A stretch of DNA of 36,786 nt, taken from IMG/VR virus record IMGVR_UViG_3300036845_000567, positions 1 through 36,786 of that record; one strand, written 5' to 3'. The translations under genes were made by a program, and so were the position numbers. Shown here piece by piece: positions 1 to 36,786 of this stretch. This stretch comes from a virus. Position 1 is the first letter of the stretch, and each line of letters starts with the position of its first letter. The notes under the pieces were generated by a model, which was given only the letters and a program-made list of their open reading frames with translations, was not told where the DNA came from and searched no databases.

Positions 1-127
1 AGATCGATACCATCTAATTCTTTAATAGCTCTTACAAGGTTAAGGATGGCCGCATCGCGATCTTTTTCTGCCTCGGCACGTCTTTCTACGGCGAGAGCTT
101 TATTTTCTTCTACGCGGCTTACACGTT
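1..127. repeat. 127-bp terminal direct repeat, left copy
   Basis: Bases 1-127 are identical to 36660-36786. The repeat lies inside the portal coding frame, and joining the ends keeps that frame open, so the molecule is circular or terminally redundant with a unique length of 36,659 bp. An overlap of exactly 127 bases matches a common assembler k-mer, so this is more likely an assembly overlap than a physical phage end. Confidence 0.95.
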
Positions 128-1928
128 CTAATCCTAGGCCTCGGTCCGCAACAGCTCTGGCTTGAGCAAGTTGGGTACGAGCTTGTTGTTCTTGCATAGC
201 ACCTTGAAGTTGTTGTTGCTGCATTTGCTGCTGAGCCTGTTGTTGTTTCTGAATTGCTTCAACAAGCTGCTTCTTGTTCTGTACGGTACATGCTTCAAGC
301 AATATCGTATCCGGAATCGCAACGCCTACTTCACGTAGATGTAGAAGTTGTGCAAGCTGCATTTGTCGTTGGGTGGTCGTATTAAATCCTTCTTCAACTG
401 CAGCGTCATAACGCCCAAAGGCCTTGTTATAGAACTGTGCAGCGGGCTCTTTACCCTCTAGAATTTTTTTAACCTTACCGGGAGTAAAATTAGTCTGAAT
501 AAGATCCAGACAGAGCTTTCCAAGTAACTTTTGAGCTCTGTCTAATTGATCAAAAAGCACTTGTAACGTTGTAAGGCCAGCACCTTGTCTAAGCATCGAT
601 AGGATGCCTGCTTTGTCATCTTGGGCGCTGCCCAAAAGTTCTTCGTTCACACCCGAAATTTGACTAATTTCTTCTCCCAAAATCTGAGAGAGTTGGATCA
701 TGGATGGTGGGATCTGGGGCGGGATGATCTGCTCGACGTCCGACATGAGGGCTTCGTCCTTGAGTGCGAGACCACGACCCTGACCGGAAAGAAATACGTC
801 TTTCGGATTAACGAGTGCGTTTTCTTTGTACTTCCACCCGGATGTAATCTGTGACTCCAGGATATCGAGTTCGATAACTTTACGGCGATTATACAAGAAC
901 TGAGAGTCACGTAAGCCGCGAACCACACCCTGCACACGGAATGGCATATAGGGCATTTGAGGCGCGTAATAAGCAAAGACAGGTATAAACGGGTACGAGT
1001 CAACGCCCATCGGATTCGGTCCATCAAACATCACCTTACCTTGAATAACTATTGCAAGATTTACCGTCGGTATCTCCTGTTCAATAATGGTAACACTAGG
1101 GTGATAGAATAGGAATTCCTTGAGCATGTCATCATTACCGCGCCACTCCATGGTTTCCCCGGTCTGTGGATCGGCTAACATCTTCTGCGTGCGATAGTCT
1201 CTATAGTAAAATTCGTCATACGTAAGTAGGTTTTTCATGCCATAATTGTAGCTCTCAGGCATAAATTGGAATTTCCCATCCCGGCCAGTACCGCTGTCAT
1301 TCCCGATAAGACCCAATATCTCATCTGATTTTGTTGGCATAAGAGAAATACATTCTCTCTTAGTCAAAAATGATCTCTTCCAAATAGCGTTACAGTCGGA
1401 TAGGTCTTGTTTCCTGAAATAAGGATCTATTAAAAAGCTATTATAGCTGCAGTTATCTACGCGAATATTTCCTGAAACAGGATCTTGCCGGTAGTCCATC
1501 CAGACTTGGAGCAAGTTCATTCCCGTGACTAATGCACCTTCGAATGACTCAGATATGGTCTCGAGTATACCCTCTTGGTTATTAAGCCAGAGTAAAATTT
1601 TTGTAAACTGATCAGCAGTCTCCGCATCGGCGTTCTCAACAGGAGTGACTATCGTCGACTTTCTATTGCGCCGCTGATAGCCGCTTATCATGTTAATGAC
1701 GCGTCGTATACGATTGAAGTTAAATTGTCTTCTTCTGTTCGCCGGTAAATTCCCATAGAGATCATTCCATAGGGTCTGGTCACCTGCGTGAAAACGCGTA
1801 TCGGTGTCCGCCTCACCCCAAAATGATTGATTAATGGTAATACTCTCCGCGTAGAACGCTTCCATCTTGCTTAAGATAGGTCTATCTCGTTCATCGTAGT
1901 ACTGCGGTCCAAGCTGGGGGAATAGCAT
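1..1928 (-). CDS. Portal protein, N-terminal ~642 residues (continues at 36659-36563 across the circular join)
   Basis: Translating from the ATG at 1928, which follows a strong GAGGAG site, gives an open frame starting MLFPQLGPQYYDERD. It runs to base 1 and continues through the join to a stop at 36563, 674 residues in total. The portal is the dodecameric ring at the capsid vertex through which DNA is packaged and ejected, and it binds the terminase. The call rests on length, on the early segment with NRIRRVINMISGYQRRNR, typical of P22-type podovirus portals, and on the neighbourhood. Residues about 555-590 are very Gln-rich and start a long predicted coiled coil or barrel that reaches the C-terminus, as in P22-like portals. 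A divergent promoter lies just upstream. Family assignment is from recognition, not a search. Confidence 0.88.
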   Translation of the reverse strand, partial: MLFPQLGPQYYDERDRPILSKMEAFYAESITINQSFWGEADTDTRFHAGDQTLWNDLYGNLPANRRRQFNFNRIRRVINMISGYQRRNRKSTIVTPVENADAETADQFTKILLWLNNQEGILETISESFEGALVTGMNLLQVWMDYRQDPVSGNIRVDNCSYNSFLIDPYFRKQDLSDCNAIWKRSFLTKRECISLMPTKSDEILGLIGNDSGTGRDGKFQFMPESYNYGMKNLLTYDEFYYRDYRTQKMLADPQTGETMEWRGNDDMLKEFLFYHPSVTIIEQEIPTVNLAIVIQGKVMFDGPNPMGVDSYPFIPVFAYYAPQMPYMPFRVQGVVRGLRDSQFLYNRRKVIELDILESQITSGWKYKENALVNPKDVFLSGQGRGLALKDEALMSDVEQIIPPQIPPSMIQLSQILGEEISQISGVNEELLGSAQDDKAGILSMLRQGAGLTTLQVLFDQLDRAQKLLGKLCLDLIQTNFTPGKVKKILEGKEPAAQFYNKAFGRYDAAVEEGFNTTTQRQMQLAQLLHLREVGVAIPDTILLEACTVQNKKQLVEAIQKQQQAQQQMQQQQLQGAMQEQQARTQLAQARAVADRGLGLERVSRVEENKALAVERRAEAEKDRDAAILNLVRAIKELDGID

Positions 1929-1960
1929 AGGCTCTCCTCAAGTGAATAATTATCAGTCGT

Positions 1961-1989
1961 AGAATAGTCATTTGCACCGCCATAATCAA
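1961..1989 (-). promoter_or_regulatory. Putative sigma70-type promoter for the portal operon
   Basis: On the minus strand TTGATT (1989-1984) is followed after 17 bases by TATTCT (1966-1961). The portal start codon is 33 bases beyond the -10 box. It is back to back with the plus-strand promoter at 2005-2032, so portal and the plus-strand membrane-protein genes are transcribed divergently. Confidence 0.45.
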
Positions 1990-2004
1990 GAGTTTTTGTT
2001 TTTA

Positions 2005-2032
2005 TTGCCATATATATCTAGACGGGTATAAT
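2005..2032 (+). promoter_or_regulatory. Strong sigma70-type promoter for the plus-strand membrane-protein operon
   Basis: TTGCCA (2005-2010), a 16-base spacer, then a perfect TATAAT (2027-2032). The predicted transcript starts near 2039, which puts the upstream in-frame ATG at 2038 outside the message and supports the start at 2119 for the first gene. Confidence 0.7.
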
Positions 2033-2040
2033 GTTACATG

Positions 2041-2082
2041 GATGAATTTGTATCCATTGGTGTATTACCGCCAAAATTCATC
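2041..2082 (+). other. 5'-end mRNA hairpin in the leader
   Basis: GATGAATTT (2041-2049) is exactly complementary to AAATTCATC (2074-2082), giving a 9-bp stem. The enclosed region can form a smaller GGT/ACC hairpin. It lies within a few bases of the predicted transcript start, so it could stabilise or regulate the leader. It ends 36 bases before the start codon at 2119. The role is inferred. Confidence 0.5.
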
Positions 2083-2118
2083 TTATTGTTAATCTTCTTT
2101 AAAAAGCAGGAAGTTTCC

Positions 2119-2601
2119 ATGAAGAAAATATTATCAGTTGCACTATTCGTATCGTCAATGATCGGTGGTATTAACGGAGCTGTTATTGGCCATACCGGAA
2201 AGCATTGGACAGTTACGGAACACGACAGAAGTTATAAAGTGGGGAGAGATTGTATTGATGGGACGCTCGTAAACGTCAATAAATACAATATGGCTCGATT
2301 TCTACAGAAAGGTAGAATCCAAGCTACCAAGATGAATGATGGTCAGTATATGCTACGTGGCCATATTAATGGACCTGGTGGCGCAGTATTTGGCGCAATA
2401 GGTGGAGCTTATATTGCTAAGTTCTCGGTTCATTTCTTGGGCCAGAGCGCAATGTTTATCGCTGCCGCTTGCACGGGGCCAGCCTTCCCGGTAACCCTAG
2501 CAGCTCTTGAAGCGACCTTCATTGGTCCACTAGAAGCTGCTAGCAATGTTGCTGCGGTAGGAGGTACCATTCTTGGTGCTGTCATAACAGGTCCTGTGTA
2601 G
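2119..2601 (+). CDS. Putative secreted or membrane protein with Gly-rich hydrophobic C-terminus
   Basis: A 160-residue protein starting MKKILSVALFVSSM. The ATG at 2119 is preceded by AGGA at suitable spacing; an ATG further upstream at 2038 coincides with the predicted transcription start and is rejected. Residues 1-21 look like a signal peptide (Lys-Lys, hydrophobic core, small residues). The middle is polar. Residues about 85-160 are hydrophobic and rich in Gly and Ala, with glycine-zipper spacing (GAVFGAIGGAYIA), as in membrane-inserting proteins. It is the first gene of a two-gene operon with a three-helix membrane protein and has its own promoter and terminator, opposite to all neighbours. 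Lysis, membrane modification or superinfection exclusion are possible. I do not recognise the family. Confidence 0.75.
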   Translation: MKKILSVALFVSSMIGGINGAVIGHTGKHWTVTEHDRSYKVGRDCIDGTLVNVNKYNMARFLQKGRIQATKMNDGQYMLRGHINGPGGAVFGAIGGAYIAKFSVHFLGQSAMFIAAACTGPAFPVTLAALEATFIGPLEAASNVAAVGGTILGAVITGPV

Positions 2602-2603
2602 CG

Positions 2604-2876
2604 ATGTACTATTGGTATGAAATATTGTTCATGCAAATTATGACGTGGACAGCGGTGTATATTCTTTCTAATCGATTTAATATACGACCATATGAGCACA
2701 AATATGCGGCTAGATTGGTGATAGCATTTACCTTCATGGCTATTGGGCTGAGATTGATCTTTGGCCCACCAATAACAATGGATATAGCCCTGACAATAAA
2801 CTATTTCCAGCAAATGATTATAGCTTGCACGCTATGGACAATTATTTACATGCAATTAAGTCGGTTAACTAGGTAA
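2604..2876 (+). CDS. Small three-helix membrane protein, holin candidate
   Basis: A 90-residue protein starting two bases after the previous stop, with little Shine-Dalgarno signal of its own, which suggests translational coupling. Three hydrophobic segments fit transmembrane helices at about residues 6-22, 36-54 and 63-84, ending in a short basic tail (QLSRLTR). Size, helix count and charged tail are like class I holins, which form the membrane holes that release the endolysin. No endolysin gene is visible next to it, so the assignment is tentative. A plus-strand terminator follows immediately. Confidence 0.7.
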   Translation: MYYWYEILFMQIMTWTAVYILSNRFNIRPYEHKYAARLVIAFTFMAIGLRLIFGPPITMDIALTINYFQQMIIACTLWTIIYMQLSRLTR

Positions 2877-2880
2877 GACT

Positions 2881-2916
2881 AACTCCCTCTGTATGGATCA
2901 GGGGGAGTTTTTTATT
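2881..2916 (+). terminator. Rho-independent terminator of the plus-strand operon
   Basis: AACTCCC (2881-2887) pairs with GGGAGTT (2903-2909) and is followed by TTTTTATT. The U-tract is on the plus-strand side only, so it terminates the membrane-protein operon. It sits against the stop of the converging minus-strand gene at 2915. Confidence 0.85.
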
Positions 2917-3223
2917 ATGCATCAGATTTTTCTTCTAGCCCCTTAAATATTTTCCTACAGTTCTCTTCGGTCCACTGTATTACAGCAGAGTACTCATTGA
3001 ATTCCTCACGCAGTAGGCCTAGGAATGGATGTAGGGATAACATAAGATCGAGGATGTGGTTAGCACGGTCTTGCGCAACGGGATCTGGCTTTACCCCGTC
3101 CTCGTTCGCCTTTTTCATCATGGTGTGAAAATCCACAAAGAGGCGATTAAGGGATTGTAGGTTTGCTTCCAATATCATGCGCAACGCGTTATGTGAGTCA
3201 AGTAGGGGTAGGTCTTTAATCAT
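2915..3223 (-). CDS. Hypothetical protein, helical
   Basis: A 102-residue protein with an AGGA site just before the ATG at 3223. It is mainly predicted helix with regularly spaced Leu residues (SLNRLFVDFH, ILDLMLSLHPFLGLL) and no membrane segment, Cys cluster or familiar motif. It is the last gene of the long minus-strand block that contains the large terminase, and it converges on the plus-strand membrane operon. No function can be assigned. Confidence 0.75.
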   Translation of the reverse strand: MIKDLPLLDSHNALRMILEANLQSLNRLFVDFHTMMKKANEDGVKPDPVAQDRANHILDLMLSLHPFLGLLREEFNEYSAVIQWTEENCRKIFKGLEEKSDA

Positions 3224-3236
3224 GGCTCTTCCTTTT

Positions 3237-3584
3237 TTACAATGATTCTAAATCAAGTATACCAAGATTTCTGAAGGACATATGTTGAGGGTTTGAGCAC
3301 ATTTTATTGCCGCAGCGGGGTTTAGGAGTTTTATCTTTATCATAGGGAATATTTACCGTATGGCAGTATATATAAGCGCGCACTGAGAAGCTTCTTCCTG
3401 AAGAGGTGAAGGTGTATGATTTCAGCAACCAGCATCCTGAGTGATGGATGTATACGCAATTTTTTGCCTTACACAGGTCTGAGCAGAAAAATGATTTGCC
3501 CGCGGGAACTACCCACAACTGTAGATCTGCTAATGAGACATCGCGTTTACAGAATAAGCACTTGGCGAAATCGAATTTCTTCAT
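3237..3584 (-). CDS. HNH/His-Me finger endonuclease-like protein with a degenerate core
   Basis: A 115-residue Cys-rich protein. An N-terminal zinc-site pattern (C9, C12, C34, C38, C43) precedes a region resembling the zinc-binding loop of phage HNH endonucleases: HSGCW at about 48-52, then C91..C96-S-N-P-Q-H101, matching the usual C-x(3-4)-C-x-N-P-x-H signature. The basic Arg-Ala-His segment expected between them appears as RAYIYCH, so the first catalytic His seems to be lost or displaced. The start at 3584 overlaps the end of the upstream gene. HNH proteins often neighbour terminases and can help in DNA end cleavage; here the terminase is one gene away. An inactive zinc-binding protein is also possible. 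Confidence 0.7.
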   Translation of the reverse strand: MKKFDFAKCLFCKRDVSLADLQLWVVPAGKSFFCSDLCKAKNCVYIHHSGCWLLKSYTFTSSGRSFSVRAYIYCHTVNIPYDKDKTPKPRCGNKMCSNPQHMSFRNLGILDLESL

Positions 3585-3586
3585 GG

Positions 3587-3988
3587 TTAATCATCAGAAA
3601 CAGGAGCAGAAATTTTTGAACGCAGTTTTTCTATCGCATTATATTTCTTACAGAAATCCTTTATTCTTTTGTTGTAACTTTTTATATAATGATCAATTTC
3701 TGGTTCAATACGCCCACAATCGATACGCTCTATACTTCTTAATGCGCAGTTTTTTAATCCTATAAGGTCGTTTATAACAACCCAAATCTTATATTTGTCG
3801 TCGTATTTTATATCAGAAAGCAACATCTCGTTGCACACTAAATTAAGCAGATCGATTTTGTTTATTATATCTTGCAATGCTAGATATTTTGGCAGCACCA
3901 ACTGTTCCTGGACCTTTATCGCCCTATTTGCCTCATATTGTTTTATTTTATCCTGGATATAACCCAATATTCTCATAACTATACTCAT
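3587..3988 (-). CDS. Hypothetical protein
   Basis: A 133-residue protein with a clear AGGAG site before the ATG at 3988, which is 8 bases after the terminase stop. The sequence is basic and helix-rich, with a possible amphipathic N-terminal helix (MSIVMRILGYIQDKIKQYEA) and a Lys/Arg-rich C-terminus (IKSYNKRIKDFCKKYN). No catalytic motif or membrane segment is evident. It lies directly downstream of the large terminase in the same transcript. I do not recognise it. Confidence 0.75.
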   Translation of the reverse strand: MSIVMRILGYIQDKIKQYEANRAIKVQEQLVLPKYLALQDIINKIDLLNLVCNEMLLSDIKYDDKYKIWVVINDLIGLKNCALRSIERIDCGRIEPEIDHYIKSYNKRIKDFCKKYNAIEKLRSKISAPVSDD

Positions 3989-3996
3989 TGCTCTCC

Positions 3997-5352
3997 TTAA
4001 TAATCAGGCAAATCATCCCTAAAGACAGAGGGTAAATTGCTATTTGTGCCATACATCGCTTCCCGGTATCGCTGTTCCAATGCCTCAGGGCTACTTCCAT
4101 CACGAGTCTTGGGTAGTGATATGGCCAAATATCTCATTGCATCGGCAAAATGACTTGACCAGTCATGAAGTGGGCGTGATTTATAAACCTTTTTCTTAAT
4201 ATCATATTCTTGCCGATAGTTTCCTAGGGCCTTAATTAATGGAGCGCATTGTTTCTCATCTATCCAACACTTAGAAAAACAACTTCTAACAGATTCTATG
4301 CCGTCTTCAATGGCAAGATTAGGCGCAACGGTGAAATTTATTCCCAGTTGCTTTGCTTTTTCTATACGAGTCATTCCTGAGGTGAACTCACGAACCTGTA
4401 TATCGTGAGGAGCAAAATGTTTGCCATAGTCATAGGGCTTTTGATTAACCACTTTTATATAGTGTTCTAATCCTTCTTTAGAATTTTCATAACAGTCAAT
4501 TATGCGCACAGTCTGGCCAATAGTTTGAAAGAAAATTATGGTCGTAGAATCCCTGATACCCAGGTCGAAACTTGAATGCACTTTGAATGCGCTTTCCCAA
4601 GGAACCATTCCTATTTGGCCTTTAAGTCGCATGTTATCTAGGTATTTGGCATAGTATGCACCCTCTACGCCCATAGTGAACGAAGTATAATACTCCTGTT
4701 GAATGAGATCTTCGGACATAATGCCTTCAGCTCTCTCACGTTCTATTTCATGAAAGGGAATGTGATGGGTATCCTCAATAGTTAATTTATAACAGAACCA
4801 GTCTGGCGAATGTTGGGCAATTTGGTACAACTCCCAGAGGTGATTCTTGCCGCGAGGAGTAGATAAGAATAGGGCCCAGCCATTATTCGCAGCCAAAATA
4901 GGGCGAATAAACTGATAAGCACGTGGGTCCTGAAGAGCGTATTCAGAAAATACACATCCCCTGGGATTGGTTCCCATAAGGTTGTCATAATTATCAGACC
5001 CTACAATTTGAAGGATAGAACCATTTACAAATCGAATTTTCATGTCTGATGAGTTTGTGCTGTCAATAACTTTATCGGGAATAAAATCCAGAAAGCGAAT
5101 GCCTTGGTTAGTAATACTATCCCAAATGACGCGACGTCCTTGCATAAAGGTTGGAAATATATAGTAATAGACACCTATTTTCTCAAGTGCAGCGCGAATA
5201 CAAAGGTTGAAACCACAGACGTCTTTACCCGCGCGCCTTGGAAGTATGGCTAATACTCGGCGATACTTCTTGTTTTCAATAGCATCAAAGATGGGTAGTT
5301 GATAGGGGCGGGGCTTAAATTTGTTTAACTTGACTATGGTTTCAACCGACAT
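3997..5352 (-). CDS. terL: Terminase large subunit
   Basis: A 451-residue packaging motor. The N-terminal ATPase has a Walker A-like PRRAGKD at residues 38-44, Walker B with catalytic Glu in VFSEYAL (E137) and coupling motif LFLSTPRGKN at about 161-170. The C-terminal RNase H-like nuclease has Asp residues in SSFDLG (D263), APHD (D317) and SSHFADAMRYL (D404). With the portal it translocates DNA into the prohead and cuts it to length. Length fits the family, and the start has a GGGAGAGAT site close to the ATG. The circular contig suggests headful-type ends, which is inference. A probable small subunit is at 8955-9437, unusually distant. Confidence 0.95.
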   Translation of the reverse strand: MSVETIVKLNKFKPRPYQLPIFDAIENKKYRRVLAILPRRAGKDVCGFNLCIRAALEKIGVYYYIFPTFMQGRRVIWDSITNQGIRFLDFIPDKVIDSTNSSDMKIRFVNGSILQIVGSDNYDNLMGTNPRGCVFSEYALQDPRAYQFIRPILAANNGWALFLSTPRGKNHLWELYQIAQHSPDWFCYKLTIEDTHHIPFHEIERERAEGIMSEDLIQQEYYTSFTMGVEGAYYAKYLDNMRLKGQIGMVPWESAFKVHSSFDLGIRDSTTIIFFQTIGQTVRIIDCYENSKEGLEHYIKVVNQKPYDYGKHFAPHDIQVREFTSGMTRIEKAKQLGINFTVAPNLAIEDGIESVRSCFSKCWIDEKQCAPLIKALGNYRQEYDIKKKVYKSRPLHDWSSHFADAMRYLAISLPKTRDGSSPEALEQRYREAMYGTNSNLPSVFRDDLPDY

Positions 5353-5417
5353 ATCTCTCCCAATATGTGATTATTCTTATGCTAGAACTAAGTAGTTTTT
5401 TTAGTATCTAGAACTTT

Positions 5418-5666
5418 CTAGTCCTTATCGTCGTAATAAAAGAGATCCCTAAAAAACTGTACGTTGGTGAGGTCGCTGTATATTTCGTCTACGTAAGTCT
5501 CACAATCACAAACATGTATGCTTCTAGTTCTAATTCTTCTCATTAGTTCTTGGACATTGTCAATATACTGAAAGATAATGATTAGATCTTCCTTTTTGAC
5601 AACACCATCTTTTTCGATCTTTTCTAATGTGTCGTGGAAGTCTTTTTTTATGAACATCGTACCCAT
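5418..5666 (-). CDS. Small acidic hypothetical protein
   Basis: An 82-residue protein with a good AGGAG site before the ATG at 5666. It is mixed-charge and helix-rich with an acidic end (FRDLFYYDDKD) and one CDC motif. No membrane segment. The 65-base spacer to terL contains repeated CTAGAA/TTCTAG elements, including the palindrome CTAGAAAGTTCTAG just after this gene's stop. Family not recognised. Confidence 0.7.
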   Translation of the reverse strand: MGTMFIKKDFHDTLEKIEKDGVVKKEDLIIIFQYIDNVQELMRRIRTRSIHVCDCETYVDEIYSDLTNVQFFRDLFYYDDKD

Positions 5667-5738
5667 AATTACTCCTAATGGTTCTTCTGCTCTTACTAGT
5701 TTAGTAGGAAGGGTAGGGAACGTCTATTATTATCAGAA

Positions 5739-6038
5739 TCATATCTTGTCCTGTTCTTCGATAGATATCTTGGGCCAATTCTTAAACCTGTTACGATACT
5801 CTTGGTCTGATAATATGTTTCTAGCTATTTGATCTATACGTTTTTGTTCTTGTAGGCGCATAGCTTGCATATCCATTTCCTGAGCGTACTTAACAATCTT
5901 AAGTAACACATAGGCGGCCAGCAACCAAAAAATGAGATAGAAAGCATATCCTACCATTCTATCCAGGAACCAATAGAACCCTACTTGTGATGCCTTGTCT
6001 CCAGCGAGCTCAATAAGCTTATTTAGTGAATTTTCCAT
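5739..6038 (-). CDS. Single-pass membrane protein with charged C-terminal domain
   Basis: A 99-residue protein with one strong hydrophobic segment at residues 28-49 (aromatic-rich, VGYAFYLIFWLLAAYVLL). It is flanked by an N-terminal polar helix and a long charged helical tail (QEMDMQAMRLQEQKRIDQ). Its start lies inside the end of the upstream zinc-protein gene, a 20-base overlap that implies coupling. The layout resembles phage small holins or i-spanins, but no partner outer-membrane lipoprotein is next to it, so the role is open. Confidence 0.7.
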   Translation of the reverse strand: MENSLNKLIELAGDKASQVGFYWFLDRMVGYAFYLIFWLLAAYVLLKIVKYAQEMDMQAMRLQEQKRIDQIARNILSDQEYRNRFKNWPKISIEEQDKI

Positions 6039-6273
6039 AAAATCCTAATATATCGACATTGTCTTCAATGGGTAGCCCCATAAATTTACTAACAGCCACA
6101 TCATATTTCTGTTTAGCTTTATGATACCCGATTTTATTGCTTAGGATATTCCATTCCTTCCAACAATCACAACAGACTATCCACGATTCGATCTGGCCAC
6201 TAGAATCACTGTGTCGTTTTATACATTTATAGCGACATAGTTTGGTCTGATCGCATCTATCGCATTTCAACAT
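6019..6273 (-). CDS. Small zinc-binding protein
   Basis: An 84-residue protein with eight clustered potential metal ligands: C4, C7, C13, C17, H21, C34, C35 and C37 (KCDRCDQT, RYKCIKRH, VCCDCWKE). This suggests one or two zinc sites of the treble-clef or ribbon type. It overlaps the following membrane-protein gene by 20 bases. Such proteins in phages often bind DNA or host RNA polymerase, but no particular target can be inferred here. Confidence 0.7.
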   Translation of the reverse strand: MLKCDRCDQTKLCRYKCIKRHSDSSGQIESWIVCCDCWKEWNILSNKIGYHKAKQKYDVAVSKFMGLPIEDNVDILGFYGKFTK

Positions 6274-6300
6274 ATCGGTGCCCTTAGAATCTCCACCTAC

Positions 6301-6495
6301 TTATTGTTTATTATTCTCTCGAGCTTGCTTAAGAAAAGCCTCGGCCTTATACAATAGGCTAATATCCTTTCTTATACACTCAAATAACTTCGTTGTAGTC
6401 TTTGTTAAATTATTCTCATAAAATTTAACGCCACAATGTTCTACCATATCTCTAAATAATTTATCTTCATCTCTAAATAATTTATCTTCGTCCAT
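6301..6495 (-). CDS. Small hypothetical protein with a tandem N-terminal repeat
   Basis: A 64-residue protein with a strong GAGGA site before the ATG at 6495. Residues 2-8 (DEDKLFR) are exactly repeated at 9-15, encoded by a nearly perfect 21-base tandem duplication in the DNA, so the N-terminus was recently lengthened. The rest is charged and helical. No known motif. Confidence 0.65.
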   Translation of the reverse strand: MDEDKLFRDEDKLFRDMVEHCGVKFYENNLTKTTTKLFECIRKDISLLYKAEAFLKQARENNKQ

Positions 6496-6531
6496 ATTAT
6501 CCTCGATTGGTTATAATAACTGGCCTCACGT

Positions 6532-6660
6532 TAGAGCTTATGCAGTGTTACTGAGAAGCTTTTCAGCAAGGCCAGCAGGAATCCCACGCCGCCTTAAAAC
6601 TTACGCAGTAGAGCTTACGCAGTATTGCTTCGCAGCTCTATTGATTCGCAGTTCTAAGAA
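6532..6660. repeat. Cluster of related short repeats (left flank of a small cassette)
   Basis: The perfect 32-bp unit at 6609-6640 begins TAGAGCT and ends AGCTCTA (7-bp inverted ends) and recurs exactly at 6793-6824. A diverged copy starts at 6532 (TAGAGCTTATGCAGTGTTAC) and partial copies lie at about 6594-6610 and 6641-6656. The spacer between the genes ending at 6838 and starting at 6495 is otherwise filled only by a small Cys-rich gene. Confidence 0.8.
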
Positions 6661-6673
6661 AGGCGCAGAGAAT

Positions 6674-6793
6674 CTATTCATCCTTTTCTCCCTTTTCATC
6701 ATAGCAGTCACAAATGCAACACGAGTCGCCCCATTCCGCGTCTTCGTGTCCAGTTTCATGATTTAGACAATCGCATTCAGCGTTTTTACACAT
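6674..6793 (-). CDS. 39-residue Cys-rich small protein
   Basis: The ATG at 6793 touches the end of the 32-bp repeat and opens a 39-codon frame to TAG at 6674. It has seven Cys in two groups (C2, C7, C9 and C25, C26, C28, C30) plus H12 and H16, spaced like a small zinc knuckle (ECDCLNH and CCICDC). The composition is strongly acidic. There is no canonical Shine-Dalgarno; the repeat occupies that position. The coding call rests on the clustered metal-ligand pattern. The overlapping plus-strand frame lacks such structure. Confidence 0.5.
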   Translation of the reverse strand: MCKNAECDCLNHETGHEDAEWGDSCCICDCYDEKGEKDE

Positions 6794-6824
6794 AGAGCTT
6801 ACGCAGTATTGCTTCGCAGCTCTA
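6793..6824. repeat. 32-bp repeat, right copy
   Basis: This is identical over 32 bases to 6609-6640, including the 7-bp inverted ends TAGAGCT/AGCTCTA that could form a hairpin. The two copies bracket the Cys-rich gene at 6674-6793, so the unit looks like a repeat-flanked insertion. Confidence 0.85.
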
Positions 6825-6837
6825 GGATTGCCTTTAC

Positions 6838-7158
6838 TCACACACTTTGCGCCTTAACTAAAGCATCAATAAAATCAGGTAAATGGTGCACGTATTTCAA
6901 CCGTAACTCTGAAGTGCATTCTATGAAGGGTCGGGCAGGGACGCCCTTCGCCCACAAGTGCAGCCTAAATTTATCGTTGCGTATGCCCCAAAAAAGGATA
7001 TCTGGGGTGTTGGGAATCTTCCATTTGAATTCTCTTTTAAAAGCAGATAGATAGAGCGCTGATTCCGACCTATCTATAGCAGATGAAGCAGTATCAAGCA
7101 GTTTCTTAAGCGCAGTGCTTTTCTCTTCTAATCTTGCTAATGATTCTTCTAAACTCAT
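6838..7158 (-). CDS. Hypothetical protein
   Basis: A 106-residue protein with AGGAG before the ATG at 7158. The first 35 residues form a probable coiled coil (SLEESLARLEEKSTALKKLL). The remainder is a mixed alpha/beta domain with aromatic and basic residues (DILFWGIRNDKFRLHLWAKG). It directly follows the gene at 7173-7511, probably in the same transcript. No family recognised. Confidence 0.75.
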   Translation of the reverse strand: MSLEESLARLEEKSTALKKLLDTASSAIDRSESALYLSAFKREFKWKIPNTPDILFWGIRNDKFRLHLWAKGVPARPFIECTSELRLKYVHHLPDFIDALVKAQSV

Positions 7159-7172
7159 ATAACTCCTAAAGT

Positions 7173-7511
7173 TTATAATGTATCAATCTTAGCTTTGACC
7201 GCATCAGCGAGAGCTTTATCGTCACAGTCTATAATGATCTTCATGCCTGCAGCATCAAATACGCTAAAACACGCAGCCGAGTTTTTTAATTCTTCTGACA
7301 CCAATAGGGCCATCAAATCTCTCTCATCCGACTTGCCGGTCAATATTGACTCTAATACCTCATCGGATTGCTTAGCCATTAATGCCTTAAGCGCCAACAA
7401 GCCATCAACACATTTTCGGTGCTTTAGTACCTGGTCCTTACCGTGTCTTGCGATAACGATACAAAATATTTCTATTTCAGACTTTATTATATTGATATCT
7501 TTTTTACTCAT
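7173..7511 (-). CDS. Hypothetical protein behind a consensus promoter
   Basis: A 112-residue protein with AAGGA before the ATG at 7511. It is helix-rich with a C-terminal beta-alpha segment (GMKIIIDCDDKALADAVKAK). It is the first gene after a near-perfect promoter at 7549-7576 inside the minus-strand block, so it and the genes after it can be expressed independently of the replication genes upstream. The product is unrecognised; an early regulatory or host-takeover role would fit but is only inferred. Confidence 0.75.
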   Translation of the reverse strand: MSKKDINIIKSEIEIFCIVIARHGKDQVLKHRKCVDGLLALKALMAKQSDEVLESILTGKSDERDLMALLVSEELKNSAACFSVFDAAGMKIIIDCDDKALADAVKAKIDTL

Positions 7512-7548
7512 AGGATTCCTTTTCTCTGAGCAGGTTAAACATAATTTA

Positions 7549-7576
7549 ATTATAACATATCAATATAAATTGTCAA
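7549..7576 (-). promoter_or_regulatory. Consensus sigma70 promoter within the minus-strand block
   Basis: On the minus strand a perfect TTGACA (7576-7571), a 16-base spacer and a perfect TATAAT (7554-7549). It lies in an AT-rich gap between the genes ending at 7585 and starting at 7511. This is the best promoter on this strand. Confidence 0.8.
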
Positions 7577-7584
7577 CACATATA

Positions 7585-7845
7585 TCAATTAGATGGGCAC
7601 CAAGCGGTTTTATCTGATAATTCGCAGTATCTCTGATCAATCGGGTCCCATGCATAGTACTTATCCATGATCTTAAAGGTGTAATCGAGGAAGTATTGGA
7701 CGTGCCGTCTATTGGGCACAACAGGCCTTCTATCTACCGGATCTACTAGTTGCAATGACTTGGGTCGCTTATGACGGTATTTGGGTGCGTGCTCTGAGGG
7801 AATAAGAATGCCACAAAGAAAAATAGGGATATAATATTTAATCAT
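7585..7845 (-). CDS. Putative secreted small protein
   Basis: An 86-residue protein whose ATG overlaps the TGA of the upstream gene (ATGA), implying coupled translation. The N-terminus (MIKYYIPIFLCGILIPSEHA) resembles a signal peptide or membrane anchor. The mature part is basic in the middle (KYRHKRPKSL) and rich in Tyr, Trp and Asp at the end. No family recognised. Confidence 0.65.
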   Translation of the reverse strand: MIKYYIPIFLCGILIPSEHAPKYRHKRPKSLQLVDPVDRRPVVPNRRHVQYFLDYTFKIMDKYYAWDPIDQRYCELSDKTAWCPSN

Positions 7846-8357
7846 AAAGTAGAATTCTTATGAATGGGGTCGGTTTCAAGACATTTCTTTAACAAAGGTT
7901 GTAGGGAATTAATATATTCACGGAATCCCGTTATGAAGTCTCCAATATAACTTATATACATGATCTTGTCTTCAAGCGGGCAACCAATAAAAAGATTGTA
8001 CTGGGCAGGAATAAACTCTTCACTAGAATGTAAATGTCTAGTTATGCAGAGTCTATGTACCAGATCACCGTTAATATCTCGCTCAAAGTCGTCAGAGAAT
8101 TGCCAAGGGGCCCATGAAATATTCACGGATTTAACATTATTAGAGTGTGGCATATTTTCTCTGATTATCTCGTGTGAAAAAACGAGCTCAGGAACAGTTC
8201 TCTTTAGTAGATTTTCAACAAAACGTATCCGGGAATCCAGCATGTGAACTTGATTATCAAACGAATCCGCTTCTACCTCGAATTGATAAAACATGTAATG
8301 CGCAGCAAAGTTCTTACCAGCGATATTTTCAATCTTCTTTAATTTTTTACGGGCCAC
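7842..8357 (-). CDS. Hypothetical protein, GTG start proposed
   Basis: The frame is open from 8558, but that upstream part overlaps the well-supported gene at 8347-8703. A GTG at 8357, preceded by AGGGAAG at six bases, gives a 171-residue product starting VARKKLKKIENIAGKN with only an 11-base overlap, so I prefer it. The protein is mixed alpha/beta without membrane helices, and includes ISWAPWQFSDDFERDINGD and HRLCITRHLHSSEEF. No catalytic signature recognised. Confidence 0.6.
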   Translation of the reverse strand: MARKKLKKIENIAGKNFAAHYMFYQFEVEADSFDNQVHMLDSRIRFVENLLKRTVPELVFSHEIIRENMPHSNNVKSVNISWAPWQFSDDFERDINGDLVHRLCITRHLHSSEEFIPAQYNLFIGCPLEDKIMYISYIGDFITGFREYINSLQPLLKKCLETDPIHKNSTL

Positions 8358-8703
8358 TAGAAACTTCCCTATAAAGACAGTCGTGATAATGTGATAGAGC
8401 TTTCCACTGCTTATTCTCAGCATCGCAAACTTCTTCGCTTCCCAGGAACTTGAGAAGATCAGGATCAAAGTTTTCCTCACGAAGAAGTATATCCATGCTC
8501 GAATCCCTACCAAAAAAGAGTCTCTTAACGATATAAACATACGCCATAAGATCATCATTCTCTAGCATTTTTTGTTTAGATGCTTCCTTATCGGGATTAA
8601 GGTTAAAACATGCCCTTACCCATGCATAAGAATCGAGTGCTGACTTAAGTACATATTCTGCTCCCTGATGGTTCTTATCATTTATGGTCCAGTACTTACT
8701 CAT
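8347..8703 (-). CDS. Hypothetical protein
   Basis: A 118-residue protein with AAGGA upstream of the ATG at 8703. It overlaps both neighbours slightly (stop of 8696-8950, start of 7842-8357), as in a tightly packed early operon. It is acidic and helical with several Trp/Tyr residues (SKYWTINDKN, YVYIVKRLFF). No known motif. Confidence 0.7.
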   Translation of the reverse strand: MSKYWTINDKNHQGAEYVLKSALDSYAWVRACFNLNPDKEASKQKMLENDDLMAYVYIVKRLFFGRDSSMDILLREENFDPDLLKFLGSEEVCDAENKQWKALSHYHDCLYREVSSGP

Positions 8704-8950
8704 TATTCAGTTCCTTCACACACAAAGTGCACGGGGCTCCTGTGGGCTGAACTTCAACTATAAATACCTTGAATTCTTCTTCATCTAATGAATATGCATA
8801 GTCCACTATCTTCTGCATAGAATCAAGAATAATCTTCCTGTCCTTAGGACAAGTTGCGTAAATCCTTAAGCTTACTGCCTCACGATTATTCGTTAATACA
8901 TCTTGGTCTCTTCGCTCAAACTGAGCTGATGAGAATTGTTTTTCAGGCAT
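8696..8950 (-). CDS. Hypothetical protein
   Basis: An 84-residue protein. The ATG at 8950 has GGAG at seven bases; an in-frame ATG at 8971 lies inside the upstream gene and has no better site. The C-terminal part carries a beta-strand pattern (EFKVFIVEVQPTGAP) and a CTLC pair close to the end. No family recognised. Confidence 0.65.
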   Translation of the reverse strand: MPEKQFSSAQFERRDQDVLTNNREAVSLRIYATCPKDRKIILDSMQKIVDYAYSLDEEEFKVFIVEVQPTGAPCTLCVKELNNE

Positions 8951-8954
8951 CTTT

Positions 8955-9437
8955 CTACTCCGTTCCTTCACATATAGCCTTAACTATATCAGTTTCGGGA
9001 AATGTTTCACGCACCACGATGATCTTCTCAGTAGACGTATTGGTTTTAGAGGCGTTCTGTTCTTTGCGCCACGCGGCATAATCTTCATCATAAAGAGGCA
9101 TCGTATTAAGAACGATGGCAGAGTTATATGTACCCTCTAGTCCCTTTTTCTCTCTACGGTTACCTATAATACCCTTTGCGATATTATTAGCGCGCTTCAA
9201 TTCCGGGCATTTCTCTTGCCACTCCCTATATTCCTGAGTAGTTATATTCTTGGTAAATACAAAGTCAGTTACTTTGATAGATGTATCTAGCTGCGCCCAA
9301 ATGATCAGATCTTCACCCAATTTAATCATCTCTGGTATGGTCCAATACGGAGAATTCCTTATCTCAGGCCATCTTTTATCATCATCCTTTTTAAAACTAT
9401 CTGGAACATTATTATCAGATGCATAGCGACTGAGCAT
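8955..9437 (-). CDS. Probable terminase small subunit
   Basis: A 160-residue protein with GAGAGG just before the ATG at 9437. The central part resembles phage small terminases: a helical segment that could be an HTH (PEMIKLGEDLIIWAQ), then a conserved-looking NRREKKGLEGTYNSAIVL with NTMPLYDEDYAAW, typical of small terminases in which a 'mass of basic/Asn-Arg helix then Tyr-x-x-x-W' block precedes the C-terminus. Small terminases recognise the packaging start and form a ring that activates TerL. Here it is about 3.6 kb upstream of terL in the same block, which is atypical. Recognition is from memory of homologues and is moderate. Confidence 0.5.
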   Translation of the reverse strand: MLSRYASDNNVPDSFKKDDDKRWPEIRNSPYWTIPEMIKLGEDLIIWAQLDTSIKVTDFVFTKNITTQEYREWQEKCPELKRANNIAKGIIGNRREKKGLEGTYNSAIVLNTMPLYDEDYAAWRKEQNASKTNTSTEKIIVVRETFPETDIVKAICEGTE

Positions 9438-9438
9438 A

Positions 9439-9831
9439 TTACCTCTCCAATTGTATTATTTCAAATTCCGTCCTTGCCACAGTATCATAGCATTTACGAG
9501 CGACTAATTCAGCTATAATACAATCGTCATTATACAACACACCAGTGCAAATATCTTCATAGAGTTTTATTAAGTTGCTTAAGTCGGGTCTATAAATATG
9601 ACTACGTCCGGAATTTTGCGTACGTTTATTATCAGACATACTTTGCTTAAAGGGAAAGTAGAAGCAGAATACCATTCGTAGTGGCCCAGAATATCGTGGC
9701 AACGTGTTGTGTTGTGATTCGATATCGATGCGCAATTTAGTCTTAAGTAGCTTTTGGGCATCCCAACAATGCCTCCCCGTGAATCGTGCTCGTTGTAAGG
9801 GTACCGGTGTTCCATATAGAATATAGCGCAT
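9439..9831 (-). CDS. rusA: RusA-family Holliday junction resolvase
   Basis: A 130-residue protein (MRYILYGTPVPLQRARF start) with the RusA signature: a P-x-x-x-R-x-R N-terminus, RPDLSNLIK (D83, N86, K89), a following acidic D93 and GVLYNDDCII (D102, D103). RusA enzymes are dimers that resolve four-way DNA junctions and in phages process recombination intermediates before packaging. The frame is open further upstream to 9891, but the start at 9831 gives the family-typical N-terminus and length. In the usual PDxDN motif the second Asp is Ser here (S85), which may affect metal binding. It sits between the replication gene and the small terminase. Confidence 0.85.
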   Translation of the reverse strand: MRYILYGTPVPLQRARFTGRHCWDAQKLLKTKLRIDIESQHNTLPRYSGPLRMVFCFYFPFKQSMSDNKRTQNSGRSHIYRPDLSNLIKLYEDICTGVLYNDDCIIAELVARKCYDTVARTEFEIIQLER

Positions 9832-9943
9832 AGGCGTAATCCCGAGAAGCCTCTTAGATATATAGGTCATTTCCACCCAAGAGGCTACCAAGAATGACCC
9901 AGGTTAAACGATTTAACGTCGACCATGGGTTTATACTACTACG

Positions 9944-11071
9944 CTATGGATCTTTTGTCGTGGTTGATTTTTGATGGTCTTGGGTTCCGTCTCGAATGAT
10001 GGTTTTAAATATACTGGCAAATATATCATCAAGATCTCTGTCCCCCGTGCTTTTCATAGTCTTCAGAGCAACCTCAGCTTTTTGGGCCTCCTCGACTTCG
10101 TCGAATACTCGTTTTTGTGGGGCCACAGCTTCAGGGTACAATGGCGCCTTTTTAGGCTGCATAGCCTGATATTCCGACTCAGTGTAGTAGAGTAGGGGAT
10201 TAGATTTATCAGCTCCTACTGAGTCTTTTTCAAAACCCCTACTACGCAAGGTATTAAAGCAAATCGCCCAATCAGGGACTATCTCGTTATCTTTGCAGTA
10301 GTTCAAACATAGACGTGAAAAGAAGACAAATGGGTCACGGATCTCCCCTTTATGGGATCGCATCTCTCGCAACGCAGCTTCTAATGCCCCTGGGGGATAG
10401 GCCATGAGTTTTATAGCTCCGGCTTCCGTAAGATTTAGGCCCTTTATGTACGAATTTGGCTTCCTTGGTAGTGGCGAACCCATATTCCCTACTTTTTTAT
10501 CCCCTCCCGACCTACTATGCTCCTGTAGTACATGACTAGTAGGATAGGTATTATTAACATAATCTTTATTATTAAATTCTTTGTCTGACATTTTGGCTCT
10601 GAATGGGCCAATCGGTTCTACATAAGAATTTTGGTTAAATTGGTTTATACCAATCATAGAACTTAATGACTTCATCTCATCTCCCAAGAGTAGAAGTGCG
10701 GATAGGGGTAGGTATTTGCACGCGGAATACATATGGCGCAGGGCTTCGCGCACTTCGAATTTCCTTAAAGCCGGATGTATAACATACAAACAAGTTTGGC
10801 TGGCCCGATATATTTTTTTTATGATTCCGATATTATGTAAGTAGCCAATAACCCTGTTAGAATGGGTAGGACATATATCAGCTATATCAGCGTAAGTGCC
10901 TTGGCTTTTGAAATTAGATGGGCACACATTATCAGTCCCAATCATATCATTGAATATAATTGCTTCGGTTTTGTTAAGGCCACGTGCAACATCAATCACT
11001 GTGCAGTCAGAAACATTATCCCAATTCAGAGCTTTTTGTTGACTTAAAAATTTTTCTACCTTATTATTCAT
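9944..11071 (-). CDS. Putative replication initiation protein with N-terminal winged helix
   Basis: A 375-residue protein whose ATG overlaps the stop of the 40-codon gene upstream (TAATG). Residues about 20-100 look like a winged helix-turn-helix (ARGLNKTEAIIFNDMIG, ADICPTHSNRVIGYLHNIG). The middle is Ser/Asn-rich linker, residues about 220-280 form a helical domain (LTEAGAIKLMAYPPGALEAAL) and the C-terminus is Lys/Glu-rich. That layout resembles phage replication initiators of the O/DnaD-like kind that bind an origin and recruit the host helicase. No helicase or polymerase motif is present. Its place beside a divergent regulatory region and next to recombination genes supports the idea. The specific family is unproven. 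Confidence 0.6.
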   Translation of the reverse strand: MNNKVEKFLSQQKALNWDNVSDCTVIDVARGLNKTEAIIFNDMIGTDNVCPSNFKSQGTYADIADICPTHSNRVIGYLHNIGIIKKIYRASQTCLYVIHPALRKFEVREALRHMYSACKYLPLSALLLLGDEMKSLSSMIGINQFNQNSYVEPIGPFRAKMSDKEFNNKDYVNNTYPTSHVLQEHSRSGGDKKVGNMGSPLPRKPNSYIKGLNLTEAGAIKLMAYPPGALEAALREMRSHKGEIRDPFVFFSRLCLNYCKDNEIVPDWAICFNTLRSRGFEKDSVGADKSNPLLYYTESEYQAMQPKKAPLYPEAVAPQKRVFDEVEEAQKAEVALKTMKSTGDRDLDDIFASIFKTIIRDGTQDHQKSTTTKDP

Positions 11072-11193
11072 TATGCATTCATGCCTTGTAATAAGTGAAC
11101 GATAAGTGAGCTGCTTGTAGTTTGTTCATGCTTCGCTTGTGTGTCTGATGAAGATTTGGGATTCCACCAGCTCTGGTTTCCTGATTTTGTCAT
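11071..11193 (-). CDS. 40-residue protein in the replication operon
   Basis: A short frame with an excellent AAGGAG site before the ATG at 11193. The ATG overlaps the TGA of the preceding small gene, and its own TAA overlaps the ATG of the replication gene at 11071 (TAATG). This double stop-start overlap is the main evidence. The product (MTKSGNQSWWNPKSSSDTQ...) is polar and Ser-rich with two adjacent Trp. It may be a leader that couples translation into the replication gene. Confidence 0.55.
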   Translation of the reverse strand: MTKSGNQSWWNPKSSSDTQAKHEQTTSSSLIVHLLQGMNA

Positions 11194-11342
11194 TCATGCT
11201 CCTTGTAATGTAAGTCTCTCTTGGCGGAAAAACTTTGAATGGTTCGGTTTAAAAGCCGGGCCATTTTTCTTTGTATCTTTTGTGCTAGATTAAGTACTTC
11301 TCCTTTTTGGGATACGCCTTTTAATCTATCGTCTCTAATCAT
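11190..11342 (-). CDS. 50-residue basic protein, first gene of the replication operon
   Basis: A 50-codon frame from the ATG at 11342 to a TGA overlapping the next ATG. The product is basic (RDDRLKGVSQKGEVLNLAQK, then QRKMARLLNRT) and predicted helical, as in small DNA-binding proteins. There is no clear Shine-Dalgarno site, so the start is uncertain; the internal ATG at residue 27 is an alternative. The coding call rests on the overlap and on amino-acid content. Confidence 0.45.
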   Translation of the reverse strand: MIRDDRLKGVSQKGEVLNLAQKIQRKMARLLNRTIQSFSAKRDLHYKEHE

Positions 11343-11464
11343 ACGTGTTATCGACCATCTAGTTATAATATAGAAATTTGTTTCTGACTAGAAAATATGT
11401 TAAAATTATATGTAGAAGCAGTGAAAGTGTTTTATCTACGCCATAATTTTAATAGGTATTGCAA
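11343..11464. other. Divergent control region, possible origin
   Basis: This AT-rich spacer separates the minus-strand replication operon from the plus-strand ERF gene. It contains the promoter at 11378-11406 and a TATAAT-like segment (11374-11379 region) that could serve the opposite direction. No clear iteron set or long palindrome is visible. Its position makes it the best place to look for early regulation and an origin. Confidence 0.35.
11378..11406 (+). promoter_or_regulatory. Putative promoter for the ERF gene
   Basis: TTGTTT (11378-11383), a 17-base spacer, TAAAAT (11401-11406). The ERF start codon is 59 bases downstream. Confidence 0.5.
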
Positions 11465-12082
11465 ATGAATAATTATCAGTCTGAGCACTTGAATGAGTTA
11501 GCCGTTGCGTTAGCAAGGGCGCAAGGTGAGATGTTGATCGCGGGAAAAGACCATAAAAATCCATTCTTTAAGAGTATGTATGCTGATTTTGCTACCATAG
11601 TGAGAGCATCAAGGCCGGCTCTGACGAAATATGGGTTGTCGGTTATACAACGCGTGATAACGCAAGATGATGGGGTGGAAGCATTATACACGATGTTGTT
11701 GCATGCAAGTGGGCAATATCTTGAAAGCCGCATGAAAATCAACCCAGTTAAACAAGATGTCCAGAGTATGGGTTCGGCTATTACCTACCTCAAAAGATAC
11801 GCTTACGCGGCAATTGTGGGCGTAACTGCAGCAGATGAAGATGATGATGGTGAATCAGCTACAACACCAGCACGAGAAGTTAAGGCTGCACCAGCTCCGA
11901 AGATTGGTAAAGATCCAATAAGCTTGGACCAATTGAGCGAGCTTGAGTATGTGCTTAAAGATCATCCCGATATAGTGGAACAGGTATTAACCGGTCTCAA
12001 AATAGATAGTCTTGCGGATATGCCGAAGAATAGATACCGATCTTCAATGGATAGAATCCAAGAGATTATTAAAAATAAATAA
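11465..12082 (+). CDS. erf: ERF-family single-strand annealing protein
   Basis: A 205-residue protein. Residues about 25-125 match the ERF family: KNPFFKSMYADFATIV (the phage ERF 'N-P-x-F-K-S-x-Y-A' start), RPALTKYGLSVIQ and GSAITYLKRYAYAAIVGV. ERF proteins form rings that anneal complementary single strands, used in phage genome circularisation and recombination. The C-terminal half, after an acidic stretch (DEDDDGE), is a small helical domain. The ATG at 11465 has AGG at eight bases; a TTG six bases earlier is also in frame. It pairs functionally with the RusA-like resolvase in the divergent operon. A terminator follows. Confidence 0.9.
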   Translation: MNNYQSEHLNELAVALARAQGEMLIAGKDHKNPFFKSMYADFATIVRASRPALTKYGLSVIQRVITQDDGVEALYTMLLHASGQYLESRMKINPVKQDVQSMGSAITYLKRYAYAAIVGVTAADEDDDGESATTPAREVKAAPAPKIGKDPISLDQLSELEYVLKDHPDIVEQVLTGLKIDSLADMPKNRYRSSMDRIQEIIKNK

Positions 12083-12096
12083 AGATCATAGTGAAG

Positions 12097-12128
12097 TGCC
12101 ACGTTTTTGTTTTTCGTGGCATCTCTTT
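12097..12128 (+). terminator. Terminator after the ERF gene
   Basis: TGCCACG (12097-12103) pairs with CGTGGCA (12115-12121) around a T-rich loop, followed by TCTCTTT. It is 14 bases after the ERF stop. Confidence 0.65.
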
Positions 12129-12213
12129 CGGTGGGCGTCTATCAGTTGATTCGGGTAGGCGCTCGCTTTATTGTGGTACAATATAACCTGTCTTTTACTT
12201 TAGATGGGTTCTT

Positions 12214-12390
12214 ATGAATATAATAAAGCGCTATGGCCCTCCCAATAAGATGGATCAATGCCCCAAGGGAACCATTTGTGTGGTTCAGTCGATGCCAAAT
12301 CTAACCAAAGAATATTGGGAACAAATAAGCGATAACTCGGAAGAGCCAGTTTGGATAAACATCCATGAAATTCCGGAAGTTGATGTATGA
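12214..12390 (+). CDS. 58-residue hypothetical protein
   Basis: An open frame of 58 codons (starts MNIIKRYGPPNKMDQCPKG) between the ERF terminator and the converging fibre gene. A weak GGG site is six bases from the ATG, and a TACAAT box sits about 40 bases upstream. The product has a balanced composition with an acidic Trp-containing end (EEPVWINIHEIPEVDV). It fills most of the 374-base gap between its neighbours. No family recognised. Confidence 0.55.
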   Translation: MNIIKRYGPPNKMDQCPKGTICVVQSMPNLTKEYWEQISDNSEEPVWINIHEIPEVDV

Positions 12391-12429
12391 AATTACATGC
12401 AAATTCGGAGTCTGATAACCACGATTCAT

Positions 12430-12454
12430 AATCTAAGTGTAATTCACTAAGATT
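12430..12454. terminator. Bidirectional hairpin between converging genes
   Basis: AATCTAAGTG (12430-12439) pairs with CACTAAGATT (12445-12454) with one mismatch around a 5-base loop. It lies between the 58-codon plus-strand gene and the stop of the minus-strand fibre gene at 12457. T-rich sequence follows on the plus side (TATTATAA). Confidence 0.45.
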
Positions 12455-12456
12455 TA

Positions 12457-14343
12457 TTATAACTCTTTAAGTAAGAATCCTTCTACATAGGTTGCGGGAG
12501 AAGTTCCGCCACTCAAACTACCCGTTGGAGAAAGCAACCCAGCCACTGTATATGAAACTGACGAAGTATTACTTGCAGTAATCCCCAGCGTTCCAAATGT
12601 CACTACATCATTAACACTAAGTTGTACGATAGCAGAAATTATGGCAGGAGTGGCTCTAGTAGTTCCCCCACTAGAACAGAACCATGATCCATCAGATCCT
12701 GATCCAAGGTTAGTCTCAGATGGTTCCCCCGTTGGACCACAATAAGTGAGAGCTGGAGTCTTAAGAAGAGCGCCGCCATTTACAAGAACTAATGGGCTGC
12801 TTGTCGCAGACAATCCTCCCTGTAATGCCGCCGTATAGTGAAATTTATATAAACCATTCACCGGAGCTGTAAAGCTAGCTGGTATACTAATTCCGTCTCC
12901 AGGATAGAATGCTCCGCCTTCATTTATGGTAATAGTTAATGGAACTGCGGTTCCGAGATCGTAGAAATTATAATCTCCTGGAAATACCGAGGGAACATTA
13001 TAACGTGTCGGCTGATACGCATAGAAAGCTATAGATCCAGCACCACCGCCTCCGCCACTAGATGATGCCTGAATTAAGAATCCTTCTATAGAGGTAACAG
13101 TAGTCGGAACGAATGGTGATCCTATACCGCGAAGTCCACTCACAATATATGCAGTTCCACCAGTTCCTGCAGAAATCTCGACCACCGGTTGAAATGTTAC
13201 CACATCTCCCGCAGTAAGTTGTAACGTGGTATTCGCTTGAGCCTGTACAAAGGTGTAGTTAATTGGAGCTCCACCGCCATTAGCAGATATTTGGGCGGCA
13301 TAGGTCTGGGTTGTTACCGAAGTAACAATCTGGGCAAATGCAACATTTATATTCTGATTGGGAATTGTGCCACCTCTTAATAATACGTTAAAGGCAAAGT
13401 AATACGATCCACTGACGGGAGCAGTAAATGATGCGGGAGTTCCCAATCCATCCCCAGGAAAGAATCCACTTCCATTATTAAAGTTAACTGTTAGAACATT
13501 GGCACTTCCCATAGGATAAGAAATTATACCAGGTCCCGTCGGACGAGGAACTGAATAGTCAGTGGCTTGATAGGCATAGAAAGATATAGGACTACCGCCA
13601 CCACCACCCGTAGATTCTAAATTTATAGTATTGGGACCATTGGTTATAATTACGGTGCCACCATCAGACGTTAAATTAGCCCACGCAGGAGCAGTTCCAC
13701 CACCGATAATGACTTGACCATTGCTACCATTGGTTGCGGTTACCGTGCCAGCACCATTAGTTTGTAGAACGCCATTAGTTTGTGCCGATATAACAACATT
13801 ACCAGCGAGAGTAGTCGTTCCAGCAACAGTTAGGGTCCCCGTTAAACCTACGCTATTATCAAGATTAACGGTAACAAGATTACTACTTCCCTGTGTATTA
13901 ATATTACTTCCACCAAGAACTCTCAATACATTACTACTTGGAACAGCGGTTCCCGAATTGGTCACATAGCTTTGGGCAATATCACCCGCTATGGCAATCA
14001 TTACCGTATTTCCTGAGCCACCAGTAGTTACACCTATTCCATCGCCGAATATATTAAGCACTCCCCCTACTTCATTGGCAATACCAAAGTTTGTAGGGAA
14101 TTGGTTCGCACCACCACCACCACCGCCAGATGGATATAATTGCACCCAGGTAGCTATGCCTTCAGCAACACTTATGAGAAACCATAATTGTTCTCCGGGA
14201 TATACCAACCAGAAGGTTCCGATATTTATGTTTTGAAAATCATTTTGAGTGGGAGGAAAGCTTTTGACCATAAGATTAGGCGGTTGACTCGGCTTAACAC
14301 CCATATATGAAAGCGGATTTAATCCGTCTAATCTTAAGCTCAT
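12457..14343 (-). CDS. Tail fibre protein with two C1q-like C-terminal domains
   Basis: A 628-residue Gly/Thr/Ser-rich structural protein. Residues about 25-70 (NIGTFWLVYPGEQLWF, then GIATWVQLYPSGGG) are the same virion-attachment module found at the N-termini of the fibre proteins at 17485-20115 and 20131-20859. A low-complexity beta-rich shaft follows (to about 250). Two homologous jelly-roll domains at about 251-425 and 436-628 each start with FYAYQ and contain a GDG...PASFTAPV.G.Y.F block and end with EGFL, the pattern of C1q/TNF-like domains that trimerise and bind ligands. Last gene of the fibre block, starting 2 bases after the previous stop. Function as a receptor-binding fibre is inferred from this architecture. 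Confidence 0.8.
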   Translation of the reverse strand: MSLRLDGLNPLSYMGVKPSQPPNLMVKSFPPTQNDFQNINIGTFWLVYPGEQLWFLISVAEGIATWVQLYPSGGGGGGANQFPTNFGIANEVGGVLNIFGDGIGVTTGGSGNTVMIAIAGDIAQSYVTNSGTAVPSSNVLRVLGGSNINTQGSSNLVTVNLDNSVGLTGTLTVAGTTTLAGNVVISAQTNGVLQTNGAGTVTATNGSNGQVIIGGGTAPAWANLTSDGGTVIITNGPNTINLESTGGGGGSPISFYAYQATDYSVPRPTGPGIISYPMGSANVLTVNFNNGSGFFPGDGLGTPASFTAPVSGSYYFAFNVLLRGGTIPNQNINVAFAQIVTSVTTQTYAAQISANGGGAPINYTFVQAQANTTLQLTAGDVVTFQPVVEISAGTGGTAYIVSGLRGIGSPFVPTTVTSIEGFLIQASSSGGGGGAGSIAFYAYQPTRYNVPSVFPGDYNFYDLGTAVPLTITINEGGAFYPGDGISIPASFTAPVNGLYKFHYTAALQGGLSATSSPLVLVNGGALLKTPALTYCGPTGEPSETNLGSGSDGSWFCSSGGTTRATPAIISAIVQLSVNDVVTFGTLGITASNTSSVSYTVAGLLSPTGSLSGGTSPATYVEGFLLKEL

Positions 14344-14345
14344 TA

Positions 14346-16418
14346 TTAACCTTTATTCGCTAGTTTTGCTTCTAATTCTTCAACACGGGAGGTCAATTTC
14401 TGTAACTCGTTCAATAGGATAGAAGGTAATTCATGGTAACGAATAGTATAGGGATTGCCCGTGGCATCATAAGTAACAATGTGTGGCATGATAGTTGCTG
14501 TTTCTTCAGCAATTAATCCATACTGCATGGCATTAGTTACATCGCCTTTATATGAGAAGGTTACTGGTCGTAACTTCATCAAAGGAGAGCTCTTATCCCC
14601 CATATCCTTGATATTCTGTTTAAATCTTTCAGAAGAAACGGCAAGACCTAGTTGGCCCGTGGAAGTGTCAACAAGAACAGCACTGCCAGTGACGGTAGCA
14701 TTAGCTATACCAGCGATAAAGCATTTATTCTGTTGTGCGCTTCCTGCTCCTTCGGTTCCTATGTGAATTGTATGTGATTCACTAGCTACGCCTACATTGC
14801 CCACCAAGATATTACTTGTTTCACCAGAAGCATAAGCGCTACCAGCTAAGGCGCCTATAACCGTGTTATGGTCGCCTCCAAATGCAGAATTATTGAGAGA
14901 ATCATATCCTATAGAAGTATTGCGGTTACCACCGTTACCATTCTGAGAATTAGATCCTATTGCAACAGATTGATTAGTGCTCGAGGCATTACCAAATACA
15001 CTATTACCTATGCCAATGCTATCGGAAGCTCCAACGCTGGTGCTACCACCTATAACTATATTATTACTTCCATCTTGCATAGTAAGGGCAACTGTTGTTC
15101 CTGAGGCGAAGAATTGCGTAGTAGCTCCGGCTCCCAATGCCGTGATACTTATGGTAGTACCCGTAGAAGAACCAGAGTCCCCATCAATAAATTGAACTCC
15201 ACCGCCACCACCACCGGAAGTGCTTCCCATTTGTCCCGTTACAGGATCGATGATAACTGTTTGCGGTGTTCCACCTGGAGTAATTCCGCCAATACCTGCT
15301 ATATAACAGCCAGTTTGTGTAGAAGGATCTCCCAATCTAATATTGCCGTTCTCTAACGCCACGCCACTAGAGCCTATAAGAATATTGTTGCTTTCGCCAT
15401 CTCCGTACCCATTACCCGCATTTACACCAATAGCTATATTACTAGAACCATTGGTCAACGAGAGAAGAGCACTCGTTCCCAAAGCAGTATTATTACCCCC
15501 TCCTGTGTTCATAGCCTGGAGAGCACCATTGCCCAATGCGACATTAAGGGGAGCATCTGCATTACTAAGAAGTGCATTATATCCAATGGCAGTATTAGCT
15601 GACGCTGACGTGAAACTAAGCATAGTGCCATGGCCAAACCCAGTGTTCTGTCCACCAGTACCCGTTAGATTACCACTTGCATTTCCTATGAAAGTATTAG
15701 AATTTGTATCTTCTACAGAGAATTGTACCGTAGATCCTGAACCGGTAAACGCAGTAGATGATCCCGCAAGAGATGTGGAATCGAATGTTACGGTAGATCC
15801 TGTAGCAGATCCGGAATTGCCATCAAGTGTAGTTATTCCGCCACCACCACCTGAAGCATCAATAGTAATAGATCCTGCAGCATTGGTAATAGTTATATTT
15901 GTTCCCGCAGTAAGCGTGGCTAAGACGGGATCAGCACCGGTAGAACCGATAGGAATCTGTCCGTCAGCTGCAACCCCAAGAGAAGTAAGGCTATTAGTAG
16001 AATTACCAAGCTGTAGAGCATGGTTGGTTGTGCCTGATACGTTAAGGGTAACAGTAGCTCCGCTTGCAGCAGTAGTTATATTATGCCCACCAGCTAGTGT
16101 CACCGTAGTTCCAGTAGCAGCACCAGTATCGCCATCAAGCGTAACAATGCCCTGGCTCACTAAGGATCCTATAGTAATAGTGCCAGCACCATTAGATATA
16201 GAAATTCCCGTGCCAGCAGTAAGTGTTCCCAATACAGGATCATTGCTTGTGGAACCAATAGGTAGTTGTCCATTAGTGGCTGCAGGTAGAGCGCTTACCG
16301 CTCCAGCTGCGTCACCTTTAAGAAGTCCATGTATAGTTAAAGTATTAGCTCCTGTACCACCATTAGTGACTATAAGAGGCGTAGTTGAGTTCGCATTAAT
16401 TACGTTATTTGTTGCCAT
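14346..16418 (-). CDS. Tail fibre protein with S74 endosialidase-type chaperone domain, two shaft modules
   Basis: A 690-residue protein, AGGAG before the ATG at 16418. It lacks the virion-attachment module of its neighbours. Two shaft modules contain head-like repeats (NTAIGYNALLSN, NTALGTSALLSL) and each ends with a C-[YF]-IAGI block. From about residue 595 (SSERFKQNIKDM) to the end is a Peptidase_S74 intramolecular chaperone with LRPVTFSYK, YGLIAEE and a coiled coil (ELQKLTSRVEELEAKL). This domain trimerises the fibre and then cleaves itself off just before the conserved Ser. It probably attaches through a partner fibre protein. Confidence 0.88.
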   Translation of the reverse strand: MATNNVINANSTTPLIVTNGGTGANTLTIHGLLKGDAAGAVSALPAATNGQLPIGSTSNDPVLGTLTAGTGISISNGAGTITIGSLVSQGIVTLDGDTGAATGTTVTLAGGHNITTAASGATVTLNVSGTTNHALQLGNSTNSLTSLGVAADGQIPIGSTGADPVLATLTAGTNITITNAAGSITIDASGGGGGITTLDGNSGSATGSTVTFDSTSLAGSSTAFTGSGSTVQFSVEDTNSNTFIGNASGNLTGTGGQNTGFGHGTMLSFTSASANTAIGYNALLSNADAPLNVALGNGALQAMNTGGGNNTALGTSALLSLTNGSSNIAIGVNAGNGYGDGESNNILIGSSGVALENGNIRLGDPSTQTGCYIAGIGGITPGGTPQTVIIDPVTGQMGSTSGGGGGGVQFIDGDSGSSTGTTISITALGAGATTQFFASGTTVALTMQDGSNNIVIGGSTSVGASDSIGIGNSVFGNASSTNQSVAIGSNSQNGNGGNRNTSIGYDSLNNSAFGGDHNTVIGALAGSAYASGETSNILVGNVGVASESHTIHIGTEGAGSAQQNKCFIAGIANATVTGSAVLVDTSTGQLGLAVSSERFKQNIKDMGDKSSPLMKLRPVTFSYKGDVTNAMQYGLIAEETATIMPHIVTYDATGNPYTIRYHELPSILLNELQKLTSRVEELEAKLANKG

Positions 16419-16425
16419 ATATCTC

Positions 16426-16938
16426 CTAGACTACGTTAAGCGTGCCAACTCCTGATAGGACTAGCCAGCCCGTATTGGCGGTTACACATAATATTTCCGC
16501 CGAATCGCCAGCTAGGGTAGATGAAAGAGATCCGCCAGCTCCTACTGTGGTAAGCATGTTACCGAAGCGTATTTGTTGACCCCCGTTTTGGGTAACTTGC
16601 CATCCACCAGCGGTGAGACCGCAAACGCGCACTATACTACCTAGCGGTGCTACTGCGGGAAGAAGAAGTTGTACCGTCCCTACCGCGTTAGCTATCCATC
16701 CAGAGTTTGGTACGGTAGCAGTATTTATGACTGCCAAAGCCCAAAGAATTCCCCCACCCGTTACACTAACGGTAAGAGTATTGGCTCCTGGATTTCCAGC
16801 AACATTAACCGCGTCAAATCCCACTACATTAATATTACCACCACCATCGGGTCCAACAGCGCCCCCTGTATTACCCGTTAGGGTATTAAGTGCGCCACCA
16901 CCCCCACCACCTGATCCGTATGTTCCTGACTGTGACAT
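16426..16938 (-). CDS. Small Gly-rich fibre-associated protein
   Basis: A 170-residue protein whose ATG overlaps the previous stop (TAATG), with AGGGGA upstream. The N-terminus is a Gly run (YGSGGGGGGAL). The rest is beta-rich with short repeats (GAVGPDGGGNINVVG, VSVTGGGILWALAV). Composition and position within the fibre block suggest a fibre tip or connector subunit. No specific family. Confidence 0.7.
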   Translation of the reverse strand: MSQSGTYGSGGGGGGALNTLTGNTGGAVGPDGGGNINVVGFDAVNVAGNPGANTLTVSVTGGGILWALAVINTATVPNSGWIANAVGTVQLLLPAVAPLGSIVRVCGLTAGGWQVTQNGGQQIRFGNMLTTVGAGGSLSSTLAGDSAEILCVTANTGWLVLSGVGTLNVV

Positions 16939-17282
16939 TATTGGTTCCCCTGAAATCCATAAAGCATTGATAAATAAACAGCACTGGTTGTAGCTGCAGC
17001 AAATTCAAGCCGAACCCACACTTGGGTTCCTTGGGCGAAGAATGCTCCTCGATCAAGAGATTTATTTGTCGCGAGATCTAAAACAAGAAACCCCTTTGTT
17101 GGAAGAAAGAAGTGATCATTTACTCCATCAAATGAAAAGAATACTGAAACATCGGTATCATTTTGAAGTATAAATAATGCGGCTGGAGCTATAAGGGGAG
17201 CGCCGAGAGGATTATATCCCAAGGCTATACCAGCAGCAGCTACAGTTTGTATTGTCTGGGGAACTAGACGCGTATAAAACAT
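16938..17282 (-). CDS. Small structural protein of the fibre block
   Basis: A 114-residue protein, AGGAGAG before the ATG at 17282. It is a compact beta-sandwich-like sequence (AALFILQNDTDVSVFFSFDG, QVWVRLEFAAATTSAVYLSM) without shaft repeats, like phage minor tail or baseplate-attachment proteins. Stop overlaps the start of 16426-16938. Specific role unknown. Confidence 0.7.
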   Translation of the reverse strand: MFYTRLVPQTIQTVAAAGIALGYNPLGAPLIAPAALFILQNDTDVSVFFSFDGVNDHFFLPTKGFLVLDLATNKSLDRGAFFAQGTQVWVRLEFAAATTSAVYLSMLYGFQGNQ

Positions 17283-17303
17283 TTCTCTCCTTTTTTGTTT
17301 AGA

Positions 17304-17501
17304 TTATTCTGTGGATGACAACACCTCAGGAGCTTCTGTTGGGACAGCTTGAGCCGAATTCTCCTTCATAGTGATCATCTGATCTTTAAATTGTTGAAGC
17401 GCATCAATAGCATCGTCATAGGCAGACCCTAAAGGAATTGTTGCCCGGAACAAATGTCCATTAGTAGTTAGTTCAAGCGTAATTTCAAGCTTTTGGTTCA
17501 T
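17304..17501 (-). CDS. Small hypothetical protein in the fibre block
   Basis: A 65-residue protein starting MNQKLEITLELTTNG. GAGGAAG precedes the ATG at 17501, favouring it over an in-frame ATG at 17519. It overlaps the end of the large fibre gene by 17 bases. A beta-hairpin-like start is followed by a helical segment (AYDDAIDALQQFKDQM) and an acidic tail. This could be a fibre assembly chaperone, judging by position after a long fibre gene; not recognised. Confidence 0.6.
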   Translation of the reverse strand: MNQKLEITLELTTNGHLFRATIPLGSAYDDAIDALQQFKDQMITMKENSAQAVPTEAPEVLSSTE

Positions 17502-20115
17502 ATCTTCCTCTGTTTTCAAGATACTCTACTCGCCTCATAAGGCTCGCTATAATATTATGCTGCTTTTGAAGCTCGTTCAAGAGTAGTACAGGGAGATCGT
17601 GGTATCGAACCGTTTCTGGATCATTAACTTTGTTATAGGTTACTATGCCCGGAAACGAAGCGTGTACTTCCTCAGCTATGAGTCCGTACTGTAGTAGCCG
17701 AGTAGGATCGTTTTTATAGTTAAAGGTAACAGGACGCAAGTTCATGATGTTATTGCTAGCGTCATCCATATCTTCAATATTGTCTTTATAGCGACGAGAT
17801 GAAACTACAGTTCCAAGTTGTCCTGTACCGGTATTAATTAATACAGCAGCACTACTTGCGACGGTTACACCGGCTATTCCGGCTACGAAACAGGTATCTT
17901 GTTGCCCCGCACCAGAACCCTGAGTTCCAATTCGTATGACATTAGACTCAGAAACTGTTCCCGCATTCCCAATAACAATATTAGACGATTCAGAGGATGT
18001 ATAATTGCCGCCAGCTGAGTCCCCAACACCTATGTTATCAGCTCCTGTGATAATGAAATTAAGGCAGGTAGCGCCCAAGGCTGTATTATTTGCTCCTGTT
18101 GTTACGGTAAATAGAGCACCAGCGCCAATTGCAGTATTAGCTCCAGCAGAAGTACAAGATACTAGAGCGCCTTCCCCAACGGCTGTATTAGCAGATCCGC
18201 TAGTAAGGCCCAGTAAAGAACTGCGGCCGACACCAGTATTCTCAATACCAGATAGGGCCCCATTTCCTGACAAGGATCCAATAAAGGTATTAGCAGAAGT
18301 ATCAGTCACTTTAAGATCAACCGTTGAACCAGAGGCAACGAATTTAACCGAAGCTCCCGCATTGGAATTAGCATTAAGGGTTATGGTTGCTCCAGTTGCA
18401 GATCCTGTATCGCCATTGATAGTTACGCTTCCGCCAGAAGCTGTGCTTCCCATTTTTCCCGTGACAGGATCAATGATAACAAATTGAGGTGTTCCACCAG
18501 GGGTTACTCCGCCAATGCCCGCTATAAAGCATAGGGTTTGTATGGCAGGATCTCCCAGTCTTATAGTGGTGGTATCGCCAGGGGTTCCTGTATTGCCTAT
18601 GACAATATTAGACCCTTCTGATGCATTGTAAGATGACCCAGCCGCATAGCCAAGAGCAATATTACTATCGCCTCCAGAAAGAGCACCGAGAGCGCCTGTA
18701 CCTATCGCAGTATTCTTATTAGCATCAGCAGCACCTAATGACCCAGCACCTAGTGCAACGTTATTGGAGCCATCGGCTATAGTTGTCATAGACTCATATC
18801 CTATAGCGGTATTAAGCGTACCATTATCTATAGAAGGGAGAGTTCCGTATCCTAGTGAAGTATTTAAATTTCCTGCAACAGAGACATTTCCAGCGTTTAG
18901 GCCCAAGAAGGTATTTCGTAGGGATGAATCGGTAAGGTTAAGACTAACTGTAGAACCAGAAGCAGTGAATTTAACAGATTCCCCAGAAGCAGCTCCGGTG
19001 AACGTTATAGTCGATCCGGTTGCTGAACCAGTGTTGCCATCGATAGTTACAACTCCCGAAGAAGCGGTATTATTTATGGTTATAGAATTTGCGGCATTTA
19101 CAATGCTTATATTAGTCCCAGCAGTCAAATTTGCCCATATAGGAGCGGATGCGGTGGCACCGATAATTACTTGTCCATCAGTTCCAGGATATGACCCCAA
19201 GAATCCATTAGAATCAACAAACATGACCTGCTGATTAGTACCTACAGGAGTATTATAAATACCTGCTATGGCACATGCATCTTGTTCACCAGCACCAGTT
19301 CCCTGAGTGCCTATTCTGATAACATTTGATTCGCCAGTCACACCATCAGAACTAATAGTTATATTGGAGCTTTCTGATGAGGTATATGCAAAGGCTGAAG
19401 CAAAGCCAATAGCTATATTCCCATTGCCCGTTATTAGCCTTCCAAGAGACTGGCTTCCCAAAGCTGTATTGGAAGACCCTGATGTTATAGTGGGAGCCGA
19501 TTCATATCCCAACGCAGTATTATTGATACCATTTGTAGCGTGTAGAAGAGATATATTTCCGACTGCAGTATTCTTGGTACCAGTAACTAATGCGCTTAAT
19601 GCGCTGTTACCAATACCAGTATTCTGAACCGCGGAAGATGGGTTGAGGGTTGTATTTCCTGCCGTTATACCCACAAAGGTATTAGACGGGGGATAGGCAT
19701 ACGCAAATCTGAGTCCACCGAGCTCATATAATCCCTGGCTCCCAGCAGCGTTAGTAGCCGGCAAGTTGATATTAGGGGTTACAGCTACATTTACTGTGTT
19801 GGGTGCCATGGCAGAGGTGACTATATTTGCACCACCCAGCAGATTTATGACGCCCATTACAGGAGTAGCAGTGCCCGAATCGGTCACAATAGATGATATT
19901 GCTCCACTGGCATTCATGGATACCCACATGGCCACATTATCAACGATAGAAGTTATTATATAGGGAGTATTCGTTGGTTCATCTATCCATATGGTTCCTA
20001 TAGATGCCCTATCGTGGGTGGTAGGAGCTCTTTGTGAAACTATGGGAGCATTGGGAATACCAATAAGCGCCTGGCTTAACCCGTAGGCAACATTGCCCGG
20101 TTGAAATACTGACAT
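17485..20115 (-). CDS. Long tail fibre with S74 chaperone domain, three shaft modules
   Basis: An 876-residue protein with AAGGAGG before the ATG at 20115. Residues 1-75 are the virion-attachment module (NVAYGLSQALIG, RAPTTHDRASIGTIWIDE) shared with the next gene upstream. Three tandem shaft modules follow, each with NTF[VLI]G.., AIG/ALG head-like repeats and a C-x-[IV]AGI block; between them lie GNTGSATG linkers. From about residue 772 (SSRRYKDNIEDM) it ends in a Peptidase_S74 chaperone with LRPVTFNYK, YGLIAEE and a terminal coiled coil. The chaperone is normally released by self-cleavage after trimerisation. It shares its modular plan, with one module more, with 14346-16418. Confidence 0.9.
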   Translation of the reverse strand: MSVFQPGNVAYGLSQALIGIPNAPIVSQRAPTTHDRASIGTIWIDEPTNTPYIITSIVDNVAMWVSMNASGAISSIVTDSGTATPVMGVINLLGGANIVTSAMAPNTVNVAVTPNINLPATNAAGSQGLYELGGLRFAYAYPPSNTFVGITAGNTTLNPSSAVQNTGIGNSALSALVTGTKNTAVGNISLLHATNGINNTALGYESAPTITSGSSNTALGSQSLGRLITGNGNIAIGFASAFAYTSSESSNITISSDGVTGESNVIRIGTQGTGAGEQDACAIAGIYNTPVGTNQQVMFVDSNGFLGSYPGTDGQVIIGATASAPIWANLTAGTNISIVNAANSITINNTASSGVVTIDGNTGSATGSTITFTGAASGESVKFTASGSTVSLNLTDSSLRNTFLGLNAGNVSVAGNLNTSLGYGTLPSIDNGTLNTAIGYESMTTIADGSNNVALGAGSLGAADANKNTAIGTGALGALSGGDSNIALGYAAGSSYNASEGSNIVIGNTGTPGDTTTIRLGDPAIQTLCFIAGIGGVTPGGTPQFVIIDPVTGKMGSTASGGSVTINGDTGSATGATITLNANSNAGASVKFVASGSTVDLKVTDTSANTFIGSLSGNGALSGIENTGVGRSSLLGLTSGSANTAVGEGALVSCTSAGANTAIGAGALFTVTTGANNTALGATCLNFIITGADNIGVGDSAGGNYTSSESSNIVIGNAGTVSESNVIRIGTQGSGAGQQDTCFVAGIAGVTVASSAAVLINTGTGQLGTVVSSRRYKDNIEDMDDASNNIMNLRPVTFNYKNDPTRLLQYGLIAEEVHASFPGIVTYNKVNDPETVRYHDLPVLLLNELQKQHNIIASLMRRVEYLENRGRYEPKA

Positions 20116-20130
20116 GATGCCTCCTTAAAA

Positions 20131-20859
20131 TTAAGCAACCGTCACTATAGCAGTCCATCCAGTAGCACCATTAGTATTTATAAAGGCTCGGTTATTAACC
20201 CCAGTTCCATCAGTTCTTAAGAATAATGATCCTTGAGGAAGAGTAAGAACGCCCGTAGGATCGCCCGCACCCGAGAAGATGCTGAGGTTGCCCGTGAAAG
20301 TAAGAGTTCTTGTATTGGCTATATTGACACCACCAACAGTTAAACTTAAGTTACCGCCCGGAATTACCACGTTCCCCGTAGCATTGCCTATCTGTACGGC
20401 TCCAGTTCCCGGAGCTACACCGATATGAGTAGCAAATGCGCCAGCAGAATTGAGATCTATTTCCCCGCCACTAGCTTGAAGCGGTCCTGATATAGCAGTG
20501 CCTGATGTGGCGTTACCGATATTTACCAGACCCGTCCCACCAGTTCCAATAGTAGTAGTGGCTGCTCCGGTAATATTAATATTAGTAGTACCCGTTAATG
20601 AAATAGGCCCAGGAGTAACTACAAGTGAAGAAAATACACCAGCAGCTCCTCCACCACCCACAGCGATCCAGGTAGCTACGTTAGCTATAACGCTGGCAAG
20701 GATATATACCGTGCTTGTAGTGGTATTAGACCAAATGGTTCCTACCAAAGCATAATCATGAGTCGTTGGTGCCCTTTTGGAAACGATAGGTACTGGAGCA
20801 TCAGGTATAAGTGCCTGGGTTAATCCGTATGATACATTTTGACGTTGATTTACTGACAT
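20131..20859 (-). CDS. Short fibre protein with the shared attachment module
   Basis: A 242-residue protein. The ATG at 20859 has AGGGAGAG upstream; an in-frame ATG at 20928 is not supported. Residues about 1-70 (NVSYGLTQALIPDAPVP, SKRAPTTHDYALVGTIW) match the N-terminus of the long fibre at 17485-20115. The rest is a low-complexity beta shaft (GTGGTGLVNIGNATSG) ending in a small domain. It has no S74 chaperone. It is the first gene of the fibre block and could be the adaptor to which the other fibres bind. Confidence 0.8.
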   Translation of the reverse strand: MSVNQRQNVSYGLTQALIPDAPVPIVSKRAPTTHDYALVGTIWSNTTTSTVYILASVIANVATWIAVGGGGAAGVFSSLVVTPGPISLTGTTNINITGAATTTIGTGGTGLVNIGNATSGTAISGPLQASGGEIDLNSAGAFATHIGVAPGTGAVQIGNATGNVVIPGGNLSLTVGGVNIANTRTLTFTGNLSIFSGAGDPTGVLTLPQGSLFLRTDGTGVNNRAFINTNGATGWTAIVTVA

Positions 20860-20947
20860 GGTTTCTCTCCCTTTAGAGTAAATTTTTTTATCCCCATCAT
20901 GATTGTATGGTACACAGAAATAAATCAAGCTTTATTTATTATTTGTG

Positions 20948-20975
20948 TTGACAATTGCAATGAGTAATGTATGAT
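20948..20975 (+). promoter_or_regulatory. Strong promoter for the ribbon-helix-helix genes
   Basis: A perfect TTGACA (20948-20953), a 16-base spacer and TATGAT (20970-20975). It transcribes the plus-strand genes at 21017-21485, opposite to the structural genes on both sides. Confidence 0.75.
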
Positions 20976-21016
20976 GAGTTATAGAATAGATTGTTACATA
21001 AGGAGATTTTAAGAAT

Positions 21017-21220
21017 ATGGTACGAATGTATAAGAAAAAGATAGAACAAATTATCCCCAAGGAAAGCAGAGTTGGAAGGAAGCGTATTAGTTTAGATATA
21101 CCTACTCCGCTCCACAATATGCTTCTTGAGGGAGCGCAGCAGAGTAATTGCACAATAACGATGTATGTCATTCGATCTTTAAGGGATCGACTTAAAATGG
21201 AAGGAATAGAAAATGAGTGA
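21017..21220 (+). CDS. Arc/CopG-like ribbon-helix-helix DNA-binding protein
   Basis: A 67-residue protein with AAGGAG eleven bases before the ATG. Residues 21-62 fit a ribbon-helix-helix: strand RKRISLDIP, helix 1 TPLHNMLLEGAQQ, a turn with SNCTIT, and helix 2 MYVIRSLRDRLK. RHH dimers insert the strand into the DNA major groove and usually repress phage or plasmid genes. A basic N-terminal arm (MYKKKIEQ) precedes it. It is the first gene after a strong promoter, and overlaps the start of a paralogue that carries a membrane helix. It may control its own promoter and the flanking late blocks. Confidence 0.8.
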   Translation: MVRMYKKKIEQIIPKESRVGRKRISLDIPTPLHNMLLEGAQQSNCTITMYVIRSLRDRLKMEGIENE

Positions 21221-21485
21221 TGTTTTTTATTTAATTATTAATATAGTATCTGCCGCAATAACCTTATATTGGGCCATAGATTATTTGAGGCGCTACTTAA
21301 AAAGGAATAAGAAAAACGATCAAGTTCCAACAAAAAATAGAATAAGTGCCAATGTGCCTGTAGCTCTCTACCAGATGTTAGTAGATGCTACAACTCGCCA
21401 CAAATGCACTATTACTGCCTATATTATTGGCGCTATAACTGAACGGCTACAACGAGAAGGGATGCAAGATGTACCTACCTCTTGA
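21213..21485 (+). CDS. Membrane-anchored ribbon-helix-helix paralogue
   Basis: A 90-residue protein that overlaps the preceding RHH gene by 8 bases. Residues 4-24 are a hydrophobic transmembrane helix (FYLIINIVSAAITLYWAI), then a basic linker (LRRYLKRNKK). Residues 42-82 are clearly homologous to the preceding protein: NRISANVPVALYQML, KCTITAYIIGAI and ERLQREGM align with RISLDIPTPLHNML, NCTITMYVIRSL and DRLKMEGI. An RHH fused to a membrane helix could tether DNA or sequester the soluble partner by heterodimer formation. That role is inferred; the homology is visible. Confidence 0.8.
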   Translation: MSDVFYLIINIVSAAITLYWAIDYLRRYLKRNKKNDQVPTKNRISANVPVALYQMLVDATTRHKCTITAYIIGAITERLQREGMQDVPTS

Positions 21486-21540
21486 TATATTGCTACTTAT
21501 TATGTGCCTTGACGAAGAAGATGAATGCAACTGCTGCTGA
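21469..21540 (+). CDS. Possible 23-residue micropeptide with Cys-rich end
   Basis: An ATG at 21469 inside the end of the membrane RHH gene, eight bases after GAAGGG, opens a 23-codon frame that stops exactly at 21540, abutting the converging ejection gene. The peptide is hydrophobic (PLDILLLIM) then acidic and Cys-rich (DECNCC). The short length makes chance plausible. Confidence 0.25.
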   Translation: MYLPLDILLLIMCLDEEDECNCC

Positions 21541-22770
21541 TTATTGAAAAAGCTCAAAATCACCAGATTCTTGTGATTCCTGTTTGCCTATTTCTTGATC
21601 TAGTTTACTTATTTGTCGCGTGAATACCGCTGCATTTTCTGATGCGGCAGCCTTAAGCGCAGCAAGATAATGCTTCCTGATAGAAGGACTTCTTAATAGT
21701 TGTTCGGTTGTTTCAAGGGCCTTGAGACCCACATAGCCTTTTGCTGCAAGTCCTGCGGCTGCACCAACACCTACTTTACCAGCACCTAATAGGGCAGCTG
21801 TTCCAGCGTATTTAAGTATATGCTTATTGACGTGTTTCTTAATCCATTGAGAGATAGGAGCAGAATGATATATTCCCTGCCACATATCATCCGCTTGTTT
21901 TAGGTTCTTTACGAATTCTGGATTTACTTTGCTATAGCCAGATATTGCATCTTTGATTGAATTATTTAATTCGGGAAGCGTGCCGAATATTCCTTTTAAC
22001 CTTCCCTCCTTATCAATAATATCGCCGATAATTTCATTTAGTTCTTGTTTGCTCTGGAGAAGGTCGCTGACGGCTATTTTACCGCCACTAGTTATTTTGT
22101 CTTGTAACTGACCTACGAGGCTGCCCAGTTCCTTTTTACCGAGTCCTTCTTTAAATCCTTTGGATAATCGATGTTCTACTTTATCTATAATAGGTCTTAA
22201 GGAAGCGGATTCAACTTGCGCTCCCTCAGGTAATAAGGATTCTGCCTTTTTATAGGCATCTCGAGCTACGTCTTTAAGCTTAGGAGTTCCCCATAAAGAG
22301 GTGCCGAGAATTGTCCCAGCTTTTACTAGGTCGCCTGCCCCTTCTGAACCAGTTATATGTTTTGTAGCCAGTCCCGCTATATTTCCAATTCCAGATATCT
22401 TTGCTGCATTAGCTAATCCCGTTCCACCAACAACTAGAGGAATAAAATCTGATATAAACTCATCGCCAAATTTCTCAATATTTCCTTGGGGTTCTAGGTA
22501 TCCATTAGCCCCGGGCCGCCCTATCTCTCTAATATTTTCAGGGGTAGGAAATATAGTATTACTAGAAACGAGAGGGCTTCCTGTTATTGCACGGCTTCCC
22601 AGGTTCAATAATCCCCTTCCCGCAGATTCGATGGTTCCGGGTAAGCCAGCTGTTGACTCGATGGCTCGGGCACCAAGACGGGCAACGTTTCTGATCCCAG
22701 TTCCCAATAACGATTCATTGGAAGTTTTATTGGCAGAAGTAGGGAGCTCTTCAAATAGTTCGAATTCCAT
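21541..22770 (-). CDS. Putative DNA ejection (internal virion) protein
   Basis: A 409-residue protein whose ATG overlaps the stop of the gene upstream (TAATG). Gly/Ala/Leu-rich hydrophobic stretches (AGLPGTIESAGRGLLNLG, AGTAALLGAGKVGVGAAAGL) alternate with long amphipathic helices (LGKKELGSLVGQLQDKI). This composition and position, third in a row of such genes after the tail hub, fit the P22-type ejection proteins that leave the virion with the DNA and form a channel across the envelope. No enzymatic motif. The call depends on context. Confidence 0.6.
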   Translation of the reverse strand: MEFELFEELPTSANKTSNESLLGTGIRNVARLGARAIESTAGLPGTIESAGRGLLNLGSRAITGSPLVSSNTIFPTPENIREIGRPGANGYLEPQGNIEKFGDEFISDFIPLVVGGTGLANAAKISGIGNIAGLATKHITGSEGAGDLVKAGTILGTSLWGTPKLKDVARDAYKKAESLLPEGAQVESASLRPIIDKVEHRLSKGFKEGLGKKELGSLVGQLQDKITSGGKIAVSDLLQSKQELNEIIGDIIDKEGRLKGIFGTLPELNNSIKDAISGYSKVNPEFVKNLKQADDMWQGIYHSAPISQWIKKHVNKHILKYAGTAALLGAGKVGVGAAAGLAAKGYVGLKALETTEQLLRSPSIRKHYLAALKAAASENAAVFTRQISKLDQEIGKQESQESGDFELFQ

Positions 22771-24011
22771 TATTGAACCTCATTTTTGTCGGCCTTGACC
22801 CATTTTCCGTTAACACTCTTATACCAGTCCCCAGTTTTTTTATTGCGCGCCCATTTATATTTAGATGTTTGGTCATGGGTTAGTTTATTTACCGCGGTTC
22901 CCTTAGTGGTGAAAGCGGGCTCCGCATTAATAAATCTTTTGGCAAGATCCTCTTCAATCTTTTCAACCCGTTTGGCCGCCTTGATTTGAAGGTCCCATGG
23001 GGGTTCTCCTCCATTTTCTTCAATTATATCTCTAATAGCCTTTGCTTCGGCATGCTTCGATTCATTATTAAGCAGCATTTGGTTCGCTAAAAGCTTAGCT
23101 CCCTCATCCGTTTGTAAGTCATTGGGAACTTGACGCAACCTTACTTGCATTTGTTGGTTAGAAACTCTACCTCCAAATAAGTCACTTGCTCCCTGGAGAA
23201 ACCATGAACCCAATTTTTCAAGCTCAAGGGTGTCATTATTTTTAAGGCCTTGGTAGTCTATACCAAGCTCTTTAAGCGCCTGCGTCATAGCAGCGGTGCG
23301 CGCTTGTCCACCTTCACGAATGGCAATTACCCTCTTAAGTACTTTATCTTCTTGGTTGGTTGCTCGTTCAGCATTATAAACCTTGGTTATATAATCATGA
23401 TTTAGCTTCCTATTTGCCTGCTGATTTTTCTGTTGGAGCTCGGCTACCTTTAACTTATGTTCTGGTTTTAATCGTGGTTTTGTGATTGCTTCTACCAGAG
23501 AATTGACCTTTTGTGGACCCTGAGAAGTAGGGATAGAATTAATTTGAGTAGGGTTTTGCTGCTGTGGATTCTGCCTAGTCTGATAATCTTGAATGGCATT
23601 TAGTAGGGCATCTTTACCGGTTAATTCAGGTCCTCGCTGTTGCTGCTGTTGAGGTGCTACTTGCTGTAATAATTGCTGAATTCCTTGGTCTTCCCGTTGC
23701 TGTACTTGTTCTGATCCCGTACCAAGAATACCAGCCAAAGCTTGATCAAGTCCCGAAGATTCAGCTCCTTGAAGATAATTTTTTAATACTAAACTTTGTA
23801 GGTCTTGGGGAAGCAATGCAATGCTATGAGCTTGTTCGAAGGGGATTCCTAAGGCTGCAAGTCCTTTGGCGCTTTGCATGGCTTGATGGCGCTGCATCGC
23901 ACTTGATAGTTTGCTTTGGGCGAGTGCATTTAATCCTTGTCCTAACCCGCTACCTAACCCAGAACCGAGAAGCGCTCCTAATCCCGGAGATTCATTTATT
24001 ATTTGTGCCAT
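22770..24011 (-). CDS. Putative ejection protein, Gln-rich
   Basis: A 413-residue protein. The ATG at 24011 follows AGGAGAA at good spacing; an in-frame ATG 48 bases upstream lies in the previous gene. The N-terminus has a Gly-zipper stretch (GALLGSGLGSGLGQGL). Residues about 110-150 are Gln-rich (QQLLQQVAPQQQQQRG), and the rest is charged coiled-coil helix. It ends with a small Lys/Trp domain (YKWARNKKTGDWYKSVNGKW). Internal head proteins of podoviruses have such composition; the specific role is inferred from neighbours. Confidence 0.65.
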   Translation of the reverse strand: MAQIINESPGLGALLGSGLGSGLGQGLNALAQSKLSSAMQRHQAMQSAKGLAALGIPFEQAHSIALLPQDLQSLVLKNYLQGAESSGLDQALAGILGTGSEQVQQREDQGIQQLLQQVAPQQQQQRGPELTGKDALLNAIQDYQTRQNPQQQNPTQINSIPTSQGPQKVNSLVEAITKPRLKPEHKLKVAELQQKNQQANRKLNHDYITKVYNAERATNQEDKVLKRVIAIREGGQARTAAMTQALKELGIDYQGLKNNDTLELEKLGSWFLQGASDLFGGRVSNQQMQVRLRQVPNDLQTDEGAKLLANQMLLNNESKHAEAKAIRDIIEENGGEPPWDLQIKAAKRVEKIEEDLAKRFINAEPAFTTKGTAVNKLTHDQTSKYKWARNKKTGDWYKSVNGKWVKADKNEVQ

Positions 24012-24018
24012 AATTCTC

Positions 24019-24564
24019 CTAGAGTAATCCCAAGTATTGTAATCCCGATAGTCCACCAAGAGTACCGAGTCCTTGGCCAGCTGAACCCGCTAGTCCCTGT
24101 AGGAATCCTGGTTGTCGGGGGAAATAGGCGTTTTCAAATTGAGGTTGTAGGGCTGCCTGAAGCAAAGAGAGTAGTAGTTGCTGTTGTTGTCCGCCTTGGG
24201 CAAGATTAAATTTAGACTCTAGACCAGCTAGGCCTTCTTCAAGTCCCGATCCGGCCTGACCCAAAGCACCTTGGAATGCGCTAGAATTCTGGCCCCCGCC
24301 TAATGCAGTGAACCGTTCGGCAAGAGAAGGAATTGTTTGAGTATTAAATTGGGTTCGTGCTTGTTGGGCTATGGGAGCAAATCCACCCCTATTTCCACCT
24401 TGTACTTGTTGTAATAATTGGGGAAGGATGCTCAGTAATTGACTATTTATGCCTTGTTGATCGGGAGTAAATCTTTGGAACTGTTCCGTTCTTCCCGGGG
24501 AACCAACAAGGAAGTCTTTAGCCCCTCCAGCAAAGTTCTTCAATCCTTCTAAAAATCCAGCCAT
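24019..24564 (-). CDS. Putative ejection/internal head protein
   Basis: A 181-residue protein rich in Gly, Gln and Leu (LLSILPQLLQQVQGG, GSAGQGLGTLGGLSGL), with AGGAGAT before the ATG at 24564. It resembles the small member of the three podovirus ejection proteins (gp7-like in P22). An amphipathic start (GFLEGLKNFAGGAKDFL) could insert into membranes. Eight bases separate it from the next gene. Confidence 0.65.
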   Translation of the reverse strand: MAGFLEGLKNFAGGAKDFLVGSPGRTEQFQRFTPDQQGINSQLLSILPQLLQQVQGGNRGGFAPIAQQARTQFNTQTIPSLAERFTALGGGQNSSAFQGALGQAGSGLEEGLAGLESKFNLAQGGQQQQLLLSLLQAALQPQFENAYFPRQPGFLQGLAGSAGQGLGTLGGLSGLQYLGLL

Positions 24565-24689
24565 ATTATCTCCTTTTGATTAAATCTATTCCTGCCCCAG
24601 AGTAGTAGGTTGCATATTCTTTGACAATAAACTTGTACCATGTAACGCTCATGCCACTCATCTCTGGTCTTTCTCTTGGCTGCTTCTGC

Positions 24690-24713
24690 TCTCCTCGGTT
24701 CGCCGGGGAGAGA
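24690..24713 (-). other. GC-rich hairpin after the 181-residue tail protein gene
   Basis: On the minus strand CTCTCC and GGAGAG flank an inner CGG/CCG stem with a CGAA loop, a 9-bp stem with one mismatch, immediately after the stop at 24714. No U-tract follows, so it is more likely an RNA stability or processing element than an intrinsic terminator. The remaining spacer to 24565 holds a 31-codon frame (starting MSGMSVTWYK) that I do not call. Confidence 0.55.
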
Positions 24714-25259
24714 TTAAGATTGCAGGTATTCCAAAATGACATAACACACGGTAAAATTCGTCTTATCTATGCCGTCGATTATATTCACGTTAGTGGCATC
24801 AACATAGATCTCAACGCAATCAGCGGGAGTATTACTGGCATAAGGTATTGGTATGTAAAAATTATCAGTAGGGTCGCTCGCTGTTGCATAAATACGCGTG
24901 AAGGTTGTTGTGGGGGTAATAGTTATTCCATGGGGAACAGACTTAGTACTAGCATTAGGCAGCGCTCCAAAGTTTATTACAAGGCGATATACCTGTCTAA
25001 AATCGGGCGTAGTAGGGGTAGAAGAATTAAGAATAGGGTTAGGAAAGTATATCTGGCCATTTACGAACTCAGAAGTATTGTACACGCCCGTATCTTTGAT
25101 ATTGAGCGCCAGGGATATAGAGTTAATGTTCTGATAAAGCCTTACAAGAAGTTCCTTAAACTCATCACTATTAACATCTACTTCATAAAGACGGGCGACG
25201 TCCCATACATAGCTTGTAGGAACAAAACTACCGATTTCAGCCATTAAATTTTGAGCCAT
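24714..25259 (-). CDS. Conserved-type tail/head completion protein
   Basis: A 181-residue protein, GGA upstream of the ATG at 25259. It starts with helices (PTSYVWDVARLYEVDVNSDE, then FKELLVRLYQNIN) and continues as a beta domain (SLALNIKDTGVYN, TFTRIYATASDPTDNFYIPI). A two-part layout like this is common in small podovirus tail proteins that sit beside the tail hub. Only one base separates it from the hub gene's stop. Not recognised more precisely. Confidence 0.7.
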   Translation of the reverse strand: MAQNLMAEIGSFVPTSYVWDVARLYEVDVNSDEFKELLVRLYQNINSISLALNIKDTGVYNTSEFVNGQIYFPNPILNSSTPTTPDFRQVYRLVINFGALPNASTKSVPHGITITPTTTFTRIYATASDPTDNFYIPIPYASNTPADCVEIYVDATNVNIIDGIDKTNFTVCYVILEYLQS

Positions 25260-25260
25260 A

Positions 25261-27543
25261 TTATTCCAATCTTCCTGTAGTTGCCATGGTATGCAGTACC
25301 ATTCCCTCTAGGGTAAATTTAGAAAGTGCTATTGATCGAGTAGTCATTTGTGCTTCAGTCATATACATAAACAGTTGAATGCATTCACCTTCTGTCTGAA
25401 AATAAATAGGGTGCCACAATCGGTCTTGTTCTTGTTCAAGGGGATAGTAGATAGGGTCATAGGCAGATGTCTCTAGAACACTGTTCCCCTGAATTGCTCC
25501 AGTACCAGTTCCCTGATCTATCATGGATAATTCTGTCGCGGAAGGATAGTAATCAACAGTTATTTGACCACCAACAGTCTTTTGAACACCAAAGTCTATT
25601 TTAGCTATGTACACGTTCCGACTTTTATCGACGTAGGGATTCCATTGCTTGGTAAGTATCTGAATGTTCGATACACGAGCTACAGTTGCCCCCCCATCAT
25701 AAGTTCCGGTGACAATGGTGCCTACAGGTAGTCGGATGGTAACGGTATCAATATCGACAATGGACTGTACCAGATATATTCCGTCTATACCTATTCCTGA
25801 ATCAAATAAACTTATATAATCGCCATAAATAGTTGCGCTCAAGGTATGATCTACAATAGTTAGAATAGTTCCTGTCACATCTATATCAGTAACCTGCATC
25901 GCTTGGGCATTTCTCTCAAATTCAGAATCTATAATAAATACATATCCCTGCTGATTACCCGCTATAACTTGCCTAAATTGTGATTCTATGGCTCCCGATG
26001 ACCAGGCAAAATTACTCGATTGCCATGTGTCAGTAGTTGATGCCCAGGTGGCATTATCTTGTTGCTCAAAATAACCCCACGCTGTAATACAATCATCATT
26101 GAATGCCCATGAACCATTGCGATAATTATAGACGAGCACCTTTGTTGGATATACTTCTCGTTGATCTTGGTCAACCGAAGGGAAAGTCCAATAAACCATC
26201 TCGGTAAAATAATCCCTAATCCCCGCTACCCTTTCAACCCCTAAGTCCTTATCAACAATTTGGAATATTTCATCGGGTATTTTATTATCAATACGCTCTA
26301 CGTTTGCACCATTACACGCATGCACGCCGGTATTACCTATGGTGAGAATTGATTTATCAAAAGGGACCGTAGAGAAGGTAGCCTCTGAGCCGAGTTCAGT
26401 ATTAATTTTCTGCCATACAAATGGGAGTATATAGTTGCCGGTGTAGGCTAATTCCCAGGTGCTACGCTCAAAGTAGACAATAAGTCTGTCTTTTATAAAT
26501 TCTGCACTTATAATGGCTTCTTCGGTGGTTGCATCAAGAAATCCTGCACCATCTCCCACATTACCACTACTATCGCGTTGGTTTGGTTCATACCAGGCAT
26601 TAGTAGCAAAAGGACTCCCATTATGGGAATATCTTAGTCTATTAACATAATTGGTATTAGTGGTTCCATCACTTTCAATAGTATTGAGCAAGAGAAGTCT
26701 ATTTTTGAACCCGACAATGAGTAAAGAGGTTACAATATAGGGTCCCGTGTGTATAGCGCCACCAGCCGGCATAAAGTAAAATGCATTGGCTCCGGTGTTT
26801 GATGTCCAGGTAGAGCCATCACTGGTCCACCATATAGGATCATCGGTTACCGTTACTGCTCCATTGGGATTGGTTACCTGAAAATTTGTGGTAAATAGCG
26901 CGATATTAGCTGCGGTTATACCGCGATAGTTGAATGACCAGAAGAAGTTTAAATTATCGCCATGCCAAATAGGACTTGATCCAGATCCAGATCTTTGCCA
27001 AAATCCTCCCGCAAATACATAGGCGAATTGGGTATCGAAGGCATACGATGGTTGATTATTTACGGGTCCAAACTCCCAATTGGTTAATCCCATGACGGGC
27101 TCGGCGGGATAGAACCACACTGCGGTAGTTGCGGCAGCTCCAGTAATAACTAATGAACCGTCTGAAGTATCATAGGTTGCAAGAGTTGAAGATCCCGTAT
27201 CAAGCATTTCTTCAGGAGTTCCTTCCTGGTACACGGTAAATATCTCAGTACCGATGGAGAACATCTGTCCTATTTTAAAAATATCACCAGGTACAGTGAC
27301 AGTTATATTTCCAGATCCGTTAGTATTACCCAAGTTTATTCTCAGCCTAGAGAATAAGGGCTCAGTTTGTGATGAAGTCCATCCGCTGCCCATAAATCTA
27401 GAACCAAATCGTTTTCTTACTCGTCCCCGAAAAACATAGGCATTGATAAGCTCCTGAAATCCATCGTCCATAATTAGCCAGGGTCGGAGGTCTGTCTGCA
27501 TACCAGTATTAAGGGGCGCTATTAGAAAGCGATCGTATGGCAT
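25261..27543 (-). CDS. Large tail hub / DNA stabilisation-type protein
   Basis: A 760-residue protein with AGGATA before the ATG at 27543. The N-terminus MPYDRFLIAPLNTGMQTDL followed by an AYVFRGRVRKRFG block resembles the large tail 'nozzle' or stabilisation proteins of podoviruses that plug the portal channel and carry fibres. The rest is beta-rich, with many Trp/Tyr residues (VMGLTNWEFGPVNNQPSYAF; SWAFNDDCITAWGYF), as expected for a beta-propeller-like hub. Order after connector and fibre-type genes matches podovirus tail modules. The family call is from recognition only. Confidence 0.7.
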   Translation of the reverse strand: MPYDRFLIAPLNTGMQTDLRPWLIMDDGFQELINAYVFRGRVRKRFGSRFMGSGWTSSQTEPLFSRLRINLGNTNGSGNITVTVPGDIFKIGQMFSIGTEIFTVYQEGTPEEMLDTGSSTLATYDTSDGSLVITGAAATTAVWFYPAEPVMGLTNWEFGPVNNQPSYAFDTQFAYVFAGGFWQRSGSGSSPIWHGDNLNFFWSFNYRGITAANIALFTTNFQVTNPNGAVTVTDDPIWWTSDGSTWTSNTGANAFYFMPAGGAIHTGPYIVTSLLIVGFKNRLLLLNTIESDGTTNTNYVNRLRYSHNGSPFATNAWYEPNQRDSSGNVGDGAGFLDATTEEAIISAEFIKDRLIVYFERSTWELAYTGNYILPFVWQKINTELGSEATFSTVPFDKSILTIGNTGVHACNGANVERIDNKIPDEIFQIVDKDLGVERVAGIRDYFTEMVYWTFPSVDQDQREVYPTKVLVYNYRNGSWAFNDDCITAWGYFEQQDNATWASTTDTWQSSNFAWSSGAIESQFRQVIAGNQQGYVFIIDSEFERNAQAMQVTDIDVTGTILTIVDHTLSATIYGDYISLFDSGIGIDGIYLVQSIVDIDTVTIRLPVGTIVTGTYDGGATVARVSNIQILTKQWNPYVDKSRNVYIAKIDFGVQKTVGGQITVDYYPSATELSMIDQGTGTGAIQGNSVLETSAYDPIYYPLEQEQDRLWHPIYFQTEGECIQLFMYMTEAQMTTRSIALSKFTLEGMVLHTMATTGRLE

Positions 27544-27544
27544 A

Positions 27545-28165
27545 TTAGTATCCTATTGCTAAGAACTGAAATGCTCCAGTTCCGGATCCAACAGTAGTTC
27601 GTGGAGATACATAAATTCTGAATGTTGATGGCGATGTAATATCAACAAGGCGTACGGCAAAGTTTACATCGCTAGTGCCACCGCCCTCAGGGCACACCAA
27701 GACGGTAAGGATTTGTGTTAGGGCTGGACCAACAGTTATGGTTACTGTAGTCAATCCCGATGATGGACCGCCATGGCCGCCTATAAGAACCAATCCAGAA
27801 GGCAAATATGTCCAAAATCCACCATTGCTTGGTGGTGCTGAATTAGTACTGAGGCTTGATGCGGTCATGGGAACCTGTACAACAGTTATCTGATTTGTTT
27901 TATTAATGTACAACTCGCTTTTGGCTGTGGTTGCATTAACCGCATTATAAAGTCCCAGTTCTCCCGCAAGGAATCCTGATCCAGCCGGTGGAATGGCAGC
28001 TTGAACAGGAAAGGTTACCCATTTGTGCTTGCCTTGATCCCCGCTGGCAAAATCAACATGATTGATATCAATGAGTGCCTTAATGGCCTGAAAATTATTT
28101 TGAAGGTCGACCTGTGATTGCGACAGAAGATCTGTCGACGCAGGAATATTTGGTTGATATGCCAT
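27545..28165 (-). CDS. Tail-associated protein (knob/fibre type)
   Basis: A 206-residue protein, AAGGAGA before the ATG at 28165. It starts MAYQPNIPASTDLLSQSQVD, followed by LQNNFQAIKALIDINH, a helix pattern I know from podovirus tail proteins of this position. The C-terminal half is a beta domain with Gly-rich loops (TVLVCPEGGGTSDVNFAVRL). It lies between the connector and the hub, so it probably belongs to the tail knob. Confidence 0.7.
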   Translation of the reverse strand: MAYQPNIPASTDLLSQSQVDLQNNFQAIKALIDINHVDFASGDQGKHKWVTFPVQAAIPPAGSGFLAGELGLYNAVNATTAKSELYINKTNQITVVQVPMTASSLSTNSAPPSNGGFWTYLPSGLVLIGGHGGPSSGLTTVTITVGPALTQILTVLVCPEGGGTSDVNFAVRLVDITSPSTFRIYVSPRTTVGSGTGAFQFLAIGY

Positions 28166-28174
28166 ATCTTCTCC

Positions 28175-29281
28175 TTAGAATGGTCCGCCGCCCTGTCCCC
28201 ATGCACCAGATCCTGGGCCGAAGCTAGTTTGTTCTGTATAAATTGTCGCCACACGTTGGGTAGTTTGTTGTACAATAGTTCTTCTCAAGCACATACGTTC
28301 TTGCTGTTTAAACTCAGGCATGATTTGTTGAACACTTTCAGTATCCATACGGTCTTCGAATATCTTTTTCGCGGCTCCATATGCTATATACTGCCACCAT
28401 TCTTCCAACTGAGGGCTTTGATTGTTCTGTAGGAGGGCGGTAGGTCGCACATATGCTTCAAAATTAATCTGATATGGCTGATCTGGAACAGGCCTTAAGA
28501 ATATAACATTATCGTAATACAGCATCGATTGGGGAATCCCAACTACTGCGGGGATGGTTTGACTATTTATGGGAACACCAGAGCCTGGAGCAACAGGAAA
28601 AGTAATGGTAAAAACCCCAGTAACGTAATTGATAGTATTGTTAGGATCAACAGCGGTGGGACGAGACGCTGGTTCCATTCCGGGGACGTATAAATTTCCA
28701 TTAACTGTATTATTTCCTGTGGCCGTGTCAACAACAGGAACGTCAATAAGGGATAAACCGTTACCGTTATTATCGATAGAATCAAAAAGAACTTCATTTT
28801 GAATAAGGGTGGAAGCTTGGTTTTGTAAATTTGGATTAATTAAATTTTGTTGGATATTTTGGTTTATGACACCCGTAAATGTCTGGGTTGCCCCATCTCC
28901 TTGAAATCCAATAGATTGAATACTATTAACATTAGGATATATTCCATAAAACTGCTGACGTGATTGGGAATATAGTGACTGATACCCAGCGATATAGAGC
29001 GGTTCATCGATACTTATATATTGGTTCTGAAAATTATAGAGCGGATTAGTTAGTGGCAATGTTGCATCAGTGATATAGGCATCTTGAAATGGGTTACACC
29101 AAAACCTGAAGACTGTACGCAGGTTAAACATGCGTAGATGTTCAGGAAAATCGTATACCACAAAGGTATTAATGTAATTTTGTAAGTCAGTATCAGTTAA
29201 TTGTGCTTGCGAAGGACTACGTGTCAGTCGACGCACTTTTATCTGAATGGCTGTTAAGGTCGATGTAGGTGGTATTGCCAT
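28175..29281 (-). CDS. Head-tail connector / adaptor protein
   Basis: A 368-residue protein with AGGAGA before the ATG at 29281. The N-terminal helical part (IKVRRLTRSPSQAQLTDTDL, QNYINTFVVYDFPEHLRM) resembles adaptor proteins that bind below the portal. A central beta region (RQQFYGIYPNVNSIQSIGFQ) and a C-terminal helix pair (QYIAYGAAKKIFEDRMD; IMPEFKQQERMCLRRTIVQQ) follow. It lies between the decoration genes and the tail hub, the usual place for the connector ring. The call combines recognition and position. Confidence 0.65.
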   Translation of the reverse strand: MAIPPTSTLTAIQIKVRRLTRSPSQAQLTDTDLQNYINTFVVYDFPEHLRMFNLRTVFRFWCNPFQDAYITDATLPLTNPLYNFQNQYISIDEPLYIAGYQSLYSQSRQQFYGIYPNVNSIQSIGFQGDGATQTFTGVINQNIQQNLINPNLQNQASTLIQNEVLFDSIDNNGNGLSLIDVPVVDTATGNNTVNGNLYVPGMEPASRPTAVDPNNTINYVTGVFTITFPVAPGSGVPINSQTIPAVVGIPQSMLYYDNVIFLRPVPDQPYQINFEAYVRPTALLQNNQSPQLEEWWQYIAYGAAKKIFEDRMDTESVQQIMPEFKQQERMCLRRTIVQQTTQRVATIYTEQTSFGPGSGAWGQGGGPF

Positions 29282-29289
29282 GTATTCTC

Positions 29290-29652
29290 CTATAACACAT
29301 TAACGGTTGCGGCATCTAATATACTGTTTATCTCACCAATAGGTACAACCTGAGCAGCGGTATTTATAAACGGTGGTGCTCCTGCCGGAATAGCGAATAC
29401 CGTGTACGCAGTAGTATCGATCGGTATTGAGAACTGTGTCGCATTAAGTACCGTGATGGGAGCAGTTTGCTGGTCAAGCTGCTGCATCCCATCTGCGAAA
29501 GGAATGTCGATTCTGACTATCGTTCCCGATATATACTGATGCGCAAAAGTAGTAGTAATAGTGGCAGGGAATGAATTAGTGATCGCAGATATAAGCCTCA
29601 TGGCCGGTTGATAGACCGGATTAGGATTTGCGTAATACGTTCCCGTAACCAT
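29290..29652 (-). CDS. Small beta-domain virion protein, paralogue of the decoration protein C-terminus
   Basis: A 120-residue protein, AGGG before the ATG at 29652. Its length aligns with the last ~130 residues of 30094-31056: ATITTTFAHQYISGTIVRI, FADGMQQ, ITVLNATQFSIPIDTTAYTV, and VVPIGEINSILDAATVNVL match AVVTTSVNHGYTVGQAVRL, VFGMVQA, VTAVTASTFTTNLNTTTFTA and VVPVGEETDQ...LLDDATINI. So a beta-sandwich domain was duplicated and is encoded as a separate gene. It probably binds the capsid or tail as a single-domain decoration or adaptor. Confidence 0.75.
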   Translation of the reverse strand: MVTGTYYANPNPVYQPAMRLISAITNSFPATITTTFAHQYISGTIVRIDIPFADGMQQLDQQTAPITVLNATQFSIPIDTTAYTVFAIPAGAPPFINTAAQVVPIGEINSILDAATVNVL

Positions 29653-29655
29653 GGC

Positions 29656-30045
29656 TTACCCTATCATCTCTGCAGTCATAATTGAGCTACCTACTGGCGT
29701 CATGTCTTCATCGTCGATGAATTCAAGGCTTTGGAAACTCATTCTACGTACCTTTTGACCAATTTTCATAAGTGGTTTACCATGCTCATCCATAGCATAT
29801 GAATGGATCGGGTACCAACAATTTTTATTAAGATGTTTTGCAACAGCAAGGGGAAGAGTATAAACCTCACCGTCATATAAATCGTAGCGTTCTACCTGGT
29901 CTTCTTTATATTTTTTAAACGGGAAGCTCACGAAGCCACCTGGGCATTCATGATATATGAACTTTCCTCTAACAAGTTGCCTCTCTTTGTCTCTCAAATA
30001 TTTGAGAGTCGGTCTTGCAGTCGCTTCTTTTTTAGCTGTAGACAC
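29656..30045 (-). CDS. Conserved-type head protein, GTG start
   Basis: A 129-residue protein starting at a GTG (30045) with AAAGGAGA ahead. Basic N-terminus (STAKKEATARPTLKYLRDKE), then FIYHECPGGFVSFPFKKYKE and a domain with conserved-looking Tyr/His/Trp (CWYPIHSYAMDEHGKP), ending acidic. It lies between decoration-type genes; a head completion or capsid accessory role is likely. A 10-bp hairpin lies just upstream and may lower its expression relative to capsid and decoration genes. Confidence 0.7.
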   Translation of the reverse strand: MSTAKKEATARPTLKYLRDKERQLVRGKFIYHECPGGFVSFPFKKYKEDQVERYDLYDGEVYTLPLAVAKHLNKNCWYPIHSYAMDEHGKPLMKIGQKVRRMSFQSLEFIDDEDMTPVGSSIMTAEMIG

Positions 30046-30062
30046 TATCTTTCTCCTTTATC

Positions 30063-30086
30063 AGAAGGGGTCTGACGACCCCCTCC
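30063..30086 (-). terminator. Strong stem-loop after the decoration gene (attenuator candidate)
   Basis: GGGGTC (30067-30072) and GACCCC (30077-30082) form a perfect stem with a 4-base loop; with G-U pairs it extends to about 10 bp on the minus-strand RNA. It follows the decoration gene stop at 30094 by a few bases. The run after it is not a U-tract, so partial termination or mRNA stabilisation is more likely than full termination. Confidence 0.5.
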
Positions 30087-30093
30087 TCAGTAA

Positions 30094-31056
30094 TTAAATA
30101 TTAAATGATTTGCCAGCGAGCCAGTAAATAACGTCGTTGTTTTGGCCAGCAGGACCTTGAGCCCCAGCACCAAGCATCACGCCGATATAACCGATGTTGA
30201 TGGTTGCATCATCCAGCAAGTTAGGGTTAGAAAACTGATCAGTTTCTTCACCAACTGGAACAACAATAGCCGGTGTAAACGGAACTGCAGCAGCTCCTGG
30301 GAACACGAAAGCTGTGAATGTTGTTGTATTAAGGTTGGTGGTGAAAGTAGATGCAGTAACCGCGGTAACGTTTACCAATATTCCATTAGCTTGGACCATG
30401 CCAAACACAGCAGGAACATAGAGGCGAACCGCCTGTCCTACAGTGTAACCATGGTTAACGCTTGTGGTGACCACAGCATTAGCAGCTTGGGTAATATTAA
30501 CGATAAAGCGTTTAGTCGGATAATAAAGCGGATCAAATAAGATCTGCATGTAGAATCCAGCTGTACCCGCTGCACCAGGAGCATTCGCCAAAGCGTTAGC
30601 AATCCTGAAGCTGGTGTTAGCTACAACTGTATCGATTGTGAAATCATAACCGCTCAAGTTGGCTTGACCGGTAACATTCACAAGACGAACAACGTTGCCC
30701 GCTACGAGAGAACCTGTGTTAGTGGTGCTAACTACTGGCTGTGTTGCGTTCGTTGAAGCAGTGATGGCAATTGTTGCGCCTAATGGGCTAGCAGAGGAAT
30801 CTACTAACGTGAATCCACCGGCAGCAAGAGCTACTATGTTAACGGCAGTACTACCACCGTTACTTTGGTATTCCAAGCCACCGCCAGCAGGCATACCGAG
30901 TTGCCAGTAGAACTCATACCCTGTGGTTGCAGCAGCAGCGGCAATTTGGGTGTAGTTGTACGTGCGAATCCAGTCAACGCCGGAGCGAATTTGCAGAGTT
31001 ACTGCGGCACCTGTTGAAGTAAAACTACCTTGTTGTAGAACTGTATTATAAGCCAT
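30094..31056 (-). CDS. Putative capsid decoration protein, multi-domain beta
   Basis: A 320-residue protein immediately downstream of the capsid gene, AAGGAGAA before the ATG at 31056. It is Ala/Thr/Val/Gly-rich beta sequence with several Ig-like segments: an N-terminal YNTVLQQGSFTSTGAAVTL domain, a middle GSLVAGNVVRLVNVTGQANL domain and a C-terminal domain homologous to the gene at 29290-29652 (shared VVP[VI]GE and DDAT-type endings). The final tail (GPAGQNNDVIYWLAGKSFNI) is a likely docking segment. Position and composition suggest an abundant capsid-binding or cement protein. Function inferred. Confidence 0.75.
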   Translation of the reverse strand: MAYNTVLQQGSFTSTGAAVTLQIRSGVDWIRTYNYTQIAAAAATTGYEFYWQLGMPAGGGLEYQSNGGSTAVNIVALAAGGFTLVDSSASPLGATIAITASTNATQPVVSTTNTGSLVAGNVVRLVNVTGQANLSGYDFTIDTVVANTSFRIANALANAPGAAGTAGFYMQILFDPLYYPTKRFIVNITQAANAVVTTSVNHGYTVGQAVRLYVPAVFGMVQANGILVNVTAVTASTFTTNLNTTTFTAFVFPGAAAVPFTPAIVVPVGEETDQFSNPNLLDDATINIGYIGVMLGAGAQGPAGQNNDVIYWLAGKSFNI

Positions 31057-31067
31057 GATAGTTCTCC

Positions 31068-32426
31068 TTATAAGGTAAGCGTGGCACGCAGGTTAATTAC
31101 CCACAAATCGTTGGTGATTCGGGGAACTTCTGCGAATTTATAACCAACACTTGCGTTAAGAGCTAAAGGCCCATCATAGATTGGCGGACGGTAGATAAAG
31201 CTTGCGCTATATCCGTCTTGTTCTATACAAGCATAGGCATCCATACCCACGCAGAAAATGTTGTACACATTTGCGTTAAGATATGATGCATTTGGCGTCA
31301 CAGAGCCAATAGACGATACTAGGAATCTTAAATTTCCAATGGCCCCCCACTCTGAACGGAGAGCGTTCATAGGAGCTGGATATTGGTTCTTTTGGATGAA
31401 TCCTGCAACGTTGTCTAAGTTACCTGTTAGCTGGGTAGAACAGAGAGCAAAATACGCATCACGAACTGGTGCTGTCGAATCTGTTACTTTAGTGACCTAT
31501 TGCTAGGCGGGGAAACCTCTTCGGATCTCCCTCTCTATGTTTCCATAGAGGTCAGACTATCGCATCCCCTTGCGGGGTTTCTTCACTTAGTCGTTCACGC
31601 TGCAAGGCAAATGCCAGCTTGCGCCCTGTCACCCCGAGGGGCTTCCAAGTCAATCAGAAGAAATTTAACGTCGGCACATATTTTACCGAACCTATCCTCA
31701 CCTTCCATGTTGTCCATGATCGTGTACGCATTATTGTTTAATAGCGTACGAACCACGGTATCAACATCAGATCGGGTGATTTCTGTCGGATTGTCTCCGT
31801 TTACACCACCCGTGCAGTTGATGAAAGCAGCAGTGCCTGCCAACATGTCTCTGGTAAGTTGGTCTTCCGTTTGGCGTAGAGAAACGCCCAATCGAGCAGC
31901 ACATTCATTAAGAACGGGATCCTGATTTTGGAGTGTAACCTGCTCATTAAGTGTTACATAAGTGCCATAGAAGCTGATTTTGGCGTCAATATCTATAGCC
32001 GTTAGATTTTGGGGAGGTGGTGTCACACCAGAATTTCCTAGTGGAACCATGGCGGTATTTAAGGGATTATAGCGTCGCATACGCAGCGTTGTACCGCCGT
32101 TGCGAGGCATAGCTTTCATCATTGCCGGGATCTTCAATCTGTTACTTTTGTGACCCTTTCGGGCGGGGAAACCTCTTCGGATCTCCCTCTCCATGTCGCC
32201 ATGAAGTTCAGACTATCGCATGCCATTACTGGCCCTTCTCACTTAGTCGTTCACGGTGCTTTCGCTTCCGCCTTGTAATCCTCTGGGGACGTCCAAGTCA
32301 ATTAGAGAAAGTTTTAGATCCACAAGTTTACCAATGGATCATATTAGGCACTGGGACACTCAAGAGCTTATAGCTGAAGCTCTGTTGTATCGGCGCTGGC
32401 AATGTACTTGTCGTAGTAATCGACAT
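31068..32426 (-). CDS. Major capsid protein, N4-gp56 type, three exons joined around two group I introns
   Basis: Exons on the minus strand are 32426-32334 (31 codons), 32134-31685 (150 codons) and 31475-31068 (135 codons plus stop). Joined, they give a 316-residue protein running ...VPVPNMIH|KIPAMMKAMPRNGG... and ...MEGEDRFG|TAPVRDAYFALC..., with smooth capsid sequence over both joints. LRMRRYNPL, YVTLNEQVTL, GNLRFLVSS and similar blocks are those of the N4-gp56 capsid family. The ATG at 32426 follows GAGGAG. Without splicing, exon 1 ends in a stop one codon past the junction and exon 2 stops inside intron 2, so capsid synthesis requires removal of both. The capsid lies between scaffold and decoration genes, as usual. 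Exon limits come from manual intron folding. Confidence 0.88.
31476..31684 (-). ncRNA. Group I intron 2 of the capsid gene (209 nt)
   Basis: 5' exon TCGGT pairs with guide GCCGA (31675-31671), placing a U-G pair at the splice site after 31685; the intron's last base is G (31476). P3 is TTTCTTC/GAAGAAA (31663-31657 with 31584-31578). P7 is GACTA (31592-31588) with TAGTC (31559-31555). P8 is CCCC-GCAA-GGGG. P9 is CTCTATG-GAAA-CATAGAG. Two more hairpins (P9.1, P9.2) lie before the 3' end. No ORF fits inside. Its 3' half shares a 29-base identical stretch with intron 1. The fold, done by eye, has every core helix expected of a compact ribozyme. Confidence 0.88.
32135..32333 (-). ncRNA. Group I intron 1 of the capsid gene (199 nt)
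   Basis: 5' exon GATCCAT pairs with guide GTGGATC (32323-32317), a 7-bp P1 ending in the U-G pair that marks the splice site after 32334; the last base is G (32135). P3 is CTTTCTC/GAGAAGG (32311-32305 with 32240-32234). P7 is GACTA (32248-32244) with TAGTC (32215-32211), P8 GCCA-GTAA-TGGC and P9 CTTCATG-GCGA-CATGGAG. P9.1 and a GAAA-capped P9.2 follow. There is no ORF inside. Compared with intron 2 the helices are kept while their bases differ, which is direct evidence of structure. Confidence 0.9.
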
Positions 32427-32617
32427 GTTTGCTCCTCGAAGAGAGGTTGCACAGATATATGTTTGGGAGCGAGCGATGCTCAGTACGGCTCTTGAGGGGG
32501 CGAGACTCACTACGCCCAGATGGGACTTGCGAATTCCCTATAACGCGCTGCTATGTTAGTATGTTTTTACAGATAAAGTCTAGAGTTAGCGCCCAGAGAC
32601 AAAGTAAAGAGGAAATA

Positions 32618-33079
32618 ATGTCCATAAAGATAAGAGAATTTAGAAGAGATCATACGCCTGAAGAATGTGCGTATATCGCTGGAATAATTGATACATGCGC
32701 TAGCTTTAAAATAAGCAAAAATCCAGATTGGTCATATGCTATGATGATAAGCTCTACCAATCGATCATTGATTGATTATATGGACAGAGTTATGGGTACA
32801 AAAGTGCTCTGTGAAGATACAACTCCTAGGCCTGGTCGCATGCATAATGATAAACTATACATGTCCAATAAAAGATATGTGTGGAGCGTTTACGGGATAT
32901 TATTAGACTATGTGTTAGAAATAACCAATAAATATTTAAATATTCAAAAGGGTAAATCAGACCTCATGATTAAATTTAGAAACACCTATAATAAGTCCGG
33001 TTTGCGAACTATTGTAACGCAAGACATTATTAAACAAAGAGAAGATTTGTTTGCAGAATTTCGAAAACTATATTTATAA
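32618..33079 (+). CDS. Free-standing LAGLIDADG-family protein with altered active site
   Basis: A 153-residue protein on the opposite strand to the surrounding head genes. AGAGGA precedes the ATG at 32618. Residues 19-30 (YIAGIIDTCASF) are a single LAGLIDADG motif followed by strand FKISKN, and the later YVWSVYGILLDYVLEI block plus IQKGKSDLMIKF fits the rest of that fold, as in dimeric homing endonucleases. The catalytic acid of the motif (second Asp) is Cys27, and the following Gly is Ala, so DNA cleavage is doubtful. Its end overlaps the scaffold stop by six bases, and it lies 191 bases upstream of the intron-split capsid gene. It could be the partner nuclease of the introns, a decayed copy, or a maturase-like RNA-binding relative. 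Confidence 0.85.
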   Translation: MSIKIREFRRDHTPEECAYIAGIIDTCASFKISKNPDWSYAMMISSTNRSLIDYMDRVMGTKVLCEDTTPRPGRMHNDKLYMSNKRYVWSVYGILLDYVLEITNKYLNIQKGKSDLMIKFRNTYNKSGLRTIVTQDIIKQREDLFAEFRKLYL

Positions 33080-33793
33080 ATTCCTTCTAGCTTCTCTCAT
33101 CTCACGAATCATCTGGGATTTTAGTTCAGGGGTAAGTCCATTAGCAAATGCATTAGCACGAGACAAAGGACTATCTCCTTGTTGTGGGGATACGCTTGCC
33201 AATGGCTTAGGTTTTGCGGCATTAGCATGCACTATTTGTTTCTCGTGATAATTGTCTTCAGGTATAATGCCCAGCTTTTTGATAAGCGTGTATGCAGATG
33301 ATCCAGTTGCATAAATATCTGACGATGAATTAAGGGTGAAGGCTATTTCAGGATAGGTGTCTCGTAATGCTTGAACATTTTCTTTAGTAACTACGCTATC
33401 AAAGTCAGGATACTGGGCCTTCAGTTTTGCCTCGGCTGTTGCGACTCTAACTTCTTGTCGGAGCTTATTGAGTTGATTTTGAACTTTAGATATATGCTTA
33501 CCTTCAGCAAGCTCATCAGGAGCCATAGTAAAATCATCAGACTCTTGGTTCTGTGGTTTACTTGGGGTTGCCTGGTTAATGCGTGATTCGTATTCCCGTA
33601 GTCGTGATAAGGCTTCGTCTCGTTCTCGGGAAACACGATCGGCTTTCTCTCGCAGTTGTTTAAAGTTTCGGGCTTGATCGTCAGTAGGTTGCGCAGGCTG
33701 AGTAGCTTGTTCTACGGGCACCTGGTCTTGAATAATATCAGACGTAGTAGGGGTAGGTTGTATAGCTTCGCTTATATTTGTGTCATCAAACAT
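33074..33793 (-). CDS. Scaffolding protein
   Basis: A 239-residue acidic/charged protein with AGGAGAG before the ATG at 33793. The N-terminus is Pro/Gln/Thr-rich and disordered (PTPTTSDIIQDQVPVEQA), residues about 45-75 and 95-125 form coiled coils (RNFKQLREKADRVSRERDEA; ISKVQNQLNKLRQEVRVATA), and the C-terminus is a basic helix (LTPELKSQMIREMREARRNL) like the capsid-binding ends of scaffolds. It precedes the capsid gene, as is normal, but a 647-bp stretch with the LAGLIDADG gene now separates them. It would guide capsid assembly and leave or be digested before packaging. Confidence 0.8.
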   Translation of the reverse strand: MFDDTNISEAIQPTPTTSDIIQDQVPVEQATQPAQPTDDQARNFKQLREKADRVSRERDEALSRLREYESRINQATPSKPQNQESDDFTMAPDELAEGKHISKVQNQLNKLRQEVRVATAEAKLKAQYPDFDSVVTKENVQALRDTYPEIAFTLNSSSDIYATGSSAYTLIKKLGIIPEDNYHEKQIVHANAAKPKPLASVSPQQGDSPLSRANAFANGLTPELKSQMIREMREARRNL

Positions 33794-33800
33794 TTCTCTC

Positions 33801-34283
33801 CTAAAGTGTTGATAAAAGCGGGGAATCCGCGCGTTCTTTATTTAATTTTTTACAGAGCTTATAAAGCGTCCCATCGGCAAAATCCAATACAAATCCCAAT
33901 AGTTGGCGCTCGGCAGGATCCACTAAGGTGGCATTATCCCGTAAGTGCATACAGGCATCTCTACAGGGTATAGTCCATACATATTCAGCGCACTCTATAT
34001 CGGCCTTATAATGGTATACCGATTGATCATAATCAGGTGTAGGACACGTTAACCGAGCAAAGAATTGATTGCGTAGGACATTGGGTAAAAGCGGCTCTCG
34101 CTTGGTTATGACGACTATAAAAAAGTCGCCTTTATGATTTTTTTTAAATTCACGGGCACACTCTGCCAGATTATCGATGTAACCCTTTTGCATCTCTCGT
34201 GCAAGTTCAATAGGATCTCTTGTTTCGGGCGTTTTACCCAAAAGAGGAACTACCTGCTCTCCCACAGTTTTCCGTCTGATCAT
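33801..34283 (-). CDS. Conserved-type phage protein at the start of the head operon
   Basis: A 160-residue protein, AGGAGAG upstream of the ATG at 34283. Blocks such as TRDPIELAREMQKGYIDNL, GDFFIVVITKREPLLPNV, FFARLTCPTPDYDQSVYHY and LLGFVLDFADGTLYKL look like a uniform family that I have seen next to scaffold genes in podoviruses, without a known function. It is the first gene after the promoter at 34326-34354 and ends seven bases before the scaffold start, so it is a head-module protein by position. Confidence 0.75.
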   Translation of the reverse strand: MIRRKTVGEQVVPLLGKTPETRDPIELAREMQKGYIDNLAECAREFKKNHKGDFFIVVITKREPLLPNVLRNQFFARLTCPTPDYDQSVYHYKADIECAEYVWTIPCRDACMHLRDNATLVDPAERQLLGFVLDFADGTLYKLCKKLNKERADSPLLSTL

Positions 34284-34325
34284 ATTTTCTTGCTCTCCTT
34301 ATATGTTTTAAGACATACTGCAAAC

Positions 34326-34354
34326 AATATAGACCACCTTCGCTGAAAGGACAA
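34326..34354 (-). promoter_or_regulatory. Putative promoter of the head operon
   Basis: On the minus strand TTGTCC (34354-34349), 17 bases, then TATATT (34331-34326), 43 bases before the start at 34283. It overlaps the translation start region of the divergent gene at 34359. Confidence 0.5.
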
Positions 34355-34358
34355 CTGT

Positions 34359-34697
34359 ATGGATATCAAGATAATAATGGCAATTATGATACCCGTTGCT
34401 CTTATGGGTAGTCAGCCTAAAAAACATCTAGAAGTTCCGCCAGTTTCTAAACTTCAACGAGAAGATTCTCGTCAGTACATGCAACCAGATGAAGTTCGTC
34501 CGAAAATAGTGATATCACATGGGCGATATCGCCCTTCATCACGAGTAGTTAGATTTAATGTTCCTCAAAATCTAGATATACCGCCAAAGCTACGTTCATG
34601 TAGCACCACCTGTTGTGAGCGCGAACAGATAGAAGGATTGCCTGATATTCCATGGTATCTACGCTTATTTACCTGTTGTTGCTGTAGGCCAAGATAA
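34359..34697 (+). CDS. Plus-strand protein with N-terminal hydrophobic segment and Cys-rich tail
   Basis: A 112-residue protein with AAAGGA at seven bases before the ATG. Residues 1-17 (MDIKIIMAIMIPVALMG) are hydrophobic, a signal or anchor. The middle is basic and Pro-rich (RPKIVISHGRYRPSSRVVRF). The C-terminus has eight Cys in two groups (CSTTCCEREQ and LFTCCCCRPR). It is isolated on this strand between two minus-strand late blocks, so it is probably controlled separately. Cys clusters could bind metal or be lipid-modified; neither can be shown here. Confidence 0.7.
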   Translation: MDIKIIMAIMIPVALMGSQPKKHLEVPPVSKLQREDSRQYMQPDEVRPKIVISHGRYRPSSRVVRFNVPQNLDIPPKLRSCSTTCCEREQIEGLPDIPWYLRLFTCCCCRPR

Positions 34698-34755
34698 TAA
34701 ATTCAGTTTATATTTTATTTTAAATATTGCTTAAAATAGTCAATGGTATGATTTG

Positions 34756-34764
34756 TGGTATACT
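34756..34764 (+). promoter_or_regulatory. Possible extended -10 promoter reading antisense to the basic-protein genes
   Basis: TGG-TATACT (34756-34764) has the extended -10 form; the -35 region (TAGTCA, 34737-34742) is weak. A transcript from here would pass through the terminator hairpin and run antisense into the DUF6496-type gene. The A+T-rich spacer 34698-34777 contains nothing else that I can identify. Confidence 0.3.
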
Positions 34765-34776
34765 GATACTGTAGAT

Positions 34777-34808
34777 ATAAAAATCCCCAGAATGCTACTT
34801 TCCGGGGA
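34777..34808 (-). terminator. Rho-independent terminator of the portal operon
   Basis: On the minus strand TCCCCGGAA pairs with TTCTGGGGA (34808-34784, 9 bp with one G-U) around a 7-base loop, followed by TTTTTAT. It comes 26 bases after the stop at 34835, ending Block B. Confidence 0.85.
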
Positions 34809-34834
34809 CCATTAAGCGCATAGGTTAGTATGAG

Positions 34835-35056
34835 CTATTTTTTCTTAGATTTCTTATTTGCTTTTCGTTGTTCAGATAGGGCTATTGCGATTGCCTGCTT
34901 CGGGTTAGTAACCTTTGGGCCTTTCTTGCTACCGCTATGTAGAGCGCCTTTTTTGAACTCTTGCATTACAACTTTAACCTTTTTCTTGCCTTTTGGCATC
35001 TTTTTTTCTTTTTTATGCATAGCCTTTGCTTTGCATTTATCGCATGTTTTCTTCAT
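34835..35056 (-). CDS. DUF6496-type small basic protein
   Basis: A 73-residue Lys-rich protein, AAGGA ten bases before the ATG at 35056. The middle (VVMQEFKKGALHSGSKKGP) followed by KVTNPKQAIAIALSEQRKA is the hallmark of the DUF6496 family of small basic proteins found in phages and plasmids, function unknown. The N-terminal CDKCKA and Lys-rich ends suggest nucleic-acid binding, perhaps packaged with the DNA. It is the last gene before the terminator of the portal block. Confidence 0.85.
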   Translation of the reverse strand: MKKTCDKCKAKAMHKKEKKMPKGKKKVKVVMQEFKKGALHSGSKKGPKVTNPKQAIAIALSEQRKANKKSKKK

Positions 35057-35115
35057 AATTTTATGTTCCTTTGGGACATATCGGTGCGCGTCGTTACTGC
35101 TTGAGGCATGGGAAA

Positions 35116-35451
35116 CTAATCTTTCTTGTGTCTTTTTTCGGCGCGCTTCTTTAGCTGAGGGTACATTCTGTATACCTTTTCCTTGATACCCTCGGGATCA
35201 GGTGCAAAATGTGCTCTCGCTAGAGCATTCCGCGCATGCGCAAGATCAGGAATAGGATAACTATACTTAGAAGCACCACCTGAAGCCCCAGCAAAGTCGT
35301 GAGGCTTAACGTTTTTATACTTGCCAGCATTAGAAGATCCCTTCTTTTCCCGCATCTTTTCTTCAGCCCCAGGCCTTACTTTAACGCCCCTAGCGACAGC
35401 TACCGAAGGCTTGCTTCGTAGCTCTACTGTTACTTTTTTCTTAGTGGCCAT
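35116..35451 (-). CDS. Small basic phage protein with His/Ala-rich helical repeat motif
   Basis: A 111-residue protein. The ATG at 35451 has AAGGAG seven bases ahead; the frame is open upstream to 35529, but that part overlaps an inverted repeat and has no better site. Residues about 65-100 (SYPIPDLAHARNALARAH, then KEKVYRMYPQLKKRAEKR) match a motif common in phage proteins where 'YP-x-x-x-x-HARNALAR' precedes a Lys-rich helix (as in DUF6582-like sequences). The N-terminus is Lys-rich. It may bind DNA; the role is unknown. Confidence 0.75.
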   Translation of the reverse strand: MATKKKVTVELRSKPSVAVARGVKVRPGAEEKMREKKGSSNAGKYKNVKPHDFAGASGGASKYSYPIPDLAHARNALARAHFAPDPEGIKEKVYRMYPQLKKRAEKRHKKD

Positions 35452-35473
35452 ATTACTCCTTACTAAGGGGAAA

Positions 35474-35537
35474 GAGTAGTGGGCCCCGGCATGCACTCCA
35501 AAGCCTCGAAGGCATTCTTCGTCAGCCATAGACCCAC
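35474..35537 (-). other. Inverted-repeat RNA structure upstream of a small basic gene
   Basis: On the minus strand GTGGGTC and GGCCCAC can pair over 7 bp (one G-U) and enclose a small GCCT-TCG-AGGC hairpin. The enclosed 45 bases are too short and lack a T-loop for a tRNA. It covers the upstream region of the gene starting at 35451 and could affect its translation. Confidence 0.45.
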
Positions 35538-35544
35538 TAACCCA

Positions 35545-35838
35545 TTATTCTAACTCAGTATCATCGATATAGGGTGTAGAATAAAATCCAAATCGCTTAT
35601 ATTCGGTGTGAATAGGACGTGAAGGTAAGTTTGCTATTTTAGTATGATCCTCTTGGACCATGCCTGAGTCAGCTACTTCTCTTCGGCGACGCGGGTCTAT
35701 TCCTGCATAAAGGTCAGATCCTTCGTTCATAACGCGTTCGAAATTAAATCGTTCACGTTCTTCATTCTTTCTGTCCCATACAGAGGTAGACTTCATCACT
35801 TCATTCCGAGATTTTTGGCGAACTTGTCTACGTGCCAT
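35545..35838 (-). CDS. Small basic protein, paralogue of 35999-36298
   Basis: A 97-residue protein with AGGAGAG before the ATG at 35838. Its centre (YAGIDPRRRREVADSGMVQ, EDHTKIANLPSRP) is homologous to YAGAEPRRRQEMEDMGMIN, EDHSAVANLPQNV in the gene two positions upstream, so the two are tandem paralogues. N-terminus is Arg/Lys/Gln-rich, C-terminus acidic with Tyr (TEYKRFGFYSTPYIDDTELE). These small proteins sit just after the portal and may be minor head proteins. Function not known. Confidence 0.75.
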   Translation of the reverse strand: MARRQVRQKSRNEVMKSTSVWDRKNEERERFNFERVMNEGSDLYAGIDPRRRREVADSGMVQEDHTKIANLPSRPIHTEYKRFGFYSTPYIDDTELE

Positions 35839-35846
35839 AAACTCTC

Positions 35847-35996
35847 CTAACGAGCTCTGTCAGTTTCTTCATAAAGAAGTCTGCGGTTAATCTTCTTGGC
35901 TTTAGCATTAGGTTTGTACGCAATATTAGGCGGAACGCCCATTATTTTGTAAGCAAACTTGGTGCCTTTGCCAGGAATACGTGGCATAGCAGGCAT
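35847..35996 (-). CDS. 49-residue basic protein between the two paralogues
   Basis: A 49-codon frame from the ATG at 35996, two bases after the stop of 35999-36298, to TAG at 35847, with AAAAAGG a few bases upstream. The product (MPAMPRIPGKGTKFAYKIMG, then VPPNIAYKPNAKAKKINRRL) is Pro/Lys/Arg-rich. The tight spacing on both sides, a natural composition and the fit with its small basic neighbours support it as real. Confidence 0.6.
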   Translation of the reverse strand: MPAMPRIPGKGTKFAYKIMGVPPNIAYKPNAKAKKINRRLLYEETDRAR

Positions 35997-35998
35997 CG

Positions 35999-36298
35999 TT
36001 ATACCTTTTTAGGCTTGAAATGCTGCTTTCTTTTGCCATTATCGTAATCCATTTGAAACTTAATGCCACGAATGGTGTCATCAAGATTTTCAGGAAGATA
36101 ATCGGTTTCCTTGTAGTAGGACTTCATCATAACGTTTTGAGGAAGGTTTGCTACAGCGCTATGATCTTCGTTGATCATGCCCATGTCTTCCATTTCTTGA
36201 CGGCGTCTCGGCTCAGCTCCGGCATAGTGCTCGCGACCTGCCATGTGACGATACTCAGCCCGTTCATGGTGTTTGCTGCTGTGGTGTCTTTTGGCCAT
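35999..36298 (-). CDS. Small His/Arg-rich protein, paralogue of 35545-35838
   Basis: A 99-residue protein with AAGGAG before the ATG at 36298. N-terminus is very basic and His-rich (MAKRHHSSKHHERAEYRHMA). The middle EPRRRQEMEDMGMINEDHSA aligns with the paralogue at 35545-35838, and the end is Lys-rich (GKRKQHFKPKKV). The first gene with a clear site after the portal and its small partner. Function unknown. Confidence 0.75.
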   Translation of the reverse strand: MAKRHHSSKHHERAEYRHMAGREHYAGAEPRRRQEMEDMGMINEDHSAVANLPQNVMMKSYYKETDYLPENLDDTIRGIKFQMDYDNGKRKQHFKPKKV

Positions 36299-36374
36299 AA
36301 TGGCTCCTTTGGTAGAAACTACAAATCATCGTTACATGACCTGCAAGGTTGGTGTACCTCTAACTACCCCACGA

Positions 36375-36563
36375 TTATTCCGTGGGCTCGTAATGAGAGT
36401 CTTCTGTCCCATCATCCGGTAGGAAGTGATGGGTATAAGGTAAGTAGGGATCCTCTTGTTCGAGATGATATACCATCTCAGAAAATTCGACGGGTCCCGA
36501 AAATAGTGTTGTCTCAAAACATAATTCACAGGGGAACAGAAATAAGAGTAGGGGTATATTCAT
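36375..36563 (-). CDS. Small protein coupled to the portal gene
   Basis: A 62-residue protein whose ATG overlaps the portal stop (TAATG at 36565-36561), so it is likely coupled to portal translation. The N-terminus MNIPLLLFLFPCELCFETTLF is hydrophobic, suggesting a membrane or signal segment. The C-terminus is acidic with Tyr/His/Pro (YLPYTHHFLPDDGTEDSHYE). A shadow frame overlaps it at 36332-36529 and lacks the stop-start overlap. The remaining spacer to 36299 shows nothing beyond the ribosome site of the next gene. Confidence 0.55.
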   Translation of the reverse strand: MNIPLLLFLFPCELCFETTLFSGPVEFSEMVYHLEQEDPYLPYTHHFLPDDGTEDSHYEPTE

Positions 36564-36786
36564 TATACTGCTCCCGTTGAAGATGGTTGAGTAGGTAGGG
36601 TCTCGTTTTCACGCGCTTTAACTATATCTGATATTTGTACCAACTTATGAATGTGATCAAGATCGATACCATCTAATTCTTTAATAGCTCTTACAAGGTT
36701 AAGGATGGCCGCATCGCGATCTTTTTCTGCCTCGGCACGTCTTTCTACGGCGAGAGCTTTATTTTCTTCTACGCGGCTTACACGTT
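36563..36786 (-). CDS. Portal protein, C-terminal part (start at 1928, across the join)
   Basis: The same frame as at 1-1928. From base 36659 downward it adds the last 32 residues, ending VKARENETLPTQPSSTGAV and TAA at 36563. Bases 36660-36786 duplicate 1-127. The frame agreeing over both copies confirms the circular join. Confidence 0.88.
   Translation of the reverse strand, partial: RVSRVEENKALAVERRAEAEKDRDAAILNLVRAIKELDGIDLDHIHKLVQISDIVKARENETLPTQPSSTGAV
36660..36786. repeat. 127-bp terminal direct repeat, right copy
   Basis: This is identical to 1-127, all 127 bases. See the left copy: circular genome or assembly overlap. Confidence 0.95.

Follow-up and report, generated by a model that had tools for sequence, protein, structure and literature searches.

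Why should a phage carry two overlapping ribbon-helix-helix (RHH) genes in tandem, one of them apparently joined to a membrane helix? The window in which this arrangement occurs is an entire virus record of 36,786 bases, and the two genes, here called A and B, lie on its plus strand. Gene A (21017–21220, +) encodes a soluble Arc-like RHH protein of 67 aa, an assignment that draws on its sequence, profile and model and on the RHH genes found at the same site in relatives. Gene B (21213–21485, +) encodes its 90-aa RHH paralogue, putatively membrane-anchored, and starts within the last codons of A at the ATGAGTGA junction, so that the genes share 8 nt. They are the only genes in the room left by their neighbors. 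To one side lies the divergent first tail-fiber-like gene (20131–20859, −; ATG at 20859, with the listed open reading frame reaching 20928), and in all relatives read, an RHH gene lies upstream of its homologue. On the structural side, judging from the ORF list and the neighborhood, the cassette is closed by a gene of 409 aa (21541–22770, −), and Pfam and PHROG scans of its product gave no match.

A sigma-70-type promoter, TTGACA-16-TATGAT (20948–20975, +), agrees with the consensus at 11 of 12 positions and reads into A and B, and promoter-like sites show no excess across the window's region overall. The Shine-Dalgarno sequence of A, AAGGAG (21000–21005, +), as read from the sequence, is rather far from its ATG at 11 nt. 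Over 46 aa, A and B are 37% identical (E 3e-13, in a single comparison), and among the 78 RHH rows of a 56-column tree, in which many forks are unresolved, they are sisters with support of 98/87. In this same tree, B has the longer branch (1.48 vs. 0.78 for A), a pattern that a decaying copy would also show. The first-pass annotation of this locus had described two overlapping plus-strand genes with homologous RHH domains behind a consensus promoter, and on all of these points our analysis agrees with it, including the fold itself.

Neither A nor B rises above the Pfam threshold, and A matches phrog_582, "Arc-like repressor," weakly (E 0.015); among 32 family members, 26 match phrog_582 and 11 match Pfam ParD at E ≤ 0.1. 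When the family profile was compared with PDB sequences, all seven matches at E ≤ 1 were RHH proteins, namely ParG, an antitoxin, ORF56, 56B, Arc, ParD and a member of the CopG family. Structure prediction, which the first-pass annotation had suggested as a check, gave an RHH domain in the monomers of both proteins. The AlphaFold2 models (pLDDT 86 for A and 91 for B) contain a strand-helix-helix domain of about 45 residues, with the strand extended and unpaired and the helices at residues 30–42 and 47–62 of A and 50–63 and 67–81 of B, the latter preceded by a long helix at residues 2–33. Against the PDB, the structural matches of B are headed by Arc (Z 6.1, 45 residues, rmsd 1.1), with other RHH proteins next to it; a Z near 6 is low on the DALI scale, but the domain is short, and the top rows are RHH domains aligned nearly end to end. 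Arc, PutA and CopG align inside residues 39–87 of B, and on this alignment we place its RHH domain at residues 40–87 (21330–21473, +). Profile and models thus agree on A and B as Arc-type RHH proteins of the MetJ/Arc superfamily, whose members would bind DNA as dimers through an intermolecular beta ribbon. The DNA-facing pattern, its residues assigned by analogy to Arc, is R-x-S-x-D in A and R-x-S-x-N in B, and the hydrophobic cores are alike. Asn at the third of these positions occurs in 6 of the 32 members, B among them. Since B keeps the R-x-S strand and a similar core, a shared operator and mixed dimers of A and B are plausible. The two roles suggested in the first-pass annotation, holding phage DNA at the membrane and drawing A away from its operators through mixed dimers, would both be compatible with this pattern and are hypothetical.

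Relatives of the locus had to be reached through its neighbors. Used alone, A and B found no relative in viral_contigs, B gave nothing convincing against phage records (best E 0.8), and the 409-aa neighbor as query found no relatives. A 760-aa neighboring structural protein yielded 56 loci, and an alignment of a 181-aa neighbor (g181b) was used in two scans, from which 80 of 315 and 80 of 243 matches were taken. With a scan of genome_contigs added, there were 191 loci in all, many of which are the same contig repeated. An RHH reading frame lies between g181b and the first tail gene, on the strand opposite the tail gene, in 110 of the 110 loci with both markers (73 of them differ in the 100 nt that precede the tail gene, although at least one pair, L041 and L168, is still one contig); the other 81 loci, which lack a usable arrangement of the two markers, fall outside this count. 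No locus had the tail marker and lacked an RHH match. The tail marker was made from genes adjoining RHH genes, and the association with the site is therefore partly by construction. As an independent count, the RHH profile, which was built from L003–L058 plus the window and leaves L059–L193 outside it, matches all 24 of 24 genome-sized records, window included. What the relatives conserve is a soluble RHH gene that stands first in a cassette at a constant position, and the anchored RHH protein is a single case.

The cassette also appears to bring its own transcription. Our promoter survey covered 59 of 72 intergenic regions, those of 90–250 nt without ambiguous bases. Sigma-70-like promoters directed toward the RHH gene were found in 29 of them at p ≤ 0.05 and in 38 at p ≤ 0.1, compared with one and three, respectively, directed toward the tail gene. 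With enrichment in the RHH direction only, a host-type promoter belongs to the cassette, and none is evident there for the tail gene. The hexamer TGTACA, selected out of all 6-mers and ranked after two -35-like words, is present in 12 of the 59 upstream regions against 2.7 expected, and inverted repeats ahead of the RHH genes show a mild excess (14 of 48 at p ≤ 0.1; mean p 0.35). These sequence signals in the relatives fit autoregulation in the family. The window itself holds no convincing operator, its best inverted repeat having a p of 0.87 and its best direct repeat a p of 0.43.

What follows the RHH gene is quite variable. Across 72 sites, window included, between 1 and 2,925 nt separate the last RHH gene from the structural gene that follows; nine relatives, one contig being counted twice, have a gap below 100 nt, and in L025, L041, L043, L099, L130 and L133 it is at most 64 nt. 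By the criteria used, a second gene is present at 30 of 71 relative sites and absent at 41. A transmembrane-like stretch (KD19 of at least 1.8) occurs in 18 of these 30 second genes, as opposed to 22 of 126 control reading frames of like size inside neighboring genes (Fisher p 7.5e-6), and others among the second genes look exported or are HNH endonucleases. Compared with PHROGs, 18 cargo proteins matched HNH endonucleases, families without an assigned function and, weakly, two families labeled "membrane protein." As the matches listed for these 18 include no lysis family, a lysis cassette was rejected within that scope. Some sites contain multiple RHH genes, with three in L023 and two in L161. 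At three sites (L037:16900-17379, L038:17788-18264 and L052:17146-17625, all −), an RHH domain is fused behind an HNH_3 endonuclease domain. In L041 (12364–12930, −) and 18 further loci, g181b is inverted relative to the tail genes, and the RHH gene is still divergent from the tail gene.

The membrane helix of B was judged by hydropathy and by the AlphaFold2 model. Residues 4–22 (21222–21278, +) are hydrophobic and uncharged between D3 and D23, reach a KD19 of 2.01, fall within the confidently modeled helix 2–33, and are followed by a basic linker with RR, KR and KK. The same KD19 is equalled by 379 of 20,000 residue shuffles, which sets the helix signal at a p of about 0.02 from composition alone. 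The basic residues after the helix predict an N-out, C-in orientation, and the RHH domain of B should accordingly face the cytoplasm. As a prediction, then, the N-terminal helix and basic linker of the first-pass annotation stand. That annotation had also named a mis-chosen start without conservation as one outcome that would refute its reading. The start is credible: GAAGGA lies 7 nt before the ATG, the sequence offers no alternative start with a Shine-Dalgarno sequence, and L060, L167 and L181 share the junction, their second gene being a membrane protein with the same 8-nt overlap with the RHH gene. On these grounds a mis-chosen start was rejected; the tether itself is found in no relative.

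We looked for such an anchor in site RHH reading frames with at least 19 residues ahead of the domain, and this hydropathy screen of the fetched loci, with about 78 RHH domains, found none on any other RHH domain. A pre-domain stretch above a KD of 1.2 occurs in three of these reading frames (1.40 in L177, 1.29 in L124 and 1.76 in L021). L021 and L124 were rejected as anchored RHH proteins, the hydrophobic stretch being upstream of the likely start, and the uniqueness of B's anchor holds on the scale of this screen, with the L177 stretch of 1.40 among its results. The same pair in other genomes, proposed earlier as a check, was not recovered, and the tether, being limited to this record, does not count as a feature conserved across the phage family. 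Nor did searches of open PubMed Central list a paper on a phage RHH protein with a transmembrane helix. For residues 1–38 of B, the top scores were to the final cassette gene of L017 (46) and of L016 (44), and shuffled queries gave a maximum of 45, with 0 of 40 reaching 46; shuffling disrupts the hydrophobic block, which makes this control too lenient and an origin of the helix in L017 or L016 a lead only.

Our tentative reading is that A represses its own cassette, whose membrane protein would be B; with its copied RHH domain, B would keep A or the operator at the membrane. The locus would be an RHH-led accessory cassette that occupies a set position within the structural cluster, opposed to the cluster's direction and driven by its own host-type promoter. 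A would be the core regulator, most likely acting as a dimer or tetramer, in the manner of Arc, on the promoter from which it is transcribed. Small membrane proteins are the usual occupants of the slot behind A; here it would have received a tandem duplicate of A placed behind one membrane helix, giving rise to B. The tree shows the duplication, and the fusion route of the helix we infer. B is predicted to lie in the inner membrane and to expose its RHH domain to the cytoplasm, where B homodimers, or A:B mixed dimers made from the same overlapping message, may hold the repressor or operator DNA at the membrane, and the output of the cassette would then track the amount of B there. By analogy with SieA of P22, the payload might be superinfection exclusion or another membrane effect. 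This reading builds on the RHH fold, the paralogy, the site found in 110 of 110 loci, the direction of the promoters, TGTACA, the membrane second genes, the shared junction and the kept DNA-facing pattern. Counted against it are the missing operator in the window, the mild palindrome enrichment, the occurrence of B in one record, the longer branch of B and the 41 of 71 sites without a second gene. A stronger version, in which B brings A, through mixed dimers, and the operator to the inner membrane and thereby lets the cassette sense membrane state, such as a second phage arriving, we regard as unlikely.

Several other explanations compete with this one. B could be a plain membrane protein of the cassette, acting for example in exclusion, whose RHH domain only dimerizes and has lost DNA binding. 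In its favor, most second genes of the relatives encode membrane proteins that lack an RHH domain, and the branch of B is the longer one, but the DNA-facing Arg and Ser are kept and the third position is a polar Asn also seen in other members, and we consider this explanation unlikely. Alternatively, the RHH gene may regulate the divergent late tail genes, with the cassette riding along and B shifting control to the membrane. The RHH gene is divergent from the tail-fiber gene at every one of the 110 loci, even at the six with gaps of at most 64 nt, where almost no cargo fits; however, the divergent gene defined the site, which accounts for part of the association, and sigma-70-like promoters toward the tail gene are not in excess, leaving tail-gene control rather unlikely in our estimation.

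The first-pass annotation had proposed that B tethers the phage DNA to the membrane, which would serve positioning, replication or packaging. A membrane helix joined to a DNA-binding fold is what such a tether would look like, and RHH proteins such as ParG, which is among the sequence matches of the family profile, act in partition. Yet the helix is absent from every sister record and the upstream region in the window is without a clear repeated operator, and we think a DNA tether improbable. More improbable still is an addiction module with an RHH antitoxin first and a small membrane toxin second, in which B would be an anchored antitoxin or a fusion. Toxin-antitoxin operons commonly place the RHH gene first with an overlapping second gene, and the ParD matches of about a third of the family point the same way, but many RHH folds look antitoxin-like whatever their role, in several relatives the RHH gene persists where a second gene would not fit, and PHROGs assigned no toxin family to the 18 cargo proteins, several of which were scanned in shortened form.

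Elsewhere in the window, the major head protein gene (31490–32260, −) looks interrupted twice, with similar stretches ending "...gagagggagatccgaagaggtttccccgcc" at about 31507–31600 and 32161–32260. The first of these stretches lies within a sub-cut-off Rfam group I intron match (21.7 bits against a gathering threshold of 50, E 0.0084), and no match reaches the gathering threshold. Just upstream, on the opposite strand, is an HNH-endonuclease-like reading frame (32429–33079, +; phrog_5046, E 8e-4). The window also encodes an Erf-like single-strand annealing protein (11459–12082, +; phrog_2324, E 3e-40) and two consecutive tail-fiber-like genes (17485–20928, −) with a common N-terminal motif, YGLxQAL..PIV..RAPTTHD, as if duplicated.

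A tyrosine integrase was found in none of the 24 genome-sized records. From genome_contigs, our scan returned one contig, 33,600 bases long and binned with Methylococcaceae. It also has the RHH gene, is phage-sized and may represent a free phage that was binned along with the bacterium. The phage family looks non-integrating, which leaves room for other routes to lysogeny. An RHH-led cassette that keeps to one site throughout a large phage family, uncultivated and apparently without integration, would extend immunity-like regions beyond temperate phages, and the site provides an address for collecting many small, uncharacterized phage membrane proteins. If our reading of B is true, the anchored twin is a compact case of a DNA-binding protein relocated to the membrane by gene duplication; if recruitment also takes place, it would be a one-component membrane-borne switch made from the RHH fold in a phage without sign of lysogeny.

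Among known proteins, Arc and the phrog_582 repressors have the same fold and size, and Arc is the best solved match of B, although Arc shares only about 10% identity with B and the latter has an N-terminal membrane helix. P22 encodes a further repressor, Mnt, which we take to be an RHH protein as well. According to the parts of a published account that cover the immI / sieA region of P22, mnt, arc, ant and sieA lie between genes 16 and 9, and SieA is a protein of about 162 aa with three predicted transmembrane helices (PMC10883804). The window's cassette resembles this region in place, being in the late gene cluster beside a tail gene (here between the 409-aa gene and the first tail-fiber-like gene, as in relatives), and in content, pairing an RHH repressor with membrane proteins as with Arc/Mnt and SieA; this is an analogy, and the cassette is no proven relative of immI. 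On the far side, P22 has gene 16, its last ejection-protein gene; in the window this place is taken by the gene of the 409-aa protein, for which Pfam and PHROG gave no match. The antirepressor ant is absent from the window's cassette, and SieA, for which those parts of the account report no RHH domain, differs from B, which has one predicted transmembrane helix and is itself an anchored RHH protein. P22 is temperate, and here none of the 24 records has a tyrosine integrase. With no ant and no SieA-like protein, we do not file the cassette as immI. A second comparison is with PutA, a large flavoenzyme without a transmembrane helix and a repressor that moves off DNA to the membrane. The portions of PMC5293562 that deal with PutA of Escherichia coli describe an RHH domain, repression of its own regulon and membrane association. 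Both PutA and B thus present an RHH domain on a membrane-associated protein, and B would do so within 90 aa and with a predicted transmembrane helix of its own.

What the first reader, a model, noticed from the sequence alone, without database searches (positions are those of the whole stretch)
31068..32426. Major capsid gene split by two tiny ORF-less group I introns
The N4-gp56-type capsid sequence appears in three separate frames separated by 199 and 209 nt. Removing these segments at their predicted group I borders (U-G pair at the 5' end, terminal G at the 3' end) gives one 316-residue protein with phase-0 joints (PNMIH|KIPAMM and EDRFG|TAPVRD). Two self-splicing introns in one essential, highly expressed structural gene of a ~37-kb phage is rare, and at ~200 nt these are among the smallest group I introns.
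Basis: partly seen in the sequence, partly recalled or inferred. Interest (0 to 1): 0.95.

Follow-up and report, generated by a model that had tools for sequence, protein, structure and literature searches.

The report
Phage capsid gene riddled with introns
The main shell-protein gene of this uncultured phage is cut into three by two tiny self-splicing RNA introns, and it belongs to a widespread phage group in which about half of all shell-protein genes are interrupted, at some forty different positions, by one intron family found almost nowhere else in those genomes.

Summary
The capsid gene (minus strand, 32426-31068) is split by a 199-nt and a 209-nt segment. Removing them at the stated borders gives a 316-residue protein that is gap-free against 80 uninterrupted relatives (83-96% identical). 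Both segments are group I introns. A covariance model built only from other phages' introns scores them 187.7 and 209.5 bits (E about 1e-62 and 1e-70). P1, P3, P7 and P8 show compensatory changes, and IGS and P10 match each intron's own exons. Rfam's general model is nearly blind to them.

The larger result lies beyond the window. In a sample of this capsid family drawn without regard to introns, 46 of 90 full-length genes (51%) carry 1-4 introns, at about 42 codon positions over all loci. The introns are almost confined to that gene: one clear exception in about 898 kb of flanks. The same family also sits mainly in two other capsid families. About a third of genes carry LAGLIDADG endonucleases inside long introns. 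The window instead has a free-standing relative whose catalytic acid is replaced by Cys. Single capsid introns and small phage introns are known; a capsid-specialised family at this density I did not find described. Splicing itself is inferred.

The parts
32334..32426 (-). major capsid gene, exon 1 (codons 1-31, MSITTT...PNMIH)
   Evidence: joined frame and alignment to intronless loci
32135..32333 (-). group I intron 1, 199 nt, ORF-less, after codon 31
   Evidence: covariance model R1 187.7 bits, E=1.2e-62; P1 GATCCAT/GTGGATC 7 bp, P10 CTT/AAG
32317..32323 (-). IGS of intron 1 (GTGGATC), pairs with exon 32340-32334
   Evidence: sequence
32244..32248 (-). P7 5' strand of intron 1 (GACTA), pairs with TAGTC 32215-32211
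   Evidence: sequence; invariant in 36 relatives
31685..32134 (-). major capsid gene, exon 2 (codons 32-181)
31476..31684 (-). group I intron 2, 209 nt, ORF-less, after codon 181
   Evidence: covariance model R1 209.5 bits, E=5e-70; Rfam RF00028 21.7 bits, below gathering; P1 UCGGU/GCCGA 5 bp, P10 UGU/ACA
31671..31675 (-). IGS of intron 2 (GCCGA), pairs with exon 31689-31685
   Evidence: sequence
31588..31592 (-). P7 5' strand of intron 2 (GACTA), pairs with TAGTC 31559-31555
   Evidence: sequence
31068..31475 (-). major capsid gene, exon 3 (codons 182-316 and stop)
32618..33079 (+). free-standing LAGLIDADG-like ORF (153 aa), divergent from the capsid gene; homologue of endonucleases nested in capsid introns of relatives, but catalytic acid replaced (IIDTCAS for IIDGEGS)
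   Evidence: tblastn E=6e-14 to an intron-borne ORF; alignment A8; AlphaFold model pLDDT 87.5, Foldseek to I-MsoI E=1.5e-6; absent from the 255-nt intergenic region of L002

Best explanation
Two ORF-less group I introns interrupt the major capsid gene of a tailed phage. Each folds into a group I core, uses guanosine to cut after the exon U held in a U.G wobble by its IGS, ligates the exons with P10 and the terminal G as guides, and so restores the 316-residue capsid mRNA. They belong to one intron family that is specialised on major capsid genes and has invaded this gene repeatedly at many positions. I infer that spread is mainly DNA-level homing: LAGLIDADG endonucleases nested in the longer capsid introns cut intron-free alleles in co-infected cells, and repair from the intron-bearing copy carries the ORF-less introns of the same gene along (co-conversion), sometimes with help from free-standing relatives. 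Shown: identity, borders, fold conservation, gene specificity. Inferred: splicing in the cell. Least certain (about 0.5): the route of spread; the stated confidence applies to the intron identity and splicing.
For: Joined protein gap-free against 80 intronless loci. Strong purifying selection in all three exons, dN/dS about 0.03, so the split gene is in use. Model R1 (36 introns, window excluded; 35 of 41 pairs with compensatory change) scores both introns at E below 1e-61. The P7 bulge pair is A-U 27, G-C 8, C-G 1 in 36 introns. Own-exon P1 averages 6.5 bp versus 3.1 with swapped exons (maximum of 200 shuffles 3.5); P10 3.06 versus 1.92. 46 of 90 unselected genes carry introns. 129 model hits inside capsid genes against 8 outside, 6 of those in truncated capsid genes. 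118 of 149 LAGLIDADG homologues lie inside capsid introns, nearly all with an intact acid motif. ORF-less introns are somewhat commoner in genes that also carry an endonuclease (12 of 28 versus 13 of 62, p=0.04).
Against: No RNA data: splicing was not observed. Neither intron reaches Rfam's gathering score. HEG homing to one conserved site does not by itself explain why intron cores changed insertion site often (33 changes for 27 sites on the core tree, shuffles 34-39), nor why capsid genes of unrelated sequence are preferred. The window's own LAGLIDADG relative lacks the catalytic acid, so it is not evidence for active homing in this phage.
Confidence: 0.9

Rival explanations
1. The introns spread at the RNA level: excised intron RNA reverse-splices into the most abundant late mRNA, the capsid message, at sites matching its IGS, and a cDNA copy recombines into phage DNA.
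For: Capsid genes of several sequence-unrelated families and the tape-measure gene are the targets. Cores at one site are often not sisters. Most ORF-less introns have no nuclease of their own.
Against: Needs a reverse transcriptase, which I did not find or look for systematically. Related cores at different sites have different, newly matched IGS sequences, which simple reverse splicing does not produce in one step.
Confidence: 0.2
2. The capsid gene is a decaying or genuinely split gene: three separate proteins, with the two segments as spacers and no splicing.
For: Three separate frames with stops in between. Rfam scores below threshold.
Against: dN/dS about 0.03 over the gene and low in every exon, precise in-frame borders at both joints, group I core with covariation and E below 1e-61.
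Confidence: 0.02
3. Assembly chimera: the inserts are artefacts of metagenome assembly.
For: The window is a single uncultured record and no near-identical record was found.
Against: The same two sites carry introns in other independent records (codon 31: L099, L217, L264, L306; codon 181: L108, L130, L144, L244 and others), with IGS matched to the local exon.
Confidence: 0.02
4. The free-standing LAGLIDADG-like protein upstream is a catalytically dead maturase that helps these ORF-less introns fold and splice in trans (an addition to, not a replacement of, the main explanation).
For: Significant homology to intron-borne ORFs, I-CreI-like fold, beside the intron-bearing gene and absent in the intronless nearest relative. 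A second free-standing relative (L265) also has Cys at the catalytic position.
Against: Only two cases. At 27% identity with other motif residues lost it may simply be a decaying endonuclease.
Confidence: 0.12

Closest known systems
Group I intron in the major capsid gene of mycobacteriophage LittleE (Cluster J; Pope 2013, PMC3706429); lactococcal phage Tuc2009 capsid intron (cited there)
   Same: Probable group I intron in a phage major capsid gene, U at the 5' exon end and G at the intron end; splicing proven by RT-PCR and N-terminal sequencing of the capsid protein; LAGLIDADG-like reading frame on the reverse strand of the LittleE intron.
   Different: One intron of about 819 nt in one phage; here two ORF-less introns of about 200 nt, in a clade where about 42 sites of the gene are used.
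Small group I introns of Jug gut phages (PMC12363816, 2025)
   Same: Many introns averaging about 206 nt; splicing of 37 of 76 tested was supported by metatranscriptome reads.
   Different: Spread over many genes (about 18 per genome, for example terL and nrdD) of 360-402 kb phages; here almost confined to the capsid gene of phages of roughly 37 kb.
Group I introns of T4-, SPO1- and Twort-like phages (td, nrdB, nrdD, DNA polymerase and others)
   Same: Self-splicing group I introns, some with homing endonucleases.
   Different: The literature notes a preference for nucleotide-synthesis and DNA-metabolism genes that 'has remained mysterious' (PMC12350094); this family prefers major capsid genes.
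I-CreI / I-MsoI LAGLIDADG homing endonucleases
   Same: Fold and sequence profile of the intron-borne and free-standing ORFs.
   Different: The window's copy has Cys where the catalytic acid should be and stands outside any intron.

Membership tests
Group I intron | U.G wobble at the 5' splice site within a P1 formed by exon and IGS | tested here: met
   P1 of 7 bp and 5 bp with U.G; across 77 introns own-exon pairing far above swapped exons
Group I intron | terminal guanosine and P10 with the 3' exon | tested here: met
   both introns end in G; P10 of 3 bp each
Group I intron | P3-P8 / P4-P6 core with P7 and its bulge (G-binding site) | tested here: met
   41-pair consensus with 35 compensated pairs; P7 covariation; R1 hits at E below 1e-61
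Group I intron | match to Rfam RF00028 at gathering score (a detection threshold rather than a biological criterion) | tested here: inconclusive
   21.7 bits for intron 2, none for intron 1, cut-off 50; 27 related records also fail it although RF00028 finds its controls
Group I intron | GTP-dependent self-splicing | not testable with these tools
   needs RNA
N4-gp56-type major capsid protein | profile match | tested here: met
   PHROG 1357 major head protein E=5.7e-31; Pfam PF25209 Phage_capsid_4 25.6 bits, just under its cut-off of 27
LAGLIDADG homing endonuclease (upstream ORF 32618-33079) | LAGLIDADG fold | tested here: met
   model pLDDT 87.5, Foldseek to I-MsoI and I-CreI; tblastn E=6e-14 to an intron-borne homologue
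LAGLIDADG homing endonuclease (upstream ORF 32618-33079) | catalytic acid in the motif (D-G-E/D-G) | tested here: not met
   D-T-C-A in the window; an acid at that place in nearly all of 118 intron-borne copies. Filed as LAGLIDADG-like, not as an active endonuclease

The most novel reading that the evidence does not exclude
This intron family targets major capsid genes as such, across sequence-unrelated capsid families, because it spreads through RNA: excised introns reverse-splice into the most abundant late mRNA and are copied back. The capsid gene would then be a true RNA-level insertion hot spot rather than a set of homing sites.
Probability: 0.15. Interest if true: 0.9.

Novelty: new variant of a known kind. 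Interest (0 to 1): 0.7.

Why it matters
Group I introns in phages were thought to favour DNA-metabolism genes for unknown reasons. Here one family concentrates in the gene for the most abundant virion protein, in half of the genes of a widespread uncultured phage clade and at some forty positions, rather as fungal cox1 collects introns (comparison from general knowledge). The family falls below Rfam's cut-off in every record tested, so such capsid genes are likely to be annotated as fragments and the phages misjudged as lacking a capsid gene. The set of about 42 sites with matched internal guides, intron-free alleles and nested endonucleases makes the old question of how ORF-less introns choose and change sites directly testable.

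Tried and rejected
Rfam at gathering score found nothing in the window or in four intron-rich loci. A local duplication origin of the two introns is not supported: introns within one gene cluster no more than shuffled (11 versus 11.4 changes), and intron 2 is closest to an intron at codon 184 of another phage (88%). No near-identical pair of alleles with and without an intron was found, so there is no direct view of a recent gain. Host: four MAG contigs from four different phyla, not interpretable. A third intron upstream of the capsid gene was looked for with R1 and not found (next best hit in the window 10 bits). An HNH label for the upstream ORF (PHROG 5046, E=8e-4) was dropped in favour of LAGLIDADG.

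Full report
WHAT IS IN THE WINDOW. The minus-strand capsid gene runs from ATG at 32426 to the stop at 31068. It is read in three pieces: codons 1-31, 32-181 and 182-316. The pieces are separated by 199 nt (32333-32135) and 209 nt (31684-31476). The raw translation across them is full of stops. The joined protein is a major head protein by PHROG 1357 (E=5.7e-31), and by Pfam PF25209 just below its cut-off. Eighty loci from IMG/VR encode the joined protein without interruption or gap in the matched part. The closest, L002, is 95.6% identical in protein and 83% in DNA, with dN 0.04 and dS 1.25. Each exon separately has dN far below dS. The gene is therefore in use and the two segments must be removed or bypassed.

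WHAT THE SEGMENTS ARE. Both have a U.G pair at the 5' border within a P1 formed with the exon (GAUCCAU/GUGGAUC and UCGGU/GCCGA), a terminal G, and a 3-bp P10. Rfam's general group I model gives 21.7 bits for intron 2 and nothing for intron 1, below the cut-off of 50. I collected 36 short introns from the same gene in other phages, left the window's out, and folded them together: 41 pairs, 35 with compensatory changes. P7 has an invariant GACTA/TAGTC plus an outer pair beside the bulge that is A-U in 27, G-C in 8 and C-G in 1 of 36. A covariance model from these (R1) scores the window's introns 209.5 and 187.7 bits, E=5e-70 and 1.2e-62, and the next best site in the window scores 10 bits. Calibration was short, so the E-values are rough, but the margin is not in doubt. 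Over 77 introns the IGS pairs with its own exon over 6.5 bp on average, against 3.1 bp with exons of other sites (maximum of 200 shuffles 3.5); P10 gives 3.06 against 1.92. These are group I introns adapted to their own sites. Self-splicing follows from established knowledge of the class; it was not observed.

HOW COMMON IT IS. A degenerate exon pattern that does not depend on introns elsewhere in the gene (around codons 46-54) was scanned over viral contigs. It gave 117 capsid loci, 90 with the full gene. A spliced alignment found introns in 46 of the 90 (51%, 95% interval 40-62%): 22 with one, 12 with two, 9 with three, 3 with four. Grouping at 95% identity leaves 87 clusters, 46 with introns. 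Over all loci there are 42 insertion positions whose introns end in the family's 3' motif, 23 of them seen in two or more loci. Some borders near codons 88-98 are uncertain, so the count of sites is approximate.

IT IS THE CAPSID GENE, NOT THE GENOME. In those 117 loci R1 has 129 hits within capsid genes and 8 outside, over about 898 kb of flanks. Six of the eight are next to truncated capsid genes; the other two are the halves of one real exception (L272, 10441-10882). Over 27 whole contigs of 23-42 kb the R1 hits cluster in one stretch of about 2-3 kb per contig, with one clear outlier (G004, 14978), and Rfam's general model adds no other place. R1 was trained on capsid introns, so introns of other families could escape it; this is the main caveat.

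OTHER CAPSID FAMILIES. In 37 loci the core lies in the capsid family above. In a further 32, 23 and 7 loci it lies in or next to genes of PHROG 283 (P22 coat type), PHROG 9953 and a weak relative of PHROG 9953, all called major head protein. In 34 of these places capsid sequence flanks the core on both sides and in 34 on one side only, so part of them may lie at the edge of the gene. Tape measure (7 loci), portal and terminase genes make up most of the rest. In an unselected sample of the P22-coat type, 8 of 80 loci carry such introns, 12 in all, each within about 1 kb of the capsid exon searched. The preference for capsid genes thus holds across families of unrelated sequence, but the density of 51% belongs to the window's family.

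MOBILITY. Long introns (about 500-1200 nt) carry LAGLIDADG endonucleases, often antisense, related to I-MsoI and I-CreI. Of 149 homologues, 118 lie inside capsid introns and nearly all keep the catalytic acid. In the unselected sample 28 of 90 genes carry one, and ORF-less introns are somewhat commoner in those genes (p=0.04). A tree of intron cores with the site-bound 5' part removed needs 33 changes of site for 27 sites (shuffles 34-39); same-site introns are only slightly clustered and same-gene introns not at all. The two window introns are not each other's nearest kin. The simplest account is homing plus co-conversion of the whole capsid gene, with repeated exchange of cores between sites; RNA-level spread remains open.

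THE NEIGHBOUR. The ORF at 32618-33079, on the other strand just upstream, is a homologue of those endonucleases (tblastn E=6e-14) with the I-CreI/I-MsoI fold (pLDDT 87.5). Its motif reads IIDTCAS instead of IIDGEGS. The intronless nearest relative L002 has only 255 nt there and no such ORF; the window has 647 nt. A second free-standing copy, in L265, also has Cys at that place. It is either a worn-out endonuclease or a protein kept for something other than cutting, for example as a maturase; two cases do not decide.

WHAT IS KNOWN. Capsid introns of phages are known singly (LittleE, and Tuc2009 cited with it; PMC3706429). Swarms of introns of about 206 nt are known in Jug phages, with RNA support for half of those tested (PMC12363816). 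A 2025 paper calls the preference of phage group I introns for DNA-metabolism genes mysterious (PMC12350094). I found no description of a family concentrated in capsid genes; the library lacks most subscription journals, so absence there is weak evidence. I therefore file the two introns as group I introns and the larger pattern as a new variant of a known kind.

Noticed in passing
window 32618-33079 (+): Free-standing LAGLIDADG-like ORF with Cys at the catalytic position, inserted between the capsid gene and the gene upstream; absent in the nearest relative L002.
   Followed up: yes
L265 13370-13864 (-): Second free-standing LAGLIDADG-like ORF, between terminase and portal genes, also with Cys at the catalytic position (IIDSCGS).
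   Followed up: partly
L272 10441-10882 (-): An intron of the same family split into two model hits, lying far from the capsid gene: the one clear exception to capsid confinement in the unselected sample.
   Followed up: no
window 14346-16418 and 17485-20115 (-): Two long repetitive tail-fibre-like proteins, each ending in a similar stretch that looks like a peptidase S74 chaperone domain (by eye): probably paralogues.
   Followed up: no
window 3237-3584 (-): Small cysteine- and histidine-rich protein that by eye resembles an HNH-type endonuclease; no Pfam or PHROG hit.
   Followed up: partly
L098, L105, L106, L132, L169, L174: The same intron family interrupts tail tape-measure genes, with the two halves on either side of the core.
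   Followed up: partly
Desulfovibrio phage 7757 (OR395405) 81312-81488: A cultured 142-kb phage has a stretch 70% identical to most of intron 2, in an unannotated record: a possible laboratory system for the family.
   Followed up: no

What the first reader, a model, noticed from the sequence alone, without database searches (positions are those of the whole stretch)
32427..33079. Free-standing LAGLIDADG gene beside the intron-split capsid gene: candidate collaborative homing
Neither intron encodes a nuclease, but a single-motif LAGLIDADG gene, on the opposite strand, is wedged between scaffold and capsid genes, where podoviruses normally have nothing. In collaborative homing, a free-standing endonuclease cuts the intron-less allele and co-conversion spreads both nuclease and intron. 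Here the nuclease could serve two introns within one kb.
Basis: partly seen in the sequence, partly recalled or inferred. Interest (0 to 1): 0.85.

Follow-up and report, generated by a model that had tools for sequence, protein, structure and literature searches.

The report
Dead homing enzyme beside split capsid
A phage carries, next to a capsid gene interrupted by two self-splicing introns, a free-standing copy of a DNA-cutting homing enzyme that its relatives carry inside their capsid introns; here the enzyme has lost its catalytic residues, so it looks like a relic of intron spread rather than its present motor.

Summary
The gene is 32618-33079 (+), 153 aa, a single-motif LAGLIDADG protein of the I-CreI/I-MsoI fold. 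It lies antisense between the putative scaffold gene and a capsid gene split by two genuine group I introns (199 and 209 nt). Collaborative homing is only partly supported. For: among 160 non-redundant relatives, an upstream free-standing homing endonuclease gene (otherwise always HNH) goes with an ORF-less intron in capsid codons 1-31 (7 of 12 versus 3 of 148, p=2e-7). Against: no such link exists for the second intron's site (p=0.25), and the window protein alone among its close relatives has the catalytic acid replaced (D/E to C27), with Q110 for the conserved active-site lysine. Of its 77 closest relatives, 76 lie antisense inside capsid-gene introns, all with GEG intact. Best explanation: an intron-encoded type of LAGLIDADG gene that now stands outside any intron and is catalytically dead, in an insertion hotspot; it may once have carried intron 1. 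New variant of a known kind. The wider result, a capsid gene invaded by group I introns at some 20 sites, with antisense LAGLIDADG genes and free-standing HNH partners, is the more interesting part.

The parts
32618..33079 (+). Free-standing LAGLIDADG (I-CreI/I-MsoI type) gene, 153 aa, catalytic D/E replaced by C27 and active-site K by Q110
32334..32426 (-). Capsid gene exon 1 (codons 1-31)
   Evidence: exon boundaries equal to the contiguous codons of intron-less relatives
32135..32333 (-). Group I intron 1, 199 nt, ORF-less, after codon 31 (CAT|AAG)
   Evidence: P1 with U.G, P3-P9.2, covariation; conserved end AAGTAACAG..G
31685..32134 (-). Capsid gene exon 2 (codons 32-181)
   Evidence: (phrog_1357 major head protein 1.4e-15)
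31476..31684 (-). Group I intron 2, 209 nt, ORF-less, after codon 181 (GGT|ACA)
   Evidence: (Rfam RF00028 21.7 bits, E 0.008, below gathering)
31068..31475 (-). Capsid gene exon 3
33074..33793 (-). Putative scaffold gene (by position; conserved neighbour in relatives); its stop overlaps the LAGLIDADG stop
   Evidence: (phrog_8865 scaffold only at E 0.17)
32427..32617 (-). Capsid promoter/5'UTR shared with intron-less, LAGLIDADG-less relative L002 (77% identity)

Best explanation
The gene is a displaced and now catalytically dead homing endonuclease. Its family normally lives antisense in the P6 loop of group I introns of this same capsid gene (mostly after codon 97 or 104). There it is expected to cut intron-less capsid alleles so that repair copies the intron in. 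In the window's lineage such a gene came to stand outside any intron, in the insertion-prone interval between scaffold and capsid, directly after the scaffold stop, replacing a terminator-like region and leaving the capsid promoter intact. While active it could have cleaved the capsid gene of co-infecting relatives and carried neighbouring sequence, including the ORF-less intron at codon 31, by co-conversion, as the upstream HNH genes of relatives appear to do. It has since lost the metal-binding acid and the active-site lysine. Shown here: fold, family, orientation, empty site in relatives, intron identity, loss of catalytic residues, clade-level association. Inferred: the direction intron to free-standing, past activity, past mobilisation of intron 1, present inactivity.
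For: Fold and family: AF2 and Foldseek, profile hit to I-MsoI 3e-27. Nearest relatives are antisense intron-encoded LAGLIDADG genes in capsid introns (L176 27.6%, 5e-16). In a scan seeded by this family, 76 of 77 are antisense with one or both group I intron halves at their side, near capsid exons, and all 77 have GEG. In the window the motif is IAGIIDTCASF, with Q110 at a nearly invariant K. The insertion is bounded by the scaffold stop and the conserved capsid 5'UTR, with no intron remnant. Upstream HEG and 5' intron are associated and phylogenetically scattered.
Against: The ORF is intact (153 aa, good ribosome-binding site), which a long-dead gene would not keep; loss may be recent or another role may hold it. 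No close relative exists (best about 30% identity), so neither selection nor the direction of movement can be tested. No intron scar surrounds it. A Cys at the metal site has not been tested for activity here.
Confidence: 0.6

Rival explanations
1. Working collaborative homing: the protein cuts the intron-less capsid allele at codon 31 (and perhaps 181), and repair spreads gene plus intron(s).
For: Architecture equals that of HNH-bearing relatives L016, L034, L048, L068, L072, L355; clade-level association p=1.9e-7; site 181 is centred on a 7/11 pseudo-palindrome, as a homodimeric enzyme would like (weak: about 1 in 100 positions scores so high).
Against: Catalytic acid and lysine are replaced in this protein; no HEG-intron association at site 181; site 31 has little symmetry (3/11); no other free-standing LAGLIDADG gene was seen at this place.
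Confidence: 0.12
2. Plain hitch-hiker: a homing endonuclease gene inserted in a hotspot next to an essential gene (intronless homing), unrelated to the introns, which came separately.
For: The gap is a general insertion hotspot; HNH genes without introns exist (L039, L064, L232, L254); the intron at 181 shows no link; introns without an upstream HEG exist (L037, L285, L361).
Against: The strong association with 5' introns; the family's usual home is a capsid intron.
Confidence: 0.16
3. Exapted dead nuclease: kept as a DNA-binding regulator of the divergent capsid promoter, as a blocker of incoming codon-97/104 introns, or as a splicing maturase.
For: Open frame and ribosome-binding site retained although catalysis is lost; it faces the capsid promoter. 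Known parallel: the capsid repressor CapR, derived from homing-endonuclease DNA-binding domains (PMC10448857).
Against: No conservation can be shown; dozens of similar small introns have no such protein, so a maturase seems unnecessary; no regulator-like change was seen.
Confidence: 0.12

Closest known systems
Collaborative homing in cyanophage S-PM2 (F-CphI beside intron-split psbA; PMC6083498) and T3/T7-like phages (PMC10448857)
   Same: [quoted passage not shown] intron-less relatives lack both
   Different: There the nuclease is active and its cut site is the intron site; here the nuclease has lost catalytic residues, its cut site is unknown, and its kin are intron-encoded
ICP1 T5orf172 gene beside the intron-split terminase gene and the 'HEG turnover' hypothesis (PMC10448857)
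   Same: Free-standing HEG next to the first exon rather than in the intron; turnover of HEGs would give this layout
   Different: Different nuclease family; here the free-standing gene belongs to the family otherwise found inside introns of the same gene
LittleE capsid-gene intron of Cluster J mycobacteriophages with a bottom-strand LAGLIDADG related to I-CreI (PMC3706429)
   Same: Capsid gene, group I intron, antisense I-CreI-like gene: the same arrangement as in the window protein's relatives
   Different: In LittleE the gene is inside the intron; in the window it is outside and dead
Antisense homing endonuclease genes in nuclear rDNA group I introns (I-DsqI; PMC9548176)
   Same: HEG encoded on the strand opposite to the ribozyme
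   Different: His-Cys family, P9.2 insertion, eukaryote rDNA; here LAGLIDADG, P6 loop, phage capsid gene

Membership tests
LAGLIDADG homing endonucleases, single-motif I-CreI/I-MsoI type | alpha-beta-beta-alpha-beta-beta-alpha fold with one LAGLIDADG helix | tested here: met
   profile to I-MsoI 3e-27
LAGLIDADG homing endonucleases, single-motif I-CreI/I-MsoI type | acidic metal-binding residue at the end of the motif | tested here: not met
   C27 in place of D/E; all 77 closest relatives acidic. So: a homologue of the family by descent and fold, not a demonstrated endonuclease
LAGLIDADG homing endonucleases, single-motif I-CreI/I-MsoI type | site-specific DNA cleavage | not testable with these tools
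   needs purified protein
Group I introns (both capsid interruptions) | P3-P9 fold with covariation, U.G in P1, terminal G, exact joining of exons | tested here: met
   94.5% of cells paired, 31 of 49 pairs with double changes, none of 500 shuffles as good; exons contiguous in relatives
Group I introns (both capsid interruptions) | self-splicing | not testable with these tools
   needs in vitro transcription or RNA data
Collaborative homing pair | free-standing HEG adjacent to ORF-less intron in the target gene | tested here: met
Collaborative homing pair | gene and intron co-occur across relatives | tested here: met
   intron at codons 1-31: p=1.9e-7, mainly through HNH genes; not met for site 181 (p=0.25)
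Collaborative homing pair | active nuclease whose target spans the intron insertion site | tested here: inconclusive
   catalytic residues lost; target not testable by sequence, symmetry weak

The most novel reading that the evidence does not exclude
A catalytically dead LAGLIDADG protein, moved out of a capsid intron, is retained as a sequence-specific DNA-binding protein on the capsid locus, as immunity against rival capsid introns or as a capsid regulator: a domesticated homing endonuclease beside its former target.
Probability: 0.1. Interest if true: 0.75.

Novelty: new variant of a known kind. Interest (0 to 1): 0.5.

Why it matters
How collaborative-homing layouts arise is open: free-standing nuclease and intron converging on one site, or turnover in which the nuclease changes place. 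Here one capsid-gene family shows every stage: introns with antisense LAGLIDADG inside, ORF-less introns, ORF-less introns with a free-standing HNH neighbour, empty alleles, and one intronic-type nuclease standing free and dead. The strong association with free-standing HNH genes gives concrete nuclease/site pairs to test. The capsid gene also joins the most intron-rich phage genes I am aware of (from memory).

Tried and rejected
(1) LAGLIDADG gene inside a cryptic 5'UTR intron: rejected, no intron core around it and the flanks align to L002. (2) First guess of 3' splice sites at GTAACAG| or before GGTCAC: rejected, frame and P10 fail; the sites CAT|AAG and GGT|ACA agree with intron-less relatives. 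(3) 'Free-standing' sense LAGLIDADG genes upstream of capsid in L019, L027, L033, L051, L055: they proved to be encoded in a codon-13 intron, their C-termini overlapping the P7 core, and are not counted as free-standing. (4) Local duplication of one intron into the other: rejected, 75% identity to each other against 84% to same-site introns elsewhere for intron 2. (5) Co-conversion tract from DNA identity to L002: uninformative, the relative is too distant. (6) Symmetry of candidate targets: only a weak hint for site 181. (7) Sign test on independent pairs: underpowered, 5 supported pairs. (8) Rfam at gathering threshold found no intron, a library sensitivity limit. (9) tRNA scan: none. (10) Close relatives of the window protein in viral contigs and annotated phages by single sequence: none.

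Full report
What is there. The window is an IMG/VR virus record of 36,786 bases. The capsid gene is on the minus strand in three exons: 32426-32334, 32134-31685 and 31475-31068. Joining them gives an open 316-residue protein, whose exon 2 matches PHROG 1357, major head protein (1.4e-15). The exon joints (CAT|AAG after codon 31, GGT|ACA after codon 181) were chosen from P1 with its U.G pair and a three-base P10. They are confirmed by relatives in which the same codons are contiguous: most of 80 loci fetched with exon 2. The interruptions are 199 and 209 nt. An alignment of ten introns at these two sites in different phages gives 94.5% paired cells, 31 of 49 pairs with changes on both sides, and a covariation score of 0.526 against 0.207 for shuffles. 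They are therefore group I introns, although Rfam reaches only 21.7 bits for one of them. Neither holds an ORF.

The gene in question. The ORF starts at ATG 32618, not near 32427: the upstream part is the capsid promoter/5'UTR, which aligns to relative L002. The 153-residue product has no Pfam hit of note. Through its own relatives it is plainly LAGLIDADG: AF2 mean pLDDT 86.8, Foldseek best hits I-MsoI and I-CreI, profile search I-MsoI 3e-27. The motif reads IAGIIDTCASF. The acid that binds metal in this family (I-CreI Asp20, from general knowledge) is Cys27, and a nearly invariant lysine (equivalent to I-CreI Lys98, from general knowledge) is Gln110. In an alignment of about 60 relatives every row with a readable motif keeps D or E there except the window (TCA) and one remote ORF far from the capsid gene (L233, ARG).

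Where its relatives live. Antisense LAGLIDADG genes sit in capsid introns: the ORF interrupts the intron between model positions of about 78 and 85, which is the P6 loop. The introns lie mostly after codon 97 or 104, and after 181 in L215. A scan seeded with the window protein and six of these gave 77 ORFs: 76 antisense with one (13) or both (63) intron halves at their side and capsid exons nearby, one elsewhere, all with GEG. A second, sense-strand group sits in a codon-13 intron. The window gene is the only free-standing member seen beside a capsid gene. Direction (intron to free-standing) is an inference from these numbers, not from a rooted tree.

Insertion site. Against L002 the window has the gene exactly between the scaffold stop (which it overlaps by six bases) and the conserved capsid 5'UTR, replacing a terminator-like hairpin. 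In relatives this interval ranges from 168 bp to more than 3 kb and holds HNH genes, chaperonin, helicase and many small genes. It is a hotspot, not a place where nothing is found.

Test of collaborative homing. I scored loci sampled by capsid exon 2 with at least 1.6 kb upstream (194; 160 after removing near-duplicates at 99% identity) for an upstream homing endonuclease gene outside introns and for ORF-less introns. Upstream HEG against intron in codons 1-31: 7 with and 5 without, against 3 and 145; p=1.9e-7, and 1.7e-6 without the window. Against an intron at codons 181-190: p=0.25. All other upstream free-standing genes are HNH (PHROG 374, E 1e-51 to 1e-62); nearly all lie antisense, like the window gene. 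On a capsid tree the HEG trait needs 12 changes and the 5' intron 8, so common descent does not explain the association; a stricter paired test had too few supported pairs. Caveats: the sample favours capsids uninterrupted within exon 2, HEG families other than LAGLIDADG and this HNH type would be missed, and loci come from metagenomes. The definition of collaborative homing used is that of PMC6083498 and PMC10448857: a free-standing nuclease whose target is the intron insertion site, with the intron protecting its own genome.

Reading. The layout matches collaborative homing, and the clade-level statistics make that mechanism likely for its HNH-bearing relatives and the 5' introns. For the window itself a present-day role is unlikely because the active site is gone. 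A claim on intron 2 has no support: intron 2 is closest (84%) to introns at or near the same site in other phages, and the trait association is absent. The most economical account is a former intron-type nuclease, now outside an intron and dead. It stays open whether it is decaying or kept for binding.

Host. Of eight relatives in genome assemblies, three are in Chlamydiota bins (Simkaniaceae, Parachlamydiaceae, Parachlamydia), the rest scattered. This is a hint only.

Noticed in passing
L002-L081, L093-L172, L213-L371 (capsid gene): The capsid gene of this phage group carries group I introns at some 20 different codon sites (about 7, 9, 12-13, 26, 31, 70, 88, 97, 104, 124, 132, 144, 181, 184, 228, 261, 275, 300 and others), several in one gene (L110, L115); 49 of 184 non-redundant loci have at least one.
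   Followed up: partly
L083 (3028-3537), L085 (4980-5459), L176 (1347-1835) and some 70 others: Antisense LAGLIDADG genes inserted in the P6 loop of capsid introns after codons 97 and 104: a recurrent layout known to me in phages from one mycobacteriophage, LittleE.
   Followed up: partly
L019, L027, L033, L051, L055, L083-L087, L310, L311: Sense LAGLIDADG ORFs in a codon-13 capsid intron whose C-terminal part (KVAATTK in many) overlaps the P7 core of the ribozyme itself.
   Followed up: partly
PHROG 5046 and 12980: Both families are labelled HNH endonuclease but match LAGLIDADG proteins (L083 at 8e-24 for 5046); the label looks wrong.
   Followed up: no
L020, L022, L035, L045 (scaffold-capsid gap): GroEL-like (and in L035, L045 a GroES-like) genes inserted between scaffold and capsid in several relatives.
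   Followed up: no
L372, L374, L376: Relatives binned with Simkaniaceae, Parachlamydiaceae and Parachlamydia: the group may infect environmental Chlamydiota.
   Followed up: no
window 1-60 and about 36660-36760: The start of the record (AGATCGATACCATCTAATTCTTTAATAGCTCTTACAAGGTTAAGGATGGCCGCATCGCGA) is repeated near its end, as in an end-redundant assembly of a circular or permuted genome.
   Followed up: no
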